Part shown: one piece after another, positions 1 through 64,000 of the stretch
Layout: every line of letters starts with the position of its first letter
Numbering within the stretch: position 1 is the stretch's first letter
NCBI GenBank assembly: GCA_013360195.1
Contig: JABWCQ010000005.1
Span: 1 to 64,000 of the forward strand
Origin: a bacterium
GTDB taxonomy: Bacteria > Electryoneota > RPQS01
Length of the DNA stretch: 64,000 bases
Reading direction: 5' to 3'
Notes under the pieces: generated by a model
Seen by the model: only the letters and a program-made list of their open reading frames with translations
The model's database searches: none
Told to the model about the DNA's origin: nothing
Position numbers and translations under genes: made by a program

Positions 1-929
1 CCGTACCCGCCCCACCCGTGCGATGCAACAGCATACACTGTTCGCCAATTGTTCTCGATATCGCGATAGTACACCCCACCTCCGCTCATGCCGCCGTAGG
101 ACGTCGTGTCATATTCATATAGAATGTTTGTATTGCACGAGTCAAATGGTCCGTAACGATAGTTCAAGCGAATTCCATCGAACGGCGGCCCGCCCGGATA
201 ACCGAGACTGTGAAAGGTGTTGGTGAAAAACCAATTGTCGGTATTGTTGTAATTGTAAGGAAACCAGCCCGTGATTGCGCCAACAGGACGATCGAGTTCG
301 ATGACAGCGAGGTCCCAATTCCAGTCGTGATTGACCGCCCAGCCCGTCCAGGTAAACAAACCTGCCGAAAAAGCTGTTCCGTACGGCCTGTCCCACTCGT
401 CAAAGGCCGGAATCACTTCAATCATATCCACCCATTCGTCAGTGTCAATGTTGTAAACACAGTGTCCGGCGGTCAGGACATGGTTCGCATCTATCAGGAT
501 ACCGGAACCCTGTCCCGTGCCGCCATTTGCAGAAATGTATAGTTTGCAGTTTACCCGCCACGGAAAGGTGGACGGGTTCTCAATAATTTGTCCGACGGTA
601 AACTCGTCGAGCGCTTCTCGTTCGTCGCCTCTTCCTCCGCCAAACGGCACGAACTCTCCGCGTTCGTTGAAGGCTTGCGGAAAGAGCTCTCTCAATGTCC
701 CTTGTCGAGTTTCGCCAGTCAGCGCGTCACGCATAATCACATCACTCTCGCCCAGAGTCTCAATTCGCGGCGGTGTCCATTGCGGCGATTCATCGGCTGG
801 AAGCACGATATCGGAATTGACCGATGAGAGCTTGCTTGTTGAGTTCACATCTGAGAGAAGTGCGGTGTTGCCTGCCAAGAGGGCAATAATCACACAGAAA
901 AACCAAGCAGTCATACGTATTGCTTTCAT
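1..929 (-). CDS. Secreted trypsin-like serine protease, partial (3' end off the left edge)
   Basis: About 309 codons are visible and no stop is reached. The start at 929 is an ATG with AAGGA about seven bases upstream. The N-terminus is a signal peptide (MKAIRMTAWFFCVIIALLAG). The protease domain shows the catalytic triad in order: His in SGILIDANHVLTAGHCVY, Asp in NWDLAVIELDRP, and Ser in TTSYGGMSGGGVYY (GxSGG). This is the chymotrypsin/trypsin-like fold, closer in style to the glutamyl-endopeptidase (V8-like) family than to DegP, and no PDZ domain is visible before the cut. A long leader with a riboswitch-like element and a terminator precedes it, so expression is probably controlled after transcription starts. 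Family assignment is firm; substrate is unknown. Confidence 0.85.
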   Translation of the reverse strand, partial: MKAIRMTAWFFCVIIALLAGNTALLSDVNSTSKLSSVNSDIVLPADESPQWTPPRIETLGESDVIMRDALTGETRQGTLRELFPQAFNERGEFVPFGGGRGDEREALDEFTVGQIIENPSTFPWRVNCKLYISANGGTGQGSGILIDANHVLTAGHCVYNIDTDEWVDMIEVIPAFDEWDRPYGTAFSAGLFTWTGWAVNHDWNWDLAVIELDRPVGAITGWFPYNYNNTDNWFFTNTFHSLGYPGGPPFDGIRLNYRYGPFDSCNTNILYEYDTTSYGGMSGGGVYYRDIENNWRTVYAVASHGWGGY

Positions 930-959
930 GGTCGTTCCTTGGAGTATCAAAAATAGTGC

Positions 960-1000
960 TGCAGAATAAAAGCAAACGCCACCGCGCAATGCGGTGGCGT
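960..1000 (-). terminator. Intrinsic terminator in the 5' leader of the trypsin-like protease
   Basis: On the minus strand a perfect 10-bp stem (ACGCCACCGC / GCGGTGGCGT, loop ATTGC) is followed by TTTGCTTTTATT. It sits only about 30 bases before the protease start and about 360 bases after the MATE stop. It therefore fits a leader terminator controlled by the element upstream better than the end of the MATE transcript, although it could serve as both. Confidence 0.7.
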
Positions 1001-1054
1001 AGATAAGGTGGTCGTCAGGATGACGTTATGGTCGTGCGAACCGGCGAATCAGAG

Positions 1055-1235
1055 ATGCTTGAACGAGGTTGGCAAGCCGGCGGCGCGCTCGGGACACAAT
1101 TGGAAGAGAAAGTATCCATGGCCGGGAATTTCTGGTGAGTGAATCAGCTTTTCCCCGGCGTTACTCCCCCGGCTCAGGGCCGGACTTCACTCATCTGTAA
1201 CAATTTGCACAATCCAGCCCAAAGTCTCAAGTTGA
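1055..1235 (-). ncRNA. Candidate c-di-AMP (ydaO/yuaA-type) riboswitch
   Basis: Read on the minus strand, the 3' part contains GCCAACCTCGT preceded by a CCCGA...CCG stretch. This resembles the most conserved block of ydaO RNAs (CCCGA..CCGUCAGCUAACCUCGU). The 5' part has a GGGGGA...GGGG...GATTC series, and short CTTGA/TCAAG arms could close the element. A terminator lies about 55 bases downstream, just before the protease ATG, as in known c-di-AMP OFF switches. Similarity was judged by eye: spacing departs from the consensus and a GAGTGAA/TTCACTC helix is extra. Another structured RNA class is possible. Confidence 0.45.
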
Positions 1236-1361
1236 AATCGTCGGCGCAGTGTGTCTATGTCACGCAGCGTTCAATATGTCCTGTATCTATTCTGCATGAT
1301 TGCACATGACCGAAATCACCCGCGCACTATTATGCAGGAGGCACAGCGTATGTGACCCGAA

Positions 1362-2780
1362 TTACACGGTCACACGCAACCACGACCCTTTGTAAAACAG
1401 CCACACGGCGATGATTCCGCCCAGTGAGTGAGCAATCGTGGCTCCCCAAATCATGCCGACCGGACCCCAAGTCAGGGTAATACCGAAGACATACATGAAA
1501 GGAACCATCAGCAGCCACGCGTGGGCGATACTTAGCAGCATCATCGGACGGTTGTGACCGGCCCCTTCAAACACGGTTTCCGCACCGATGTGAATTCCCG
1601 CAAACGGAATGGACACAGCCATGATGCGCAGCAGAGCGACGCCAAGGTCGGTCGCCGATTGGATATCGAAAAATGCGGTGATAATCCACTCGGCGAAGAT
1701 GAACACGAACAGCGCATACGCCAGCATAACGTAACCCGCCATGCGAATCGAATGCACTCCGGCTATCCATGACTTCACAAGCTCTTTCGCGCCGAGATAT
1801 TGGGCAAGCAGCGCCGACGTCCCGAGTGTAAATCCGACCATGGACATTACACCGAAGTGCAGCACGCGGTGCGCGGCTCCGAAAATTGCCACGACGTCCG
1901 TGCCAAAGTGTGCCACAAGTCTGACACCGATGGTCATCGCCAGAGAAAAGCTCAGGATGTTTATACCCACGGGCCAGCCGATGTTCCAAATCATCGAGAA
2001 GTCTTTCCAGCCCGGCCACGGCGAGTGAAACCAGCGCACACGAATGGGTGAGTGCTTGCTCGCCAACACCAGCAGACCGATAACGACGACCAGTGAATAG
2101 GAAAACACGGTCGCAATCGCAGCCCCTCTGAGCCCCATTGCAGGAAAAGGTCCCCATCCGAGAATCAGAAATGGGTCGAGCACAATATTCGTTCCTGCAC
2201 CAAGCAATTGCATCCACCACGCCATGCGCGGCATGCCGATACAGCGAAACGCCGAATAGACAGAGTATGAGCAGCCGACTACTCCTGCGGCAACGAGCAG
2301 CCACACGCCGTATTCATAGCACATGGCTTCCACCGCCGGTTCCAGTCCCATCCATGGCATGAACACAGGCATCAGAAACCACGTCAACAGTCCGAGCAGC
2401 GTGCCGACGACCATCTTCATCGTGAACGCCGAGCGAATCGCATTTTCGGAATCTTCAGTCGCGCCTTCTCCGAACCGGCGGGCGATGATGGCGTTTGAGC
2501 CCACACCGGTAATGATATTAAAGGTCATCATCATCCAATAGATAGTGTAGAACACCGTGACCGCGGCCACAGGCTGTGTGCCGATTTTTGCCAGCCAGAA
2601 GAGGTCCACCATTTCATTGAACGACGCAACCATGAAGCCGCCCATGGAGGGAATGCCGTAGGCAACCACCTCCTTCATAATGGCGCGGCTCTGTTCCCGC
2701 GGTACGGTTGCGACTTCGGCCACCTCAGGCGGCAAAGACGCAATCGGAGCGAGACGTTGCGAGGGAATTATGGGTAACAT
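1362..2780 (-). CDS. MATE-family multidrug/Na+ efflux transporter (second of a tandem pair)
   Basis: An inner-membrane antiporter of the MATE family, about 472 residues, hydrophobic throughout with around twelve membrane segments in two similar halves. The start of helix 1 (VAYGIPSMGGFMVASFNEMVDLFWLAKIG) matches the neighbouring paralogue (VDMGLPSMASFLLLNLYEAVNIFWLAKIG). I chose the ATG at 2780 because the N-terminal length then equals that of the paralogue; a TTG at 2843 would add 21 residues, and neither start has a convincing ribosome-binding site. It follows the other MATE gene by 134 bases on the same strand, with a weak hairpin between. Substrate cannot be read from sequence; drugs or a cell metabolite are both possible. 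Confidence 0.9.
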   Translation of the reverse strand: MLPIIPSQRLAPIASLPPEVAEVATVPREQSRAIMKEVVAYGIPSMGGFMVASFNEMVDLFWLAKIGTQPVAAVTVFYTIYWMMMTFNIITGVGSNAIIARRFGEGATEDSENAIRSAFTMKMVVGTLLGLLTWFLMPVFMPWMGLEPAVEAMCYEYGVWLLVAAGVVGCSYSVYSAFRCIGMPRMAWWMQLLGAGTNIVLDPFLILGWGPFPAMGLRGAAIATVFSYSLVVVIGLLVLASKHSPIRVRWFHSPWPGWKDFSMIWNIGWPVGINILSFSLAMTIGVRLVAHFGTDVVAIFGAAHRVLHFGVMSMVGFTLGTSALLAQYLGAKELVKSWIAGVHSIRMAGYVMLAYALFVFIFAEWIITAFFDIQSATDLGVALLRIMAVSIPFAGIHIGAETVFEGAGHNRPMMLLSIAHAWLLMVPFMYVFGITLTWGPVGMIWGATIAHSLGGIIAVWLFYKGSWLRVTV

Positions 2781-2843
2781 ATGTTGAGAGTCAAGAGTTG
2801 AAGAGTAATTGCGCAACTTCCGTGAAGGAAGCGTGCGCGACAA

Positions 2844-2871
2844 AACAGAGTCCGGCGGGCAAGACAGCCCG
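2844..2871 (-). terminator. Weak terminator-like hairpin between the two MATE genes
   Basis: On the minus strand GCGGGC-TGTCTT-GCCCGC is followed by CGGACTCTGTTTTG. The stem is only 6 bp and the U-tract is broken, so it would at most reduce expression of the second MATE gene. Confidence 0.3.
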
Positions 2872-2914
2872 CATTCGGTGAAATGATGTCAGGAGTTCTT
2901 TTGCCGTCGCATTG

Positions 2915-4342
2915 CTAAAGGTCCTCCTCCACCAGCCAGTGTCCCCGTCGAAAGAAGAGGAAGAAGATTGCGCTGCCCAGCAAATTGCCGAACGCATACC
3001 CCGCAAGCATGCCGTACGGTCCCCAGCCGAGCCATTTTCCCAACACGAGCATAGACAGCACAATCAAACCCCAATCCAAGAAAATACCGAAAATCATCGG
3101 CGGCAGATTTCGTCCGGCACCGTTGTACGCATTGGTCATCATTTCCAAAGCCGCGCGGAACGGCAGCGAGAGCACAAGGATTCTCAGAAACCACTTGCCT
3201 TGCTCGAGCGACTCCGGTTCGCTGAAGAACATCTTGACCAGCGGCTCGCTGAACAACCAGATGAGCAGCACAAATGAGAACATGCAAATCATCACCAGCC
3301 GGATGGAAATCCGTGCCGTGTGCCACGCATTCTCCTTTTCCCGCGCACCCAGATACTGGCCGACGAGTGCTCCGGTTCCCAAGCCGAAACCCACATTTAT
3401 CATATGTCCGAAGCGCAAAATCCTCTGCGCCATTCCGAACAGCGCAACAACGAGTGTTCCAAAATGCGCGAACAACCCGACGACGGTTGAGTTCATCAGA
3501 GCAAAACTAAGCGCGCTGAAACCGCTCGGAAAACCGATTCTCCAAATCTGTTTCATTTCCGATTTTGGCAAATTGCGGAAGCTCCATTTCACGGGCACCG
3601 GAGAGTCATGCCTCCCCAGCATCCACACTCCAAGAACGACCACCGTGATGAACCCGACCGAATTGGCAATAGAAGCACCGACAATTTCCAGCCGCGGGAA
3701 TGGCCCGATGCCGAAAATCAGCAGCGGATCGAGAATCATATTGAGCGCGACCCCGGCCACCGAAATCCACATGCCTGCCTGCGGTCTGCCAATGCCTCTG
3801 AATGCCGTATAGACTGAGAAGCTCGTCATGGCAAATCCGAAAGTGAGCGAGTTCAAGATACCGTAGTGGAAAGCCAGCTTCGCCACATCAGGTTCGGTTC
3901 CGTAAAGAGTCAAAGCGAAGGGCAAAATAGCCACTCCGATAATACCTAAAAAACTGCCAGTAAAGAACTTAAGCAGAAATGTCGCCCGAATGGCCTCGGC
4001 GGTAGGAGTGCCTCCTCCCTGCCCGTATCTGCGGCTGATGACTGCGACACTCCCGGACCCGATAATATGATTCGGGAAGGTCATTACCCATGAAAATGCG
4101 GCAAACACAGTCACTGCCGCTACGGGTGACGCTCCGATTTTCGCCAGCCAGAAAATGTTCACGGCCTCATACAAATTGAGCAGGAGAAAGCTCGCCATGG
4201 ATGGAAGCCCCATATCCACAACGCGACGGTACAACTCCTTTTCCAGACCCGGAGGAGGTGTGTGGTACTCTTTGGCTGGTCCGTGGTCGGAAGTCAGCCT
4301 CTTAAGCGGTCTTTTGAGTGTAGCTTCAATAACGGAAAACAT
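2915..4342 (-). CDS. MATE-family multidrug/Na+ efflux transporter (first of a tandem pair)
   Basis: A 475-residue MATE transporter with about twelve hydrophobic segments after a 37-residue cytoplasmic N-terminus. Typical MATE features are seen: the opening helix GLPSMASFLLLNLYEAVNIFW, the loop IGASPVAAVTVF, and pseudo-repeat halves (AFRGIGRPQAGMWISVAGVA in the first half, NAYNGAGRNLPPMIFGIF in the second). The ATG at 4342 is used; the ribosome-binding site is weak. It is the first structural gene after promoter 4563-4591, a 36-codon leader ORF and an attenuator hairpin ending about 15 bases before the ATG, so its expression is very likely conditional. The pair may form one drug-responsive or metabolite-responsive export unit. 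Confidence 0.92.
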   Translation of the reverse strand: MFSVIEATLKRPLKRLTSDHGPAKEYHTPPPGLEKELYRRVVDMGLPSMASFLLLNLYEAVNIFWLAKIGASPVAAVTVFAAFSWVMTFPNHIIGSGSVAVISRRYGQGGGTPTAEAIRATFLLKFFTGSFLGIIGVAILPFALTLYGTEPDVAKLAFHYGILNSLTFGFAMTSFSVYTAFRGIGRPQAGMWISVAGVALNMILDPLLIFGIGPFPRLEIVGASIANSVGFITVVVLGVWMLGRHDSPVPVKWSFRNLPKSEMKQIWRIGFPSGFSALSFALMNSTVVGLFAHFGTLVVALFGMAQRILRFGHMINVGFGLGTGALVGQYLGAREKENAWHTARISIRLVMICMFSFVLLIWLFSEPLVKMFFSEPESLEQGKWFLRILVLSLPFRAALEMMTNAYNGAGRNLPPMIFGIFLDWGLIVLSMLVLGKWLGWGPYGMLAGYAFGNLLGSAIFFLFFRRGHWLVEEDL

Positions 4343-4355
4343 GGTCGTTCTAAAC

Positions 4356-4388
4356 TGAAAAGCCCATCGGTTTTTAGGCGATGGGCTT
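4356..4388 (-). terminator. Attenuator terminator before the MATE operon
   Basis: On the minus strand AAGCCCATCG-CCTAAAAAC-CGATGGGCTT is a 10-bp stem followed by TTCAGTTT, ending about 15 bases from the MATE ATG. The right-arm sequence CGATGGG occurs a second time upstream, inside the leader ORF (4431-4437), where it could pair with the left arm and block the terminator. Confidence 0.7.
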
Positions 4389-4412
4389 GATTATGCTTAA
4401 CTTAAACAAGGT

Positions 4413-4523
4413 TTAAGGGCGACACAATCTCCCATCGGAGGAGGATACCGGCAGATCCGTGACGTTCTTTCCGAACGCGCGGGAGCGGTCCACAGTTTGA
4501 TAATTGATGAGAGTTGGGAACAT
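4413..4523 (-). CDS. Putative leader peptide of the MATE operon (36 codons)
   Basis: The ORF runs from ATG at 4523 to TAA at 4413. It begins MFPTLINYQTVDRSRAFGKN and continues VTDLPVSSSDGRLCRP. It lies wholly between a strong promoter and the attenuator, about 35 nt from the predicted transcription start, with a weak AAGAAG ribosome-binding site. Its Ser-Asp-Gly codons carry the CGATGGG segment that can pair with the left terminator arm. The layout matches ribosome-mediated attenuators upstream of antibiotic-resistance genes, where a stalled ribosome switches the RNA structure. I do not recognise the peptide, and translation is inferred. Confidence 0.45.
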   Translation of the reverse strand: MFPTLINYQTVDRSRAFGKNVTDLPVSSSDGRLCRP

Positions 4524-4562
4524 TGCTTCTTGTTTACAGGGTTTCAAATTTGTGCTTGCTTA

Positions 4563-4591
4563 ATGATACTAAACGCTGTTAAGTTTGTCAA
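4563..4591 (-). promoter_or_regulatory. Sigma70-like promoter of the MATE operon
   Basis: Minus strand: TTGACA (4591-4586), a 17-bp spacer, TATCAT (4568-4563). The -35 box is perfect and the -10 box is one base from consensus. Transcription would start near 4556, giving a leader of about 215 nt. Confidence 0.75.
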
Positions 4592-4905
4592 GAGCATCAT
4601 GGTAATTTAGTGCAGGGTCAATAAAGCCGATAATACTAGAGATGGGGTCTGGGTTTGGGGCAAAAAAAGCTGATTCGAATGGATTTGTCCCCCCATTCCT
4701 CTTGCAACTCTGTCCGCTTTTTGATAAGTTGAGTAATCTTTGGGTCTTCAATCAGTTATGGAGGTGTCCGAGCGACACTTGTTTAGTAAGATTTGGTCGC
4801 CGCAAGGCACAAATACCCGGGGCCGGAATCACATTTCGGCAGGAATAAACTGATCCTTCACGAAAAGACCCGGTACTCCATAAAGATTCATTCATTGGAC
4901 GGAGC
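4592..4905. other. Upstream region of the sprA operon, no gene seen
   Basis: This divergent interval must hold the promoter of the plus-strand sprA operon. The best match I found, TTGCAA-17 bp-TAAGTT near 4702-4730, is weak. Short ORFs on both strands here have no ribosome-binding site and no recognisable product. Confidence 0.4.
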
Positions 4906-7900
4906 TTGAAGACCCCGAAGGGAGTCCTATTTCTATTCGTAGCCTGCTTCTTCGCGTGCAGCCTGACTGCACGTGCCGAGGTGGGCTTTTCGTTTTTGCT
5001 GAAGACGCAGACCTCCGCCTACTCGCTCTTTGATGAGCCGAAGCGGGGTATCAGCGTGTTCGGTTCACAGGCATTGATTTCGACGACAACCAGTGCGCGC
5101 ACGGAAAGAGTCGAGTTCGACTCACTCTTCACGTCGGCACGGCTGTCGCTGACAGTCGGTCAAACCGATATTGTCACACCGCTGCTGCTCAATTACGATG
5201 CTTACAAGAACTATCGTCTAAGCTTTGAAACCCGCAAAGCCTTCAAGGACGCGACCGTCGCGGGATTCAAATCGGCGGCACAAGAGCGGTCGGGCGAGGG
5301 CATCGCCATTGACGTGCCCTTCAAAATCAAGTCGAAGACATTCCGCAGAATCTTCGGCGGTGACAATATCGGCTTGCGGGTGCAGGGAACCATCACGATT
5401 GACGGCAAATTCCGGCAGCAGAAGTTCGACGAAATTCAGGCCGCCAATCAGCGCGACAAGAACAACGACTTCAATATTGACATGACGCAGCGCTTCACCA
5501 TCGCCGGTAAAATCGGTGAAAAGGTGCAGGTGGATGTCAATCAGGACTCGGAGCGGCTCTTCGACTTTGAGAATTCGCTGAAGCTCACCTATACGGGCGA
5601 CAAGGACGAGATTATTCAGAAGGTCGAGGCCGGAAACGTGAGTCTAAGTTTGGGAACGAACTTGGCCACCTTCTCGGGACAGAACAAGGGTCTGTTCGGA
5701 CTGAAAACGGAAGCGAAGGTCGGCGCGCTGAAGCTCACGGGTATTGCCTCGCTCGAGCGCGGTCAGAAAAATAAGCAGCGCCCCAACGAAAGCGCGCGCC
5801 GTGCCACATGGACGGAAAACGACTTTCTGCAGAACACCTATTTCTGGGTGACCAACACGACGATGGACACCGTGATTAACGGTGACACATTGCGCTGCAG
5901 TAACTATCGCGACAATTACCGCTACTATCTGAATCGTCAGCACGTCAACGCGCAGATTTCGCTTCGTGAAATCGAAGTCTGGATTCAGGATGACGGCGGC
6001 GTGCAAGGAACCCAAACCACTCGCGGTTTCGCGGTTGCACTTCAGAATATCTCACGCCTCTATTTGCCCGAAGACTCGATTGACTCCGGACTGAACGAGC
6101 AGGTCGGCAGTTGGCGGCGGCTCGTGCCCGGCAATGATTATTACTTCGAACCGAGTCTCGGCTATATTCGATTGCGCACTCCGGTTCAGCCGACGAAGGC
6201 GCTCGCCTGTGCCTTTGTGACCGCACAGGGACACGAATTCGGACAGATGACTCCTGGTCCGGAAGGCGTGCGGTTGATACTTCTGAAACCCGGTGACTTC
6301 GTCGACCCATCAAGCTTGACATGGGACCTGATGTTCCGTCACGTCTATTCGGTGCAAACCACGGAGCTTGACCGCGAGAACTTCAAGCTGAAAATAATTC
6401 GCGATGCCGCAGGCACCGGTCAGCAGGAAGAAGGTCCTCCGGGGGGAACGGAATCCTACTTGACGTTTTTCGATTTTGATGACACCGGTCCCAACGGCGC
6501 AGGAGCTCCCGACGGATTGGTGGACGACATCCCCGCCATTCTCAATTCGCAGTACGGTGAGCTGCACTTTCTCGACTTGACACCGTTCGACCCGTCCGGT
6601 TATTTCGACGTCGCCTCAGGCAGCATGATTGTGAACGGTCTTCCCGAGTTGCAGGCAAACAATCCCGGCTCGCCGTTTGTGGATACGACACTGTATTCGC
6701 GCATCTATTCGCAGGTTCAAAGCGGCGACCGGATTTGGAAGTTTGAAACTGAATTCAAGGGTTCAACGGCCAATTACGACCTCGGCCCGCTGGTGCTCGA
6801 AGGTTCTGAAGAAGTCACCTTGAACGGCAACCGCCTTGTGCGCGGCAGCGATTACACGATTGACTATCTCTCAGGACAGCTCAAAATTCTGAACGAAGCC
6901 GCCAAGGCTCCCGGCGCGGATTTGGAAATCACGTTTGAATCCGGACAGGTCTTTCAGCTTGATAAGAAGACGCTGCTGGGTGCGCGAGCGGAATACGAGT
7001 TGTGGCAGGACTCCTATGTCGGCGGTATGGTCTTGCATTTGAACGAGAAGTCTCTCGACAAGCGTGTCCGTATCGGCAACGAACCGATCCGCAACACGCT
7101 CTATGACATGGACACGCAGTTGAAGTTCCGTCCGAACTTCCTGACCGCGATAGCCGACCGTCTGCCGCTTGTGCGCACGAATGCCGGCTCCGAGTTCATC
7201 ATTGACGGCGAAGTCGCGAAGGTCTATCCGAATCCGAACTCACTGACGAACGCGGCGACAGGCGACAACAACGGCGTTGCGTTCATTGACGATTTTGAAG
7301 CGTCGCGTCGCAGCGTACCGCTTGGCATGCTGCGCAAGAATTGGACGATTTCATCCATTCCGGTGGACCCCGACATAGATTCGCTGCGCGGCCGCTTCCG
7401 CTGGTGGAATCCGCGTCCCGAAGAGCAGGTGCGCGTACAGGACGTTTTCCCCGAGCGTGAAATCAACTCACAGGTGGCCGACCGCTTGCAGTCGCTTGTG
7501 CTGGAGTATGTGCCTGTCGGTGAAACGGATCAGGAGAAATTGACGAGCTGGGGCGGGGCCATGCGCTATCTCGGCGCGGGCTATGAAGACCAGTCACGCG
7601 CGCAGTTTCTCGAATTCTGGATTCAGCTTCCGCCTGAGGCCCGGGCGCAGGGACGATTGGTCGTTGATTTAGGCTCGATATCCGAAGACGCGCTGCCCAA
7701 CGACTCGATGAACACCGAAGACAAACCCGAACCCGGACAGATTGTCACTTCACCGCGCAGTGAGTACGGCAACGGTGTGCTCAGTCAGGATGAAGACACC
7801 GGAATTGACGGTATTCGCGCTTCCGACCCGGCGGACTCCGCTTATTGGAACGGTCCGACGCGGCCGCCGGTGCCGTCGTGGGACGACTGGAATTACGCTA

Positions 7901-10900
7901 TCGGCTCGAACGACTACAATTTCATCAATGGTGATGAGAACAGCTTGCGCGGCGACGAGTCATCCAATATTCCCAATAGCGAGGACCTGAACAACAACCA
8001 GTCGCTCGACCAGGCCAATGAATATTTCAGCTTCAATATCGAACTGAACTACAATAATCCCTACATCGTCGGCGGTCAGACCAACACCAATCGCTGGCGG
8101 TTGTTCCGGATTCCCATTGACTCGGACGACCCGCATGTCCGGCGCACCGTCGGCAATCCCACGCTGACAAACGTGCGCTTCGCGCGCATGTATCTGACCG
8201 GCATGGAGGATTCGACGCGCATTCAGATAGTCCAGAACGACATCGTGACGAACGAGTGGCTGCCCGAATATGTGAACGCCGATTCCATCGAATATATCTC
8301 CGTCGCGGTCATCAACAATCACGAAACCCCCGGCTATAACAGCCCTCCCGGTGTGCAGGGCGAGATTGACCCGATTACGAATCTGCGTCAGCGCGAGCAG
8401 AGCCTTGTGCTTAAGATTGAAGAGCTGCTCGGTCCGATAGACACGCTGAACAATCCCGACCCCGCGGTGCCGTCCGAGTTTTTCGTGGCAAAAAACCTCT
8501 ATCAGTATATCAACATGATAGAGTACAAGCGAATCAAGATGTTCATTCATGGCGGAGGTGTGGACGAAGCTCTGTTTGAAGACGGACGCTATCAGCTTGT
8601 GCTGCGGCTCGGCGCATCGTATGCGAACACGGACGCAAATTACTACGACATCATCAAGACGGTTTACAAGGGCTGGGATTCGCGCAACCACATCGACGTC
8701 GCGCTGAATGACCTTTCAATTTTACGAGCATGGCGCGAAGACCCCGAGCGTCCCGGCTACGATTCGCTGCTCGCGGCGCGCAGCGGCCGCTTTGCCGTTC
8801 CGCTCGATACAATTCGTTTTCCGCAGGACAGTTTGGTCATCAACGGCCTGCCGTCCTTGCAGAATGTCGGCTTTATCGCACTGGGTGTGCGCGCGCTGAA
8901 GCCCTATGCGAATGCGACCAACGACGAGATATGGGTGGACGAACTGCGAGTCTCGGACATCTACAAGGACCCGGGCTCGGCGGGCGAACTCTCCTCGACA
9001 TTACGTATTGCCGACCTGATTACCGCCACGGGGTCATTCACTTATCGCGACGCGGACTTTCACAACATCAACACGCGTACGGGTGACCAGAACACGACCG
9101 AAACGGTGCGCGGCTCGCTGTCGTTCAATCTTCAGAAGTTCGGTTTGGAAGGCAGCGGCTTCAATTTGCCTGTTTCCATCAATCACTCAAGCAGCGAAGC
9201 GATCCCCAAGTATGTACCGCGCACGGACGCTCGTGTGAATCAGGACAATCCCGACCCCGACGTCATCGCCAATCAGAAATCCACGACCATCACGGCAAGT
9301 TACTCGAAGTCGGGCAATTCGCGCAATCCTCTTGTGCGCTGGACGGCGGAACGGCTGACGGCCTCGTGGGACTATTCGGATACGCGCAACAGCGACTATC
9401 AGACGAAGTCGCAGACGTCCAAGACGACCAACGCTCGAGCGGGTTACGCATTTCCAACGGCTCGCGGACGCGGAATCGCGCCGCTCTGGTTCTTGGCCGG
9501 AGTGCCACTGCTGTCCGAGCTTGGCAACCCGCACATTTTTTACAAGCCGAAGCAACTGACGGGCGCGTTCGGTGCCGGCCGCACACAGGCGAGCCGCGAG
9601 ACTCGAGCGGGACAGAAGACCACATCGCCGGATTTTCGCGCCACCGCGTCCGGCAATCTTGGCTGGGATATCACGGAGACGATGCAGACATCGCTGACAC
9701 AGAATTTCGGCTGGACTCAGATTGAGAATGTCTACTTCAACACCGACGCGGATACGGCGTACGATTCGTCAGCGGCGCGGGCCCGTCCGTGGAAGGACAT
9801 ATTGAATCTCCACCGCAAGGACTTGAATTCGGAATCCTGGAACTGGTCAAACAGCTACTCGCCGCAATTGTCGAACTGGCTCTCACCGACGGTGACCTAC
9901 GGCTCCACCTATAGCTGGCAGCGCAACAATCGCGGCGGTTCGCAGCAATTCAATCCCAATTTGATTGACCAGCAACAGCTCAGCAACAGCAACAACATCG
10001 GCACGGATTTAACGCTGGACTTGCGGAGTATCATCGGAGGTGGCGGGGGCGGACGCGACGGCCGTCAACGAGGGACGGGCAACATACGCACACCGGCGAC
10101 ACGTCCGCGCAATCCGGTAACTCCCGATTCCACGCAGGCGGATACACTTGCTCAGGAGATTGAGCGCGGCCCCGGATTTTCGCCTCTGAAGCTGCTTGCA
10201 AAATCGCTGTATCCCGTCAAGAAGGCGCTGCTTGTGCTCGACCCGGTGCAGCTCTCCTATGACCAGGGACGTTCATCGTCGCATCCGGTCGTTTACGGTC
10301 AAGGCGACCTGAGTTACCGGCTAGGTTTCACGACAGAGCCGGGACGACGTGCGTTGCAGTCGCCGGCGGATTCGAGCGGATTCACACTCACGGGTCAAAC
10401 GACGAAGACAGAAACGAATGATTACTCAGCGCGCTCGGGAATCCGTTTCTCGCGGGACATTCGTTCGACTTTTGTCTGGAGCTATCGCGAGACGGCAACC
10501 GAAGGTGCGACGAGCCGCGGTGACTACGACCAGACATTTTTCTGGATGGCGGATGACAACGGCCTGACGACGGATTTGCCGTTTGCGGATGTGACGGTAG
10601 ACTGGAGCGGATTGGAGCGCTTCCCGTTCATTTCGCGCGCGGCGCGCACGATGTCGGTAACGAGCGGCATGTCGAGCCGATTCAAGGAGACGTGGAACAA
10701 CAATCGCAGCAACATCGCCCAGCGGGATTATACGCGCCAGTTCAGTCCGCTGATCGGAGTGAATATCTCCTGGCTGAACGCGATAGATTCGCAGATTCGC
10801 ATCAATTCGGGCAGCACGTATTCCGAAGCCGTGGCGACAAACAACAAGTCCCGCACGTCCACGCGCGACGCCAACGCGACGCTCAGCTACACGATGCGCA

Positions 10901-11202
10901 CGGGCTTCCGGCTGCCGATACTGTGGTTCGGTGCGATGCGGCTGGAAAACTCGACGACGTTCGGTGTGACTGTGGCCTATTCGACGTCGAAACGCGAAGA
11001 GACTCAGACGGGGTTGAACAGCTGGTCGCAGCGAGCCGACGAAATCTCATGGTCGGTCGAACCGAACATGAATTATAATTTCTCGAGCACGGTGAACGGC
11101 GGCGCGCGCATCAAGTATTCACAGGCCAAGAACAAGATGACCGACAAAGGTTCCAGACTGTTCGAATTCGGAATTAACGTTCAGATAGCAATTCGCGGAT
11201 AA
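4906..11202 (+). CDS. sprA: SprA/Sov-type outer-membrane translocon of the type IX secretion system
   Basis: A 2,098-residue protein with an N-terminal signal peptide (MKTPKGVLFLFVACFFACSL..ARA). The length, the all-beta character and the domain order match SprA/Sov, the giant 36-strand barrel through which T9SS cargo crosses the outer membrane. Visible pieces include the N-terminal SprA region (FDFENSLKLTYTGDKDEIIQ), the repeated plug/translocon segments (YSQVQSGDRIWKFETEFKGS) and a C-terminus rich in alternating barrel strands. The start is taken as TTG at 4906; GGACGGAG sits very close to it, so the start is tentative. It heads a run of eight close or overlapping plus-strand genes ending in two PorV/PorQ-family proteins, and its stop overlaps the next start (TAATG). 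It is somewhat shorter than Flavobacterium SprA. Confidence 0.93.
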   Translation: MKTPKGVLFLFVACFFACSLTARAEVGFSFLLKTQTSAYSLFDEPKRGISVFGSQALISTTTSARTERVEFDSLFTSARLSLTVGQTDIVTPLLLNYDAYKNYRLSFETRKAFKDATVAGFKSAAQERSGEGIAIDVPFKIKSKTFRRIFGGDNIGLRVQGTITIDGKFRQQKFDEIQAANQRDKNNDFNIDMTQRFTIAGKIGEKVQVDVNQDSERLFDFENSLKLTYTGDKDEIIQKVEAGNVSLSLGTNLATFSGQNKGLFGLKTEAKVGALKLTGIASLERGQKNKQRPNESARRATWTENDFLQNTYFWVTNTTMDTVINGDTLRCSNYRDNYRYYLNRQHVNAQISLREIEVWIQDDGGVQGTQTTRGFAVALQNISRLYLPEDSIDSGLNEQVGSWRRLVPGNDYYFEPSLGYIRLRTPVQPTKALACAFVTAQGHEFGQMTPGPEGVRLILLKPGDFVDPSSLTWDLMFRHVYSVQTTELDRENFKLKIIRDAAGTGQQEEGPPGGTESYLTFFDFDDTGPNGAGAPDGLVDDIPAILNSQYGELHFLDLTPFDPSGYFDVASGSMIVNGLPELQANNPGSPFVDTTLYSRIYSQVQSGDRIWKFETEFKGSTANYDLGPLVLEGSEEVTLNGNRLVRGSDYTIDYLSGQLKILNEAAKAPGADLEITFESGQVFQLDKKTLLGARAEYELWQDSYVGGMVLHLNEKSLDKRVRIGNEPIRNTLYDMDTQLKFRPNFLTAIADRLPLVRTNAGSEFIIDGEVAKVYPNPNSLTNAATGDNNGVAFIDDFEASRRSVPLGMLRKNWTISSIPVDPDIDSLRGRFRWWNPRPEEQVRVQDVFPEREINSQVADRLQSLVLEYVPVGETDQEKLTSWGGAMRYLGAGYEDQSRAQFLEFWIQLPPEARAQGRLVVDLGSISEDALPNDSMNTEDKPEPGQIVTSPRSEYGNGVLSQDEDTGIDGIRASDPADSAYWNGPTRPPVPSWDDWNYAIGSNDYNFINGDENSLRGDESSNIPNSEDLNNNQSLDQANEYFSFNIELNYNNPYIVGGQTNTNRWRLFRIPIDSDDPHVRRTVGNPTLTNVRFARMYLTGMEDSTRIQIVQNDIVTNEWLPEYVNADSIEYISVAVINNHETPGYNSPPGVQGEIDPITNLRQREQSLVLKIEELLGPIDTLNNPDPAVPSEFFVAKNLYQYINMIEYKRIKMFIHGGGVDEALFEDGRYQLVLRLGASYANTDANYYDIIKTVYKGWDSRNHIDVALNDLSILRAWREDPERPGYDSLLAARSGRFAVPLDTIRFPQDSLVINGLPSLQNVGFIALGVRALKPYANATNDEIWVDELRVSDIYKDPGSAGELSSTLRIADLITATGSFTYRDADFHNINTRTGDQNTTETVRGSLSFNLQKFGLEGSGFNLPVSINHSSSEAIPKYVPRTDARVNQDNPDPDVIANQKSTTITASYSKSGNSRNPLVRWTAERLTASWDYSDTRNSDYQTKSQTSKTTNARAGYAFPTARGRGIAPLWFLAGVPLLSELGNPHIFYKPKQLTGAFGAGRTQASRETRAGQKTTSPDFRATASGNLGWDITETMQTSLTQNFGWTQIENVYFNTDADTAYDSSAARARPWKDILNLHRKDLNSESWNWSNSYSPQLSNWLSPTVTYGSTYSWQRNNRGGSQQFNPNLIDQQQLSNSNNIGTDLTLDLRSIIGGGGGGRDGRQRGTGNIRTPATRPRNPVTPDSTQADTLAQEIERGPGFSPLKLLAKSLYPVKKALLVLDPVQLSYDQGRSSSHPVVYGQGDLSYRLGFTTEPGRRALQSPADSSGFTLTGQTTKTETNDYSARSGIRFSRDIRSTFVWSYRETATEGATSRGDYDQTFFWMADDNGLTTDLPFADVTVDWSGLERFPFISRAARTMSVTSGMSSRFKETWNNNRSNIAQRDYTRQFSPLIGVNISWLNAIDSQIRINSGSTYSEAVATNNKSRTSTRDANATLSYTMRTGFRLPILWFGAMRLENSTTFGVTVAYSTSKREETQTGLNSWSQRADEISWSVEPNMNYNFSSTVNGGARIKYSQAKNKMTDKGSRLFEFGINVQIAIRG

Positions 11203-12083
11203 TGCACAAGTTTATACTGATTTTCATGTTGACAGCATCGGCGGCATTCGCATTTGATCAAGACCGGGCGTTCATGCTGCTGAAAGCTCAAGTGGCGTTT
11301 GGTCCGCGTGTTCCGAATTCGCCGGAAGCCGATTCATGCCGCGAATTTCTACGCCGCGAGCTGAGTTTCTGGTGTGACACGGCATGGGTGCAACCGTTCA
11401 CGTATAACAGCGCCGACCGGGCGACCAAGCTGAATCTGTATAACATCGTCGGACAAATCAATCGCGAGGCGAAGGATCGAGTGATGCTGTGCGGACACTG
11501 GGATTCGCGCCCGATGGCCGACCGCGATCCGGATCCGAAGAATCATAACAAGGGAATTCCGGCGGCGAATGACGGCGCGGGTCAGATTGCCATTCTACTC
11601 GAAATCGCGCGTCAATTGTCCTTGAAACCCGTGCCCTTCGGCGTTGACTTTGTCTTCTTCGACGGTGAGGATTACGGCCGCGAAGGAGTGAACGAAGACT
11701 ACATCATCGGCTCACGCCACTTCGCGCGCACGCAGCCGATTCCCGTGCCCCGTTACGGCATTTTGCTCGATTTGTGTTCCGAGAAGGACTTGCGCCTGCC
11801 CTACGAATTGAATTCCTATATGCACGCACGTCCCATCATTGAAAAAGTATACGCAGCGGCAGAGCGCGTGAAGGCCATGTCGTTCGTGCGCGAACCCGGT
11901 CAGTCGGTGATGGACGATCATTTTCCGTTTCTCGAAAAAGGCATTCCAGTGGTTGATATCATAGATTTTGACTACAAGTATTGGCACACGATGGAAGACA
12001 CTCCGGATAAATGCTCGCCCTTCAGCATGGGCGAAGTGGGACGCACGGTGCTTGAGGTATTGCGGACGGAGAAATTCGAATGA
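11202..12083 (+). CDS. M28-family zinc enzyme, probable glutaminyl-peptide cyclotransferase
   Basis: A 293-residue exported protein (signal MHKFILIFMLTASAAFAFD). It has the M28 metal-site pattern: His99 and Asp101 in GHWDSRP, Asp124 in AANDGAGQ, Glu156-Asp157 in FFDGEDYG and a C-terminal His in YWHTMEDTPDK. The FFDGED and WHTMED motifs are closer to glutaminyl cyclases, which convert N-terminal Gln to pyroglutamate, than to aminopeptidases (GEExG). Bacteroidota are known to cyclise Gln left at the N-terminus after signal-peptide cleavage, and two proteins of this operon have a predicted mature N-terminal Gln. It overlaps sprA by one base and ppx by four, so translation is probably coupled. 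An M28 aminopeptidase remains the alternative. Confidence 0.8.
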   Translation: MHKFILIFMLTASAAFAFDQDRAFMLLKAQVAFGPRVPNSPEADSCREFLRRELSFWCDTAWVQPFTYNSADRATKLNLYNIVGQINREAKDRVMLCGHWDSRPMADRDPDPKNHNKGIPAANDGAGQIAILLEIARQLSLKPVPFGVDFVFFDGEDYGREGVNEDYIIGSRHFARTQPIPVPRYGILLDLCSEKDLRLPYELNSYMHARPIIEKVYAAAERVKAMSFVREPGQSVMDDHFPFLEKGIPVVDIIDFDYKYWHTMEDTPDKCSPFSMGEVGRTVLEVLRTEKFE

Positions 12084-13012
12084 TACGCGCCGCGGCCATA
12101 GACATCGGCACCAACACGACGCTTGCGCTGCTTGCCGAAGGCGACGGCGAAACTCTGCGCACCATCAAGGACTCGCTGACTCCGAATCATCTTGGCGAAG
12201 CGCTGCGGGAGGACGGCACGTTGCCCGCCGACGCGATTGCTCTGAATGTGGATTTGCTGAACGAGCTGGTGCGCGAATTCCGGAGCAAAGGTGCCGCCGA
12301 CATCGTGGCCTGCTCGACGGCGGTGATGCGCACGGCCCGCAACCGCGATGAATTTCAGCGCGCAGTGAAGGACATCGTCGGCATTGACTTGAAAATTCTC
12401 TCAGGCTCTCAGGAGGCGACGTTAACCTACACGGGTGCGGTGTCCGCGCTCGAGCTGCTTCCGCACGAGCGGGTAAATGTGATTGACTTGGGCGGCGGCT
12501 CGACTGAAGTTATCAGCGGTCAAGGCAACGTGCCCGGTCAGAGTGTCAGTCTGGAGGTCGGCGCGGTGAATATGACGAAGCGCTTTTTCACCATTGGCGA
12601 GACCGCGCAGCCGGACGAGATAGCGCGCTTGCGGCATGAAGTGCGCATGATTCAGGGCAACCTGTTCTCACCGGAGTATCACAGCAATGTGCCGTGGATT
12701 CTGGTCGGCGGCACTCCCGTTACTCTGGCGATGTTGAAACTCGGTTTGACGCGCTATCAGCCCGAAAAAATCAGCGGCGTCGAATTGACACTTGAAGATA
12801 TTGATTCCATGATAGGCCGCTTTGCGGGGCGGCATCCCGATGAATTGCAGGCCTTGCCTGCGATGCCGCCCGGTCGCGGAAAATTTATTTTGGCAGGGAC
12901 GCTGCTCCTGCGCGAACTTTTCGATGTGCTGCAAATTTCCGCAGGCAAAGTTTCCGAACGTGGTCTGCGGCACGGACTGTGGTTGGCTCATTTCGGCAGA
13001 CAGGAGGTTTAA
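12080..13012 (+). CDS. ppx: Ppx/GppA-family phosphatase (exopolyphosphatase / pppGpp phosphohydrolase)
   Basis: A 310-residue cytoplasmic enzyme of the ASKHA fold. The two phosphate-binding motifs are plain: AAIDIGTNTTLALL near the N-terminus and VNVIDLGGGSTEVISG near residue 135. A GGT motif (WILVGGTPVTLA) lies near residue 212. The length matches the short form that lacks the C-terminal HD domain. Members remove terminal phosphate from polyphosphate and/or hydrolyse pppGpp; sequence alone does not say which. It begins with an ATGA overlap on the cyclase gene and is followed two bases later by a lipoprotein gene, so it is co-transcribed with surface-protein genes, an unusual context. Confidence 0.92.
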   Translation: MIRAAAIDIGTNTTLALLAEGDGETLRTIKDSLTPNHLGEALREDGTLPADAIALNVDLLNELVREFRSKGAADIVACSTAVMRTARNRDEFQRAVKDIVGIDLKILSGSQEATLTYTGAVSALELLPHERVNVIDLGGGSTEVISGQGNVPGQSVSLEVGAVNMTKRFFTIGETAQPDEIARLRHEVRMIQGNLFSPEYHSNVPWILVGGTPVTLAMLKLGLTRYQPEKISGVELTLEDIDSMIGRFAGRHPDELQALPAMPPGRGKFILAGTLLLRELFDVLQISAGKVSERGLRHGLWLAHFGRQEV

Positions 13013-13014
13013 CA

Positions 13015-14223
13015 ATGTGGAGAGTCGTTTTACTTGCGCTGCTTGCGTCGTTGATTTTCATCAGTTGTGATGAGGACGACCCCAAGCCGCCTGCCCTTGC
13101 CGGATCCATCACTCCTGCTTCAACGCCGACGTTTCTGTTGTGCAATTCTGACTCGCTGTACGTTTTCAGCGTGCGCGTCGAGAATTTCGACGGCTTGGAT
13201 TCAGTGTATTGTGTTGTGCAGCGTCCCGACGGCTCGGAAAACGCGCCGTTCCGGATGTATGATGACGGCGGCAGTTTGAACCTGACCTGGCCAGACTATG
13301 CGGGAACTACGTCAGGCGACATCGTCCCCAACAACGGCACGTACACGCGCGCAATCTGGAGTAATCTTTTGTGCGCGGGTGAAGAGGGAACCTACCGCTT
13401 CACGTTCCGCGCCGCGCGGGCGGACGTAACGATGCAAACCACCACCATGGAGTTGGACGTGCGCTCGCCCATCGCTTGTCTGTTTAACTCTGTCGAGCAC
13501 CCCACAGAGTTTGCGCAGTGTTTTGAGCCTGCCGTGATTTCTGTTGATATGAGTGAAGACCCTGAAGTGCCGCTCGACACGGTGCGCATTCAATGGCTTT
13601 CGGGCGATACGTTGTGGTGGGAAGCGGACTTGGCGCGCGGTAATGAAAATGTTTGGTCAATGGAGATTTCACCCTCAGATTTCCAATGCACACCAACGGG
13701 AACGAGTTATCGTTTGCGCTTTGAAGCTTACAACCGGTTTGGTCTGAGTTGTTCGCGTGAATCAAGCGGGCTCTCGTTCACGAACGGTTTGCCTGTGCTT
13801 TCCAATCCGCAATTGGCCGACACGCTCTATCGTCCTGTCACTCCAGGTGATTCAGACACGCTGCAATTTTTCATTCGCAACAACGATTGCGAGATGGCAG
13901 GCACGGCTTGGACGCAGTCAGTTTTTTTTGAAGTAAGCCGAGACGACACGCTGAATTGGGGAACCGATCCGAGCTTCTTTCTCCGGGATGACGGTGTACC
14001 GCCGGATGTGACTCGCGGTGACGGACTGGCCTCGTCATATTTGGTTGTCAGCCACAGCACAACTAATTTGAATAACATATACTTTTTCAAATATTACTCC
14101 ATCGAGTGCTCGTCCGGTGACACGTCGGTCGCGTTGATTGACAGCACGCGCATCATTCAGTCCGGCACGCTGAGCAGCGGTAACGGAAATACTCTCGAAT
14201 TAGGTATCGCAAGTTTCAAATAA
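13015..14223 (+). CDS. Lipoprotein with duplicated DDG/NDG modules (paralogue 1)
   Basis: A 402-residue lipoprotein. ATG at 13015 is preceded by an AGGAGGT ribosome-binding site at the right distance. The N-terminus is a lipobox signal (LLALLASLIFISC), then acidic residues (DEDDP) that in some Bacteroidota help direct surface export. The body is beta-rich and contains two copies of a motif with an acidic turn: MYDDGGSLNL..GDIVPNNGTYTRAIW and LRDDGVPPDV..GDGLASSYLVV. Similar turns occur in Ig-like choice-of-anchor domains. The next gene is a divergent paralogue. It sits in the sprA operon, so a role at the cell surface is likely; exact function is unknown. Confidence 0.8.
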   Translation: MWRVVLLALLASLIFISCDEDDPKPPALAGSITPASTPTFLLCNSDSLYVFSVRVENFDGLDSVYCVVQRPDGSENAPFRMYDDGGSLNLTWPDYAGTTSGDIVPNNGTYTRAIWSNLLCAGEEGTYRFTFRAARADVTMQTTTMELDVRSPIACLFNSVEHPTEFAQCFEPAVISVDMSEDPEVPLDTVRIQWLSGDTLWWEADLARGNENVWSMEISPSDFQCTPTGTSYRLRFEAYNRFGLSCSRESSGLSFTNGLPVLSNPQLADTLYRPVTPGDSDTLQFFIRNNDCEMAGTAWTQSVFFEVSRDDTLNWGTDPSFFLRDDGVPPDVTRGDGLASSYLVVSHSTTNLNNIYFFKYYSIECSSGDTSVALIDSTRIIQSGTLSSGNGNTLELGIASFK

Positions 14224-14252
14224 CTCAATCGGCCTGCCGAGGAGGTTTGGCC

Positions 14253-15455
14253 ATGAGATGGACTTTGGGAATACTTCTATCCGCCATAGTTTTCTATGGC
14301 TGCAAAGAAGACAAGAATGAAGAACCGGTTCAGATTGTATTGCTGGAAGCTCCAACGAGACTGTCATTTATTGAGAGTATGTACGATCCGCAGCCGTATG
14401 AAACGACAGGCGTGGATTTCTCCGTAAAGCTAGTTCCGGCCGTTTCTTCGATTGACACAATCGTGTGCGTGGTGCGCGACGACTTGGGAAGCAAAATTGA
14501 CAGCTTCCTGCTTCTGGACGATGGGAGCTTGCTCGAGCACTGGGACCATTCGCCATGCGAACTGCCCGTCACCGGTGATTCTGTCGCAGACGACGGAATA
14601 TATTCGCGTTCCATACGGGCTTCGGAATTCACACCGAACTACAGCGGTGCGGAGATTTCATTCGGGTTTTATGCAAATTCGGGTGAAGTCGAAATCAACG
14701 AGCTGTTTCACACGGCAATAACATGGCAGCCGTGGTTTGAACTTGAAAGCATTCACTTTTCACAGGAATTGCTTCCACCGTGTGAAAATCTTACTGTCAT
14801 TCAAGTTGAATTGGCGCGCGACTCTTTCGATTTTATCCGATCCGTATATTTAGGATACTGGGGTCCTGTAGGAAATGTGTACGGTTCGATGGGTCACTTT
14901 CAGCCCATAAGCGGAGATACCATTTGGCACATCGTCGTTTCTCCCGACACTTTGCCGTGGGAAAATCTGGCTGAGTCTTCCCTTGCCATCGGCGTGACAG
15001 GAGAGATAGGCCGTAATTTTCGTTTTAATCTGCACTCGTTCTATGACTTTCCGCTTGTTGATATGAATGCGGATTCAATAGTCGATACGCTGCAGATTCG
15101 GCAATTCAGCGTGCCGGAGACACTTTGGGTTCATGCGCATGCCGAGCTGTGTTGGCACCGAGTACCGGATAGAGTTTCCATGTCTTACTACGGGATAGCG
15201 ATTGGTGATCACTGGCATGTGGAAAACGGCAATTCGCCGCCGATGAATGACTGCGGAATCGGTGCGGATGCGGTTGCAAATGACCATGTGTTTACGACGT
15301 TCACGTTGATTTCGGCGGATAGTCTGGCACAGGAACATAACATCATAGTACAGATGTACGGTGGGGTCTGCGCTCACCCGGAACCGTGTGTAGACAGTGA
15401 CATGGCCACCGCGCGCCAACTGCACAAGATTGTCAGATTGCTTCCTCCGCAGTAA
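14253..15455 (+). CDS. Lipoprotein with duplicated DDG/NDG modules (paralogue 2)
   Basis: A 400-residue lipoprotein; ATG 14253 lies seven bases after GGAGG. The lipobox is ILLSAIVFYGC, followed by KEDKNEE. It repeats the architecture of the preceding gene: LLDDGSLLEHW..GDSVADDGIYSRSI in the first half and MNDCGIGADAVANDHVFTTF in the second. Overall identity to the paralogue is low, which suggests an old duplication. No catalytic residues are recognisable. The 29-base gap to the upstream gene and 18-base gap downstream put it inside the operon. Confidence 0.78.
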   Translation: MRWTLGILLSAIVFYGCKEDKNEEPVQIVLLEAPTRLSFIESMYDPQPYETTGVDFSVKLVPAVSSIDTIVCVVRDDLGSKIDSFLLLDDGSLLEHWDHSPCELPVTGDSVADDGIYSRSIRASEFTPNYSGAEISFGFYANSGEVEINELFHTAITWQPWFELESIHFSQELLPPCENLTVIQVELARDSFDFIRSVYLGYWGPVGNVYGSMGHFQPISGDTIWHIVVSPDTLPWENLAESSLAIGVTGEIGRNFRFNLHSFYDFPLVDMNADSIVDTLQIRQFSVPETLWVHAHAELCWHRVPDRVSMSYYGIAIGDHWHVENGNSPPMNDCGIGADAVANDHVFTTFTLISADSLAQEHNIIVQMYGGVCAHPEPCVDSDMATARQLHKIVRLLPPQ

Positions 15456-15473
15456 TTCCTTAATGGAGGCCAC

Positions 15474-17024
15474 ATGCCTTTACTAATCATATTGCTTCTC
15501 GCCATCAACGCGTTCGCGCAATACTCACCGTTCTCGATTTCGATTGAGTCGGACCGTGCGCGTTCGCTTGATGCAGACCCAGAGCCGCGGTTGGGCTCGA
15601 ATGTGATTATTGATATCCTGCCGACCAGCAATCCAAACCGGATGTGGTTTGGAACGGGCAGCGGCGTGACGCGGCTTACGCTCGATCTGAGCTCAACTAT
15701 TGAGACGCAGCGCTACGTATTTCTGAATTACAGCGACGAGCAAGGGCTGGGTAAAGGCGGAGTCAGCGGATTGCTGGTGACGGACTCTATTGTTTGGGCG
15801 AGCTTCGCGTTCGACACCAGTGTCGGAATCAGCGGCGCGGGCGGAGGATTGGCTTACACGCGCAATGACGGTGCGAACTGGACATGGCTGCCGCAGCCGC
15901 GTGACCCGATTCTCGGATTGAATCGTCAAACCGGACAGGACACAATCCTCGGCTACTGGCCGACCGCGACCAATGTGGACAATATTACGTACGCCTTTGC
16001 GATGACGCCAAGCTACGTGTGGATTGTCTCCAAGGGCGGCGGCTTGCGCCGGCACGCCTACGACAGCGACTATACGGATTATCAGGACACTCTCGGTTGG
16101 AAGGTCATTTCACCTGACGGCACGCCGTTCAACACAGGTGCGGAACTTGCAGACCGTTCCTTCAGCATCACCTACGACGGTACGAATTTGTGGGTGGGGA
16201 CTGCCGCGGGAATTTTCCGCACGGATGATGAGGGACAGACGTGGCAGCGTTTTCACGCGGGCAACAGCGGCATCAGCGGCAATTTTGTGACGGCGATGGA
16301 CTTTCAGACTGCCACAAACACCGTGTGGGCGGCGACGTGGCGCGCGGAAGGCAACGATGAGTTTTACGCCGTCTCCAAGACATCAAACGGCGGCGGGATG
16401 TGGGAAGCGACGCTGACCGAAGATCAAATTGAGCGGGCGATTGGCCGCCGCGAAACGCCGCGCATTCACGGCTTCGCCTTCGACGGCGGCGGTGTCTATG
16501 CGTGTGATGACATCGGCTTGTGGAAGTCGACGGACGGCGGAGTGACCTGGGATTTGTTTCCGCAGATTGTGGACTCCGCACGCACGGGACATCGCCTTGA
16601 AGAAGATGCGGTCTATTCCGCTTTGAAAACTCAGACTCCGAATTTGCTTTGGCTTGGAGGCTTGGATGGACTGGCGGTAAGCTCTTCCAACGGAGCGAAT
16701 TGGCACGTGCTGCAGACCGCGGAGCCGTTAACCGGCGGCGCGCGTGATGCCGATACGTACGCCTACCCGAATCCGTTTTCACCGAGCCGTTACAATGCAG
16801 TGCGCATTCGCGTCAATTCATCGGGCGGACCGGCAAAATTGACGGTGTATGATTTCGCGATGAGCGAAGTCGTCTCGCTGCCGCCGCAGACGGTGAATCC
16901 AGGTGAGGATTATCTGACGTGGAACGGCAAGAAGGACGGTTTGGACGTGGCGAACGGCACCTACTTTTACAAAGTTGAAAAACCCGGCGGCGACGTTTGG
17001 GGCAAGCTTATCATTTTAGACTGA
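15474..17024 (+). CDS. Secreted Asp-box beta-propeller protein with FlgD/T9SS-type C-terminal domain
   Basis: A 516-residue exported protein; ATG 15474 follows TGGAGG. The signal peptide ends AINAFA, leaving Gln at the predicted mature N-terminus (QYSPFSIS). The body has several Asp-box blades (TDDEGQTWQRF, STDGGVTWDLF, NGGGMWEATL), as in sialidase/BNR or YCF48-like propellers. The last ~90 residues (YPNPFSPSRY..LTVYDFAM..WNGKKDGLDVANGTYFYKVE..GKLIILD) look like the FlgD Ig-like/type A sorting domain found at the end of T9SS cargo. Encoded beside SprA and PorV-like proteins, it may be the operon's own cargo or a surface component. Enzymatic activity is not indicated. Confidence 0.82.
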   Translation: MPLLIILLLAINAFAQYSPFSISIESDRARSLDADPEPRLGSNVIIDILPTSNPNRMWFGTGSGVTRLTLDLSSTIETQRYVFLNYSDEQGLGKGGVSGLLVTDSIVWASFAFDTSVGISGAGGGLAYTRNDGANWTWLPQPRDPILGLNRQTGQDTILGYWPTATNVDNITYAFAMTPSYVWIVSKGGGLRRHAYDSDYTDYQDTLGWKVISPDGTPFNTGAELADRSFSITYDGTNLWVGTAAGIFRTDDEGQTWQRFHAGNSGISGNFVTAMDFQTATNTVWAATWRAEGNDEFYAVSKTSNGGGMWEATLTEDQIERAIGRRETPRIHGFAFDGGGVYACDDIGLWKSTDGGVTWDLFPQIVDSARTGHRLEEDAVYSALKTQTPNLLWLGGLDGLAVSSSNGANWHVLQTAEPLTGGARDADTYAYPNPFSPSRYNAVRIRVNSSGGPAKLTVYDFAMSEVVSLPPQTVNPGEDYLTWNGKKDGLDVANGTYFYKVEKPGGDVWGKLIILD

Positions 17025-17042
17025 GCGAAGGGAAAACCTAAA

Positions 17043-17999
17043 ATGAAATATCTATTGCTGAGCTTGCTCCTCCTCTCCTCCGCTCTGATTGCCGGAACGA
17101 ACGGCGGATTCGGCGGAGCATTCACGCGTGTCGGTTCGGGCGTGCGCGCGCAGGCGATGGGCAATGCGTTCACTGGAGTCGCGCAGGGACCGTCCGCGCT
17201 CTATTTCAATCCGGGCGCGCTCTCGTTTCAAGAGAATTCCGAGTTCAACGCATCCAGCCGGAGCATGGCCCTCGACCGCAGAGTGGACTATTTAGCCTTC
17301 TCGACTCCTCTGCATCCGACGACAGAGGGAAAGGTCGTGAACGCGGGAGTGGCGGTCGGCTGGCTGCACGCGGCGGTGAATGACATCGATTCGCGCGATT
17401 TTGACGGACGGCCTTTGGAAATGATTGACATGTCCTCGAACGTGTTCCAGTTTGGCTTCGGTGTTCAGTTTTCGCCGAAAATCGGAGCGGGCATCGCGGC
17501 CAAAGTAGTGTATGAGACATTCGGCAAGATTGCGGATGACGACACTCCGGTGAACGGCGACGGTTTCGGTCTCGACGCGGGTGTGTATGCCAAGCCGATT
17601 GAGCATTTGTCAGTCGGAGCGCAATTGAAGGACCTGAACACGAAGACGACGTGGAATACGTCGAATTACTGGAGTCAGGGGACGAGCAAGGCGGACGAAT
17701 GGCCGCTGCAGTATCGAGTCGGCGCAGCCTATGACTATAAATGGCTGTTGGGCGCGCTTGATATTGAAGGCAGCGAAGAGGGTGAAACGAAATTGCACGT
17801 CGGAGCGGAAGCAAAGACTCCGATTACAGACAAACAATGGGTGGCAGGCCGAATAGGGCTTGACCACGACAATTTGAATTTTGGCGTCGGGCTTGGGTTT
17901 GAGTTTTGGAAAGTGCTTTCGAAGGTGGACTTCACGTACACACTCGAGAGCGTGGCACCGGATGATGCCGTGGCAGTAAGCTGGGGAGTCGAGTTCTGA
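17043..17999 (+). CDS. PorV/PorQ-family outer-membrane protein (first copy)
   Basis: A 318-residue barrel protein with signal peptide (MKYLLLSLLLLSSALIAG). The N-terminal signature TRVGSGVRAQAMGNAFTGVAQGPSALYFNPGAL is characteristic of the PorV/PorQ (UPF0164) family of FadL-like barrels. In T9SS, PorV binds cargo C-terminal domains and shuttles them from the SprA pore to the attachment complex. It ends in a barrel-type last strand (AVSWGVEF). It is followed by a second family member with a TGATG overlap. Which of the two acts as PorV cannot be decided here. Confidence 0.88.
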   Translation: MKYLLLSLLLLSSALIAGTNGGFGGAFTRVGSGVRAQAMGNAFTGVAQGPSALYFNPGALSFQENSEFNASSRSMALDRRVDYLAFSTPLHPTTEGKVVNAGVAVGWLHAAVNDIDSRDFDGRPLEMIDMSSNVFQFGFGVQFSPKIGAGIAAKVVYETFGKIADDDTPVNGDGFGLDAGVYAKPIEHLSVGAQLKDLNTKTTWNTSNYWSQGTSKADEWPLQYRVGAAYDYKWLLGALDIEGSEEGETKLHVGAEAKTPITDKQWVAGRIGLDHDNLNFGVGLGFEFWKVLSKVDFTYTLESVAPDDAVAVSWGVEF

Positions 18000-18877
18000 T
18001 GAAAATAATCATTGCAGTCATGCTGTTGAGTTCGCTGACGTTTGCTCAGACGGGTTTCACATTTTTGGAGATTCCCGTTGGCGCACGCGAGAGCGCGCTG
18101 GGCGGAGCAGGTGTTGCGCTTGTTACAGGTCCGACATCGGCGGCGCACAATCCAGCGGCATTGTCAAGGCTTCAGCATGCAAGTTTTTCGGCCTTGACGA
18201 CGCGGCATTTCGGAGACACGCGGGCTTCGTATTTTGGTTTGAATATCAAGTCAGGCAAAGTGGCCTTCACTCCGCATTTTTGGGGCACGGCGATACCGGA
18301 TATTGAGTACCGCACAGCACCGACCCGGGAACCTATCAGCACGTTTGAGGCGACATTTTCCGCAGTGGGAATCTCATCAGGTTTCAAGCTGACGAATGAC
18401 CTGTGCGCGGGCGTCACCGCGCGCTATCTGCATTCAAAGATCCATTTTGAGAGTGCGGAAGGCTGGTCTGCAGACGGCGGACTATTGTGGAGCACACCTG
18501 TCGAGCAGCTCACACTTGGTGCGGCGGTCAATCATCTTGGGAATGTCAATCAGTACATGACGGAAGACGTGACGTTGCCGACGACGATGCGGCTGGGCGG
18601 AGCATGGGAACAGGAACTCGGCAATGCCGGCGGAGTGCTGTTGACCGCGGAAGGCGCTGCAGTAAATGAACAGACTCCGCGCTATGCCGCCGGAATCGAG
18701 TATCAGGCCCCGGAGTATCTTGCCGTTCGACTGGGCTATGTAGAAGGCTTGGAGACTCAGGGCCTCTCATTCGGTGCGGGAGTGAATTACAACCGGTTCA
18801 GAGTCGATTATGCCTTTCTTCCATATAGGGAGGAGTTGGGCGAAGGCCATCGCGTTGGGCTGACTATCGAGTTTTAG
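17999..18877 (+). CDS. PorV/PorQ-family outer-membrane protein (second copy)
   Basis: A 292-residue barrel with signal peptide MKIIIAVMLLSSLTFA followed by Gln at the predicted mature N-terminus (QTGFTFLEI). The family signature is clear (PVGARESALGGAGVALVTGPTSAAHNPAAL), and the C-terminus GHRVGLTIEF is a typical terminal strand. It overlaps the preceding copy by one base (TGATG), so the two products are probably made in equal amounts. The first copy lacks the mature N-terminal Gln. It is the last gene of the operon and is followed by a good terminator. Confidence 0.88.
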   Translation: MKIIIAVMLLSSLTFAQTGFTFLEIPVGARESALGGAGVALVTGPTSAAHNPAALSRLQHASFSALTTRHFGDTRASYFGLNIKSGKVAFTPHFWGTAIPDIEYRTAPTREPISTFEATFSAVGISSGFKLTNDLCAGVTARYLHSKIHFESAEGWSADGGLLWSTPVEQLTLGAAVNHLGNVNQYMTEDVTLPTTMRLGGAWEQELGNAGGVLLTAEGAAVNEQTPRYAAGIEYQAPEYLAVRLGYVEGLETQGLSFGAGVNYNRFRVDYAFLPYREELGEGHRVGLTIEF

Positions 18878-18904
18878 CCGATCGGACAACTGTCAATATC
18901 CGGA

Positions 18905-18935
18905 AGCGCTCTTGACTGAAGTTGAGGGCGCTTTT
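18905..18935 (+). terminator. Intrinsic terminator of the sprA-porV/porQ operon
   Basis: AGCGCTCTTGA...TTGAGGGCGCT forms an imperfect 10-11 bp stem followed by TTTCTGTT, starting 28 bases after the last stop codon. Confidence 0.75.
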
Positions 18936-18983
18936 CTGTTGCCTGGTTTGCCGCGAGACGGCCTTCGTGAATTATATGTGCAT

Positions 18984-19012
18984 AATATAAGCCATATGGA
19001 ATATTTTGTCAA
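18984..19012 (-). promoter_or_regulatory. Near-consensus promoter on the minus strand with no ORF behind it
   Basis: Minus strand: TTGACA (19012-19007), a 17-bp spacer, TATATT (18989-18984). It would transcribe towards and antisense to the end of the PorV/PorQ operon. A GTTACT/AGTAAC-rich stretch lies just upstream (19017-19045). No coding sequence follows, so an antisense or small RNA is possible, or the AT-rich match is accidental. Confidence 0.45.
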
Positions 19013-19394
19013 CTCTTTGTTACTAAAAAGTTACTTTTTTGTAAACATTTGTTCATAAGCAAATTGAACGCAATTGGCATTGAACTTACGATTCGGAGCT
19101 GAAATCTGGAGAGGCATGGAGTCGGCGAAAGGCAAGAAAGTTAGAAGGATGAAGCAGGCTATGGCAGGCATGCCAGGCACAGAGATTTGCTGCGGGTTAA
19201 AGAGTTTGCTGAGATGCGGCGTCGGGCGTATGCGGTTGTCGTTCCGAATTCCACAGCGGGAAATCATCACGCTGCTGGCAGAAAAGTTGTAGCGGAGCTC
19301 TAACATTGCCCGGTTTTTTTGAGATTGTGATGAAGAAGCCTTGCATTTCGGGGGGTTCAATATTATCTTAGGGCCAGCCGTTCGACGTCGGGGC
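19013..19394. other. Intergenic stretch without recognisable gene
   Basis: AT-rich at its left end, then about 300 bases of mixed composition. A minus-strand ORF of 109 codons crosses it but has no ribosome-binding site, no domain and an atypical composition. I see no clear promoter for the downstream leader. Confidence 0.4.
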
Positions 19395-19520
19395 GGCTCG
19401 TCGGTTTCATTAACCGGGAGGAGGTGGTCCAGTGTTATCTAATAGGCCTATGAGGTGTGCTTCGTAGCACACCGCGGTCCGCGCAAGGCTCGTCTGTTGA
19501 CGAGCCTTGCCGTTTTTTGT
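19395..19520 (+). promoter_or_regulatory. Structured leader with 11-codon ORF and strong terminator
   Basis: In order: GGCTCGTC (19395-19402); a very strong ribosome-binding site GGGAGGAGG (19416-19424); an 11-codon ORF starting GTG at 19432 (M-LSNRPMRCAS, stop 19465-19467); an 8-bp hairpin GGTGTGCT/AGCACACC (19454-19473) holding the last codons and stop; GCG-GTC-CGC; then a 12-bp stem GCAAGGCTCGTC/GACGAGCCTTGC (19483-19510) with a six-T run. The upstream GGCTCGTC copies the left arm of the final stem and could compete for its right arm. It may be a peptide-coupled attenuator for the methyltransferase gene 24 bases beyond, or a small RNA gene. Confidence 0.55.
19432..19467 (+). CDS. Putative 11-residue leader peptide
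   Basis: GTG start seven bases after GAGGAGG, sequence M-LSNRPMRCAS, TAG stop inside a hairpin. The ribosome-binding site is stronger than those of most genes in the window, which suggests real translation. The peptide is too short to act as an enzyme; a regulatory role by ribosome position is the simplest idea. Confidence 0.4.
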   Translation: MLSNRPMRCAS

Positions 19521-19533
19521 ACATTATGAGACC

Positions 19534-20469
19534 GTGAAGCGATACGTCCAAAACTGGAAGGTGAAGGCACTGACGCAGAAAGCTCTCTGGGCTTTGCCGG
19601 GGGGAATCTATCTGAATGCGGCGGTGTCCAAACTGCGCGCAGGCCATTCAGCCGAGGCGGAGCTGTTGCGCAAGCACGCGCCGAACTATCTTCGCCATAT
19701 GGCAGCATTGCGGCGGCACGGTTTTGAGATTTCGGGAGAGAAGACATTTCTTGAGATTGGCACAGGCTGGGATGTGAACGTGGCCTTTCTGGCACGGTTG
19801 ACAGGTTTTGGCCGCGTGGTGACGGTGGATGCTTTCAGACATTTGCAGACGAAACAGATCGAAGCATGTGTGAAGCTGTTTCCGCAGCTTGCCGGGGAAC
19901 TTTGCACCTCGTTTTCGCTGGATGAAGAGAGCTTAAGACGCAAGATAGATGAAGGCTCAAGGATATCCGGGGAGGAGTTCTGCGGATGGGCGGGAATTGA
20001 ATATATCGCTCCGATTTCACGAGAGTACGGCGAGATAGAAACGGGTACGTGCGATGTCGTGTACTCGACGGCGGTGTTTGAACACATTTATGTCGCGGAC
20101 GTGATTGAAACACTGAAGCAGATTCACAGAGTGCTGAAGCCGGGCGGTGTGACGACGCACGTGATAGATTTGAAGGACCACTTCGCCTACTATCAGCCGG
20201 GACTTCCCTACAATCATTTCCTGCGTTTCAGCGAATCGGAGTGGATGAAGTGGGCGGGAAATCCGATGTCCTTCACGAACCGACTGCTGGCATCGGACTG
20301 GGAGCGGCTGTTCAGAGATTCAGGGCTGGACGTGGTGCAGTTTGAAGAGGTGATTGAAACAAGTCTGCCGGAAATGGACAAGGGATTGCTTCACGAAGAT
20401 TTCAGACATAGAAGCGAACGGGATTTGCGAGTGGGCGAGCTGCATGTCATCGCGAGAAAGCCACAATGA
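19534..20469 (+). CDS. Class I SAM-dependent methyltransferase
   Basis: A 311-residue Rossmann-fold methyltransferase. The SAM-binding motif I is TFLEIGTGWDVNVAFLARL, motif II ends in an acidic residue (VVTVDAF), motif IV is CDVVYSTAVFEHI, and the post-motif segment is LKQIHRVLKPGGVTTHVIDLKDHF. This arrangement is common in enzymes acting on sugars, lipids or natural products. GTG at 19534 is taken as start because an earlier TTG lies inside the terminator stem of the leader. It overlaps the next gene by four bases. The substrate cannot be inferred. Confidence 0.85.
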   Translation: MKRYVQNWKVKALTQKALWALPGGIYLNAAVSKLRAGHSAEAELLRKHAPNYLRHMAALRRHGFEISGEKTFLEIGTGWDVNVAFLARLTGFGRVVTVDAFRHLQTKQIEACVKLFPQLAGELCTSFSLDEESLRRKIDEGSRISGEEFCGWAGIEYIAPISREYGEIETGTCDVVYSTAVFEHIYVADVIETLKQIHRVLKPGGVTTHVIDLKDHFAYYQPGLPYNHFLRFSESEWMKWAGNPMSFTNRLLASDWERLFRDSGLDVVQFEEVIETSLPEMDKGLLHEDFRHRSERDLRVGELHVIARKPQ

Positions 20470-20930
20470 GCCGTGAAGAGTATTTGACGGCGGCGGGAGT
20501 TTTCTTTGAGCGGACGCTGCTTCCTGTGAAGGACATGCCTGCGGACAGGCTGACATGGCCGCTTGCGGAAGGAAGCGAGAGCGCTCTTGAGTTGTACGGC
20601 GAATTGGCACGGCGCGCGGAGCGGATGGTGCGCGCGCTTGAGCTACTGTATCATGGCGCGGACGCGGATGAGCTGCTTGCCACTCCCTATCAAGTGAGTT
20701 CAGACACAAAGCGGTCGCAGGCGCACTACCGGATCGCACACAGTACGGTAATTGCGGCATTGGAGCGTGTTCCGGAGGCGCGATTACATGAGCATAATGA
20801 GTTGCCGGAGTGGATGCTGACAGAATATCTTCAGCCGCTTGAACAGGCGGCAATACGCATCGAGCGGTGGTCGGCGGAGTTGCGCGGACGCGGTCAGGCG
20901 GGACCGACGGGCTTGCCCGTCATACAATAG
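20466..20930 (+). CDS. Small helical protein, possibly DinB-like
   Basis: A 154-residue, mostly helical, soluble protein that begins with an ATGA overlap on the methyltransferase. A repeated amphipathic pattern and scattered histidines (AHYRIAHSTVIAALERV, LHEHNELPEWMLTEYLQPLEQ) suggest a four-helix bundle of the DinB/YfiT type, but the expected three-His metal site is not convincing. Translational coupling to the methyltransferase hints at a shared pathway. Function unknown. Confidence 0.6.
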   Translation: MSREEYLTAAGVFFERTLLPVKDMPADRLTWPLAEGSESALELYGELARRAERMVRALELLYHGADADELLATPYQVSSDTKRSQAHYRIAHSTVIAALERVPEARLHEHNELPEWMLTEYLQPLEQAAIRIERWSAELRGRGQAGPTGLPVIQ

Positions 20931-20945
20931 AAAGCGAGCAAACGA

Positions 20946-22688
20946 GTGCTGTTGGGATTGGCGAATCTGAATCCAACGGTTGGAGCGATTGAGTCGAACA
21001 CGACTAAGGTCATCGCGGCGGCGCGTGAATTTGCGCTGCAAGGCTGTGACATTGCCGTGTTCAGCGAGATGTGCATAGCGGGATATCCGACAGAGGATTT
21101 GGTGCTATGGCCATCGTTTGTGGAGCAGCAATGGACTGCACTGGAGCGTATCGCGGCAGAGTTCAAGGACACTTTGATGTATATCGCGGTGGGTCTTGCC
21201 GTAGGACATGATGAGAGAGTTTATAACTGCGCGGCCCTGCTCAGACAGGGAAAGATACTGGGGATTGTGCCGAAGCAGGAGTTACCCACGTATGTGATAT
21301 TCTATGAAGCCCGGACGTTTACGGCCGGCGAGCGGGGTCAAGAGTCGGAGTATCGCGGTGTTCCATTCGGCGATATTTTGTTTGACACACCGCACGGCAG
21401 GCTGGCGCTGGAGATTTGCGAGGATTTGTGGGTCGAGAGCGGGCCGTTGATGTCACGCATTGAGCGGGGAGCGCAGCTTTCGATAAATCTTTCTGCTTCA
21501 CCGTGGAGACTGGGAATTGTTGAAGCGCGGCGGGAGCTACTGTGCGCGCGTTCGAAGGCTGCGGGAATCCCGCTTGTCTATGTAAATCAGTTCGGCGGGA
21601 ATGACAGTCTGGTGTTTGACGGTTCGAGTCTGGTCGCGGTGGACGGCGCGCTGGTGTTGGAGAGTGAGCGGTGGATTGAGAATAGAGTCGTGTTTGATTT
21701 GTCACCGCAGGCCGAATGCAAGGGTCAGAAATCCGCGGAATTCTTCAGTGAGCTGGTGCATGCTCTGACAACGGGAATCGCGGACTATTTTGCCAAGACA
21801 GGAGCATTCGAGAAGCTTGGAATCGCGCTCTCCGGAGGGAAGGACTCGGCCTTGGTGCTGCTGCTTGCATGTGACGCAGCGAAAAAACTGGGGAAGCGAC
21901 CGGACGAGTTCGTGTGTGCGTTTTCGCTGCCGACCCGTTACAACAGCATGGAAACGAAGAACGCGGCAAGAGAGCTTGCGCGTGACTTGGGTGTGCGGTT
22001 TGTTGAGGATTCAATTGAAGATGCGGTGGAGACAGAGCGCGCGGCGGCCAGGCGAATGTCGGGCGTGAGCACACTTTCACCACTTACGGAGCAGAATATT
22101 CAGGCAAGAATACGCGCTCAACGAATGTGGAATTGGTCGAATCAGTCACGGGGGTTGTGGCTGCAAGCGGGCAATATGTCAGAGAAGTCGGTGGGTTACA
22201 CGACGATCGGCGGGGATTTGTCGGGCGGCTATGCACCGATAGCGAATGTGCCGAAGACGGTGGTGACGGCGCTGATCTCCCATTACCAGTCGGCATTGAA
22301 GCTTCAGAGCCTTGAGAACTTGCTCAAATTACGGCCATCGGCGGAGCTTGCGGAGAATCAGGAGGACGAGCGGGATTTGATGCCGTATCCTGTGCTGGAC
22401 GCATGTTTTGAGCTTTTCGCAGGTCAGAAGCTCACGCTTCCGGAAACTTACGCGGAGCTGTCGCGGCGATTTTCCGATGAGGAGCTTAGAAAGCTTGACC
22501 CGGCTTATCAACCGGGTCAACTCAAGGAATGGGTCAAGAAATTCGCGCGAATGTTCGTCGCGTCCATCTACAAGTGGGTGCAGTCACCGCAGGGTGTTCA
22601 TGTGAGTGACCTGGATTTGGACCGGGAGCGCGCGCTGCAATTACCTGTGGTACAAAGTATGGAGTGGTTGAAACTCGGGGAGTTGTGA
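20946..22688 (+). CDS. nadE: Glutamine-dependent NAD+ synthetase
   Basis: A 580-residue two-domain enzyme for the last step of NAD synthesis, amidating nicotinate adenine dinucleotide with ammonia from glutamine. The N-terminal nitrilase-type glutaminase has Glu in VFSEMCIAGYPTEDL, Lys in VPKQELPTYVIFYEARTF and the nucleophile Cys in LALEICEDLWVESGP. The C-terminal synthetase has the P-loop LGIALSGGKDSALVLLLACD and the conserved LWLQAGNMSEKSVGYTTIGGDLSGGYAPI-type region (nucleotide and substrate binding). GTG at 20946 is the start, 15 bases after the previous stop. Its end is five bases from the convergent patatin gene. Confidence 0.96.
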   Translation: MLLGLANLNPTVGAIESNTTKVIAAAREFALQGCDIAVFSEMCIAGYPTEDLVLWPSFVEQQWTALERIAAEFKDTLMYIAVGLAVGHDERVYNCAALLRQGKILGIVPKQELPTYVIFYEARTFTAGERGQESEYRGVPFGDILFDTPHGRLALEICEDLWVESGPLMSRIERGAQLSINLSASPWRLGIVEARRELLCARSKAAGIPLVYVNQFGGNDSLVFDGSSLVAVDGALVLESERWIENRVVFDLSPQAECKGQKSAEFFSELVHALTTGIADYFAKTGAFEKLGIALSGGKDSALVLLLACDAAKKLGKRPDEFVCAFSLPTRYNSMETKNAARELARDLGVRFVEDSIEDAVETERAAARRMSGVSTLSPLTEQNIQARIRAQRMWNWSNQSRGLWLQAGNMSEKSVGYTTIGGDLSGGYAPIANVPKTVVTALISHYQSALKLQSLENLLKLRPSAELAENQEDERDLMPYPVLDACFELFAGQKLTLPETYAELSRRFSDEELRKLDPAYQPGQLKEWVKKFARMFVASIYKWVQSPQGVHVSDLDLDRERALQLPVVQSMEWLKLGEL

Positions 22689-22693
22689 CAGAC

Positions 22694-25081
22694 TCAGAAC
22701 TCGTGTCCGAGATTCAGATAGAGCAGGAAGTTGCCGGTTTCCATGTCGCTCTTAATCATTTCGGCAGCGGTGAGGGACATTGGACCGAGGAAGGTAGAGA
22801 GAGAGAAACGCGCGCCGATACTGTGTCTGAAGTCATCGGCGGCAGGAATGGGGTCGGAGAGCTGCGAAATTCCGCCGACGGTGTAGAGGGTGGAAATGTA
22901 CGCATCAGCGAGCAGTCTTGACAGCAAGTCAAAGCGAGCTTCAAGCTGAGTCGTAAATTTGGAGTTACCGAATCGTTCACCGGCATGTAAACCGGGCATT
23001 TCATGTTCTCCGCCGAAGTGGTATTGTCCCCAGAGCGGAAGTTGAAAGTCGTTCCACGCGTAAATTGAGCGCACACCGATTGTCCAGCGCGGTTGAATCG
23101 GGAAGTACCCAGCGGCAGTGGCAGTCAGGCGATTGTACTGTTCGCCGTTCGATGCGCTGATATTGTGCAGATAACGTGTGCGGAGCATGACGCCGCGCGT
23201 CGGGAACGGGTATTTATCTTGAGTATCCACGTGCGACCTGAGACCAATCCAAAGGTGGTGCGCCTTAGTTTCGACCGATACTCCGCCGGTACGAAAATCG
23301 CGATAGCCGGCCCCTCCACTGAGTTCCCCCCAGCGTCTGAGACCTTTTCCAACCCAGGCTTCGGTGCCAGCTTTCTCGAAGAAGAAGAATGAGACGGGCT
23401 TATGGCGCGTGTCGAAGCCGCGGTACTCTTCCCGTACCCAGTTGGCCGTCCACTCGGCGGTGAAGCTCGAGCGAAGCACACGGTCGAAGCGGCGGGTAAC
23501 GCGCACTTCTTCATCCTGTTCACCGTATTTGCCGAACAGCATGAGTCGTCCGCCGTATGGACCGAGATGGTCATGCACGAATTCGATGAATCCTCTTCCC
23601 TTTCGTTCACTTGAATAGCCGGCACCGAGACGGATTTGCGGAGTTGGCCGTTCGACAGCGCGAATTGTCAGAGATGTTCCAGTGTCGGTAGCGGCGGGCG
23701 AGAGCGTCACCAGTTCGAAGTGTTCGCTTCCCTGGATTTGATTGAGACCCCGCCGCGCACGGCGAGACTCAAAGAGCTCCCCGGTTTTTATCGGAAAGTC
23801 GCGAAGGACAGCGTAGGTTTTGCTGAAGGAGACTCCGTCCACATTGATATTTCGAACGACCCCTTCATCCCACTTGCAATAGAGCCCGCCGTCGATGCTT
23901 TGCTCGAGGCGAATGGGGCGGGCGAGAGTATGGCCGCGGTCTCTGTACATTCGCGCGACGTCAGAGGGAGGAACGTCCCGCACGACTGAATCGGGAAAGA
24001 CTGTGATACCGTCGTGGATGATTCGAGTTGCGGCTTGGCCGTTATTGGGGAAGTTGGTGTCAAACTCGTCGCGGGTTCGTTTGGAGATTGAGAGGCCGTG
24101 GCGATTTGCAGCAAAACGCGGGCGCGGCGTGATGCCGTGCTCATTCATGAGGTAACGGAGCTGGTCGGCGATTTCCTTGGTCGCGATGTAGCCGGCTTGA
24201 ATGAGGCTGTCAACACCGGTGAAGTCCGTCGAGGAGTGCAGACCGACTTCAGGGACGATAACGGCATCGGCATTGGCGAGGGAGCGTGCATTCTGGTCGA
24301 GTTGGAGAACGGAAGTCACTCTGTCCACGAGTTCCCACGGTTGGTCCATGCGCTCGCGGGGATTGATATCACCGGTCAGGTCAACGGCAACGACGAATTT
24401 GCTGCCTTCCTTGCGGGCAAGTTCGACGGGAATGTTTTCCGTGACTCCGCCGTCAACAAGACGTTTGTCACCGAGGGGATAGGGGACGTAAACGAGTGGG
24501 AAGGATGATGAAGCGCGCATGGCTTCGGCAAGACTTCCGCTGCGAAAGATGACTGGTTTGCCGTAGGTGAGGTCGGAGGCGACGGTACGGAAGCAAATGG
24601 GCAGGTCGTCGAAGCTATTCCAGACATGATAGGGAGCGCGCTGTTCGAGGTCGAAGAGCAGGTCATAGAGTTTTTGACCGGAGGTGACTGCCATCGGGAC
24701 TTCGGGAGACCATCCGCGGAAGCGGAGAGTGACAATGGCCTTACCGGAGTTTTCTTTTTGCGCGAGGACGAGATTTCGTCTTTGCGGGCTGTCGAGAAAG
24801 AGTTGTCCCCAGTCAATTTCGGCGGCGATAACGCGCAATTCATCAGGGGTGTATCCGGCGCAATAGAGACCGCCGATGATAGCGCCGATGGACGAGCCGA
24901 AGATCATGTCAGGGACAATGCCCTCTTCTTCGAGAGCTTTCAGAACACCGATATGAGCGAAACCTCGCGCCCCGCCGCCGGACAGCGCGAGCGCAAACTG
25001 ATTGGGCTCAGCAGCAAGAGCCACCGAGCAGAATAGTAAACCGAAACAAATACTCGCGCACAGCGAGCGACAAAAACGCAT
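22694..25081 (-). CDS. Patatin-like phospholipase fused to an Omp85-type barrel (type Vd-like)
   Basis: A 795-residue protein with signal peptide (MRFCRSLCASICFGLLFCSVALAA). ATG 25081 has GGAAAG five bases upstream. The patatin domain (about residues 25-330) shows the oxyanion motif SGGGARGFAHIGVL, the nucleophile motif FGSSIGAIIGG and the catalytic Asp in LVDGGVTENIPV. A POTRA-like segment (NINVDGVSFSKTYAVLRDFPIKTGELF) and a 16-strand BamA-like barrel follow, ending in LLYLNLGHEF. This is the PlpD/FplA architecture, in which the lipase is carried out by its own barrel. It is convergent with nadE and divergent from a glycosyltransferase. Confidence 0.92.
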   Translation of the reverse strand: MRFCRSLCASICFGLLFCSVALAAEPNQFALALSGGGARGFAHIGVLKALEEEGIVPDMIFGSSIGAIIGGLYCAGYTPDELRVIAAEIDWGQLFLDSPQRRNLVLAQKENSGKAIVTLRFRGWSPEVPMAVTSGQKLYDLLFDLEQRAPYHVWNSFDDLPICFRTVASDLTYGKPVIFRSGSLAEAMRASSSFPLVYVPYPLGDKRLVDGGVTENIPVELARKEGSKFVVAVDLTGDINPRERMDQPWELVDRVTSVLQLDQNARSLANADAVIVPEVGLHSSTDFTGVDSLIQAGYIATKEIADQLRYLMNEHGITPRPRFAANRHGLSISKRTRDEFDTNFPNNGQAATRIIHDGITVFPDSVVRDVPPSDVARMYRDRGHTLARPIRLEQSIDGGLYCKWDEGVVRNINVDGVSFSKTYAVLRDFPIKTGELFESRRARRGLNQIQGSEHFELVTLSPAATDTGTSLTIRAVERPTPQIRLGAGYSSERKGRGFIEFVHDHLGPYGGRLMLFGKYGEQDEEVRVTRRFDRVLRSSFTAEWTANWVREEYRGFDTRHKPVSFFFFEKAGTEAWVGKGLRRWGELSGGAGYRDFRTGGVSVETKAHHLWIGLRSHVDTQDKYPFPTRGVMLRTRYLHNISASNGEQYNRLTATAAGYFPIQPRWTIGVRSIYAWNDFQLPLWGQYHFGGEHEMPGLHAGERFGNSKFTTQLEARFDLLSRLLADAYISTLYTVGGISQLSDPIPAADDFRHSIGARFSLSTFLGPMSLTAAEMIKSDMETGNFLLYLNLGHEF

Positions 25082-25106
25082 GAAACTTTCCGGCTGGACA
25101 CAGGTC

Positions 25107-25135
25107 GGGGAGTCCGGATTCACTCCGGATTTCCC
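25107..25135. repeat. Inverted repeat between divergent patatin and glycosyltransferase genes
   Basis: GGGGAGTCCGGA-TTCAC-TCCGGATTTCCC forms a 12-bp stem with two G-T pairs. It fills most of the 55-base divergent interval and ends one base before the ATG at 25137. It may be an operator or an RNA hairpin; no U-run follows on either strand. Confidence 0.5.
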
Positions 25136-25136
25136 C

Positions 25137-26537
25137 ATGAATGAACTGAACGACGTTACATTATTTGCCGCCGGGCCGGCCAACGAGTCGAACAACGTCG
25201 TGCGATTGACGTCGGACGCGGCGAATTTCGCGGCCTGCATGAACGAAGCGGCGCGGCGCGCACAAAGCGGTCTGCTGATGTTTCTTCCGGCAGACTTGTG
25301 CGCATTGGCACAGGGCTGGAAAGAAACCTTGATTACAGCCGCAGCCGCGCACCCTGGCGGACGATTTTTTTACGGTGACTACTTGTGGCGCGACGAAAAA
25401 GGCGATTCGCCGCAACCAGTGCGTCAGGACTTAGGCGATATCACCGAACGCGAAGACTGGGGTCCGGCGTGGGCAGTCAACGTAGATTGGCTGCTTGCGA
25501 GCGGCGGTCTTGACGAACAGCACTACAAAGCGGCGTTCTACGATTTGCTGCTAAAGAGCTGGGGCAAGAACACCCGGATTCACATCGGCGGCGCGCTTGC
25601 GGTCGTTCCAACTCCGCAGACAGATGCCACGGAACAGGCAAAGAAATCGAAGTTATTCTATCCGGGACGCGGCGCGCTGGGCGGGTTTTCGTATTTGTTC
25701 ATGGACAAGGAAACGGAACACCACACAGAGCAAGTATTCTACAATTTTCTGAAGCGCGAGCACGCGTGGCTTGAGGGCGAGAGAACAAACACGCCTCCGG
25801 CAGGTCCGACAACGGACGGAGTGCGGGTTTCGGTGGTGACGCCCGTGTATAACCGCGCCAAGTTTATTGGGAGGGCGATAGAGTCGGTACAGGCGGCGGA
25901 CATTTCCGACTGGGAATACATCATCGTAGACAACGGCTCGACCGACAACACGCGTCAGGTTGTCCGTGAATACATGGCCCACGACCCGCGCATCCGGTTA
26001 ATAGAGAACGACCGCAATATCATTTCGGTTTCATTAAATCTTGGCGTGCGCGCCGCGCGAGGCAAGTACATCGCCCAGCTTGACAGCGACGACGAGCATC
26101 TGCCGCACACGCTGCGGACCATGGCCGAACATTTGGACAGCAACCCGACATGGGGGCTTGCCATCAGTTACTATGAGTTAATGGACGTTGACGGCAACAC
26201 ACTGCCGGACCTTGGCGTCATCAAGCACGAGCAATACAACCGGAACAACATTTTGCGGCGTGACGGCGCGGGCGCTCTGCGCTGCTGGCATCGCAGCGTG
26301 ATACTCGAATTCGGCGGATTTGACGAGGGCGAACTCGGCCATTACGGCGAGGATTACGACCTTGTGCTGAAATGCGGAGAGAAGTACGAAGTCGGCCGTG
26401 TTCATAAGGTTTGCTATCGCTATCGCCGGCATGACGACAACACGGACGTGCTGCGCTCAGGCGAAATGAAAATCAGGAACAAGACACTGGCGCGGCTGCG
26501 GGCGCTGGAGCGCAGAAGAAAACTAAACGGTCACTGA
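25137..26537 (+). CDS. Tandem family-2 glycosyltransferase with degenerate first domain
   Basis: A 466-residue protein. The C-terminal half is a canonical GT-A family 2 transferase: VSVVTPVYNRAKFIGRAIESV, IIVDNGSTDNTRQVV and the metal-binding D-S-D in YIAQLDSDDEHLP, followed by an acceptor-side GGFDEGELGHYGEDYDL motif. The first ~190 residues resemble another GT-A fold (LLMFLPADL, FFYGDYLWRDE) without a proper DxD, so it is probably non-catalytic. ATG 25137 is preferred because the next upstream ATG (25080) shares its bases with the patatin start codon and would place the inverted repeat inside the gene; neither has a good ribosome-binding site. Probable role in polysaccharide or glycoprotein assembly. 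Confidence 0.85.
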   Translation: MNELNDVTLFAAGPANESNNVVRLTSDAANFAACMNEAARRAQSGLLMFLPADLCALAQGWKETLITAAAAHPGGRFFYGDYLWRDEKGDSPQPVRQDLGDITEREDWGPAWAVNVDWLLASGGLDEQHYKAAFYDLLLKSWGKNTRIHIGGALAVVPTPQTDATEQAKKSKLFYPGRGALGGFSYLFMDKETEHHTEQVFYNFLKREHAWLEGERTNTPPAGPTTDGVRVSVVTPVYNRAKFIGRAIESVQAADISDWEYIIVDNGSTDNTRQVVREYMAHDPRIRLIENDRNIISVSLNLGVRAARGKYIAQLDSDDEHLPHTLRTMAEHLDSNPTWGLAISYYELMDVDGNTLPDLGVIKHEQYNRNNILRRDGAGALRCWHRSVILEFGGFDEGELGHYGEDYDLVLKCGEKYEVGRVHKVCYRYRRHDDNTDVLRSGEMKIRNKTLARLRALERRRKLNGH

Positions 26538-26538
26538 G

Positions 26539-26880
26539 ATGCTGCAAACGACTCTCCTAACTGTTGGGCTGCTGCTGGCCTCAAATATCTTCATGACGTT
26601 TGCATGGTACGGTCATCTGAAGTTTCGTGAGTATCCACTTTGGCTTGTGGTGCTGGCCAGTTGGGGAATCGCATTTTTCGAATACTGTTTGCAGGTTCCC
26701 GCGAATCGCTGGGGCTATCATCACTTCTCCGGAGCGCAACTCAAGACGATGCAGGAAGTCATCACGCTGACGGTGTTTTGCTTCTTCTCCGTTTGGTATC
26801 TCAAAGAGCCTGTAACGCTCAAGATGCTTTCAGGTTTCGGGCTGATCTTAGCGGGCGCAGCATTGATATTCCACAAGTAG
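26539..26880 (+). CDS. DUF486 family membrane protein (DMT-like)
   Basis: A 113-residue inner-membrane protein with four hydrophobic helices. The family is recognised from FMTFAWYGHLKF near the N-terminus, the centre NRWGYHHFSGAQLKTMQEVITL, and WYLKEPVTLKMLSGFGLILAGAALIF at the end. Members resemble half-size drug/metabolite transporters but have no assigned substrate. It starts one base after the glycosyltransferase stop and is followed by a strong terminator, so the two form one unit. Confidence 0.85.
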   Translation: MLQTTLLTVGLLLASNIFMTFAWYGHLKFREYPLWLVVLASWGIAFFEYCLQVPANRWGYHHFSGAQLKTMQEVITLTVFCFFSVWYLKEPVTLKMLSGFGLILAGAALIFHK

Positions 26881-26902
26881 GGGACAACTACTTTTGAGCG
26901 TC

Positions 26903-26932
26903 GCGCCCTGTCCAAAAAGACAGGGCGCTTCA
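26903..26932. terminator. Bidirectional intrinsic terminator
   Basis: GCGCCCTGTC-CAAAAA-GACAGGGCGC is a perfect 10-bp stem followed by TTCATTCTATT on the plus strand. It lies between the convergent DUF486 and VOC genes and may stop both. Confidence 0.8.
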
Positions 26933-26934
26933 TT

Positions 26935-27423
26935 CTATTCAAGTTCGCTTAACAAATCTTCCAGGTCGAGCGGTTCGGTGACCATCCTGAGTTTGCGGTC
27001 GGGGTCCCGCGGCCACTCGACTTCTGGTCTGTCCCAATAGAGTTCGATGCCGTTGTGGTCGGGGTCATGCAAATAGAGGGCTTCGCTGACACCGTGGTCA
27101 GCCGCGCCGTCGAGCGGTATTTTCGCATCCAACAGACGCTTGAGCGCATCGGCAAGAGCATAACGAGACGGATAGACAATCGCGACATGATAGAGGCCGG
27201 TATGATGCAGCGGAGGCGGAGGTGCGTCTTTGCTGTGCCACGTATTTAGCCCGATGTGGTGATGATACCCGCCGGCGGAAATGAAGGCGGCTTGGGTTCC
27301 CATTTTCTGCACGAGTTCGAAACCGAGCACACCGCAGTAGAATTCCAGCGCACGGTCGAGGTCAGACACCTTTAGATGTACGTGTCCGATTTTGACTCCT
27401 GCATCAATCGGACGGGAGTTCAT
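26935..27423 (-). CDS. VOC-family (glyoxalase/extradiol dioxygenase-like) protein
   Basis: A 162-residue metalloenzyme-like protein of two beta-alpha-beta-beta-beta repeats. Metal-ligand positions are visible: His in [19 protein letters not shown], His in [10 protein letters not shown] and Glu in [15 protein letters not shown]. The [15 protein letters not shown] and [10 protein letters not shown] motifs are closest to catechol-2,3-dioxygenase-like (CatE-type) VOC proteins. It begins with an ATGA overlap on aconitase and is therefore co-translated with it; the link between them is not obvious. Substrate unknown. Confidence 0.88.
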
Positions 27424-29681
27424 TTCGCCTTGTCTCGCAGAAGATTTAACGCACTTCCTGCACGGAACCAGGCAATCTGTTCGCTGTTCAGCGTGTGGTC
27501 GAGCATCATCTCATCGCTTGTGCCGTTGCCGTGCTTGACCACGAGTTTGACTGGCTTACCGGGAGCGAGGTTGGCCAAGTCGAGCAAAGAGAGCTTGTCG
27601 CCTTCCTGAATTTTGTCGTAGTCGGCGGGATTTTGGAAGGTGAGCGGCAGGATGCCCTGTTTCTTCAGATTCGACTGATGGATACGGGCGAAGCTTCTGG
27701 TAATGACTGCGGCGCAACCGAGCAGGCGCGGCGACATAGCGGCATGCTCGCGTGAAGAGCCTTCACCGTAGTTTTCGTCTCCGACGACAATCCATTTTGA
27801 GCCGGCGGCTTTGATATCTCGCGCGGCTTTCGAGACTTCAACTTTTTTTGCACCAGTGAGCGGGTGTGTAATCACTCCGCGTTCGCCGTCAAATGCATTG
27901 ATGGCGCCGCTGAACATGTTGTTGGAAATATTATCGAGGTGGCCGCGAAACTTGAGCCACTTTCCGGCCGGGGAAATGTGGTCGGTAGTGCATTTCCCTT
28001 TGGCTTTCAACAGCAACGGGAGGTCGAGGTAATCTTTGCCGTTCCACGGTTCGAAGGGAGTGAGCACTTGCAACCGTTCGGATTTCGGGTCAACGATGAC
28101 TTCGACATTGCCGGTGGCCGGAGCGAGATAGCCTTCGGTATCCTTGATGTATCCGGACGGCGGGAGTTCAGGAGCAGGAGACGGCGGTGCGAGTTTCACT
28201 CCCAAACCGGGCACGACGTCGCTCATAGGATCAAAGTCAAGCGTACCGGCCAGAGCATAGGCAACCGTAATTTCGGGGCTTGTGAGAAACGAGAGCGTAT
28301 TTGGAGATCCGTCGTTACGTCCCGGGAAGTTGCGGTTGTAGGATGAAATGATGGAATTGACTTCATCCCCGCTAATGTCATCACGCTTCCATTGTCCGAT
28401 GCACGGCCCGCACGCGTTTGCGAGTACGGTAGCGCCGATTTTTTCGAGGCGCTGCATTTGGCCGTCACGCTTGATAGTTTGGAAAACTTGCTCGCTGCCG
28501 GGAGTCACATAGAGATTGATGGCGGCCTTCTTTCCGAGAGCGATGGCCTGATCAGCTACTTCTGCGGCACGGCAGATGTCTTCATAGGAGGAATTCGTGC
28601 AGGATCCGATTAAGGCATTGGTCAATTTTTCCGGCCAGCCATTGTCTTTCGCGGCGGATTTCAATTGCGAAATCGGACGGGCGGCATCAGGAGAATGCGG
28701 GCCGACTACATAAGGCTCAAGCTTGTTCAAATCTATTTCGATGACACGGTCGAAGTATTTTTCGGGCGACTTAACGACTTCCGCATCGAGAGTGATAAGA
28801 TTCTTGTTTCTGTTGGCCAAGTCGGCCAATGCTCCGCGCTCCGTCGCACGCAGGTATCGTTCCATAGCGGCGTCATAGGGGAATACGGACGTGGTCGCGC
28901 CGAGTTCCGCGCCCATGTTACAGATGGTACCCTTGCCGGTTGCGGAGATTGATTCGGCCCCTTCGCCGAAATACTCGATGACCGCGTTTGTGCCGCCTTT
29001 GACCGTGAGTATGCCGAGAACAACCAGAATGATATCCTTGGCCGAAGCCCAACCGTTCATTTTTCCGGTCAGGTGCACACCGATGCGCTGCGGGAAGAGC
29101 ACTTCCCACGGCAGTCCGGCCATGACGTCTACAGCGTCCGCTCCTCCGACACCAGACGCGAACATGGCCAGTCCGCCGGCATTGGGGGTATGTGAGTCGG
29201 TGCCAATCATCATTCCGCCGGGGAAAGCATACTGTTCGAGCACAACCTGATGAATGATTCCGGCACCGGGCTTCCAGAAACCGATGTTGTATTTTTGTGA
29301 AACGGTGCGCAGGAAGTCGTAGACTTCCTTGTTGGTTACGACCGCGTTTTTCAGGTCTTCGGATGCGCCGACTCGAGCTTGAATCAAATGGTCGCAGTGG
29401 ACTGTGGTAGGAACGGCTACGCTCTTGAGTCCTGCGGACATGAATTGGAGAAGGGCCATTTGCGCGGTGGCGTCTTGCATGGCCACACGGTCGGGACGTA
29501 GTTGCAAATAAGACCTGCCGGGCTGCAGGTCTTCAGTATGCGGGTCATCGAGATGTCCGAAGATGTGTTTTTCAGCCAAAGTCAGCGGGCGTCCGAGTTT
29601 TTTGCGAATGACGGCGATCCGCTCATCCATTTTGCGGTATGCTTCGGCGACAAACTCGGGCGTTGATTCAACGCGAATCAT
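27420..29681 (-). CDS. acn: Aconitate hydratase (mitochondrial/AcnA-like type)
   Basis: A 753-residue TCA-cycle enzyme that isomerises citrate to isocitrate through a [4Fe-4S] cluster. Cluster ligands are seen in [20 protein letters not shown] and [15 protein letters not shown]. Substrate-binding regions include [21 protein letters not shown] and [22 protein letters not shown] in the swivelling C-terminal domain. The length and motif spacing match the mitochondrial-type family rather than the ~900-residue AcnA or AcnB. ATG 29681 follows a short AAGG. A good promoter with a nearby dyad lies upstream and the VOC gene follows. Confidence 0.96.
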
Positions 29682-29728
29682 AACCTTATGTTCCTTATTC
29701 GTTTAGAAAATAAATTCTGATAATCAGG

Positions 29729-29757
29729 AATATACAGATTTCCCCAGCCTCTCGCAA
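29729..29757 (-). promoter_or_regulatory. Promoter of the aconitase-VOC unit
   Basis: Minus strand: TTGCGA (29757-29752), a 17-bp spacer, TATATT (29734-29729). A small dyad CTGATAATCAG (29717-29727) sits at the expected transcription start and could be an operator. Confidence 0.6.
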
Positions 29758-30045
29758 GTGTTACAAATTATCGGACACGTACGTGCGGTGCATGATCCGG
29801 AATAAACATCGAAGGGACATTGCCTCTCAGCATTGAGTGGTCATCGACTTGAATCGAGGAGTTTAATAAAGTTGCTGTTGACCCAGCACGAAGAATAGTG
29901 CAGTTCGTGACTTTCCATTGTAATCAGTAGTGGCAATAGTCGGAGAAAACCCCAATATTCTTGCCAGAAGCCTAATATTCACTTTGTGGCAGCTGCGGGC
30001 TGGCTCGATGGTAATCGAGATCTGCCTGCCGAGTATTGCCTGACC
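29758..30045. other. Intergenic stretch before the truncated C39-like gene
   Basis: No gene recognised. Near the right end are a CTCGAT-GGTA-ATCGAG hairpin (30004-30019) and GGCAG/CTGCC arms around it, so the start of a structured leader is likely here. Confidence 0.35.
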
Positions 30046-30174
30046 ATGAGTTGGAATAACGCAACTTGCCACCAGTTCACTACAATGGACTGGTGGTTTT
30101 CTTTTGGCGGAGGGTGGAGAGAACCTCGCCAAAAACAGGAGGGCAGCGAGTGCTGCCAGAAGGAGGACGTATGA
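30046..30174 (+). CDS. Putative 42-codon leader ORF coupled to the truncated C39-like gene
   Basis: It opens MSWNNATCHQFTTMDWWFSF, is rich in Trp, Gly and Cys, and ends so that its TGA overlaps the next ATG (ATGA). The ORF runs through a terminator-like hairpin (30069-30096 with TTTTCTTTT) and a GGCAGC-GAGT-GCTGCC hairpin (30142-30157). It may be a genuine leader peptide whose translation affects those structures, or just an open frame through a structured 5' UTR; it has no clear ribosome-binding site. Confidence 0.3.
   Translation: MSWNNATCHQFTTMDWWFSFGGGWREPRQKQEGSECCQKEDV
30069..30105 (+). terminator. Terminator-like hairpin in the leader of the C39-like gene
   Basis: CCACCAGT-N12-ACTGGTGG followed by TTTTCTTTT, about 65 bases before the ATG at 30171. 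It could end an upstream RNA or act as an attenuator. Confidence 0.55.
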
Positions 30175-30629
30175 GGAAGAGAATGTACCTACTGTTAATT
30201 GTGCTCACCGGTCTTGGAATAATCTCTTTGGCACAAGCCGACTGGGTTACCAAAGACGGATTTATTGACTATGCTCAGCACGCGGCGGGCGTACCACCGC
30301 AGGAACAGAGAACGGACGGTATGCCGGATTTTGATCAGAGACAGGACGGTTGGTTTAACGGCCAGAATCAATGGAACTGGTGCGGCCCAGTTGCAGCAGG
30401 AAACTGCTTATGGTGGTTCGATTCGAAGTTTGAGATGATCAAGTGTATCTCGCTTCCTCCCGGAAGCCAGGTTCGGCCACCTGCCGTTAGTGACCACTAC
30501 AGTCTTAAACAGACTAACCGCGCCAGGCTACAGCGAGACCCGGAAGATGGTTCTTATCAAGTAAAGCACACGACAATGATCCGGACAGTGGGCGAGTTGG
30601 GGGGCAAGGCCACCTCGGCCCCCCTTTGA
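30171..30629 (+). pseudogene. Truncated secreted C39-like (papain-fold) peptidase-related protein
   Basis: A 152-residue exported product (signal MRKRMYLLLIVLTGLGIISLAQA) with an AGGAGG ribosome-binding site. It contains a segment with the nucleophile cysteine of C39-like domains: NQWNWCGPVAAGNCLWWFDSKFE. Proteins with this segment are usually several hundred residues long with the catalytic His and Asp further on. Here the similarity fades after about residue 110 (PPAVSDHYSL) and the frame closes at a GGGGGGC...GCCCCCC inverted repeat. No continuation was found in other frames downstream, so a deletion is more likely than a single frameshift. It may still be translated but should lack activity. 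Confidence 0.6.
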
Positions 30630-30654
30630 TGAATAATTCTGCCGGCGCAATATA

Positions 30655-30683
30655 CAAGTTGTGTGAATTTCTCACATAACTTG
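30655..30683 (+). repeat. 12-bp hairpin upstream of the TPR lipoprotein gene
   Basis: CAAGTTGTGTGA-ATTTC-TCACATAACTTG pairs over 12 bp with one G-T. There is no U-run after it, so it is probably not a terminator; role unknown. Confidence 0.4.
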
Positions 30684-30813
30684 CTGTGCGAAACTCTGAT
30701 ACGGACAGTTCTTCATAATTGTATCCAATCGCTTCACACGCAACTGAATCGCAAGGAAACTTCCTCTGAATTGCTTTAGTCCAATAAAGAGAGGTATCCA
30801 ATGGAGGTTGGAC

Positions 30814-32394
30814 ATGAAAACTCTCCCTATCATAATATACGTCGGGACGGCTCTCTTTTTGCTGGCATGCTCACGAGTTGAATCTGAAAGGATCCCGATT
30901 TCGACCAAGTCAGCTGAGTCCCGCGCACTCTTTTGGGAAGGCATGTCGTTATGCGAGCGCTTTCATCTCGATGCGGCACGAGAGAAGATGTTAGCGGCGA
31001 TAGAATTGGATTCAGAGTTCGCACTCGGATATCTTGGATTGGCGATGTGCGAGTTGAATCACGGTGCTCAAGCGGCGACGCTGCAGCAAGCGGATGAACT
31101 CTCAAGACCGGTGGCCAGCAAGGTGGCTCCAAGCATCATCCTCGGCATAAACGTGCTTGAGGACCGCAATGAGGAGCTTATCGGTCATGCAGGCAAGTTG
31201 ATGAATAAGGTCTCTCCCGGCGAAAGATTGTGGATAAGCGGGACCCGCTGCCTGCTCGAAAGCAATCTGGACGGCGCAGCGGCTAACTTTGAGAAGCTTG
31301 CAAGCATGTACCCGAATGACCCGCTTGCGCATAAGCTTCTTGGAGACTGCTATCTTCGCTTTGAAGACGCTTCGAAGGCGGTGCCTGCATATCAAAGGGC
31401 GCTGACGCTTGATTCGACCCGCGTGTGCATCTATAATACGCTTGGGTATGAGTATCAACTTTTGGGTGAAACAGCCAAGGCGGAAGAGATGTTCCGGTTG
31501 TATGCGCACTATCTTCCGAACGAGCCAAATCCGCTGGACTCCTACGGCGAGTTCTTGCTCAGAAACGGACGATATGAGGAGTCGCTTGAGCAATACCGAC
31601 GAGCGCTAGAAATCGACAGTCACTTTATGAACGCACGTGTTGGAGTCGCCACGAATCTCATCATGCTCAGACGACACGAAGACGCCCGACGCGAGATTCG
31701 GCAGCAGATGCTCGTTTCACAATCCACAGCCGAGTTGGACGCGCTGCTCTTGATGAGCGCGCTGTCTTTTCTTTACCAGGGGCAACCGGCGCAATGCCTT
31801 GAGGAATTGAACGTGCGCGCACAATATCTGAATGCGGCGACGGATCCGGTAACAGTTGCGCAGAACTTGAACATACGGGGCGAGGTCTTAAGTTTGATGG
31901 GGCGCTATGACGAGGCTGAGCGAGAATTCCTGCAGTCAACCGAGCTCTTGCGAAGATCCAAACTGCCAAACACGCTGAAGGAGAACAACAATCTTCATCA
32001 TGAGATCAGGCTGGCACTGTATGTGGATGTACCCCAAGGGAATTTTGCCGCGGCCGAGCGGAAACTGAATAATGTGGATGTTATCTGCAGCGTACTGCCG
32101 GTCAGCTTGAACCGCTCCAAGTTAGAGACAATGCTGCACGCGCTGCGCGGCGCGATCGCTTTGGGAAAGAAGGACTACCAGTTTGCACTGCAGGAGTTCA
32201 GCCTCGGCAATCGAAATTCGGCGGCAACAGCCTATTTCGAAGGGATTGCGTACGAGGGGATGGAGGAGAACGAGAAGGCAAGTGAATGTTTCAAGTCCGC
32301 TTTGCAGATACGACGGCTGTTTGACCTGCCGCATGCGCTCGTGTATAACAATGCCAAAGCGGCGCTGGAGCGACTCTCAAGGCCTGTAGCATAA
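30814..32394 (+). CDS. TPR-repeat lipoprotein
   Basis: A 526-residue lipoprotein; ATG 30814 is six bases after GGAGG. The lipobox is VGTALFLLAC followed by SRVES. Tandem tetratricopeptide repeats fill residues ~30-500 (ALGYLGLAMCELNHG, PLAHKLLGDCYLRFEDASKAVPAYQRAL, CIYNTLGYEYQLLGETAKAEEMF, SYGEFLLRNGRYEESLEQYRRALEID). These form a helical scaffold for protein contacts. No enzymatic domain is attached. It is a single-gene unit closed by a strong terminator. Confidence 0.88.
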   Translation: MKTLPIIIYVGTALFLLACSRVESERIPISTKSAESRALFWEGMSLCERFHLDAAREKMLAAIELDSEFALGYLGLAMCELNHGAQAATLQQADELSRPVASKVAPSIILGINVLEDRNEELIGHAGKLMNKVSPGERLWISGTRCLLESNLDGAAANFEKLASMYPNDPLAHKLLGDCYLRFEDASKAVPAYQRALTLDSTRVCIYNTLGYEYQLLGETAKAEEMFRLYAHYLPNEPNPLDSYGEFLLRNGRYEESLEQYRRALEIDSHFMNARVGVATNLIMLRRHEDARREIRQQMLVSQSTAELDALLLMSALSFLYQGQPAQCLEELNVRAQYLNAATDPVTVAQNLNIRGEVLSLMGRYDEAEREFLQSTELLRRSKLPNTLKENNNLHHEIRLALYVDVPQGNFAAAERKLNNVDVICSVLPVSLNRSKLETMLHALRGAIALGKKDYQFALQEFSLGNRNSAATAYFEGIAYEGMEENEKASECFKSALQIRRLFDLPHALVYNNAKAALERLSRPVA

Positions 32395-32417
32395 CTAACA
32401 TCCTGTCGGCAAACGTA

Positions 32418-32450
32418 AACGGCGACTCGCATGAGTCGCCGTTCATTTTT
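32418..32450. terminator. Intrinsic terminator between convergent genes
   Basis: AACGGCGACTC-GCAT-GAGTCGCCGTT is a perfect 11-bp stem followed by CATTTTTCC on the plus strand; the minus side also has a partial T-tract. Confidence 0.85.
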
Positions 32451-32467
32451 CCGGTTCGTGGCTGCTT

Positions 32468-32782
32468 TTACGCCGCGCCGCGAATCATCGTCAGAAGCAT
32501 TTTGAATCTGGATTTCGCTTTGACCGCATGGGGGATATTGGCAGGCATAACAACGAATTCGTTGGCGTGTGCGATGACGGACTCGCCGCCGATTAAGAGC
32601 TCGACTTCGCCGTCAAGGACCTGCACCATCGCATCGAACGGAGCGGAATGCTCCGAGAGCTCCTGTCCTTGATCAAAGGCGAACAGTGTGATTGTGCCGG
32701 TCGGTTTCTTGACGAGCGTCTTGCTGACGACGGCATCGGGATTATACTGGATGGAATCCAGCAAATGAGTAACTTCTTGCAT
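32468..32782 (-). CDS. Single-domain cupin protein
   Basis: A 104-residue small beta-barrel. The two cupin motifs are LSEHSAPFDAMVQVLDGEVEL and MPANIPHAVKAKSRFKMLLT. Only some of the usual metal-binding His/Glu positions are present (His in SEHSAP and IPHAV, Glu in DGEVEL). Family members include sugar isomerase-like, oxidoreductase-like and regulatory proteins. It follows the FkbM-like gene by 39 bases on the same strand. Confidence 0.85.
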   Translation of the reverse strand: MQEVTHLLDSIQYNPDAVVSKTLVKKPTGTITLFAFDQGQELSEHSAPFDAMVQVLDGEVELLIGGESVIAHANEFVVMPANIPHAVKAKSRFKMLLTMIRGAA

Positions 32783-32821
32783 AATTTGTCCGGGTTGTTT
32801 TTGTACAGTTCCGCAGCGAAC

Positions 32822-33721
32822 TTACACGTCGACCCATGGCAGGTTCTTGACTTTCGGGAATCGCTCTGCCATTCCCCATTGTGCCTTGGGGTGACTAAAG
32901 CAGTCGCTGACTTTTGCTCCGGGCAGCACGTCCCGGGCAAGTTCTTCTTTGACGAAAAATGCGTTATAGTTGAAGCGGTTGCAGCCGACCAATCTGTATC
33001 CCCGGCCGGCAAGCAGCTTAGTGAAGGCCAAAAGCGAGGCACCGGCATAGTCCATCATGCCGTTGGTTGTGTATTTTGCGAAACCCCAGAAGTCATCGCT
33101 GTAAGGGACGGTGATAGCGCGTTCGGGTCCGATGATTTCGAGATACTCAAGGACAATCACTCGCGGCTGAATGACGTTCAGCTCACTGAGAATCCAATAG
33201 TCCATACCGTCCATGTCAAGGGACAGCAGGTCAATCTCACCTGAGAATCCGTGGTTCGAAATCAGCTCGTTAATGTTTCTCCTTGTAATCCAGGCATGCA
33301 CAAAGGGCGGCGGGAACACGGCGGTGTTCGGATGCCGCATAAAGAACTTTCTGCCCCTGTTCACTAATTCTGAGTCACCGTCTATCAGTAAACCGTTGAA
33401 TCCGTGATGGAGAATGAGGTTGGTCGTGTTGCACTGAATACCGTCACCCGCGCAGACTTCCACGCATCGTTTGTTCGTCCATCCGATTAACGAAAAAATG
33501 TAGAGCAGAATACCGTCCTCGTCGCACTCGGAATAGACACGAAAACCGGTGTCACGGAGAGGAGGCAGCGGCTTGTTCTCACGGACCAAATTCTGATAGG
33601 TCAGCATCAGTTGGAGCTGAGCGGCGGCATCCGGCGGCTGATATATCGCGTGTCTCCGCAGCACCGGATGAATGATGTAATCGAGCGAACGGTGGACGAA
33701 TTTCTTTAACTTCTGCAGCAT
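32822..33721 (-). CDS. FkbM-like methyltransferase-fold protein
   Basis: A 299-residue protein with a Rossmann core: RCVEVCAGDGIQCNTTNLILHHGFNGLLIDGD corresponds to the SAM-binding region, and IDLLSLDMDGMDYWIL is the motif IV-like strand seen in FkbM-type methyltransferases. The C-terminus (AGRGYRLVGCNRFNYNAFFV) fits the family. The glycine motif is unusual (VCAGDG), so activity should not be assumed. ATG 33721 is chosen over an upstream GTG/TTG-type start at 33802; neither has a good ribosome-binding site. It lies 104 bases after the cDPG-synthetase-like gene, with a GCGCCTG/CAGGCGC hairpin between them. Confidence 0.7.
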   Translation of the reverse strand: MLQKLKKFVHRSLDYIIHPVLRRHAIYQPPDAAAQLQLMLTYQNLVRENKPLPPLRDTGFRVYSECDEDGILLYIFSLIGWTNKRCVEVCAGDGIQCNTTNLILHHGFNGLLIDGDSELVNRGRKFFMRHPNTAVFPPPFVHAWITRRNINELISNHGFSGEIDLLSLDMDGMDYWILSELNVIQPRVIVLEYLEIIGPERAITVPYSDDFWGFAKYTTNGMMDYAGASLLAFTKLLAGRGYRLVGCNRFNYNAFFVKEELARDVLPGAKVSDCFSHPKAQWGMAERFPKVKNLPWVDV

Positions 33722-33825
33722 GAGAGAATTATTGTGTTGCCGGTTTCTCAAAATCGGTTCCGGCCTCAAACAGGGCGCGCCTGACTGCCGAGCCAGGCGC
33801 ACAACGTGGATTCGAAGTGAATTGG

Positions 33826-35157
33826 TTACTTCTTGCGCTTTGCCGTCAACAGCGGGGCAAGTGCGTCTTCAAGGGTCGGCGTGCCGATTTCCTGCAGATC
33901 ATACATGACTCGTACGGCGGGTTTGGTAATTTTGATCACGCGAGCGAGATCAATCGGCGTGGCAACGATGACGGAGTCAACTTTAGCCTTGGTGATTGTG
34001 GCTTCGAGGTCCTTCATTTGCTTGTCACCATATCCCATTGCCGGCAAAAGCGAACCGATTTCCGGATAGATTTTGAAAGTTTCCGCGATTGAACCGACTG
34101 CGTAGGGCCGGGGATCCACCATTTCGGCGGCACCGTATTTCTTCGCGGCAACGACACCCGCACCGTACTTCATTTCTCCGTGGGTGCAGGTCGGTCCGTC
34201 TTCGATGACAAGAACGCGCTTGCCTCGAATCAGCTCGGGCTTTTCCACCTTGATGGGCGATGCCGCATCAATCACCATTGCTTTGGGATTGTGCTTTTCG
34301 ATGGAAAGACGCAACTGCTGCATCTGCTCAAGCGAAGCGCTGTCGACCTTGTTGATGACAATGATGTCCGCCATGCGGAAATTGGTTTCGCCGGGATAGT
34401 AGGACATTTCATTTCCTGCACGCAGCGGATCGGCGACAGTTATATAGATATCCGGCTTGAAGAATGGCAGATCGTTGTTTCCTCCGTCCCACAAGACGAC
34501 ATCGGCCTCTTTTTCCGCTTCGCGCAGAATCTTTTCGTAGTCCACGCCCGCGTAAATCACTTGTCCGCGCGCAATATGCGGTTCGTATTCCTCCATTTCC
34601 TCAATCGTGCACTTGTGCTTCTTGAGGTCGGAAATGGCTCCGAAGCGCTGTACGATTTGCATTGACAAATCTCCGTAGGGCATGGGGTGACGCACAGCAA
34701 CGACCTTTTTCCCCGCCGCCTTGAGAATCTCCGCAACTTTGCGCGTGGTTTGCGATTTGCCCGCACCGGTTCGCACGGCACAGACGGCAACGACGGGTTT
34801 CGTAGACTTAATCATGGTCTCACGGCCGCCGACCAATTTGAAATTGGCTCCGCACGCGAGTATGCGCGACGCCCAATGCATGACATATTCGTGCTTGACA
34901 TCACTGTATGAATAGACGACCTCGTCAATCTGATGCTTCTCGATTAACTTTTCGAGGTCCTTTTCGGCGTGAATGGGAATCCCCTTGGGATAGAGTTTTC
35001 CGGCAAGTACTGCCGGATAGGTTCGGTCGTCAATACCGGGAATTTGAGCGGCCGTGAAGGCCACAACGTCATAAGTTTCGTTATCACGATAAATTGTGTT
35101 GAAGTTGTGGAAGTCACGGCCGGCAGCGCCTTGGATGATGGTTTTGATTCGTTTCAT
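33826..35157 (-). CDS. Cyclic 2,3-diphosphoglycerate synthetase-like GTPase
   Basis: A 443-residue protein of the COG2403-type family. The N-terminus is a Rossmann-like domain (IIQGAAGRDFHNFNTIYRDN). The middle holds a P-loop (AVCAVRTGAGKSQTTRKVAEIL), a DGGNNDLPFF segment and the G4-like INKVD. The name comes from the archaeal enzyme that makes cyclic 2,3-diphosphoglycerate; bacterial relatives are often next to arginine deiminase or carbamate kinase and their reaction is not settled. Here it starts 37 bases after the arginine deiminase stop, consistent with that pairing. Confidence 0.85.
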   Translation of the reverse strand: MKRIKTIIQGAAGRDFHNFNTIYRDNETYDVVAFTAAQIPGIDDRTYPAVLAGKLYPKGIPIHAEKDLEKLIEKHQIDEVVYSYSDVKHEYVMHWASRILACGANFKLVGGRETMIKSTKPVVAVCAVRTGAGKSQTTRKVAEILKAAGKKVVAVRHPMPYGDLSMQIVQRFGAISDLKKHKCTIEEMEEYEPHIARGQVIYAGVDYEKILREAEKEADVVLWDGGNNDLPFFKPDIYITVADPLRAGNEMSYYPGETNFRMADIIVINKVDSASLEQMQQLRLSIEKHNPKAMVIDAASPIKVEKPELIRGKRVLVIEDGPTCTHGEMKYGAGVVAAKKYGAAEMVDPRPYAVGSIAETFKIYPEIGSLLPAMGYGDKQMKDLEATITKAKVDSVIVATPIDLARVIKITKPAVRVMYDLQEIGTPTLEDALAPLLTAKRKK

Positions 35158-35194
35158 AGCAGAAGATTAAGTAGTAGAGAAGATGGGATCGTTG

Positions 35195-36409
35195 TTAGTT
35201 TGCCGAGCGAAACAGCGGCATGGACATGCAGCGTGGTCCGCCGAGACCGCGAACAAGTTCGCTGCCGGGGATCTCGAGTACTTCCACACCGTTGTCTCGT
35301 AGGGCACGGTTGGTATGTATGTTTCGTTCGTAGGAAATGACGCGGTTGGGAGCGAGTGCCAGCATGTTTGAACCGGCGCTGCGCTGTTCACGTGCGGCAT
35401 AGCGCGGGTCACCGTTGGCTGTACGAATGACGGTCAGCGGTTCGCCCAATTCATCTCTAAGGATGTCAATCAACGTGCGCCGCTCGCGTTTCACCAAGGG
35501 CTTGCCGTCGTCCGCCGCTTCGTAACACCTCACCGAGGGACTGTGCTCAATGACCGGCGGGTAACACACAACGGTGTGCGGTCCGACGATGGTGAACACC
35601 GTGTCCAAATGCATGTACACACGCTCCTGCGGAATCGCAACTTCATACACGCGTTTGGCCTTGCCCGCATGAAAGAGATTTGCGGCCAGCAACGCGATGG
35701 TTTCGCTGCGCGTGCGTTCACTCTGTCCGACAGCGATTGCATCCTCGTTGATGACGATGATATCGCCGCCTTCAATGGTGTATGGCCGCGCTTCCATATC
35801 CGAGACACCGAAGATAAACCTTGTACCGCTGAACGCGGGATGCAATTCGAGGACGGTATGTGTCACCCACGTTTCCCGGATACGGGCAGGATAGTGCGCA
35901 TTGCATGAAATTACGTCGCCACGAAATACCATGGCCGGGTCGCGCGTGAAGTATGAATTGGGGCTCGGGTCAATGAGGAATCTGTCGTGATGAATATTGA
36001 GCTCCTCAGTGGATTCGCGGGTGATCTTCGCGAATTCCTGCTCCGTCAGACCTTCGAAGACGAGTCTACAAGTAGCCTCGGGCGAAAAGTGCTCAAGAAT
36101 CGGTTCAATCAGTGCTTGGTTATGATTGAGTTCACACGCTTCCCGCACCAGCCGCTCGCGTCCGGTTTCGCTTGCAGTCACATCACAAACGAGGTCGCTG
36201 AGCGTCATGACCTCAACTCCGTGTTCGCGCATGGTATTCGAGAAGGCATCGTGCTCCTTCTGCATATTCCGCAAGAACGGAATATCTTCCATCAGGAAGC
36301 CCTGCACATTGCCTGGAGTGAGGCGGTCAAGTTCATTTCCGGGACGGTGGACGATGACGACCTTTAGTGGGTCGTATTCATTGCGGATATCGAGCGGGAT
36401 GCGGCGCAG
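35195..36409 (-). CDS. arcA: Arginine deiminase
   Basis: Hydrolyses arginine to citrulline and ammonia, the first step of the arginine deiminase route. Guanidino-modifying enzyme motifs are in place: NSYFTRDPAMVF, the EGGD in YTIEGGDIIVI, the catalytic His in MHLDTVFTIVG and the nucleophile Cys in GLGGPRCMSMPL near the C-terminus. The family's N-terminus (YDPLKVVIVHRPGNELDRLTP) is encoded upstream of the first standard start codon (GTG 36307), so that start is too short. The frame is open to 36442 but holds no ATG, GTG or TTG there. CTG at 36409 with GAGGA four bases before it, or ATA at 36436, is the likely start. The next gene is the cDPG-synthetase-like GTPase. Confidence 0.88.
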   Translation of the reverse strand: MRRIPLDIRNEYDPLKVVIVHRPGNELDRLTPGNVQGFLMEDIPFLRNMQKEHDAFSNTMREHGVEVMTLSDLVCDVTASETGRERLVREACELNHNQALIEPILEHFSPEATCRLVFEGLTEQEFAKITRESTEELNIHHDRFLIDPSPNSYFTRDPAMVFRGDVISCNAHYPARIRETWVTHTVLELHPAFSGTRFIFGVSDMEARPYTIEGGDIIVINEDAIAVGQSERTRSETIALLAANLFHAGKAKRVYEVAIPQERVYMHLDTVFTIVGPHTVVCYPPVIEHSPSVRCYEAADDGKPLVKRERRTLIDILRDELGEPLTVIRTANGDPRYAAREQRSAGSNMLALAPNRVISYERNIHTNRALRDNGVEVLEIPGSELVRGLGGPRCMSMPLFRSAN

Positions 36410-36518
36410 GGATTCCTCGGAGCCAAAAACGGCTATTTTTGCTTAATTATGCTCAATTTAGGGAGAATTCGCGGGAGATTCAAGCGATCGGGAAAACCAA
36501 TGCCTGGGGCGGGGTCTG

Positions 36519-37565
36519 TCAGGTACCCAGCAGTTTGGCAAGTTCGGCAATCGCCCGGCCTTCCCAAAGTGCGGCCTGATCTACCATTTTGGCGGCCTCC
36601 TGTCTGCGGCGGGCATCGCGCCAGTGATGGACATTGGTATCCGGTCCGCGCAGAGACTTACCCTGTTCACGGCGTTCATAGACCCGGCCTAAGTGCCGGC
36701 CAAACTCTTGCCACGAAGCAGCAGCCTGCCCGAAATTAGTGCTCGCCTTCGCCAGTACTTGTCTGGGCTTGCCTCCATAGCGGGGTGCCAGCCGGTCGAG
36801 AAACTGATAGACATGCGTTCGGGAATGGATTTGGCGGTACAATAAGGGACCCATCCAGCTCGGCGGATCATCCCGGACAAAGTCCACGTCGGGATTGCGC
36901 AAATCTTCGGCAAAATTCCTGTAAGCAGTCAAACCAAAATTCACACCGTCGATGGATTCGTGCCGCCAATTCGCAATCGTCCGGCGGACAACCACGGGCA
37001 ACAGTGCCATCCAATCGGGGTCGGGGGTCTCGATGTAATCCACTCGCAGCAGGCTGTTGCCGTCATCGAGCTGCAGCTTCCAGTCGTGCGCGTCGCATTC
37101 GAGTCCGCTCATGGTTTGATTAGGCAGCTTGTGGCCAAGGCGCAGGACTTTCAGCCGTGTTTCAAAAGAGTCCCGATCGTAACCATAAATGAGCATCGGC
37201 TGTCGAAGTTTCGCCAGGAACAGCACCCCCTGATCAATCCACTCTCGGCCGATATCAAAAGCCCGCAAGGATGACGACGGTGTGATTTCCGTCCATGTCA
37301 CACCGAACGACCTTGACAGAGCATCCAACGGAGGCACCGTGCTAACCTCCACGGTCTTTCGCGGATCACGAGAGTAAGCAATCTGCAGCGCTTGCCCGCT
37401 GACGACTTCTGTGTCACCCCAGTTCAACTTCAGGCCATTTCGAGACAAAAGCACCCACAACCCGAACACCAAGTCAGGTTCAGATTCTCCAGCAACTTGC
37501 CGAAGCAATCTCAACTGACCCGGGAAGTCTTTGATGTAAATTTCAGTTTTTGCGCGGGTTGCCAT
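36519..37565 (-). CDS. Uncharacterised protein, possibly BtrH-like
   Basis: About 348 residues, soluble, with no signal peptide. The segment FGLTAYRNFAEDLRNPDVDF resembles the GLxAYxxWAxDL motif in the C-terminal part of BtrH-N/C39-like proteins, but the usual Cys-containing N-terminus is not seen. The C-terminal third is helical and basic (VYERREQGKSLRGPD). ATG 37565 is taken as start; TTG 37625 would add 20 residues. A TTGAGT-17 bp-TATCCT promoter-like pair lies directly before the ATG, leaving almost no leader. Function unknown. Confidence 0.65.
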   Translation of the reverse strand: MATRAKTEIYIKDFPGQLRLLRQVAGESEPDLVFGLWVLLSRNGLKLNWGDTEVVSGQALQIAYSRDPRKTVEVSTVPPLDALSRSFGVTWTEITPSSSLRAFDIGREWIDQGVLFLAKLRQPMLIYGYDRDSFETRLKVLRLGHKLPNQTMSGLECDAHDWKLQLDDGNSLLRVDYIETPDPDWMALLPVVVRRTIANWRHESIDGVNFGLTAYRNFAEDLRNPDVDFVRDDPPSWMGPLLYRQIHSRTHVYQFLDRLAPRYGGKPRQVLAKASTNFGQAAASWQEFGRHLGRVYERREQGKSLRGPDTNVHHWRDARRRQEAAKMVDQAALWEGRAIAELAKLLGT

Positions 37566-37767
37566 TTGTATAGGATACGAAAGCTGAGCTTGAGACTCAA
37601 GGGGGGTAACTCTTTTCAGGTCCAAGCCCTTTCTTCCAATGCTTCGTCAAGGGTCGTACAGGTTCATTTATCTGACCCGCCACAGTGGCTTGCCCTGCGG
37701 ACATTTCCTGCTTACATTATAGGTTCGATACATGCTTGGTTTTCGACACTTGAATTGGAGTATTTGA

Positions 37768-40305
37768 ATGTCCCGCAGATTGATTTTATTGTGTTTAGTT
37801 ATTTTTGCAGTAACAGTAACTGTAAATGCAGCACCGGAGGCCGTTCCCGGGCAGGCTCTTGTTCGATTCGCCAACCCAATCACGATTGAACAGGCTCAGG
37901 CTGAATTCAATCCCGGCGAGTTCCGGGTTGAAAAGGTTCTCGTCAGGCAACTCAACATATTCTTGGTAAAATTTGACCCCAAGCTTGACGTCTTGCAGGC
38001 GGTTGACATGCTCAAAGGACATCCAAAGCTACTATGGGCACAGGCTGATCACATTCTCTCGCAGCGAGTCACACCGAACGATCCGCTCTATTCGTCGCAA
38101 TGGGCGTGGTTTCAAGCGACAGACAGAGACATCGATGCACCTGAAGCGTGGGACATCGCGACAGGCGGAACGAATATCGGCGGCGACGATATCGTCGTTG
38201 CGGTTGTCGACGGCGGATGCCTGCTGACACATCCTGACCTTGCCGCGAACATCTGGCAGAACTCCGCCGAAGTGAATGGAGTCAACGGAGTGGATGACGA
38301 CAACAACGGTTACGTGGATGACAGAAACGGTTGGGACGGGTATGCCAACGACGGCACAATTCCCACGGACAACCACGGCACGCATGTTAGCGGAACCATC
38401 GGTGCGGTAACCAACAACGGCAGCATGGTGGCCGGAGTCAATTGGAACGTCAAGATCATGGAAGTGGCCGCTTCGAGCAGCCAAACGTCTGTCATTTCCG
38501 TCGGGTATTGCTACGTGCTCGATCAGAAAACTCTGTGGTGGACAAGCGGCGGCACGCAAGGTGCCAATGTAGTCTCAACAAATTCAAGCTTCGGAGTGGA
38601 CCTCGCCTTCTGCACTTCGGGCAGTTATCCCGTATGGAATGACTTATACAATGCAATGGGCGAAGTGGGCATTCTTTCGGCCTGTGCAACTGCGAATGCG
38701 AATTACAATGTGGACACTCAAGGCGATGTTCCGACAAGCTGCTCGAGTCCGTACATCATCGCAGTAACCAACACAACCAGCTCGGACACCAAAAATTCCG
38801 GCGCGGCTTACGGGGCAACGACCATTGACCTCGGCGCTCCCGGGACTTCCATTACCAGCACAACCTCGAACGGCTCGACCGGTTCCTTGACCGGAACATC
38901 CATGGCCACTCCGCATGTTGCCGGGGCGGTGGCGCTGATGCATTCCGCCGCGAGCCTGGGCTTTTACAACTACTATAATCTCTATCCTGACTCCGGCGCG
39001 CTGGCACTCAAGCAAATGCTCTTGGACGGCACCGACCCGATTGCGGCCCTGGCGGGAATCACGGTTTCGGGCGGCCGCTTGAATCTGTATAACGCTTGTC
39101 TGGCAATTTCCGAATTTGTAGGCCCCAACCCTGAAGAGCCGTATATCACCGTGGCTCAAGCTGTGTCTAACGACACCTTGACAGGCGATGCGGATGGCGC
39201 ATGGGAACGGACGGAACAAGTGGAAATCGTCGTCACCCTGAACAATCTCGGCGAAGACGCGCTGAATGTTCAGGCTACTCTAACGACGCTTGACCCCTAT
39301 GTCACTATCGGGGACGGAATCGGCACCTTTGGGGACATTCCGAATCTTGCCGAAGGTGACAACAGTGCGGATGTGTTTACAGCGACCCTTGCACCGGATG
39401 CTCCGCTGGACCATTCGATTGATTTCGTCCTCACGGTGACCGCGGACAGCGGCTACTCCCGTGAGTTGACCCTAAGCCTCGATGCTAATCCGAAGGTAAC
39501 TTATTTCGAAGAGAATTTTGAAAACGGCTCCGGCGACTGGACGCATGAAATCATCAGCGGAGTCGTTGACCAATGGCACCTTTCCACGGAGCAAAACCAC
39601 ACACCGAACAGTGCCTGGAAGTGCGGTGACACCGGAACGGGAAATTATGCGAACGCGCAGGATGCCGGACTGGTTTCACCGTCAGTTGTGATTGCCGATG
39701 ACAGTGAACTGCGCTTCTGGTATTCTCTGGACAGTGAACTCTCCGTGGCCTACACCGACTCCGCGTACGACGGCGGCAATGTCTGGATTTCCGTCAACGG
39801 TGGACCGTATTCTCTGATTTCTCCGGTCAGCGATTATCCGAAGGACTTCCGCTACCTTGCGGGCGGCGGCAATCCAGCCAGTGGTCCGCAGCCGGGCAAT
39901 CCGTGTTTCGCGGGACCAACGACGTGGCGTGAAACCGTGTTTGACTTGAGCACCTATGCCGATTCAACCGTGCAGTTTCGCTTCAGATTCTCGACCGATG
40001 CGGCCGGCGCGCGCGAAGGCTGGTACATCGACGACGTAAGATTGCTCGGCGCCCCGGGTGCGTCTGCGGCACCGCAGCCCGTGGACGGATTGGTCATTCT
40101 TTCAGAAGGTTACGACACATTTTTGCACTGGCCGCCCTCGTCAACAAATGGTGCCGTGTATAACATCTACATGAGCACTGAACAGAACATCGAACCGGTC
40201 AATGGCACGCTTGTCGCGCAGACCGCTGACACCTTTTACGTGCACTCCGGTATCGTTGACACCAGCGATTACGTCATTTATCAGGTGACAGTCTCGCTGC
40301 CGTAA
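37768..40305 (+). CDS. Secreted subtilisin-like (S8) serine protease
   Basis: An 845-residue exported protease; ATG 37768 has TGGAG eight bases upstream. After the signal peptide (MSRRLILLCLVIFAVTVTVNA) comes an inhibitor-type propeptide (VPGQALVRFANPITIEQAQ), then the S8 domain with the triad Asp in VVAVVDGGCLLTHPDL, His in DNHGTHVSGTIGAV and Ser in GTSMATPHVAGAVALM. The C-terminal ~380 residues are beta-rich: an Ig/CARDB-like part, a jelly-roll with FENGSGDWTHE and SWYIDD-like signatures (GWYIDDVRLLG), and a fibronectin-type end. No T9SS sorting tail is visible, so its export route beyond the inner membrane is unclear. Confidence 0.93.
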   Translation: MSRRLILLCLVIFAVTVTVNAAPEAVPGQALVRFANPITIEQAQAEFNPGEFRVEKVLVRQLNIFLVKFDPKLDVLQAVDMLKGHPKLLWAQADHILSQRVTPNDPLYSSQWAWFQATDRDIDAPEAWDIATGGTNIGGDDIVVAVVDGGCLLTHPDLAANIWQNSAEVNGVNGVDDDNNGYVDDRNGWDGYANDGTIPTDNHGTHVSGTIGAVTNNGSMVAGVNWNVKIMEVAASSSQTSVISVGYCYVLDQKTLWWTSGGTQGANVVSTNSSFGVDLAFCTSGSYPVWNDLYNAMGEVGILSACATANANYNVDTQGDVPTSCSSPYIIAVTNTTSSDTKNSGAAYGATTIDLGAPGTSITSTTSNGSTGSLTGTSMATPHVAGAVALMHSAASLGFYNYYNLYPDSGALALKQMLLDGTDPIAALAGITVSGGRLNLYNACLAISEFVGPNPEEPYITVAQAVSNDTLTGDADGAWERTEQVEIVVTLNNLGEDALNVQATLTTLDPYVTIGDGIGTFGDIPNLAEGDNSADVFTATLAPDAPLDHSIDFVLTVTADSGYSRELTLSLDANPKVTYFEENFENGSGDWTHEIISGVVDQWHLSTEQNHTPNSAWKCGDTGTGNYANAQDAGLVSPSVVIADDSELRFWYSLDSELSVAYTDSAYDGGNVWISVNGGPYSLISPVSDYPKDFRYLAGGGNPASGPQPGNPCFAGPTTWRETVFDLSTYADSTVQFRFRFSTDAAGAREGWYIDDVRLLGAPGASAAPQPVDGLVILSEGYDTFLHWPPSSTNGAVYNIYMSTEQNIEPVNGTLVAQTADTFYVHSGIVDTSDYVIYQVTVSLP

Positions 40306-40332
40306 TATAGACTGATCTGATCAGAATACCGA

Positions 40333-40367
40333 AGCCCCAATGTTGACCGGACATTGGGGCTTTTGGC
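40333..40367. terminator. Bidirectional intrinsic terminator
   Basis: AGCCCCAATG-TTGACCGGA-CATTGGGGCT is a 10-bp stem followed by TTT on the plus strand. It separates the convergent S8 protease and the cysteine operon. Confidence 0.8.
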
Positions 40368-40390
40368 GTTCGCAGGAGAGAAGATGCGAA

Positions 40391-41815
40391 TCAGTATTTC
40401 GGCAGAGAAGTGTCGATGTGATCAGCCCAGGCGAGAATCCCGCCTTCGAGATTATAGATTCTGTCAAATCCCGCAGATTTCAAAGTGTGCCATGCGCGGG
40501 CGCTGCGAATTCCGCTGCGGCATGAAATAACCAGCTCCCGTTCCTTATAGGGCAGAAGTTCGTCAATTCGAAAATCCAGCTCGGCCAGCGGAATGTGTAT
40601 GTCTTCGTCCAGCCGGGCAATATGCAGCTCCTCGATGTTTCGCACATCAAGCACAACAGGCCGCGAGCCGTTGCCGGTTTGCCTCCGCGCGTGCAGCTCG
40701 TGAACCGTCATTTCCTTGACCTGTGTAAGCGCTTGCTCTTCGTTGCCGAGGCCGCAGAATTGCACATAATCAATAGGCTCAATGATGGTCGGATGTTTGC
40801 CGCACAGCGGGCAATCCGGGTCTTTCTTGAGTTCAAACTTATTGAAGGAACTTTCGAGCGCGTCAAATCGCAGCAACGTCCCAATCAACGGTGTTCCGAT
40901 ACCAAGCAGAAGCTTCAGCGCTTCATTCGCCTGAATGGAACCCACGATGCCCGGAAGAACTCCCAGCACTCCTCCCTCCGCGCACGACGGCACAAGCCCG
41001 GGCGGCGGCGGCTCAGGATACAGACAGCGGTAGCACGGTCCATTCTCATCGCAGAAGACTGAGACTTGTCCCTCAAAACGGTAAATACTTGCATAGACAT
41101 TATGCTTCCCGAGAAAATGACTGACATCGTTTACAAGATAGCGTGTCGGGAAATTATCAGTTCCGTCCAGCAATAAGTCATAACTTGCCGCAATCCCAAG
41201 CGCATTCTCCGCCGTGAAATACGTCTCATAGGTTTCGACATGCACATGCGGGTTCAGATTGAAGATGAAATCGCTTGCCGATTTCAGTTTGGAGACACCG
41301 ACGGTCTTGCGTCCGTGAATGATCTGTCGTTGCAGATTCGTTTCATCCACGACATCCGCATCCACGATGCCGATTCTTCCTACACCCGCCGCTGCAAGAT
41401 AGGCCAGCAGCGGGGAGCCAAGCCCCCCTGCTCCGACCACGAGAACGCTTGACTGCTTGAGTTTCCTTTGCCCTTCCACACCCACTTCGGGCAGCAGCAA
41501 GTGCCGGGAATATTGACGATACTCTTGAGTGGTCAAGTTGCCGCCCGCAATAGAGGGAACTATTGTTAACTGCGCACCGTCATCAAGCTTGGTGTCGTGC
41601 TTTTCAGGCAGATGACGCACATCCTGCGTGCCGACATACACATTGACAAAACTGCGCAGTCTGCCCTCTCCGTCAAAGAGATGCTTCTGCAGCGCAGGAT
41701 ATGCGACTGTCAGCGAATGCAGTGCCTCCCGCACCGTCGCCGCCTCCAAATGGACGGATGGTTGGTCAGCGGTAAATCGGCGCAGCACTGTGGGGACTGA
41801 AATCGAAACACTCAT
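40391..41815 (-). CDS. Sulfur-carrier (MoaD/ThiS/CysO) - E1 (MoeB/ThiF) - rhodanese triple fusion
   Basis: A 474-residue three-domain protein. Residues 1-92 are a ubiquitin-like sulfur carrier (ALQKHLFDGEGRLRSFVNVYV) ending in IVPSIAGG. Residues ~93-355 are an adenylating E1 enzyme: nucleotide loop VVGAGGLGSP (127-135), DGTDNFPTRY (217-226), zinc cysteines Cys261, Cys264, Cys335 and Cys338, and Cys278 in PSCAEGGVLG. Residues ~370-474 are a rhodanese with active Cys432 in ISCRSGIRS. Single E1-rhodanese proteins (MoeZ) charge CysO or MoaD with sulfur in actinobacteria. Here the carrier's Gly-Gly is internal, so it must be cut free to be charged. The start overlaps the JAMM protease stop (TAATG). 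Confidence 0.93.
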   Translation of the reverse strand: MSVSISVPTVLRRFTADQPSVHLEAATVREALHSLTVAYPALQKHLFDGEGRLRSFVNVYVGTQDVRHLPEKHDTKLDDGAQLTIVPSIAGGNLTTQEYRQYSRHLLLPEVGVEGQRKLKQSSVLVVGAGGLGSPLLAYLAAAGVGRIGIVDADVVDETNLQRQIIHGRKTVGVSKLKSASDFIFNLNPHVHVETYETYFTAENALGIAASYDLLLDGTDNFPTRYLVNDVSHFLGKHNVYASIYRFEGQVSVFCDENGPCYRCLYPEPPPPGLVPSCAEGGVLGVLPGIVGSIQANEALKLLLGIGTPLIGTLLRFDALESSFNKFELKKDPDCPLCGKHPTIIEPIDYVQFCGLGNEEQALTQVKEMTVHELHARRQTGNGSRPVVLDVRNIEELHIARLDEDIHIPLAELDFRIDELLPYKERELVISCRSGIRSARAWHTLKSAGFDRIYNLEGGILAWADHIDTSLPKY

Positions 41816-42261
41816 TATATTGCAACTCTCTGGTGAATGATTAACTTCTCTTCGCAGTAGCTTTCACGGTCGTCGGCAAGCTGGTAACTCCGAATCTCCG
41901 CAGGCTTCCGGTTGCGAACGGACAAGATGACATAAGAGTAGAACGGCAGCGCGTGTTCGCGGTCAAACTCCGAAGGAATCGCCGGATGATCCGGATGACT
42001 GTGGTAGAATCCGATCAGGTTTAAATCAAGATTCTCCGCGCGCCGTTCCGCTTCAAGGAAGTCTTCCGGAGTGATCAGGAACCGTCGCTCCTTGTTGTCC
42101 TGACGGCTGTTGTCAATCGGAACGACCTCGTGAATAACCCGCTCGTTGCCGACCTCTGTCCCGAACAGAAATCCGCAGCATTCTTCGGGATAGGTTTTCT
42201 GACCGTGCTCATTGATGTCCTCCAATTGACGGAAATGCAGATGAATAATCGGCCTGTTCAT
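41815..42261 (-). CDS. mec: JAMM/MPN metalloprotease (Mec-like)
   Basis: A 148-residue zinc protease. The JAMM motif is complete: Glu26 in TYPEECCGFLFG, then His87-x-His89-x7-Ser97-x2-Asp100 in FYHSHPDHPAIPSEFD. In mycobacteria, Mec removes cysteine from the CysO carrier by cutting after its Gly-Gly. The operon here pairs it with a cysteine synthase and a CysO-like fusion, which fits that role, and it could also release the carrier from the fusion by cutting after Gly92. ATG 42261 overlaps the cysteine synthase stop (TGATG), and its own stop overlaps the next start. Confidence 0.9.
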   Translation of the reverse strand: MNRPIIHLHFRQLEDINEHGQKTYPEECCGFLFGTEVGNERVIHEVVPIDNSRQDNKERRFLITPEDFLEAERRAENLDLNLIGFYHSHPDHPAIPSEFDREHALPFYSYVILSVRNRKPAEIRSYQLADDRESYCEEKLIIHQRVAI

Positions 42262-43223
42262 CAGTTGCCCTCCCACGCCGGTGTTGACAAGTATTTCTCC
42301 GCACCGTCGGGAAAAATCGTAACGACGATTCCATCTTCAAGAGTCTCGGCGAGTTTCATCGCCGCCGCGGCCGATGCTCCGCTGGAAGTGCCCACCAAGA
42401 GTCCCTCTTCGCCGGCAAGCCGCCTGCACATCGTGTAGGCCTCTTCGGTACTGACCTCCAGCTCAATGTCGGACAACTTGCCGTCATATATTTCGGGCAC
42501 ATGGACGGACGGTAAATGCTTCAAGCCTTCCAACCCGTGAAAAGGCGAGTCCGGCTGAAAACTTGCGACAGTGACATGCGGATTGCGCGCTTTCAAATAC
42601 CTGCCGACTCCGGTAAACGTCCCAGTCGTTCCCAGCCCCGAAACAAAATGTGTGACGGCCCCTTCGGTCTGCCGCCATATCTCCGGACCTGTCGTCGTGA
42701 GATGAGCGTTGACATTTGCCGGGTTGGCATACTGATTCAAATAGCAATAGTTCTCAGGGTACTTCTGCTTCAAATCCCGTGCGACCGCTTGCGCTCCGTC
42801 TGTGGAAAGCAGCGGATCCGTGTAGATCAACTCCGCGCCGTAAGCGTGCAGAATCTGTTTGCGTTCCCGGCTGGCATTATCAGGAACGCAAAGCGTGACA
42901 CCGATGCCCAGCGCGGCGCCCAGCATCGCCAGCGCGATGCCCGTATTGCCGCTTGTGGCTTCGAGCACGCGAGTACGCTCGTTAATGCGGTGGTTTCGCA
43001 TCGCATCAGACAGCATCGCCCACGCGGCGCGGTCTTTCACAGAACCGCCGGGATTTTTCCATTCCGCTTTGGCAAACACGCGCACATTTGGGGATAGTCC
43101 TCTGGTTACACCGGCCAGCTCAATCAGCGGTGTGTTCCCTATCAAATGCACCAGCGGGGGTACACTTTGTACGTACCGCGCCGCGCGCGGTGTGATGGTC
43201 AAACTAGTCGCTGGAATACTCAT
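42261..43223 (-). CDS. PLP-dependent cysteine synthase (CysK/CysM family)
   Basis: A 320-residue fold-type II PLP enzyme. Lys63 in WKNPGGSVKDRAAW binds PLP, the substrate loop is EATSGNTGIALAM (88-100), the phosphate loop is FVSGLGTTGTFTGVGRYL, and GLLVGTSSGASAAAAM is near the end. ATG 43223 follows TTGAGGC at the right distance. Sequence does not decide between sulfide and a carrier thiocarboxylate as sulfur donor, but the downstream JAMM and carrier-E1 genes favour the CysM/CysO-type route. It overlaps the JAMM gene by one base and follows the peroxiredoxin by 37 bases. Confidence 0.93.
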   Translation of the reverse strand: MSIPATSLTITPRAARYVQSVPPLVHLIGNTPLIELAGVTRGLSPNVRVFAKAEWKNPGGSVKDRAAWAMLSDAMRNHRINERTRVLEATSGNTGIALAMLGAALGIGVTLCVPDNASRERKQILHAYGAELIYTDPLLSTDGAQAVARDLKQKYPENYCYLNQYANPANVNAHLTTTGPEIWRQTEGAVTHFVSGLGTTGTFTGVGRYLKARNPHVTVASFQPDSPFHGLEGLKHLPSVHVPEIYDGKLSDIELEVSTEEAYTMCRRLAGEEGLLVGTSSGASAAAAMKLAETLEDGIVVTIFPDGAEKYLSTPAWEGN

Positions 43224-43260
43224 CGTTGCCTCAAGTCCATTTCCTTTTTCCTGTCTTGCC

Positions 43261-43944
43261 TTAGTTTGCAGCCGGGATCCTGCGCTTGCTGAAATACCAG
43301 TCTGTGTATTCATCCGCCTCGGCTTTGCGGTTTTCAGCGACGGTGACGTATTGCGGCGGCGGAATAATGCACGGCTCGCCCGGATGCCAGTTCTCGGGAG
43401 TCGCCAGTCCATGTTTGTCCGTGGTCTGCAGCGCATCCAGAATTCTGATCACCTCGTCAATCGAACGGCCGTTTGAGAGAGGATAGTAAATCATCGCCCG
43501 AATTACACCCTTGTCGTCAATGACAAACACAGCTCGCACTGCGGAGGTGTCGCTTGCCTCCGGATGCAGCATGCCGTATGCGCGCGCGACATCGCCTTTC
43601 AAGTCGGCAATCAACGGAAATGGAATCGGTTGATTGAATTTCTCTTCGATGTTCCGAAGCCACGCGATATGTGAGTAAATGGAATCTATCGACAAGCCGA
43701 TGACTTGTGTATTTCTCTTGGCAAATTCCTCATGCTTGCGGGCGAATCCCAGAAACTCGGTTGTGCATACGGGAGTAAAGTCAGCCGGGTGAGAAAAGAG
43801 CACCACCCATTTCCCGCGGTAATCGGAAAGTCTGAGGTCTCCCTGCGTGGTCTTGGCCGTGAAGTCAGGCGCGGGAGTATTGATTCTCGGCAGCGTAATC
43901 TGTGCCGTTGTTGAAGTTCCGTTTGTTGTTCCGTTCGTGCTCAT
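43261..43944 (-). CDS. Peroxiredoxin, Prx6/1-Cys type
   Basis: A 227-residue thiol peroxidase. The peroxidatic Cys60 is in FSHPADFTPVCTTEFLGF. The rest follows the Prx6 pattern (GLSIDSIYSHIAWL, PFPLIADLKGDVARAYGMLH, VFVIDDKGVIRAM) with the long C-terminal extension (WHPGEPCIIPPP). ATG 43944 follows AAGGAAGAG. It is the first structural gene after the cysteine leader and attenuator, so peroxide defence and cysteine synthesis seem to be co-regulated here. Confidence 0.94.
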   Translation of the reverse strand: MSTNGTTNGTSTTAQITLPRINTPAPDFTAKTTQGDLRLSDYRGKWVVLFSHPADFTPVCTTEFLGFARKHEEFAKRNTQVIGLSIDSIYSHIAWLRNIEEKFNQPIPFPLIADLKGDVARAYGMLHPEASDTSAVRAVFVIDDKGVIRAMIYYPLSNGRSIDEVIRILDALQTTDKHGLATPENWHPGEPCIIPPPQYVTVAENRKAEADEYTDWYFSKRRIPAAN

Positions 43945-43984
43945 GTCTCTTCCTTGGACTGCGAATTTTAGCGTTTTCATTTTC

Positions 43985-44024
43985 TAAGCAACAAAAAACC
44001 CCCTCGCGATAGCAAGGGGGTTTT
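43985..44024 (-). terminator. Attenuator terminator of the cysteine operon
   Basis: On the minus strand AAAACCCCCTTGC-TATC-GCGAGGGGGTTTT is a 13-bp stem with one G-T, then TTGTTGCTT. It lies 25 bases after the stop codon of the cysteine-codon leader ORF and 41 bases before the peroxiredoxin ATG. The plus strand also has a short TTTT, but no plus-strand gene ends here. Confidence 0.85.
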
Positions 44025-44048
44025 CAACATTCTAATGCGGTTACCGTG

Positions 44049-44126
44049 TCATTCAGTCACGGACATGCGCACACAACCACCCTCGCCATGGGAGCGGGTC
44101 TGACAACAACACAGACAAGTGGTCAT
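44049..44126 (-). CDS. Cysteine-rich leader peptide of the cysteine operon (25 codons)
   Basis: ATG 44126 to TGA 44049. It begins MTTCLCCCQ, with Cys codons at positions 4, 6, 7 and 8 and another at 18; the rest is TRSHGEGGCVRMSVTE. It starts about 17 nt after the predicted transcription start, with no Shine-Dalgarno sequence. The codons for Gly-Glu-Gly-Gly-Cys contain GCGAGGGTGGTT (44086-44075), which can pair with the left terminator arm over 11 bp. A ribosome waiting at the Cys run would leave that segment free and prevent termination. Poly-cysteine leader ORFs of this kind are known to attenuate cysteine operons in mycobacteria; one in this type of bacterium is new to me. Confidence 0.75.
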   Translation of the reverse strand: MTTCLCCCQTRSHGEGGCVRMSVTE

Positions 44127-44147
44127 TTTTTGGGTACGCATAAATAC

Positions 44148-44177
44148 AAGATACACTCGCCGAGGGGGTGAAGTCAA
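44148..44177 (-). promoter_or_regulatory. Promoter of the cysteine operon
   Basis: Minus strand: TTGACT (44177-44172), an 18-bp spacer, TATCTT (44153-44148). The predicted start gives a leader of about 200 nt holding the cysteine-codon ORF and attenuator. Confidence 0.65.
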
Positions 44178-44392
44178 GAGCTCGGATAAAGAATTCCAAA
44201 AATTCTTTTGCAGTTCCTCATATTATTCTAACACAGATTTAACTAATTGTGTGAGCTAATAATTCAGAGGCTTCAAACAAGAGGCCGTAAATACCTCCAA
44301 AACAAGCAATTCTCCGTTGAGAAAGTGAGGGAAATGTGATACTTTGTGACATTCAAACTGCCTTGACCCCCTCGACCTTCGCCCGTCCAATC

Positions 44393-45454
44393 ATGCGACG
44401 ACTGACTCTGTTTCTTCTTGTTTTTACTGTTCCTATGTCTGCCTTTGCTACAGACGACCTGCCGTTATGGCTTGTAAACACGAAACTTAGCGGTGATTTT
44501 CGTTACCGGCATGAAGGAATCGACCGTGAAGGTGGGTCAGCAACCTATCGTAACCGGATTCGGTACCGCCTCGGCATCGATACCAAGGTCAATGAGAAGG
44601 TCTTGGTCGGGGCGCGGTTTGCCTCCGGCGTGGGCGATCCACGTTCCACGAATCAGGACCTCGAAGATGGCCTCTCTGCAAAATCCATAAATCTCGATCG
44701 CGCCTTTTTCGAACTCACACCCTGTGACCACTGGTGGGTTACCGCCGGCAAATTCGGCAATCCCTTTGTGTCCACCGACCTCCATTGGGATGCCGATGTG
44801 AATTTTGAGGGCGGCGCGATTCGCTATTCCTCGGGAGAAGAGGTTCGCTTCGCCGTTACAGGTGGAGGCATTTGGCTCGAACCCTACAAGGCAGAGCACG
44901 GCAGCGGTATTTGGGCTGGCCAACTATCCGCCAGCGGCAAACATGGTTCGAAGGGAACCTGGCAAGCCTCGGCCGGCCTATACTCCTATGTTAATCGAAA
45001 CATGCTGGCAGGCACAAGCAGCTACGGGAACAGCATTGGGGACAACGGCATGTTCCGCTCCGACTTCGAAATTCTCGATATCGTGGCGCAAGTGACGATG
45101 CCCGTCGGCAAATCCAAGCTGACAGTCACTGCCAATCCCGTTCTGAACACGGCAACCTCAAGTGACAACATCGGCTGGTTGGCAATGCTGAAGTTGGGCG
45201 GGAAATGCTGGGATAGAAAGTGTTCATTGTCCTACGACTATCGCGTTCTTGAAGCGGACGCACTGTTTGGAGCATTTACAGACAGCGATGCGGCCGGCGG
45301 CAGAACCAATCAGCGCGGACACCGAATCATGGGCGATATTGAGCTGATGGACGGCTTCACCACCGGAGCATCAGCGTACTTCAATACCCTTTCCGCCTCC
45401 GGTGAAGGCGACTGGTATCAGCGATGGATGGTGGATGGAGTCGTGAAATTCTAA
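44393..45454 (+). CDS. Putative outer-membrane porin at the head of the phosphate uptake genes
   Basis: A 353-residue barrel with signal peptide (MRRLTLFLLVFTVPMSAFA). Alternating strands and typical porin phrases are visible (LSGDFRYRHEGIDREGG, RNRIRYRLGIDTKVN, FELTPCDHWWVTAGKFGNPF), and it ends in Phe (WMVDGVVKF). ATG 44393 gives a normal signal peptide but has no ribosome-binding site; GTG 44336 has GAGGG at a good distance and would add 19 residues. The next gene is pstS, so it may let phosphate across the outer membrane, though no specificity can be read. Confidence 0.82.
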   Translation: MRRLTLFLLVFTVPMSAFATDDLPLWLVNTKLSGDFRYRHEGIDREGGSATYRNRIRYRLGIDTKVNEKVLVGARFASGVGDPRSTNQDLEDGLSAKSINLDRAFFELTPCDHWWVTAGKFGNPFVSTDLHWDADVNFEGGAIRYSSGEEVRFAVTGGGIWLEPYKAEHGSGIWAGQLSASGKHGSKGTWQASAGLYSYVNRNMLAGTSSYGNSIGDNGMFRSDFEILDIVAQVTMPVGKSKLTVTANPVLNTATSSDNIGWLAMLKLGGKCWDRKCSLSYDYRVLEADALFGAFTDSDAAGGRTNQRGHRIMGDIELMDGFTTGASAYFNTLSASGEGDWYQRWMVDGVVKF

Positions 45455-45518
45455 ACTCACGAAATCCTCACAATTTATCGCTACTCTCACATTCTACAAA
45501 TTGAAAACAGGAGATAAC

Positions 45519-46385
45519 ATGCGTTCCATGATTCGTTTTGCGACAGTTGTTGTCGCAATCAGTATGCTGGTAATCGGGATGGGCTGTGGGAAGAAGGCCG
45601 ACAAAGCCGTTGAAAAGGCCTCCATTGACATTAAAGGTTCCGACACGATGGTCAATCTGATGTCTGCCATGGCGGAAGCTTACATGAAGGCACATCCCGA
45701 CAAGCAAGTCGCGGTGACAGGTGGCGGCAGCGGTACAGGCATCGCTGCTTTGCTCAACGGCACCACGGATATTTGTGCTTCATCGCGCGCCATGCAGCAG
45801 AAGGAAATTGACTTGGCCAAACAGAAGAATATCCAGCCGAGCGAAGTGGTCATCGGCATGGACGGTCTCGCAGTCATGGTCAACAAAAGCAACCCTGCAG
45901 ACAGCCTGACTCTTGAGCAGATTAAACAGATTTTTCAAGGCACCGTCAAGGACTGGAAGGATGTCGGCGGCACTCCGGGCGAGATTCTCATTCACTCACG
46001 CGAAAGCAACTCCGGTACGTACGTTTACTTCAAGGAGCATGTCCTGGACAAGGGTGACTTTGCCACGAACGCGCGCCTGATGACGTCGACCGCTGCGCTG
46101 GTGCAGGAAATCTCCACCAACGCGAATGCCATCGGCTACGGCGGCGAAGCCTACGGCAAGCAGGGCAACATCAAAATGATGCACGTGCGCAAAGCAGCCG
46201 GCCAGCCAGCCGTCTATCCGACTGAAGAGACCGTTCGCAGCGGAGCCTATCCGATTTCCCGTCCGCTTTTCCTCTATACGAATGGACAGGCAACGGGTCT
46301 GGTAAGTGAGTTCATCAACTTCTGCAACTCACCCGAGGGTCAACGAATCGTTCGCGAAGTCGGTTACGTCCCCATGAAGGGCTAA
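45519..46385 (+). CDS. pstS: Phosphate-binding lipoprotein PstS
   Basis: A 288-residue periplasmic binding protein anchored as a lipoprotein (VVVAISMLVIGMGCGKKAD). ATG 45519 follows CAGGAG. Phosphate-contact motifs are typical of the PstS family: IKGSDTMVNLMSAMAEAYM, the glycine loop VTGGGSGTGIAALLNGTTDI and SRESNSGTYVYFKEHVL. It delivers phosphate to the PstCAB importer encoded immediately after it. Confidence 0.95.
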   Translation: MRSMIRFATVVVAISMLVIGMGCGKKADKAVEKASIDIKGSDTMVNLMSAMAEAYMKAHPDKQVAVTGGGSGTGIAALLNGTTDICASSRAMQQKEIDLAKQKNIQPSEVVIGMDGLAVMVNKSNPADSLTLEQIKQIFQGTVKDWKDVGGTPGEILIHSRESNSGTYVYFKEHVLDKGDFATNARLMTSTAALVQEISTNANAIGYGGEAYGKQGNIKMMHVRKAAGQPAVYPTEETVRSGAYPISRPLFLYTNGQATGLVSEFINFCNSPEGQRIVREVGYVPMKG

Positions 46386-46442
46386 GAAATCACTGAACCC
46401 GGGCGGGCGGGAAATACTCCCGCCTGCCCGTTCAAACCTCCC

Positions 46443-47324
46443 ATGCCGTTAAGCAGACAATACTGGAAAGCGCGGGCAATCCGCTACTTCTTCATGACGT
46501 GTGCGGCGACCTCGGTTCTTATCGTGGCGCTTGTTTTCTTGTTCTTGGGGAAAGAGAGTATTCCGTTTGTCGCGGAGCATGGTATAGGCGAATTGCTCGG
46601 AGATATCTGGCAGCCGGTCTCCTTTGAAGATGAGCAGTTCGGCATTCTGCCGCTGATAACAGGCTCGATACTCGTAACAATTCTGGCCACGATTTTCGCG
46701 GTTCCGTTCGGCGTAATCAGCGCAATCTACATCGCTGAAATGGCGTCACCCGTGGAGCGCGAAATCTGGAAACCGGTTATCGAACTTCTCGCGGGTATTC
46801 CTTCGGTCGTGCTGGGGTTCTTCGGTCTCGTGGTCGTCGCGCCATTGGTCAAGGAAACCTTTGGACTCTCCTCCGGGTTGAATGCTTTGACCGGCTCCTT
46901 CCTGCTCGCGCTTATGGCCATCCCGACCATCATTACAATTTCCGAAGACGCGATTAGGAATGTTCCGCAGTCTTTCAAAGAGGCCTCCTATTCACTTGGT
47001 GCCTCAAAGCTGCAGACGATATGGAAAGTCACAGTCCCTGCCGCACTCTCAGGAATTGTCGCCGCGGTCATGCTCGGTTTGGGACGCGTGGTTGGAGAAA
47101 CCATGGCCGTGATGATGGTCACGGGCAATGCCGCAATCGTCACGTGGTCGCCGACCGATCCCGTGCGCACGATGACAGCCACCGTCGCCGCCGAAATGGG
47201 TGAGGTTCCGTTTGGAAGTGAACACTATCATGCGCTGTTTGTCATCGGTGTCGTGCTCTTGTTCATGACCTTCGGTTTGAACATGGTTGCACAGCGCGTT
47301 CTTAAGAAATACAGGATAGGCTGA
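46443..47324 (+). CDS. pstC: Phosphate ABC transporter permease PstC
   Basis: A 293-residue inner-membrane protein with six predicted helices. The ABC-permease EAA-like loop is EASYSLGASKLQTIWKVTVPAALSGIVAAVMLGLGRVVGETMAV, placed near residues 180-225, and LLAGIPSVVLGFFGL is the PstC signature before it. Length is usual. It follows pstS by 57 bases and precedes pstA by four. Confidence 0.95.
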   Translation: MPLSRQYWKARAIRYFFMTCAATSVLIVALVFLFLGKESIPFVAEHGIGELLGDIWQPVSFEDEQFGILPLITGSILVTILATIFAVPFGVISAIYIAEMASPVEREIWKPVIELLAGIPSVVLGFFGLVVVAPLVKETFGLSSGLNALTGSFLLALMAIPTIITISEDAIRNVPQSFKEASYSLGASKLQTIWKVTVPAALSGIVAAVMLGLGRVVGETMAVMMVTGNAAIVTWSPTDPVRTMTATVAAEMGEVPFGSEHYHALFVIGVVLLFMTFGLNMVAQRVLKKYRIG

Positions 47325-47328
47325 CACC

Positions 47329-48189
47329 ATGAGCATGAGGCCGCGCAACATCTCGGAGAAGTTCGTGTACTACACGATGCTGGGAGTCACCTACGCGATT
47401 CTGCTCGTTGTTGTGTATATCATCGCGGATGTGGTCGTAGGCGGAATCGGCACCATCAGTTGGGCATTTCTCACGGAAGCCCCCCGCAAGAGTGGCGAAG
47501 AAGGCGGCATCTTTCCTGTCATAGTTGGTACATTCTATCTCGTGCTGGGCACCATCACATTCGCACTTCCCTTGGGTATGGCCGGCGCAATCTATTTAAG
47601 CGAGTATGCCAAACAAGGCCGCCTGACTCGCATGATCCGCCTGGCCATTGTCACGTTGGCCGGAATACCCTCCGTTGTGCTGGGGCTGTTCGGACTCGGT
47701 TTGTTTGTCATATTCATGGGATTCGGCGCATCCATCCTTGCGGGCAGTCTGACTCTCGCCTGCATGATTCTCCCGACCATCATTGTCGCCAGCGAAGAGT
47801 CCCTGCGCTCCATTCCTCAGTCCTTCCGCGAAGGCAGCCTTGCGCTTGGCGCAACCAAGTGGGAAACGATTCGCCGCAACGTGCTGCCCTACGCGATTCC
47901 GGGTATGATGACCGGCTCCATTCTCGGTGTCGGCCGCGCCGCCGGCGAAACTGCACCAATACTCTTGACGGTCGCGGCCTTCTTCCTTCCCACTCTGCCG
48001 CAATCCGTGTTCGACCAATGTATGGCTTTGCCGTACCACTTATACATCTTGGCCACACAGCTGCCTGATGTGGAAAAAGCCCGGCCGATGCAGTACGGTA
48101 CTGCACTCGTCTTAATCGCCGTCGTGCTTGGTTTTAACATGGCCGCTATCATCATTCGCTCCTATTTCAGACGGAAATACCGTTGGTAA
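47329..48189 (+). CDS. pstA: Phosphate ABC transporter permease PstA
   Basis: A 286-residue permease partner of PstC with six hydrophobic segments. Characteristic stretches are VTLAGIPSVVLGLFGLGLFV and the coupling loop EGSLALGATKWETIRRNVLPYAIPGMMTGSILGVGRAAGETAPILL. It starts with ATG 47329 and is followed three bases after its stop by pstB. Confidence 0.95.
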   Translation: MSMRPRNISEKFVYYTMLGVTYAILLVVVYIIADVVVGGIGTISWAFLTEAPRKSGEEGGIFPVIVGTFYLVLGTITFALPLGMAGAIYLSEYAKQGRLTRMIRLAIVTLAGIPSVVLGLFGLGLFVIFMGFGASILAGSLTLACMILPTIIVASEESLRSIPQSFREGSLALGATKWETIRRNVLPYAIPGMMTGSILGVGRAAGETAPILLTVAAFFLPTLPQSVFDQCMALPYHLYILATQLPDVEKARPMQYGTALVLIAVVLGFNMAAIIIRSYFRRKYRW

Positions 48190-48192
48190 CGC

Positions 48193-48957
48193 ATGACAGA
48201 CGTCGCTCCTCATATTGAAGCCAGGCAACTGAACTTCTACTACGGTCCCGCGCAGGCACTGTTCAATGTGACAATTGCCCTTCGCAAGAGCAAGGTCACG
48301 GCCTTCATCGGCCCGTCCGGCTGCGGCAAGTCCACGTTTCTCCGCACGCTGAACCGCATGAATGACATTATTGACGGCACACGACTCGAAGGTCAGGTCC
48401 TCGTGGATGGAGTTGATATCTACAAAGGGTCGTGGAACGTCATTGATTTGCGCCGTAAGGTCGGCATGGTATTTCAGAAGTCGAACCCGTTTCCCAAGTC
48501 TATTTTCGAGAATGTTGCTTACGGCCCGCGCATTCACGGCGAGAAAAGCAAACGCAAGCTCGACGAAATCGTGGAGCAGAGTCTGCGCCGCTCCGGACTG
48601 TGGGAAGAGGTAAAAGACCGGCTGGACAACAATGCGATGGGACTCTCCGGCGGCCAGCAGCAGCGGCTTTGCATCGCTCGTGCCCTTGCCGTAAATCCCG
48701 AAGTGCTCCTAATGGACGAACCCGCCTCTGCTCTTGACCCCAAATCCACGGCACGCATCGAAGACCTCATCAGCGAATTGCGCGGGGATTACACGATTGT
48801 CATCGTCACACACAACATGCAGCAGGCCGCCCGCGTCTCCGACGACACCGCCTTCTTCTATGAAGGCAAACTCATCGAGTTCGGCCGCACTAAACAGATA
48901 TTCACGAATCCGGTCGAAAAGCAGACGGAAGATTACATCACCGGCCGCTTCGGCTGA
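48193..48957 (+). CDS. pstB: Phosphate ABC transporter ATPase PstB
   Basis: A 254-residue ATP-binding subunit. Walker A is [21 protein letters not shown], the Q-loop lies in [22 protein letters not shown], the signature is [17 protein letters not shown], Walker B is [13 protein letters not shown] and the H-loop is [13 protein letters not shown]. All are the PstB form. A small CGGCAC-TTCAT-GTGCCG hairpin (48964-48981) separates it from phoU and may adjust mRNA stability. Confidence 0.97.
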
Positions 48958-49010
48958 GATCTTTCGGCACTTCATGTGCCGGGTTACATAAAGGGTAAGG
49001 AATCCATCAA

Positions 49011-49673
49011 ATGCCTGTTCATCTTAGGCGCGACCTTGACAAGCTGAAGCGTCTGATTCTTGGCTTCGGTGCGGCCGTCGAAGAAAATGCGCAGCTCTCT
49101 ATCAAGGCGCTGCGCGAATTTGACTGCTCCATCGCCGAACATGTGATTGACCGCGACAATCAAATTAACCGCGACGAAGTTGAAATTGAGGAAGAGTGCC
49201 TGAAAATACTCGCCCTCCACCAACCCGTCGCCATTGACCTGCGCTATGTCGTTACAGTTCTGAAGATCAATGCAGATCTTGAACGTATCGGTGACTTCTC
49301 CGTGAACGTCTGCAAACGCGTCCGCACGCTGGCAAAGTCTCCCAAAGTATCTATGCCCCGCGAATTGAATCAGATAGCGGAAAAGGCCGTAAGCATGGTA
49401 AAAGCCTCGCTGGACTGTCTGGTCGAGCAGGATGTCGTGCGCGCACGGGCAGTCTGTGCTGCCGATGATGAAGTGGACGACCTCCAGCGCAAACTGTACG
49501 ACATTATTCTCGGCGAAATAAAGTCCAAGCCTGAAGAGGCGCCGCAGTGGCTGCAAATCTTTTCCACGGTGCGCTACTTCGAACGTATGGGCGATTACGC
49601 CACCAATATTGCCGAAGATGTCATTTATCTGGTCGAAGGCGAGGTCATCCGCCACAAGGAACAGATAAACTAA
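49011..49673 (+). CDS. phoU: Phosphate-signalling regulator PhoU
   Basis: A 220-residue all-helical protein of two similar three-helix halves (LKRLILGFGAAVEENAQLSIKAL and MVKASLDCLVEQDVVRARAV). Metal-binding E-x3-D-type positions occur in each half (DRDNQINRDEVEIEEECL; CAADDEVDDLQRKL), and RYVVTVLKINADLERIGDFSVN and RYFERMGDYATNIAEDV are family signatures. It couples Pst transport to phosphate signalling. No PhoR/PhoB pair is in the window. A good terminator follows. Confidence 0.95.
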   Translation: MPVHLRRDLDKLKRLILGFGAAVEENAQLSIKALREFDCSIAEHVIDRDNQINRDEVEIEEECLKILALHQPVAIDLRYVVTVLKINADLERIGDFSVNVCKRVRTLAKSPKVSMPRELNQIAEKAVSMVKASLDCLVEQDVVRARAVCAADDEVDDLQRKLYDIILGEIKSKPEEAPQWLQIFSTVRYFERMGDYATNIAEDVIYLVEGEVIRHKEQIN

Positions 49674-49695
49674 ACAACGCGATACCCTGAAAAGC

Positions 49696-49728
49696 AGAGC
49701 GGCGACCCATTCGGATCGCCGCTCTTTT
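49696..49728. terminator. Bidirectional intrinsic terminator after phoU
   Basis: AGAGCGGCGA-CCCATTCGGA-TCGCCGCTCT is a 10-bp stem followed by TTTCA on the plus strand and GCTTTTCA on the minus strand. It separates phoU and the convergent cysteine-rich giant gene. Confidence 0.85.
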
Positions 49729-49747
49729 CATGGTCAGAATCTAGTGA

Positions 49748-52700
49748 TTACGGAGCTGGCGTGCAGTCTGCAGTAACCACCGCGTTGGCATAATTCAAGG
49801 GGAACCCTGCCGGAGCGTCATACACTTGCGGACCGGCAAGCAGGTTCGGCAGCGCCACCAACAGCGTCCAATCCGGGTCGGCGCCGTTGTCCGGGTTACC
49901 GTCGTTGTTCGGGTTGGTCGTCGTCCAGATGCTGTAGGATGCGTCTTGTGGTGCCGTGAAGTGGATTTGCAGGTGATCCGCAAAACCGCCGACGGTCACA
50001 ACATACACCGCCAGATCAACCACCGGCTCGCACGGCACCGTCAGCACTGGGCACTGCACCGTCGGCACACAAGTGACACCGTCATCGGTGATGCTGAAAC
50101 TAAAGACTCCGGCATCTGTGCTGAATGCGGTTACAAGCAGTTTATATTCAGCACCCAAAACAGAGCAGAACGTCGCTTGAGATGCAAATGCCGGCGTGGC
50201 ACAGAAATCATCATCGCTGGTGACGCACACAAGCGTGTCGCAGGTGGAACAGAATACACCAATCTCCGTATCAAAGTCGGTATCTGTTTCCGGGAAACAA
50301 AGAGAAACAGTCATCGTATTTCCAGTCCCGACAAACTTGTACCATACTGCGTTCGGATCGCTGCCGGAGTACCATGTTGCGCAGGCAGGAAGCGTCGTCT
50401 CTCCAGTCGCACCAACGGTCGTTCCGGTATATTGTTGATTCAGGTTAGGCACCAGAACTGCATCGGCACATAGATCCGAGCCCTGCAGAACTGTCGGGCA
50501 GGCCGCGCTTTCGCAAGTCTGGCCTGAGGTCCACACACCGCTCAGAGTGTTGCACACTTCGATGATTTCATTGACACACGCCGTGGTGCCGTTATCATCA
50601 TAGCAGCAACGAGCCACGGGGCACGGAGTCGATTCACAAGTCACTGTGCCGTTCCATGTTCCGCCCAGAGCGTTACACTCAAGCTGGGTGTTCGTCTCGC
50701 AGGCGCCGACACCGTTGTCAACGTAGCAGCAGCGTCCCACCGGGCACGGAATCGTCGCACAGCTGGCCGCGTCGTTCCACTGACCGTTCAACGCCGCGCA
50801 TTCAGCAGAAAGGTTGTCCACACATGCGGGAGCGCCGTTGTCAAGATAGCAGCAGCGGCCTTCCGGTGCGCAATCCACCGGTGTTGTGCACGGTGCACCG
50901 AGAGTGATGATGAGTTCAAAGTTTCCGCTGCCCGCTCCCCATCCGTCAACAACGACGTAATAGGTACGTCCCAGTTCGGAGCAGAATCTCGCGGTCGAAC
51001 GCAGGCCGGAGAAGGTACAGGTCGCATCGTCGTTTCCTGCAACGCAAGTGAAGTTTGCGCAGTCGTCCGAACAGAATACCGCAATCTGTGTATCGTAAGC
51101 AGTATAGCCTGAGCAGAGCGAAACGGTGATCGAGTCACCCGTTCCGGTGATGGTGTACCACTCGTCCGGCGCAGTATTGAATCCTTCATAAGGATCAGAC
51201 GAGCCAAGCGCACACTGAGCGCCAGGATCGTTGTCTCCAGCGCCAACGGTGTTACCACGAACTGTAGCCGGGATAGTCAACGCCACCGCTTCCGCACATG
51301 TATTTCCACCGTCGAGGAAGGTCGGACAGGGACTTGCAGCGCAAGTTGTCGTACGATCCCAGTTGCCCGCCAATTGCTGGCATTCAAACGAGCCGTTATC
51401 CACGCAATCTGCGCCGCCGTTGTAGCAGCAGCGTCCGATGTCGGTGCACGGCGTCACGTTCAGCGTGTATGCGTCACAGCCTGTCGAGCGGTCCACCATG
51501 ATATAGTAAGTGCCTGCCGCAAGCGGAACACAGTTCAAGCTCACCGTGTCTTGGAAGATATTTGCGAAGGCCACACAGTTGAAGCTGTCAGGCGGACAGG
51601 CCGTGGCAACCAGTAAACCGCGCGTAGCCGCAGCAGTCGCTATCAACTGCAGATTCCACGCGCCGTTCGTCGTTGTGGTCCAGCGATAGATATAGTCTTC
51701 ACTCCCGTCCGCGGAACCTAAACAGGTGTTCGCGAAATCATTGACGGCTCCACAGGTCGTTCCGGCGTCGCTGAACGCGTCATTCGGCGCTGCTTCGTCA
51801 TAGCACTCGCGAACAAGTACCGTTACACGCAGCGTGTCATTCGTGCGATTTTCGTCACTTGCTAAATTGCTGTAAATCGTCAGAGGATAGTCGCCAATCG
51901 CTACAGGCGCGGTTTCAGTGCCGAGGAAATCCACATCTTCCGTCTGGTTAAACGTGAGAATGCCCGTTGAACCATTGACAACTGCGCCGCCGTTAAACGA
52001 ATAAGCCACGGGGCTCGATTGTGCAATCTGTCCTTTATTCTGGAACCGGCCGACAACATTGAATACTGATCCGGGAGCAACGCGCAGCGGACTAGGTTGC
52101 ACCGCAGCAGTGCATGAAAAATCATTATCCGGACACCGGGTCACAGCCAGGTTGTAAGCATCACAACCTGTGGATCGGTCAACCATGATATAATACGTTC
52201 CCGCTGCCAGGGATAAGCAGTCGATAAACAGCGTATCCTGCGACTGATTACGTGAGGCAAGACAGTTGAAGCTGTCCGGCGGGCACGATGAAGATACTGC
52301 GAGACCACGAGTCGTTGTTGTGCCTGCCGTCAGCAAAAATCTCCATGCACCAGCCGTCGTTGTCGTCCACTGGTAAATGTAGTCTTCACTGCCGTCCGCC
52401 GTTCCCAGACAGGTGGCCGACCAATCGTTTAACGCGCCGCAGGTCGTTCCCGCGTCCGTGAATGAGTTTGATTGCGCTTCATCGTAGCAGTCACGAACCA
52501 GCACGGTCACGCGAACCGTGTCATTTGTGCGGTCTTCGTCCGTTGCCAGGTCACTCCACAATGTCAGCGTGTAATCGCCAATTGCCATCGGAGCGGTTTC
52601 TGTGCCGGCAAAGTCGTGGTCTTCAGACTGACTGGTATTCAAGATAGCTGTCGCTTCAGTCACAATCGCGCCACCGTTGAACTGATAGCTGATCGGGGAG

Positions 52701-54067
52701 GATTGCGCGTTCAAACCTGCGTTGCGGAAGCGGCCAACCACGTTGAACGCAGCACCTGGAGCCACGCGCAAAGGACTGGGCTGCAGCACCGATGAACAGG
52801 CAAAATCATCGTCCAGGAACAACTGATAGAACCAGATTGCCCGGCCCGTGTTGTCAATCACTCGACCGGCCGGTGCTCCGTTATGCAAATAGCTGACACC
52901 GTCCGTCAAAGGTCCGTCAATATGTATTGAAGAACTCGTCGAACCCGTTGCTCCATTCACCCAGTTCGTATTGTACTGCAGCTTGATCTTCCCATCCGGG
53001 TAAATGATGATCTGGAAGTTGTAGCGGTCGGTTGACTCTGAAAAGTGAGGAGTGTTCGTCCACGAAATGACAACTTTGTCGCCAAAGTCCCGCCAACGAA
53101 CTTCGTTGTCACCTGCACCACCGCACCCCGAACCCGCCGGTCCGCCGCCGTCCGGATCAAGGTCATCCCAGAAGCCTGAAATCCACGGCGTCGTATTGGT
53201 TGCGCTGATGTCAGCGTTAGTCAATGCGGTTGATCCCGTCACAAATCTGAGCTGTCCATTCGAGTTTACAAAACCCGAATTGTAGCTGCCGCCGTAAAAC
53301 GGGAAGTTCCAGCCCCACGTAATCGTAAACTGACTGTCATCTGTCGTTAGTAATTCGGTCGCCAGTGAATCGCCGCACAGTTCAATCCATGCGAACGTCG
53401 CGGTATCGCCAGCTAAATTGTCTACAAATCGGTAGCCCGAACCGTCCGGGCCGCCCGTATCGTCCAAACGTCCGCGTTCATCGCTTCCCAAACGGCTTTC
53501 ATCCAGCAATCCGCTTGCATACAGCTCTTCCTTTTCGGTTGGGCTTAGTTGTGCGCCTGCGTTCAATCTCTCAAGCAGCATGTCGTAGTAACTCGCAAGT
53601 GCCGCGTCCTGATCCTGCACCCCTGCTTGCTGTGCCTCAGCAGGGAGCATTCCCGCAGCGAGCAACTCGTTGGATTCAGCCGCACTCAGCGTCGCGCCTT
53701 CATTCCAGCGTGACAGCAACGCATCAAGGTATTCAGCTTTGGCAGCTTCACGCTGCTGTTCAATCGCTTCGGCTTCTTCAAAAAGGCCGATCGAACGGAA
53801 ATACTCAGGCGTCTTCTCATAAGACTCGGATTGAACCGCCTCGACCGTCTCACCGGCCGACTGCAAGACCTCAACCACTTCCTGACGCTTGGCCAGCAAT
53901 TCCGGATTTGTTGCGTCCTGTGCGAGCAAGGCATCAATTTCTGCCAGCATCGCCCGCGTCGCGGCCGTGCTGTTCAGCACGTTTCGGCCTGCTTCAGTGG
54001 CGACCGCCAAATAGGCCGCGCCAAGCAGGAGGCATGTCATCACAACGAGTGATAGCCACTTCTTCAT
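49748..54067 (-). CDS. Giant secreted protein with cysteine-rich modules (paralogue 1)
   Basis: A 1,439-residue exported protein; ATG 54067 follows GAGG. A signal peptide (MKKWLSLVVMTCLLLGAAYLAVA) is followed by a charged, probably helical region to residue ~200, then GYRFVDNLAGDTATFAW and a beta domain. Two ~230-residue near-identical CARDB-plus-PPC-like units follow (each with QPSPLRVAPG, NRTNDT/DRTNDT and YYIMVDRSTGCDAY). After them come four ~40-residue modules RCCYxxxGxxxCVxNxxxxCxxLxGxW..C...PC and a 100-residue end domain (CEPVVDLAVYVVTVGGFADH). It shares its N-terminal, module and end domains with the next gene. No enzyme domain or T9SS tail is visible; it probably acts at the cell surface or in the matrix. 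Confidence 0.85.
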   Translation of the reverse strand: MKKWLSLVVMTCLLLGAAYLAVATEAGRNVLNSTAATRAMLAEIDALLAQDATNPELLAKRQEVVEVLQSAGETVEAVQSESYEKTPEYFRSIGLFEEAEAIEQQREAAKAEYLDALLSRWNEGATLSAAESNELLAAGMLPAEAQQAGVQDQDAALASYYDMLLERLNAGAQLSPTEKEELYASGLLDESRLGSDERGRLDDTGGPDGSGYRFVDNLAGDTATFAWIELCGDSLATELLTTDDSQFTITWGWNFPFYGGSYNSGFVNSNGQLRFVTGSTALTNADISATNTTPWISGFWDDLDPDGGGPAGSGCGGAGDNEVRWRDFGDKVVISWTNTPHFSESTDRYNFQIIIYPDGKIKLQYNTNWVNGATGSTSSSIHIDGPLTDGVSYLHNGAPAGRVIDNTGRAIWFYQLFLDDDFACSSVLQPSPLRVAPGAAFNVVGRFRNAGLNAQSSPISYQFNGGAIVTEATAILNTSQSEDHDFAGTETAPMAIGDYTLTLWSDLATDEDRTNDTVRVTVLVRDCYDEAQSNSFTDAGTTCGALNDWSATCLGTADGSEDYIYQWTTTTAGAWRFLLTAGTTTTRGLAVSSSCPPDSFNCLASRNQSQDTLFIDCLSLAAGTYYIMVDRSTGCDAYNLAVTRCPDNDFSCTAAVQPSPLRVAPGSVFNVVGRFQNKGQIAQSSPVAYSFNGGAVVNGSTGILTFNQTEDVDFLGTETAPVAIGDYPLTIYSNLASDENRTNDTLRVTVLVRECYDEAAPNDAFSDAGTTCGAVNDFANTCLGSADGSEDYIYRWTTTTNGAWNLQLIATAAATRGLLVATACPPDSFNCVAFANIFQDTVSLNCVPLAAGTYYIMVDRSTGCDAYTLNVTPCTDIGRCCYNGGADCVDNGSFECQQLAGNWDRTTTCAASPCPTFLDGGNTCAEAVALTIPATVRGNTVGAGDNDPGAQCALGSSDPYEGFNTAPDEWYTITGTGDSITVSLCSGYTAYDTQIAVFCSDDCANFTCVAGNDDATCTFSGLRSTARFCSELGRTYYVVVDGWGAGSGNFELIITLGAPCTTPVDCAPEGRCCYLDNGAPACVDNLSAECAALNGQWNDAASCATIPCPVGRCCYVDNGVGACETNTQLECNALGGTWNGTVTCESTPCPVARCCYDDNGTTACVNEIIEVCNTLSGVWTSGQTCESAACPTVLQGSDLCADAVLVPNLNQQYTGTTVGATGETTLPACATWYSGSDPNAVWYKFVGTGNTMTVSLCFPETDTDFDTEIGVFCSTCDTLVCVTSDDDFCATPAFASQATFCSVLGAEYKLLVTAFSTDAGVFSFSITDDGVTCVPTVQCPVLTVPCEPVVDLAVYVVTVGGFADHLQIHFTAPQDASYSIWTTTNPNNDGNPDNGADPDWTLLVALPNLLAGPQVYDAPAGFPLNYANAVVTADCTPAP

Positions 54068-54174
54068 ACTTTACCTCAGGTTTTTGGGGATTATTCCCGG
54101 GACTAAAACAAATATCTTGCCAGAACTCCAACAGGGGACGCAACACCAGAGACAAGGGAGTAACTTAAACGGTT

Positions 54175-54203
54175 AATATAAGGTTGAGAGTCAAGTTTGT
54201 AAA
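54175..54203 (-). promoter_or_regulatory. Promoter-like pair before giant paralogue 1
   Basis: Minus strand: TTTACA (54203-54198), a 17-bp spacer, TATATT (54180-54175), about 108 bases from the ATG. TTGACT also occurs in the spacer, as in the paralogue's promoter, but gives a worse -10. Confidence 0.5.
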
Positions 54204-54255
54204 GCCGTTAAGCGGGGCGGGAAAATTTTTCCGACCGTTCAAACATCGACAAATG

Positions 54256-54292
54256 CAAGGCGGCCCACACGTAAAGGTGTGAGCCGCCTTGG
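54256..54292 (-). terminator. Terminator-like hairpin after giant paralogue 2
   Basis: On the minus strand AAGGCGGCTCACAC-CTTTA-GTGTGGGCCGCCTT forms a long stem with one mismatch, followed by a weak GCATTTGTC tract. It lies 44 bases after the stop of the 1,300-residue gene. Confidence 0.55.
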
Positions 54293-54335
54293 TTTAGGTC
54301 ATGGCAACCTGAGTCAGGCTGCCGTATCGAAGAGG

Positions 54336-57300
54336 CTATTGCGTAACTGACAACGTAAACGTTCCGACTTGCGAATTGTACCCGGAAACCCGGATATACA
54401 CCGGTCCCGGAGCCGACGGCGAGAATGTAATCGTCGACTGCAAGCCATTCGAAACACAATTGTCGTCGTTACAGGCGAGTTCGGTGCCACCACAAGCTGA
54501 CCAGGCAGAAATTCCTGTATCATAGTAGAAAGTGGCTTCGCAGGTAGTTGCTGTAATCGGATTCGTGTTCGGGGCATTGTACACATACCACACGTCATAC
54601 AAGTCATCAAACGTGCAAGTGGTCACGTCAACACCAATAAAGGCGCCATCCGTACTACCCTGCAACGGTACGCCGTTGAACACTTCAATCGCGTTGCCGC
54701 AATCGTCGTTCGCGGGCGGCGGCGGCGGGCACGGATCGTTTGCACAATTGGCAAACTGCGTCCAGAAGCCACCCAAATCGTTGCACTCGGCTTCGGTGAT
54801 GTCAGCGCACTGGAAGTCACCGTAGCAGCAGCGGCCAACAGGAGCCTGGAAGGGCTCGCAAACCGCCGTCACAACGTAGTTCAGGTAGTTCGAGAATCCA
54901 GCCGGGGCAACCCACGTCTGCGGTCCGGCAAGCAAGCCGGGCAGCGTGGCAACCAGCGTCCAGTCAGGATCAGCGCCGTCGTTCGGATCGCCGTCATTAT
55001 TCGGGTTGCTCGTTGACCAAATCTTATAATCGTCGTCCTGCGGAGCCGTGAAGAACAGCTCGATATGGTCAGCAATGCTGCCAACCGTAGCGGCATAAAT
55101 CGCCAGGTCAACAATCGGATCACACGGAGCGATTTCGCACGGACCGAAATCAATGACGCTCAACACATAGTCACCGTTCCAACCGGCACCCCACTCACCC
55201 GCACGGATGTAGTAGGTTCCGGCAGGCAGCGTATCGGCCACCATCGAACCGAAGTTCGCGGTCGGACGAAGCGCCGGCGGCAGCCATGCGTAGAAGTCGA
55301 GATCAGGGTTGCAGCCCCAATCGTCGTTGCACAGAATCGGGGTGCCGCAGCACTGTCCGTCTTCATAGACTTCAATGTGCGGATCGTTCGGATCGGCCAT
55401 CACAGCAATCAGACGGCATTCGGTCAATGTGAAGTAGAAGAACTGATCCGGGCTGGTAGAAACCCAAGTGCCGCAATCGTCCGTGCACGTTCCCGTGCAG
55501 GAGTTCGTTGCACCTTCGTTGGCCACGTTGGCCGTCGCGGTTCCGTTCGGAACAACCACGATTTCCAGAGCCGTACCGCAGTCGTCGTTCGGCGGCTGAA
55601 TAGCGCACGGATCGGTTTCGCAGGTCAGGAATTCATCCCACACACCGCCCAGCAATTCGCACTCACCAAAGGTGGTGTTGATACAGGAGAGACCGCCGTC
55701 ATAACAGCAGCGTCCCGTCGGCGGCACGCACGGCGTGCAATCCAACCAGGCACGATACTGGAAGTTGCCGCTGTACGGGAGCGCGCCAGCACCGAACACC
55801 GTCGGGCCAACCCACGTCCAGTACGTTCCCGGAGGCAAGCAAAGCACGGTCGTCGTGACAACTTGTCCGCAACCCGCGGCAGGACCGGCCTGACCAAGAA
55901 TGGTCAAGGCTTCGCACGGGCCGCCGATGATGAAGCCAAGCACGCCGTCGAACTCGGCGATCACCGACCACGTCACGTTTTGCGTATCAGTCAGCGTGAA
56001 TTCATACCAGTCAGTGTCACGATAGTCGAGACCTACGCAGTTGTCATAGGTAAACGAACGGCCGCAAATGGTATCGCCGCACTGAATATCCTGGAACAGG
56101 CGGGGACCGACGTTGTTGCAGCCGCCGTTGGCGTCAATCGTGTCGTTATTGCACGTATCGAATTCGGCGACTTCGAGGATATCGAATGCGCCGCAGTCGA
56201 GTTCGCACGGATTCACACACTCTGTGTTCGCGCACAGCGTGCCGTCGCCTTCATACGTACCGCCAAGAATGGCACAGTAGCTTGAAGTAACGTCCGCACA
56301 GATACCGGTGCTGTAGCAGCAAGCGCCTGTAACACACGGATCCGTCGCACAGCTCAGGCCTTCCGTCCACTCGCCGCCGAGGGCATTACACTGGGCCAGC
56401 GTGTTGTCCACACACTGCGTAGAAATGCCGTCGAAGTAACAGCAACGCGCCGCAGAACAGCCCGCTTGCGTGACTTCCAATGTATAGGCACCGCTGCCTC
56501 CGCTCCACGGCTCGACGTTCACAAAGTACGTTCCGGCATCCAATTGGAAGCACGAAATCGTAGATTGAAGCGTAAAGACTCCGTTGCACTCACTGTCATC
56601 GTTCTGCGCAAGAACGCCGGAGCAGCAAGCGCTCGTCAGATAAAGGTAAGTATCAAACGTGGATCCGCACAGCGTGAAGGTCCACAATCCGGTCGTGGGG
56701 ATGACCACTTCGTAGATATGGTCCAAACCGGTTCTAATGTTACAATCATCGCCCGCACCTACCGTCGTACCGTTCCAGACGCCTGGGGCCGTCACCGAGA
56801 AGTCGGCGCACTCGCGAACAAGCACTTGGACTCGGATGGTATCATTGGAGCGATTCTCGTCAGTCGCGAGGTCACTGTAAATCAACAGTTCATAGTCGCC
56901 GACAACGCCGGGTGCGGTTTCCGTTCCGGCCCAGTCGTGGTTTTCGGTTGCGAACTGTGCCAGTGCCGCCGTATTTTCCGTGTTGATCGGACCGCCGTTG
57001 AAGCGGTACTTCACCGGAGCGGATTCCGTCGTCGTTCCGAAGTTCGTGAACTGCGCAACGATATTAAGAACCGCGTTCGGGGAAACCTGCAGCGGAGCGG
57101 GCGAAATCAAAGAGGTCGCCGCAAAGTCATGGGTAAGACCTTGACCGAGATAGAACCAAACTGCACGGCCGTCGAGGGCGTTCGTGTAGGCAGAATCCAT
57201 GACCGTTGAACAGTGGTAATTCAAGAAGTCACCACCGGTCGTACGGTGAATTCCGATAAGTGGGCTGGAACCATTGGTATTAGCATCAGCCACAACGGCC

Positions 57301-58238
57301 TGAATCTGGCGATACTGGAACTTAATCTTGCCATCATTCCAAAGCTGAACTTGATAGTCAAGCAAATCCGTACCGTTTGTACAACACGTACCCACCGAGT
57401 CCCACGTGATGGTCACATGGTCAGCATACTGCTGATACACAACGCGGCCGCCGTCCGAGCTTGCGCCCGTGTTGGTGTTGCCGTCATCATGGTACGGTAG
57501 AATCATCGGATTAGCAAACGTCATTGACGGGCACGGATTTGACCACGACGTGTATGTAGTCACAAAGGCAATCACGCCATTTGTGGATGCATTTGCCGAG
57601 GTGTATGTCGTGCCATAAAACGGGAAATTGAATCCAAACGGTACCGACGCTGCCGCATCGTCAGAGCTCGAAATCGGCAATTCAATCGGAGCCGTTGGCT
57701 CTTCCCAAGCATAGGTAGCCGTGTCGCCGGCAAGGTTATCCACCCAACGGTAGCCGAACGGGCTCGGACCGCCCTGATCGTCAAGGCGATTCTCATACCG
57801 GACTTCCGTCACTTGCATTGCCCAATACGCTTCAAGCATTTGCTTGTCGGCAAGGCTCAAATCACGGCCAGCCTCAAGTGCTTCAAGGGCGGCGGCAATG
57901 CGGTCCTTGTTGAACGGGCTTTCCTGAACCACAGCTTCCTGAACCACAGGTGCTTCAGTTGCCGGAGCCTCATAGCCCGCCGGAGCCTGCGGGGAAAGCA
58001 GGTCCTGCACAGCGCCTCTGTCGAGGCCGAGCTTCACATTAAGTTCTGCCTTCTTGGCGGCGAGTTCTGGCGTCTCTCCATACTTGAGCATCGACTGCTC
58101 AACTTGGAGAAGCTCCATTTTCGCACGATCGCGTTCCGTCATTTGCTTGTTTCGGCCAGTCTGCTTTGCCACTGCAAAGCCGATCATGCCACAACACAAG
58201 ATGCCGGTCACTACATACATGAGCCATTTCTTGGTCAT
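54336..58238 (-). CDS. Giant secreted protein with cysteine-rich modules (paralogue 2)
   Basis: A 1,300-residue exported protein; ATG 58238 follows GAGG by eight bases. The signal (MYVVTGILCCGMIGFAVA) is followed by a helical, charged stretch and GYRWVDNLAGDTATYAWEE, the same junction as paralogue 1. The beta domain, one CARDB-like unit (ISPAPLQVSPNAVLNIVAQF), PPC-like units (GDDCNIRTGLDHIYEVVIP; ACPPP..NDDCGNAIEVF) and four to five RCCY.../ACCY...C..PC modules follow. The end domain of paralogue 1 (CDPIVDLAIYAATVGSIADH) here lies before a last module and a PPC-like tail. Domain shuffling between the two genes is therefore visible. Function unknown; extracellular adhesion or coat is a guess. 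Confidence 0.85.
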   Translation of the reverse strand: MTKKWLMYVVTGILCCGMIGFAVAKQTGRNKQMTERDRAKMELLQVEQSMLKYGETPELAAKKAELNVKLGLDRGAVQDLLSPQAPAGYEAPATEAPVVQEAVVQESPFNKDRIAAALEALEAGRDLSLADKQMLEAYWAMQVTEVRYENRLDDQGGPSPFGYRWVDNLAGDTATYAWEEPTAPIELPISSSDDAAASVPFGFNFPFYGTTYTSANASTNGVIAFVTTYTSWSNPCPSMTFANPMILPYHDDGNTNTGASSDGGRVVYQQYADHVTITWDSVGTCCTNGTDLLDYQVQLWNDGKIKFQYRQIQAVVADANTNGSSPLIGIHRTTGGDFLNYHCSTVMDSAYTNALDGRAVWFYLGQGLTHDFAATSLISPAPLQVSPNAVLNIVAQFTNFGTTTESAPVKYRFNGGPINTENTAALAQFATENHDWAGTETAPGVVGDYELLIYSDLATDENRSNDTIRVQVLVRECADFSVTAPGVWNGTTVGAGDDCNIRTGLDHIYEVVIPTTGLWTFTLCGSTFDTYLYLTSACCSGVLAQNDDSECNGVFTLQSTISCFQLDAGTYFVNVEPWSGGSGAYTLEVTQAGCSAARCCYFDGISTQCVDNTLAQCNALGGEWTEGLSCATDPCVTGACCYSTGICADVTSSYCAILGGTYEGDGTLCANTECVNPCELDCGAFDILEVAEFDTCNNDTIDANGGCNNVGPRLFQDIQCGDTICGRSFTYDNCVGLDYRDTDWYEFTLTDTQNVTWSVIAEFDGVLGFIIGGPCEALTILGQAGPAAGCGQVVTTTVLCLPPGTYWTWVGPTVFGAGALPYSGNFQYRAWLDCTPCVPPTGRCCYDGGLSCINTTFGECELLGGVWDEFLTCETDPCAIQPPNDDCGTALEIVVVPNGTATANVANEGATNSCTGTCTDDCGTWVSTSPDQFFYFTLTECRLIAVMADPNDPHIEVYEDGQCCGTPILCNDDWGCNPDLDFYAWLPPALRPTANFGSMVADTLPAGTYYIRAGEWGAGWNGDYVLSVIDFGPCEIAPCDPIVDLAIYAATVGSIADHIELFFTAPQDDDYKIWSTSNPNNDGDPNDGADPDWTLVATLPGLLAGPQTWVAPAGFSNYLNYVVTAVCEPFQAPVGRCCYGDFQCADITEAECNDLGGFWTQFANCANDPCPPPPPANDDCGNAIEVFNGVPLQGSTDGAFIGVDVTTCTFDDLYDVWYVYNAPNTNPITATTCEATFYYDTGISAWSACGGTELACNDDNCVSNGLQSTITFSPSAPGPVYIRVSGYNSQVGTFTLSVTQ

Positions 58239-58314
58239 CTTCTCTACCTCACTGCTAAGGGTTTTGGGTCTGGGGTCTGGGACCCGATTTGCACGTACTC
58301 ACAAATACCTTGCA

Positions 58315-58337
58315 CAACTGGTGGGGTTCACCAGTTT
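58315..58337 (-). repeat. 8-bp hairpin in the 5' leader of giant paralogue 2
   Basis: On the minus strand AACTGGTG-AACCC-CACCAGTT pairs perfectly, shortly after the predicted transcription start. It may protect the long mRNA's 5' end; no U-run follows. Confidence 0.45.
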
Positions 58338-58349
58338 CTAAGTTGGATA

Positions 58350-58378
58350 AATATAGTTGCGAACAAGCAGGGAGTCAA
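58350..58378 (-). promoter_or_regulatory. Promoter of giant paralogue 2
   Basis: Minus strand: TTGACT (58378-58373), a 17-bp spacer, TATATT (58355-58350). The 5' leader would be about 105 nt. Confidence 0.7.
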
Positions 58379-58602
58379 TACAAACTGGTTCAAATAAACA
58401 CATTGTCAGTCTCGGTTAATCAAATCGCAAATTCTTATTTATTAGCATCTAAAAGTATTTATCGATATGTCGTTAATCTTCAACAAATTTCTTAACAGCA
58501 TACAGCGAATAAACTTAGTAGCTATTCACCAAACTCCTATACGAAGTGTGAAAAATCTTATCCTCTTCTCTTCTTTACAAAAGTGACCCACTGACCAAAA
58601 TA
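58379..58602. other. AT-rich intergenic stretch, no gene seen
   Basis: About 220 AT-rich bases between the promoter of giant paralogue 2 and the terminator of the receiver operon. No ORF with a ribosome-binding site and no repeat was found; it probably acts only as upstream promoter DNA. Confidence 0.4.
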
Positions 58603-58628
58603 AAAAGCCGGCTGAATTGCCGGCTTTT
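58603..58628 (-). terminator. Intrinsic terminator of the XRE-CheW-HDOD-receiver operon
   Basis: On the minus strand AAAAGCCGGC-AATTCA-GCCGGCTTTT is followed by TATTTTGG, 43 bases after the receiver stop codon. Confidence 0.85.
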
Positions 58629-58670
58629 CATCACTATCCTGTTTCAAAAAGGGTCAGAATTATTGAGAAA

Positions 58671-59099
58671 TCACTGAGCTGTCGCAGCTTGCTTCAAAGC
58701 ACGAAAATACTCTCTTGAAAACAGATTCAAGTCATTCCCTGTTGGTGAAAAATCCTTGGACAGAATCGCATTTGCCCCCAAAGACCGCAGTTCATCCTGT
58801 ACCGACGGTTGATCCAATATCGGTAGTCCCGTCACCACCACGACTCCCGGCTTGAGATTCCGCTCCAGCATCTTCATCAGCACCGCCCGTCCGCTCATGC
58901 GCGGCATCTCAAGGTCCAAGGACACAACGTCCGGTGCGGTCTTCTGAATCGTCTCGATGCACTCGTCCCCGTCCGAAACCGCAGCCGCGACCTCGAAACC
59001 CTCTTCTTTTTCGATGAGCTGCTGCAATATCCGGCGCACAACCGGATTGTCATCCGCTATTAAAACTCGCACAGCACGTCCCCCTATCGAGGTATTCAT
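58671..59099 (-). CDS. Single-domain response regulator (CheY/CheB-receiver-like)
   Basis: A 142-residue receiver. The acidic pocket is VLIADDNPVVRR, the phosphorylation site Asp is in VVSLDLEMPRMSG, the switch region VVVVTGLPI and the conserved Lys in AILSKDFSP. The DLEMPRMSG form is usual for CheB N-terminal receivers, but no methylesterase domain follows. It is the last gene of a four-gene operon, 11 bases after HDOD. No histidine kinase is nearby, so its phosphodonor is encoded elsewhere. Confidence 0.92.
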   Translation of the reverse strand: MNTSIGGRAVRVLIADDNPVVRRILQQLIEKEEGFEVAAAVSDGDECIETIQKTAPDVVSLDLEMPRMSGRAVLMKMLERNLKPGVVVVTGLPILDQPSVQDELRSLGANAILSKDFSPTGNDLNLFSREYFRALKQAATAQ

Positions 59100-59110
59100 A
59101 ATCTGAACTT

Positions 59111-60055
59111 CTAATCCGATGTTGCAAGCCTGATAAATTCTCTGGCCCGGTCAATGTTCTCTTCGATTTCCGTGACAAAGGCCGGGATATCCAAGGACAA
59201 AATACCGGGGTTCTCCTTTGCAAGAACCTCCCACGCCGGGTCCTGCGACAGATGGTCGTTGACTCGTTCGCGCACCGATGAATCGAGAATTGCCCGCGCC
59301 AGACTTGACGACAAATGCACAATCGCCGTCAGCACACTGTACTCCGGCGCAAGATTCGGCTGATGATGATAGCGAATGCTTTCCACAATCGAATTGGGCA
59401 GCGACCACTTTTCGGCAATCCAAGCTCCAATTTCCGCATGGTCGGTTCCCAGTATCCGCTGCTCCGCGACAATCGAAGGAATGTTTTCCGCCGATGCAAT
59501 CTGAAACGCCTCTTCGAGCTCGTTGTGGTAATACTGGTGCAGTACAATTTTACCGATGTTGTGCAGCAGGCCGGCGGTGAATTCAATGCCGTGCAGCCGC
59601 ATTTGCAGCTTGGCCGCCAGCACTCGCGCGATTTCACCCGTGCCCGCGCTGTGCTCCCAGAACACTTCCCGGCGGAACGAGCTCGAACTGCCCGAATCCG
59701 GAAAAGCCTTCAGTACCGCGATGGACGTCACAAGATTGGACACCTCGCGCATCCCCAGCACGACCAGCGCCATGTTCAACGACTCGACGCGCTTCGGCAT
59801 GCCGTAGAACGCGCTGTTCGACACGCGCAGAATCTTGCCCGTCATGGACGGGTCGTTGCGGACAATTCGCACAATCTCCGACATCCCCACCATCGGGTCA
59901 TTGGCCAGTCGAGCCACTTCAAACGCGATGGTCGGCAACGTCGGCAAATCGGTCGCATCACGCAGCCGCGCGATCACGGCCTTGCTGCGCGCGGGATCGC
60001 CGACGAGCAAATCTTCATTGGGATCAACAGAAACGTAACTATGGGACGAATGCAT
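59111..60055 (-). CDS. HDOD-domain signalling protein
   Basis: A 314-residue protein with an HDOD domain over residues ~30-240: LPTLPTIAFEVARLANDPMVGMSEIVRIVRNDP, the SAFYGMPKRVESLNMALVVLGM segment and the HD-related FTAGLLHNIGKIVLHQYY. HDOD proteins resemble HD-GYP/phosphodiesterases but usually lack catalysis and act as signalling scaffolds in motility and surface behaviour. Spacing to CheW (15 bases) and receiver (11 bases) shows one transcription unit. Confidence 0.92.
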   Translation of the reverse strand: MHSSHSYVSVDPNEDLLVGDPARSKAVIARLRDATDLPTLPTIAFEVARLANDPMVGMSEIVRIVRNDPSMTGKILRVSNSAFYGMPKRVESLNMALVVLGMREVSNLVTSIAVLKAFPDSGSSSSFRREVFWEHSAGTGEIARVLAAKLQMRLHGIEFTAGLLHNIGKIVLHQYYHNELEEAFQIASAENIPSIVAEQRILGTDHAEIGAWIAEKWSLPNSIVESIRYHHQPNLAPEYSVLTAIVHLSSSLARAILDSSVRERVNDHLSQDPAWEVLAKENPGILSLDIPAFVTEIEENIDRAREFIRLATSD

Positions 60056-60070
60056 TATATCTCCGGATCG

Positions 60071-60526
60071 CTAACAAATTTCGGTGTTAATAAGCTCAGA
60101 CACATTCAGCCAGAATACATCACCATATCGGGTAACAGTACGGGCGCGGGCAGGCAGCGGCGAACATTCAAGGTCCGTATTCAGCAGACCCCGGCCGTGG
60201 ACGGGAATCACCTCGTCGGCCAGATCGAACACAAGACCCAGTGTTTCGCCCTGGTTCTCCACCAGTGCGACCGTTGGAAGTATCGTTGTATCACTCGCGC
60301 TGCAGCGGCGCAAGTCAATCACAGGCACGCGGCCTTGCGCAAGCTGCACGAGTCCCGAATAACCCTCTTCGGTGTTGGGAATCAGCGGCACGCTTGAAAA
60401 CAGACCCTGAATCTCTTCGACGCCAAGCGCATATCGCCAGCTTCCGAGGCGGAAGCAGACCAGCTTGGTGTTGGGAGAAGCAGCGGCAGCGGCACGGCGG
60501 CCGGGTCGGGGAGGTGAAGCAACCAT
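60071..60526 (-). CDS. CheW-like coupling protein
   Basis: A 151-residue protein with a proline/alanine-rich N-terminal tail and a CheW-like SH3-type fold: KLVCFRLGSWRYALGVEEIQGLF, NTEEGYSGLVQLAQGRVPVIDLRRCS and LGLVFDLADEVIPV. It lacks other chemotaxis genes nearby and may link an unknown receptor or kinase to the HDOD/receiver pair. ATG 60526 lies two bases after the XRE stop. Confidence 0.85.
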   Translation of the reverse strand: MVASPPRPGRRAAAAASPNTKLVCFRLGSWRYALGVEEIQGLFSSVPLIPNTEEGYSGLVQLAQGRVPVIDLRRCSASDTTILPTVALVENQGETLGLVFDLADEVIPVHGRGLLNTDLECSPLPARARTVTRYGDVFWLNVSELINTEIC

Positions 60527-60528
60527 GT

Positions 60529-60723
60529 CTATTGCTGCTTCAGCTTCTTCTCCAGACCAAGCAGAAGTCGTGCGGCAATTCTGTTCGGGCTGGACTTGCC
60601 GTTTTCCCAGCGGTTGACCGTGGAAAAGGTCACACCGATCAGGTGGGCAAAGTCTTCTTGTGTAAGCTGCATACGCTGCCTGATTTGGCGAATGCGTTCA
60701 GCGTCCATACGCATTTGATCCAA
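60529..60723 (-). CDS. XRE-family helix-turn-helix regulator (small)
   Basis: A 64-residue DNA-binding protein that is nearly all HTH: RIRQIRQRMQLTQEDFAHLI-GVTFSTVNRWENGKSSPNRIA. TTG at 60723 is the start, with GGAGA six bases before it; internal ATGs at 60714 and 60708 are possible. It heads the operon and a TAGGCT-N6-AGCCTA dyad lies 75 bases upstream, so autoregulation is plausible. Confidence 0.88.
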   Translation of the reverse strand: MDQMRMDAERIRQIRQRMQLTQEDFAHLIGVTFSTVNRWENGKSSPNRIAARLLLGLEKKLKQQ

Positions 60724-60796
60724 GAGGTTCTCCGGAAGTTAGGTGGCCAATAGAATTGTGAACCTCTTTCCGTTGTGCAATAGCTGGGCCATCGCG

Positions 60797-60814
60797 TAGG
60801 CTATAGCAAGCCTA
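60797..60814. promoter_or_regulatory. Operator-like dyad upstream of the XRE operon
   Basis: TAGGCT-ATAGCA-AGCCTA, two 6-bp half-sites in perfect inverted repeat. It overlaps a TATAG -10-like stretch on the minus strand. The encoded XRE protein is an obvious candidate binder. Confidence 0.45.
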
Positions 60815-60952
60815 ACCGTTTACTTACTTACAACTATATGACATTTCGAAATTTGCATATTTGACCGACTCCCCGGGCCGGAAAAATCCGGTCAGGCAGT
60901 TTGTGGTCCGGATAGGTAAGGATGTCGCAGGAAGGTGCGAAGGGGGAGTGTG

Positions 60953-60979
60953 AAAAAAATTAGCCACCCGGAAGGTGGC
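60953..60979 (-). terminator. Intrinsic terminator of the queuosine-transporter/TatC-side unit
   Basis: On the minus strand GCCACC-TTCCG-GGTGGC is followed by TAATTTTTTT, 34 bases after the stop of the P-loop-like gene. Confidence 0.8.
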
Positions 60980-61013
60980 CTGAATTACTGCAATCATGCA
61001 TTTTGGACCGGAA

Positions 61014-61643
61014 CTATTCAATATACAGTCCGCCGGTGTTTTCCAGCCAATCTGCTATCACGTCCGCCAGCGCGTTCAGGTTGCCTGATGTTATATCAAG
61101 CTTAAGCACACGCAGCAAACTTCTGTCGGCTAAGGACTGCAAATACTCTTGTTCTCGGATGAACCTCGACAAATCGTCGTATTGCGAAGGATTGCCGCTG
61201 ACTTTGAGACGTTCGGCTTTGGCGGCTTCAAACGACGACGGCTGACGAGTGCACAACACGATGCGGTAGCCTAACGGGAGTAAGCGCTCTTCGAGCCAAC
61301 GGAAATCGTGGTCACGGTTGCAGTAGAGATGCTGGTGCATCATCGTCGAAAGATGGAAGCGGTCAATAATCCACGAGTAGTAGCGCTGAAGTTCAAACAG
61401 TCTGGCCCACGTCGCGTAAGTCTCCATCGCCTGCTGTTCTTCTTCCGGCTCAAAATTAATCAGCCCTCTCCCCCACGGGAAATTCGTAAAGCTGCACCAC
61501 TCCCCGGAGATATACGGCGAATGATAGCGATACATCCTCGGCCCCACAATCCGCGGATGTTCATTCAGCAAGAAGCCGAGATCCGTCTTAAAAGTCAGTC
61601 GAGTCCCTTCAAGAATAATTTTGGGACAGAGTTTACCGCTCAT
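61014..61643 (-). CDS. P-loop kinase-like protein with degenerate nucleotide loop
   Basis: A 209-residue protein reminiscent of deoxynucleoside/thymidylate kinases. The N-terminal strand and loop read IILEGTRLTFKTDLGFLLNEHP, a Walker A position without the usual GxxxxGKS glycine, and the DR-x-H-like motif is WIIDRFHLSTMMHQH. The LID/base region is not clear. It overlaps tatC by four bases (ATGA), so translation is coupled, which is an odd partner for a Tat component. It may bind but not phosphorylate nucleotides. Confidence 0.65.
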   Translation of the reverse strand: MSGKLCPKIILEGTRLTFKTDLGFLLNEHPRIVGPRMYRYHSPYISGEWCSFTNFPWGRGLINFEPEEEQQAMETYATWARLFELQRYYSWIIDRFHLSTMMHQHLYCNRDHDFRWLEERLLPLGYRIVLCTRQPSSFEAAKAERLKVSGNPSQYDDLSRFIREQEYLQSLADRSLLRVLKLDITSGNLNALADVIADWLENTGGLYIE

Positions 61644-62371
61644 TTTGCGAGTTTTCGTCGCCGCTGCTCGATGATGACTCCGACCCAGATGGCGGCTTCA
61701 TAGAGCACGACCATCGGTGCGACCATCAGCATCATCGTGAGCGCGTCGGTGGTGGGAGTGGCCAGCGCGGACAGGATGAAAATCACTACGATGGCAATGC
61801 GGCGGTGCTTGCGGAAGAAAGTGCTTTCCACCAACCCCGTGGCCATCAGCACGCCCATGATGAGCGGGAGTTGAAAGATGATGCCGAACGCGAGCAGCAG
61901 AAACAGCACGAGACTCACATAGCTGTTGAGTGACCAGAAGTTCTGCAGCCCGACTTCGGCAAATGAGCCGAGGAACTCGAGCGCGGCAGGGAGGATTCTC
62001 CACGCGAAAATGACTCCGCCCCAAAACAGGATGGTGGAGATGATGATGATAGGAAACAGCCAGAGCTTTTCTTTGCGCGCGAGCGCGGGGCTGATGAAAC
62101 CGTATAACTGCCAAGCGACGAAGGGCGACGCCAGCAGAATGCCGAGCAGCAGCGAAATCTTGATTTCAATGATGAATCCGTCGGACGGCGCCAAGAGCGA
62201 CAGCGTTCCCGGAACGGATTTGTGAAACGGCTCCATCAGGAAGTCGCGCGACTTGTCCGCCAGCAGAAATCCGGCAATCGCCCCCACCGCGACGAACAGC
62301 ACGCTCCGCAAAAGCCGCTTGCGCAGTTCGTCTATATGATCCCAAAAGGTGAGGGGTTGGTCGGAAGGCAC
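61640..62371 (-). CDS. tatC: Twin-arginine translocase subunit TatC
   Basis: A 243-residue inner-membrane protein with six helices; the receptor and core of the Tat pathway for folded proteins. Family marks: TFWDHIDELRKRLLRS at the N-terminus, the conserved Glu in DGFIIEIKISLLLGILLASPFVAWQLYGFISPAL-type region, and FGIIFQLPLIMGVLMATGLV. TatA/B are not nearby. The start lies 29 bases after the transporter stop on the same strand. Confidence 0.96.
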   Translation of the reverse strand: MPSDQPLTFWDHIDELRKRLLRSVLFVAVGAIAGFLLADKSRDFLMEPFHKSVPGTLSLLAPSDGFIIEIKISLLLGILLASPFVAWQLYGFISPALARKEKLWLFPIIIISTILFWGGVIFAWRILPAALEFLGSFAEVGLQNFWSLNSYVSLVLFLLLAFGIIFQLPLIMGVLMATGLVESTFFRKHRRIAIVVIFILSALATPTTDALTMMLMVAPMVVLYEAAIWVGVIIEQRRRKLAK

Positions 62372-62400
62372 GCTGGAGTTGTTTTAGTCTTTTGAAGGTG

Positions 62401-63123
62401 CTACTTTGCGGTTGCGGCCGTTTCGCCGGCGCCCCACAACCGGAACTTCGTGTGGGTGTCATAGATGTCCACCTGCTCTTTGCGCTTGAGAAAACCGACC
62501 GCGGCGTAGGTGACGGGTGTCAGAAGAATTTCGACTCCGCACTTGAATACATAGTTAAAGGCCATCATCAGCCACAGTTCGTTCATCGGAATCACGCCGT
62601 AGAAGGCAATCATGACGAACAGCACCGTGTCAATGCCTTCTCCCACGAGAGTGGAGCTGATGGTGCGTGCCCACAGCCGTTTACCCTTGGTGGCAACCTT
62701 CAGTTTCGCCAGAATGACCGAATTGGCAAATTCACCAAACAGGTAGGCGACCAGCGAGGCCAGCACGATGCGGGGCACGAAGCCGAGGATGCTTGCAAAG
62801 GCCTCTTGATTCGGCCAAATCGCGGCGGGCGGCAGGGCGGTCACGACGGCAAAGGTGAGCGCGGCGAGCGCGTTGGCCGCAAAGCCCAGCCAGATGACTC
62901 TGCGCGCGCGGGCAAAGCCATAAACTTCGGTGAGGATATCGCCGAAGATATAGCTGAGCGGGAACAGGAAAGTCCCGCCGTCAAAAGGAAAACTGCCGAA
63001 GCCGACCAGCTTGGTGGCCGCGATATTGGAGATGAGCAGGATGGCGACGAACATTCCGCCGATCAAATCGTAGTAGCGCAGGCCGCGGGGCAGGTCTTTG
63101 GGGAGAACGATCCAGTTGGTCAT
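62401..63123 (-). CDS. yhhQ: Queuosine precursor transporter (YhhQ/QueP family)
   Basis: A 240-residue inner-membrane protein with about six helices. Family features: LISNIAATKLVGFGSFPFDGGTFLFPLSYIFGDILTEVYGF, FGEFANSVILAKLKV and STLVGEGIDTVLFVMIAFYG. Members import queuosine precursors such as preQ0/preQ1 or queuine. ATG 63123 is used because the longer frame starts with an unlikely basic tail. It is divergent, 75 bases apart, from the queuosine gene queG, which supports the assignment. Confidence 0.9.
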   Translation of the reverse strand: MTNWIVLPKDLPRGLRYYDLIGGMFVAILLISNIAATKLVGFGSFPFDGGTFLFPLSYIFGDILTEVYGFARARRVIWLGFAANALAALTFAVVTALPPAAIWPNQEAFASILGFVPRIVLASLVAYLFGEFANSVILAKLKVATKGKRLWARTISSTLVGEGIDTVLFVMIAFYGVIPMNELWLMMAFNYVFKCGVEILLTPVTYAAVGFLKRKEQVDIYDTHTKFRLWGAGETAATAK

Positions 63124-63198
63124 GTGGAGTTTTGGAAAAGGAAGAGCGCACGCGAAATACGACACAACACCCTGAAATCTATTAACTATTGAGCGAAA

Positions 63199-64000
63199 TT
63201 GCAACCAAGCCTTCAACAGAACGTTTCTGACCTGATTTCGGCTAAGGCGCGGGAATTGGGGTTTGATTTGTGCGGAGTTTCGCGGGCGGTCCCGTCACCG
63301 CACGGCGAGCAGGTGCGGACATGGCTGGCCAACGGTATGGCCGGGAGAATGACCTATCTGAATCGTTCGGCGGAGCGGCGAATAAATCCGGAACTCGTGC
63401 TGCCGGGAGTTGCGAGTGTTATCTCCGTAGGGCAGTCGTACTTCACGGGATTTCTTCCCGATGAGATTCGCAACGACCCGTCACGCGGAATCATTGCGAG
63501 TTATGCCTGGGGGCAGGATTATCATGATTTAATGGGGCACGCACTGGAAGAGTTGGCGGAGTTTGTACAGTCACTATCTTTCGATGTGAAGACGAAAGCT
63601 TATGTGGATACGGGACCCGTGTTGGAACGGGAAGTTGCAGCGCGCGCGGGGTTGGGGTTCATCGGCAAGAACACGCTGCTGATTCATCCGAAGATGGGAT
63701 CGAATGTATTTCTCGGTGAGATCCTAACCACACTTGAGCTTGAGCCTTCTCGCCCGCCGAAAAGAGTTTCGTGCGGAAGTTGTTCGAGATGTTTGGATGT
63801 TTGTCCGACGCACGCGTTTCCGTCGGCGTATGTGTTGGATTCGCGGTTGTGTATTTCGTATTTGACGATTGAATTACGCGGCTCGATTCCGGTTGACTTG
63901 AGAGCGAAAATGGGGAATCACATTTTCGGGTGTGATGATTGTCAGACGTGCTGTCCGTGGGTAAATCGGTTTTCAACTCACACTCGGCAGCAGGCTTATG
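63199..64000 (+). CDS. queG: Epoxyqueuosine reductase QueG, partial (3' end off the right edge)
   Basis: About 267 codons are visible from TTG 63199. The cobalamin-dependent reductase domain reads LISAKARELGFDLCGVSRAVPSP..WLANGMAGRMTYLNRSAERR, and TGPVLEREVAARAGLGFIGKNTLLIHP is a family signature with the proton-donor Asp just before it (YVDTGPV). Two 4Fe-4S motifs follow: CGSCSRCLDVCPTHAFP and FGCDDCQTCCPW. It performs the last step of tRNA queuosine formation. The start is weak: GAGCG is the only ribosome-binding-like stretch. Confidence 0.92.
   Translation, partial: MQPSLQQNVSDLISAKARELGFDLCGVSRAVPSPHGEQVRTWLANGMAGRMTYLNRSAERRINPELVLPGVASVISVGQSYFTGFLPDEIRNDPSRGIIASYAWGQDYHDLMGHALEELAEFVQSLSFDVKTKAYVDTGPVLEREVAARAGLGFIGKNTLLIHPKMGSNVFLGEILTTLELEPSRPPKRVSCGSCSRCLDVCPTHAFPSAYVLDSRLCISYLTIELRGSIPVDLRAKMGNHIFGCDDCQTCCPWVNRFSTHTRQQAY

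Follow-up and report, generated by a model that had tools for sequence, protein, structure and literature searches.

Upstream of a cysteine operon in the window (the whole 64,000-nt stretch of DNA analysed here) lies what is very probably a ribosome-mediated transcription attenuator that responds to cysteine; the mRNA encoding its leader peptide would be leaderless. A Cys-rich ORF and two competing RNA hairpins probably act together to turn on cysteine-making genes at cysteine shortage. The promoter, the Cys-codon ORF, the terminator and the antiterminator copy named in the initial annotation are all present at the sites given there, on the (-) strand, and its reading of them as a ribosome-mediated attenuator is supported by seven genomes that carry the Cys run, the terminator and an antiterminator with compensatory changes. 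The genome, of which the window is contig C5, measures 3.2 Mb in 46 contigs at ~96% completeness; the collection used has 11 genomes of its family and 39 of its phylum.

Architecture of the leader and its operon

The promoter, the Cys-run ORF and the intrinsic terminator form one unit (window 44177-43993, (-) strand) upstream of Prx-CysM-Mec-(ThiS-ThiF-rhodanese) (Table 1). The porin gene on the other side of the leader is divergent and no (-) strand gene lies directly upstream of the leader. Because of this divergent arrangement, the terminator can only belong to the transcription unit of the cysteine operon.

Table 1. Elements of the predicted attenuator and genes of the operon, in window coordinates.
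Feature	Position	Strand	Remarks
-35 hexamer TTGACT	44172..44177	(-)	18-nt spacer; TTGAC invariant in 7/7 relatives
-10 hexamer TATCTT	44148..44153	(-)	ends 6 nt 5' of the ATG
Leader peptide ORF, 30 codons, MRTQKMTTCLCCCQTRSHGEGGCVRMSVTE	44049..44141	(-)	without Shine-Dalgarno
Regulatory Cys run, codons 9, 11, 12 and 13, all UGU	44103..44117	(-)	run kept in 7/7 relatives
Segment 1, 5' side of the predicted protector hairpin	44112..44126	(-)	from MFE folds; partner 44082-44068
Segment 2, antiterminator arm GCGAGGGTGGTT	44075..44086	(-)	copy of the terminator right arm within the ORF
Segment 3, terminator left arm AAAACCCCCTTGC	44012..44024	(-)	also pairs with segment 2
Segment 4, terminator right arm and T-run	43993..44008	(-)	
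Peroxiredoxin, 1-Cys-type C-terminus	43261..43944	(-)	probable start 43944, preceded by AAGGA
CysM-type cysteine synthase	42261..43223	(-)	
Mec-like JAMM/JAB metalloprotease	41815..42276	(-)	
ThiS-ThiF-rhodanese fusion	40391..41815	(-)	sulfur carrier, activating enzyme and sulfurtransferase in a single chain

The predicted promoter, TTGACT-18-TATCTT, is sigma-70-like. The ORF behind it had been described as having 25 codons with Cys at codons 4, 6, 7 and 8; these positions are correct when the ORF is read from an internal ATG at 44126, but the start codon is probably 44141, since the sister genome (G002) likewise encodes MRTQK but has CTG in place of the internal ATG. Read from 44141, the ORF has 30 codons, with a fifth Cys at codon 23 and the stop codon at 44051-44049. 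Cys makes up 1.6% of codons in the window, and the chance of four Cys in five codons is ~3e-7 per position. Among the Cys codons of the leaders UGU is used in 24 of 34 cases, compared with 95 of 278 in the genes of the window (p 6e-5).

The gap between the -10 box and the ATG is 6 nt in six of the seven leaders and 9 nt in G003, a genome from another genus, and no Shine-Dalgarno sequence precedes the ATG. Because the ATG lies 6 nt past the -10 box in six genomes and lacks a Shine-Dalgarno sequence, the leader mRNA is probably leaderless. Judged by this spacing, transcription probably starts at or adjacent to the A of the ATG at 44141. A comparable leaderless-type layout occurs in only two of the 41 long ORFs of the window.

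The intrinsic terminator (44025-43994, (-) strand) has the sequence AAAACCCCCTTGC-TATC-GCGAGGGGGTTTTTT, with 14 pairs followed by the T-run. As claimed in the initial annotation, an 11-bp duplex with a single bulged U and one G-U can form between GCGAGGGTGGTT (44086-44075) and AACCCCCTTGC; the energy of this antiterminator duplex is -17.2 kcal/mol, better than in 500 of 500 dinucleotide shuffles. The window leader as a whole folds with z -4.0 and is more stable than 200/200 shuffles. The proposed protector pairing of ACCCGC with GCGAGGGT is present as a local pairing, but a longer hairpin that joins 44126-44112 to 44082-44068 is predicted as the main protector.

Two features of the structural genes were observed alongside. 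The reading frame of the peroxiredoxin extends upstream (window 43941-43988) and its earliest ATG, at 43980, is directly 3' of the terminator; the start that bears an RBS is the one at 43944, and automatic annotation may extend the protein by 12 surplus residues. In the single ThiS-ThiF-rhodanese chain the Gly-Gly of the carrier (SIAGG-NLTTQEY) sits internally, and the JAMM protease could be required for freeing a functional sulfur carrier from the fusion.

The leader is kept in relatives while the operon behind it varies

With Mec as a probe two related operons were found, in G002 (CysM-Mec-ThiS-ThiF-rhodanese, without the peroxiredoxin) and in G003 (the same operon type with a peroxiredoxin), both of which have the Cys-run ORF and the terminator. 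When the upstream regions of all cysteine synthase genes in the phylum were inspected, four further leaders came to light, three of them before a CBS-domain cysteine synthase (G001, G007 and G009) and one before cysK-cysE (G004). The leader unit is therefore present in one copy each in seven of the 11 family genomes, belonging to six genera, and always upstream of a cysteine synthase, be it CysM, CysK-CysE or the CBS-domain type. Mec itself occurs in only three of the 39 phylum genomes and as an operon marker would miss four of the seven leaders; cysteine synthase is the right probe.

The seven leader peptides are MRTQKMTTCLCCCQTRSHGEGGCVRMSVTE, MRTQKLATCLCCCHSPSMCEGGVVSYARD, MIHQPSHNTCCCCPCWKYPPAKFGLVLPPN, MMNTATDCTCLCCLILREVKGRLRASMS, MQNLSRNLCCVCCTVTPEGEG, MRKTICNCCCACCPLPVWVKGHVRSSVC and MIRFTTTTCACCCPRLLGKGNGVVALV. 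They contain four to six Cys codons, with the run located at codons 6-15. The promoter, the Cys run, the antiterminator arm and the terminator follow one another at near-constant spacing (178-189 nt from the -35 box to the T-run in all seven genomes), and a G+C-rich terminator with a T-run is found in every one of them. A covariance model gives a single strong match (114-158 bits) in each of the seven genomes used to build it; when the phylum was scanned with this model no copy was detected beyond these source genomes, the other matches (at most ~25 bits) being generic terminators. The leader was not found in the other four family genomes, of which three are 88-91% and one 56% complete, nor does a comparable leader precede the other cysteine synthase genes of the window genome and of G002.

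In G004 the slot of the leader (loci L155/L097, compared with window 37768-45454) has the same neighbours as in the window, the porin and the subtilase, the two subtilases being 63% identical over 549 aa. Between these common flanks lies cysK-cysE in G004 and Prx-CysM-Mec-ThiS-ThiF-rhodanese in the window. The predicted regulatory unit has remained in its slot, and the operon behind it differs between relatives. The initial annotation had the leader driving a peroxiredoxin plus a carrier-dependent cysteine route. This combination holds for the window genome and G003 but not for G002, which has no peroxiredoxin, nor for the remaining genomes with their cysK-cysE or CBS-domain synthases. Because G004 has the same slot and leader with a cysK-cysE operon, there is strong evidence that the predicted switch is there for cysteine supply in itself and is tied neither to the carrier-dependent route nor to the peroxiredoxin.

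Several other candidates were set aside. Cys-rich short ORFs upstream of CysM at loci L018, L050, L068, L071, L079, L080, L082 and L090 were judged to be due to chance or to lie within other genes, because they lack either the promoter spacing or a position near the gene. Leaderless candidates with two Cys elsewhere in the phylum (L189, L192, L201 and L204) are weaker and unconvincing. At L192 (~1329, minus strand), in another family of the phylum, the leaderless-looking ORF has seven codons (MLPVSCC) and stands before a gene for a protein with a CPLC-type thiol motif.

Covariation of the antiterminator

For each leader the best partner of the terminator left arm was sought between the Cys run and the terminator. 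In all seven, segment 2 is located inside the ORF and starts 15-17 nt past the first nucleotide of the run's final Cys codon. The duplexes of segments 2 and 3 have z values of -5.2, -5.2, -2.2, -2.5, -2.4, -3.0 and -3.3, giving a summed z of -8.5; their summed energy is -105.6 kcal/mol and the minimum of the shuffle sets is -73.3 kcal/mol. Control arms (the reversed arm and the reverse-complement arm) gave no consistent duplex signal.

RNAalifold applied to a MAFFT alignment shows the terminator only, because segment 2 is out of register in that alignment; for the same reason a composite alignment, with its register placed by hand from the duplexes, was used to count the antiterminator pairs. 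In this composite the 8-bp core of the antiterminator has standard pairs in 96% of cells, and four of the eight pairs show two-sided changes (C-G/U-G/U-A, G-C/G-U/A-U, A-U/G-C and G-C/G-U/U-A). No two-sided changes are seen when the partner is slid, and three of 500 shuffles reach the same level. Changes in segment 3 are constrained from both sides, since it also pairs with segment 4. The comparison among relatives that had been put forward as a check of the annotation came out in its favour in the seven genomes: Cys codons are retained, the antiterminator has compensatory changes and the terminator is kept at near-fixed spacing.

Folding with ribosome positions and the proposed mechanism

The alternative pairings were predicted with a ribosome masking different parts of the leader. 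For a ribosome placed on the first Cys codon, 2:3 is predicted in each of the seven transcripts that stop at segment 3, and five of the seven full transcripts retain it. With the ribosome at the stop codon, pair probabilities favour 3:4 in seven of seven full transcripts, least clearly in G002. Transcripts that end at segment 3 and carry no ribosome already give 2:3 in six of seven cases, and moving the ribosome to the last Cys codon restores 3:4 in five of seven full transcripts. As static folding gives both of these latter results, the switch must depend on ordered, co-transcriptional folding, as in other attenuators. The protector hairpin is clear in several leaders and weak in G003 and G007, its position is not conserved, and before segment 4 is made it is mostly not favoured over 2:3 in the folding predictions.

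From the elements, their conservation, spacing and covariation we infer the start site, the stalling, the termination and the response to cysteine, as follows. With transcription starting at or adjacent to the leader ATG, a ribosome would load once the 5' end emerges. With ample Cys-tRNA it would pass the Cys run and segment 2; segment 2 would be occupied at first and later refold into the protector hairpin, so that segment 3 could pair with segment 4 and RNA polymerase would terminate upstream of the cysteine operon. When Cys-tRNA runs short, the ribosome would halt at the UGU codons with its footprint covering segment 1 and ending just before segment 2. Since segment 1 overlaps the Cys run, a ribosome stalled there would disrupt it; segment 2 would capture segment 3, no terminator would form and the operon would be transcribed.

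Other explanations of the leader

Translational or Rho-dependent attenuation, in which the Cys run would govern access to a downstream RBS or to Rho and the terminator would be incidental, is an unlikely reading of these leaders. It draws on mycobacteria, for which a leaderless poly-Cys layout is likewise reported (PMC9031893) and no terminator was found (PMC1262725), and on the Acidobacteriota leaders described below, most of which have no intrinsic terminator. In the family studied here, however, all seven leaders keep the terminator together with a covarying antiterminator that is aimed exactly at its left arm, and in the window the start codon of the operon lies ~50 nt past the terminator.

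That the ORF encodes a functional small Cys-rich peptide (for metal or thiol chemistry), with the terminator merely separating it from the operon, would account for the high Cys content and for the retention of the ORF in seven genomes. We consider this very improbable, as the peptide sequences diverge strongly outside the Cys run (LCCCQTRSHGEGG, CCCCPCWKYPPAKF, CCVCCTVTPEGEG) whereas the RNA pairing is kept, and an NCBIfam scan of the leader peptides returned no meaningful match to a leader or small-peptide family. Terminator-type leaders of the riboswitch and T-box kinds control cysteine genes in other bacteria, but an Rfam scan of the leader found no riboswitch, T-box or SAM riboswitch at gathering score, its best matches being sub-threshold terminator look-alikes; that an ordinary terminator happens by chance to follow a Cys-rich ORF is excluded by the conservation in seven genomes, the fixed spacing and the covariation. 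A ligand-sensing riboswitch, a T-box-like terminator or such a coincidence is thus hardly credible as the origin of the leader, and ribosome-mediated transcription attenuation is the reading we prefer.

Leaders in Acidobacteriota and wider meaning

We surveyed 76 loci with a related CysM, mostly from Acidobacteriota (1.19 Mb). In two Acidobacteriaceae, CysM is directly preceded by TTGACn-17-TATACT-6-ATG and an ORF containing CCCC; no further site of this kind with both promoter boxes occurs in the 1.19 Mb. The layout pattern matches 17 of 396 Acidobacteriota genomes and the reversed pattern has two matches in total; the same search in Chloroflexota gave none in 151 genomes. The Acidobacteriota matches (L158-L188) are leaderless-looking short ORFs with an in-frame CCC run, for example MHMQHSFCCCRRSPLA and MHTASRLCCCCR, at no more than five per genome. 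In 26 of 26 distinct leaders CCC is in frame (expected, one third), and four of these leaders also show an intrinsic terminator. The downstream genes encode TlpA/AhpC-TSA-type redoxins, a formylglycine-generating-enzyme-like protein, TonB-type receptors, a LysR regulator and CysM.

Taken together, the Acidobacteriota CCC leaders look like an undescribed cysteine-sensing regulon. They suggest that a whole regulon has been missed by annotation, the ORFs having just 12-42 codons and apparently no leader sequence in front of them. A literature search on leader-peptide cysteine attenuation in Acidobacteria yielded only a general attenuator survey, which does not mention such leaders. It is on balance plausible that leaderless poly-Cys leaders are a general, cross-phylum readout of cysteine status, acting through a covarying terminator and antiterminator here, forming a multi-gene sulfur and thiol-redox regulon in Acidobacteriota and acting on translation in mycobacteria.

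If the proposed mechanism is correct, an ORF beginning at base 1 would couple the first ribosome directly to RNA polymerase. Uncultured lineages gain a predicted cysteine sensor, which flags which of several cysteine routes is regulated, and one switch appears to stay in position while the operon behind it varies.

Comparison with known systems

With the trp and his attenuators the leader shares codons for the end product in a leader ORF, mutually exclusive 2:3 antiterminator and 3:4 terminator pairings and a predicted 1:2 protector, the last being weak in two of the leaders. At the sequence level it has three features of that class: a Cys run before a cysteine synthase in seven of seven genomes, an intrinsic terminator and a covarying antiterminator. 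It differs from them in that cysteine would be sensed, in that it is probably leaderless, whereas classical leaders have a Shine-Dalgarno sequence, and in that segment 2 lies within the ORF, before the stop codon.

A terminator-type cysteine attenuator is not without precedent, since the uORFC-8-2 motif is a predicted attenuator of this type before cysS in Rhodobacterales (PMC8632094), likewise with Cys codons and an intrinsic terminator. That motif belongs to Alphaproteobacteria and has two tandem Cys codons at positions 14-15, whereas the leaders described here have four to six Cys codons, precede cysteine synthases and show the leaderless layout. The cys/cbs leader peptides of Actinobacteria also have Cys runs upstream of cys operons and cbs (Seliverstov et al., 2005; PMC1262725), but there the runs are close to the stop codon and no terminator or antiterminator was found (PMC1262725).

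The polycysteine short ORFs of mycobacteria, leaderless according to PMC9031893, are similar in placing a Cys run within a short ORF at the very front of the mRNA, before cysteine genes, the signal being the cysteine-dependent speed of the ribosome. As cited in PMC13236596 and PMC9031893, the cysteine leader peptides of M. smegmatis act on translation (Canestrari et al., 2020). This translational attenuation, in a group where no terminator was found (PMC1262725), differs from the intrinsic terminator and covarying antiterminator found here, in an unrelated phylum. Nothing similar turned up for this phylum in the literature searched, and what appears to be new is a terminator-type, probably leaderless attenuator before several kinds of cysteine synthase. 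The leader would combine the leaderless cysteine-counting ORF of mycobacteria with the classical terminator-type attenuator, which until now were known separately.
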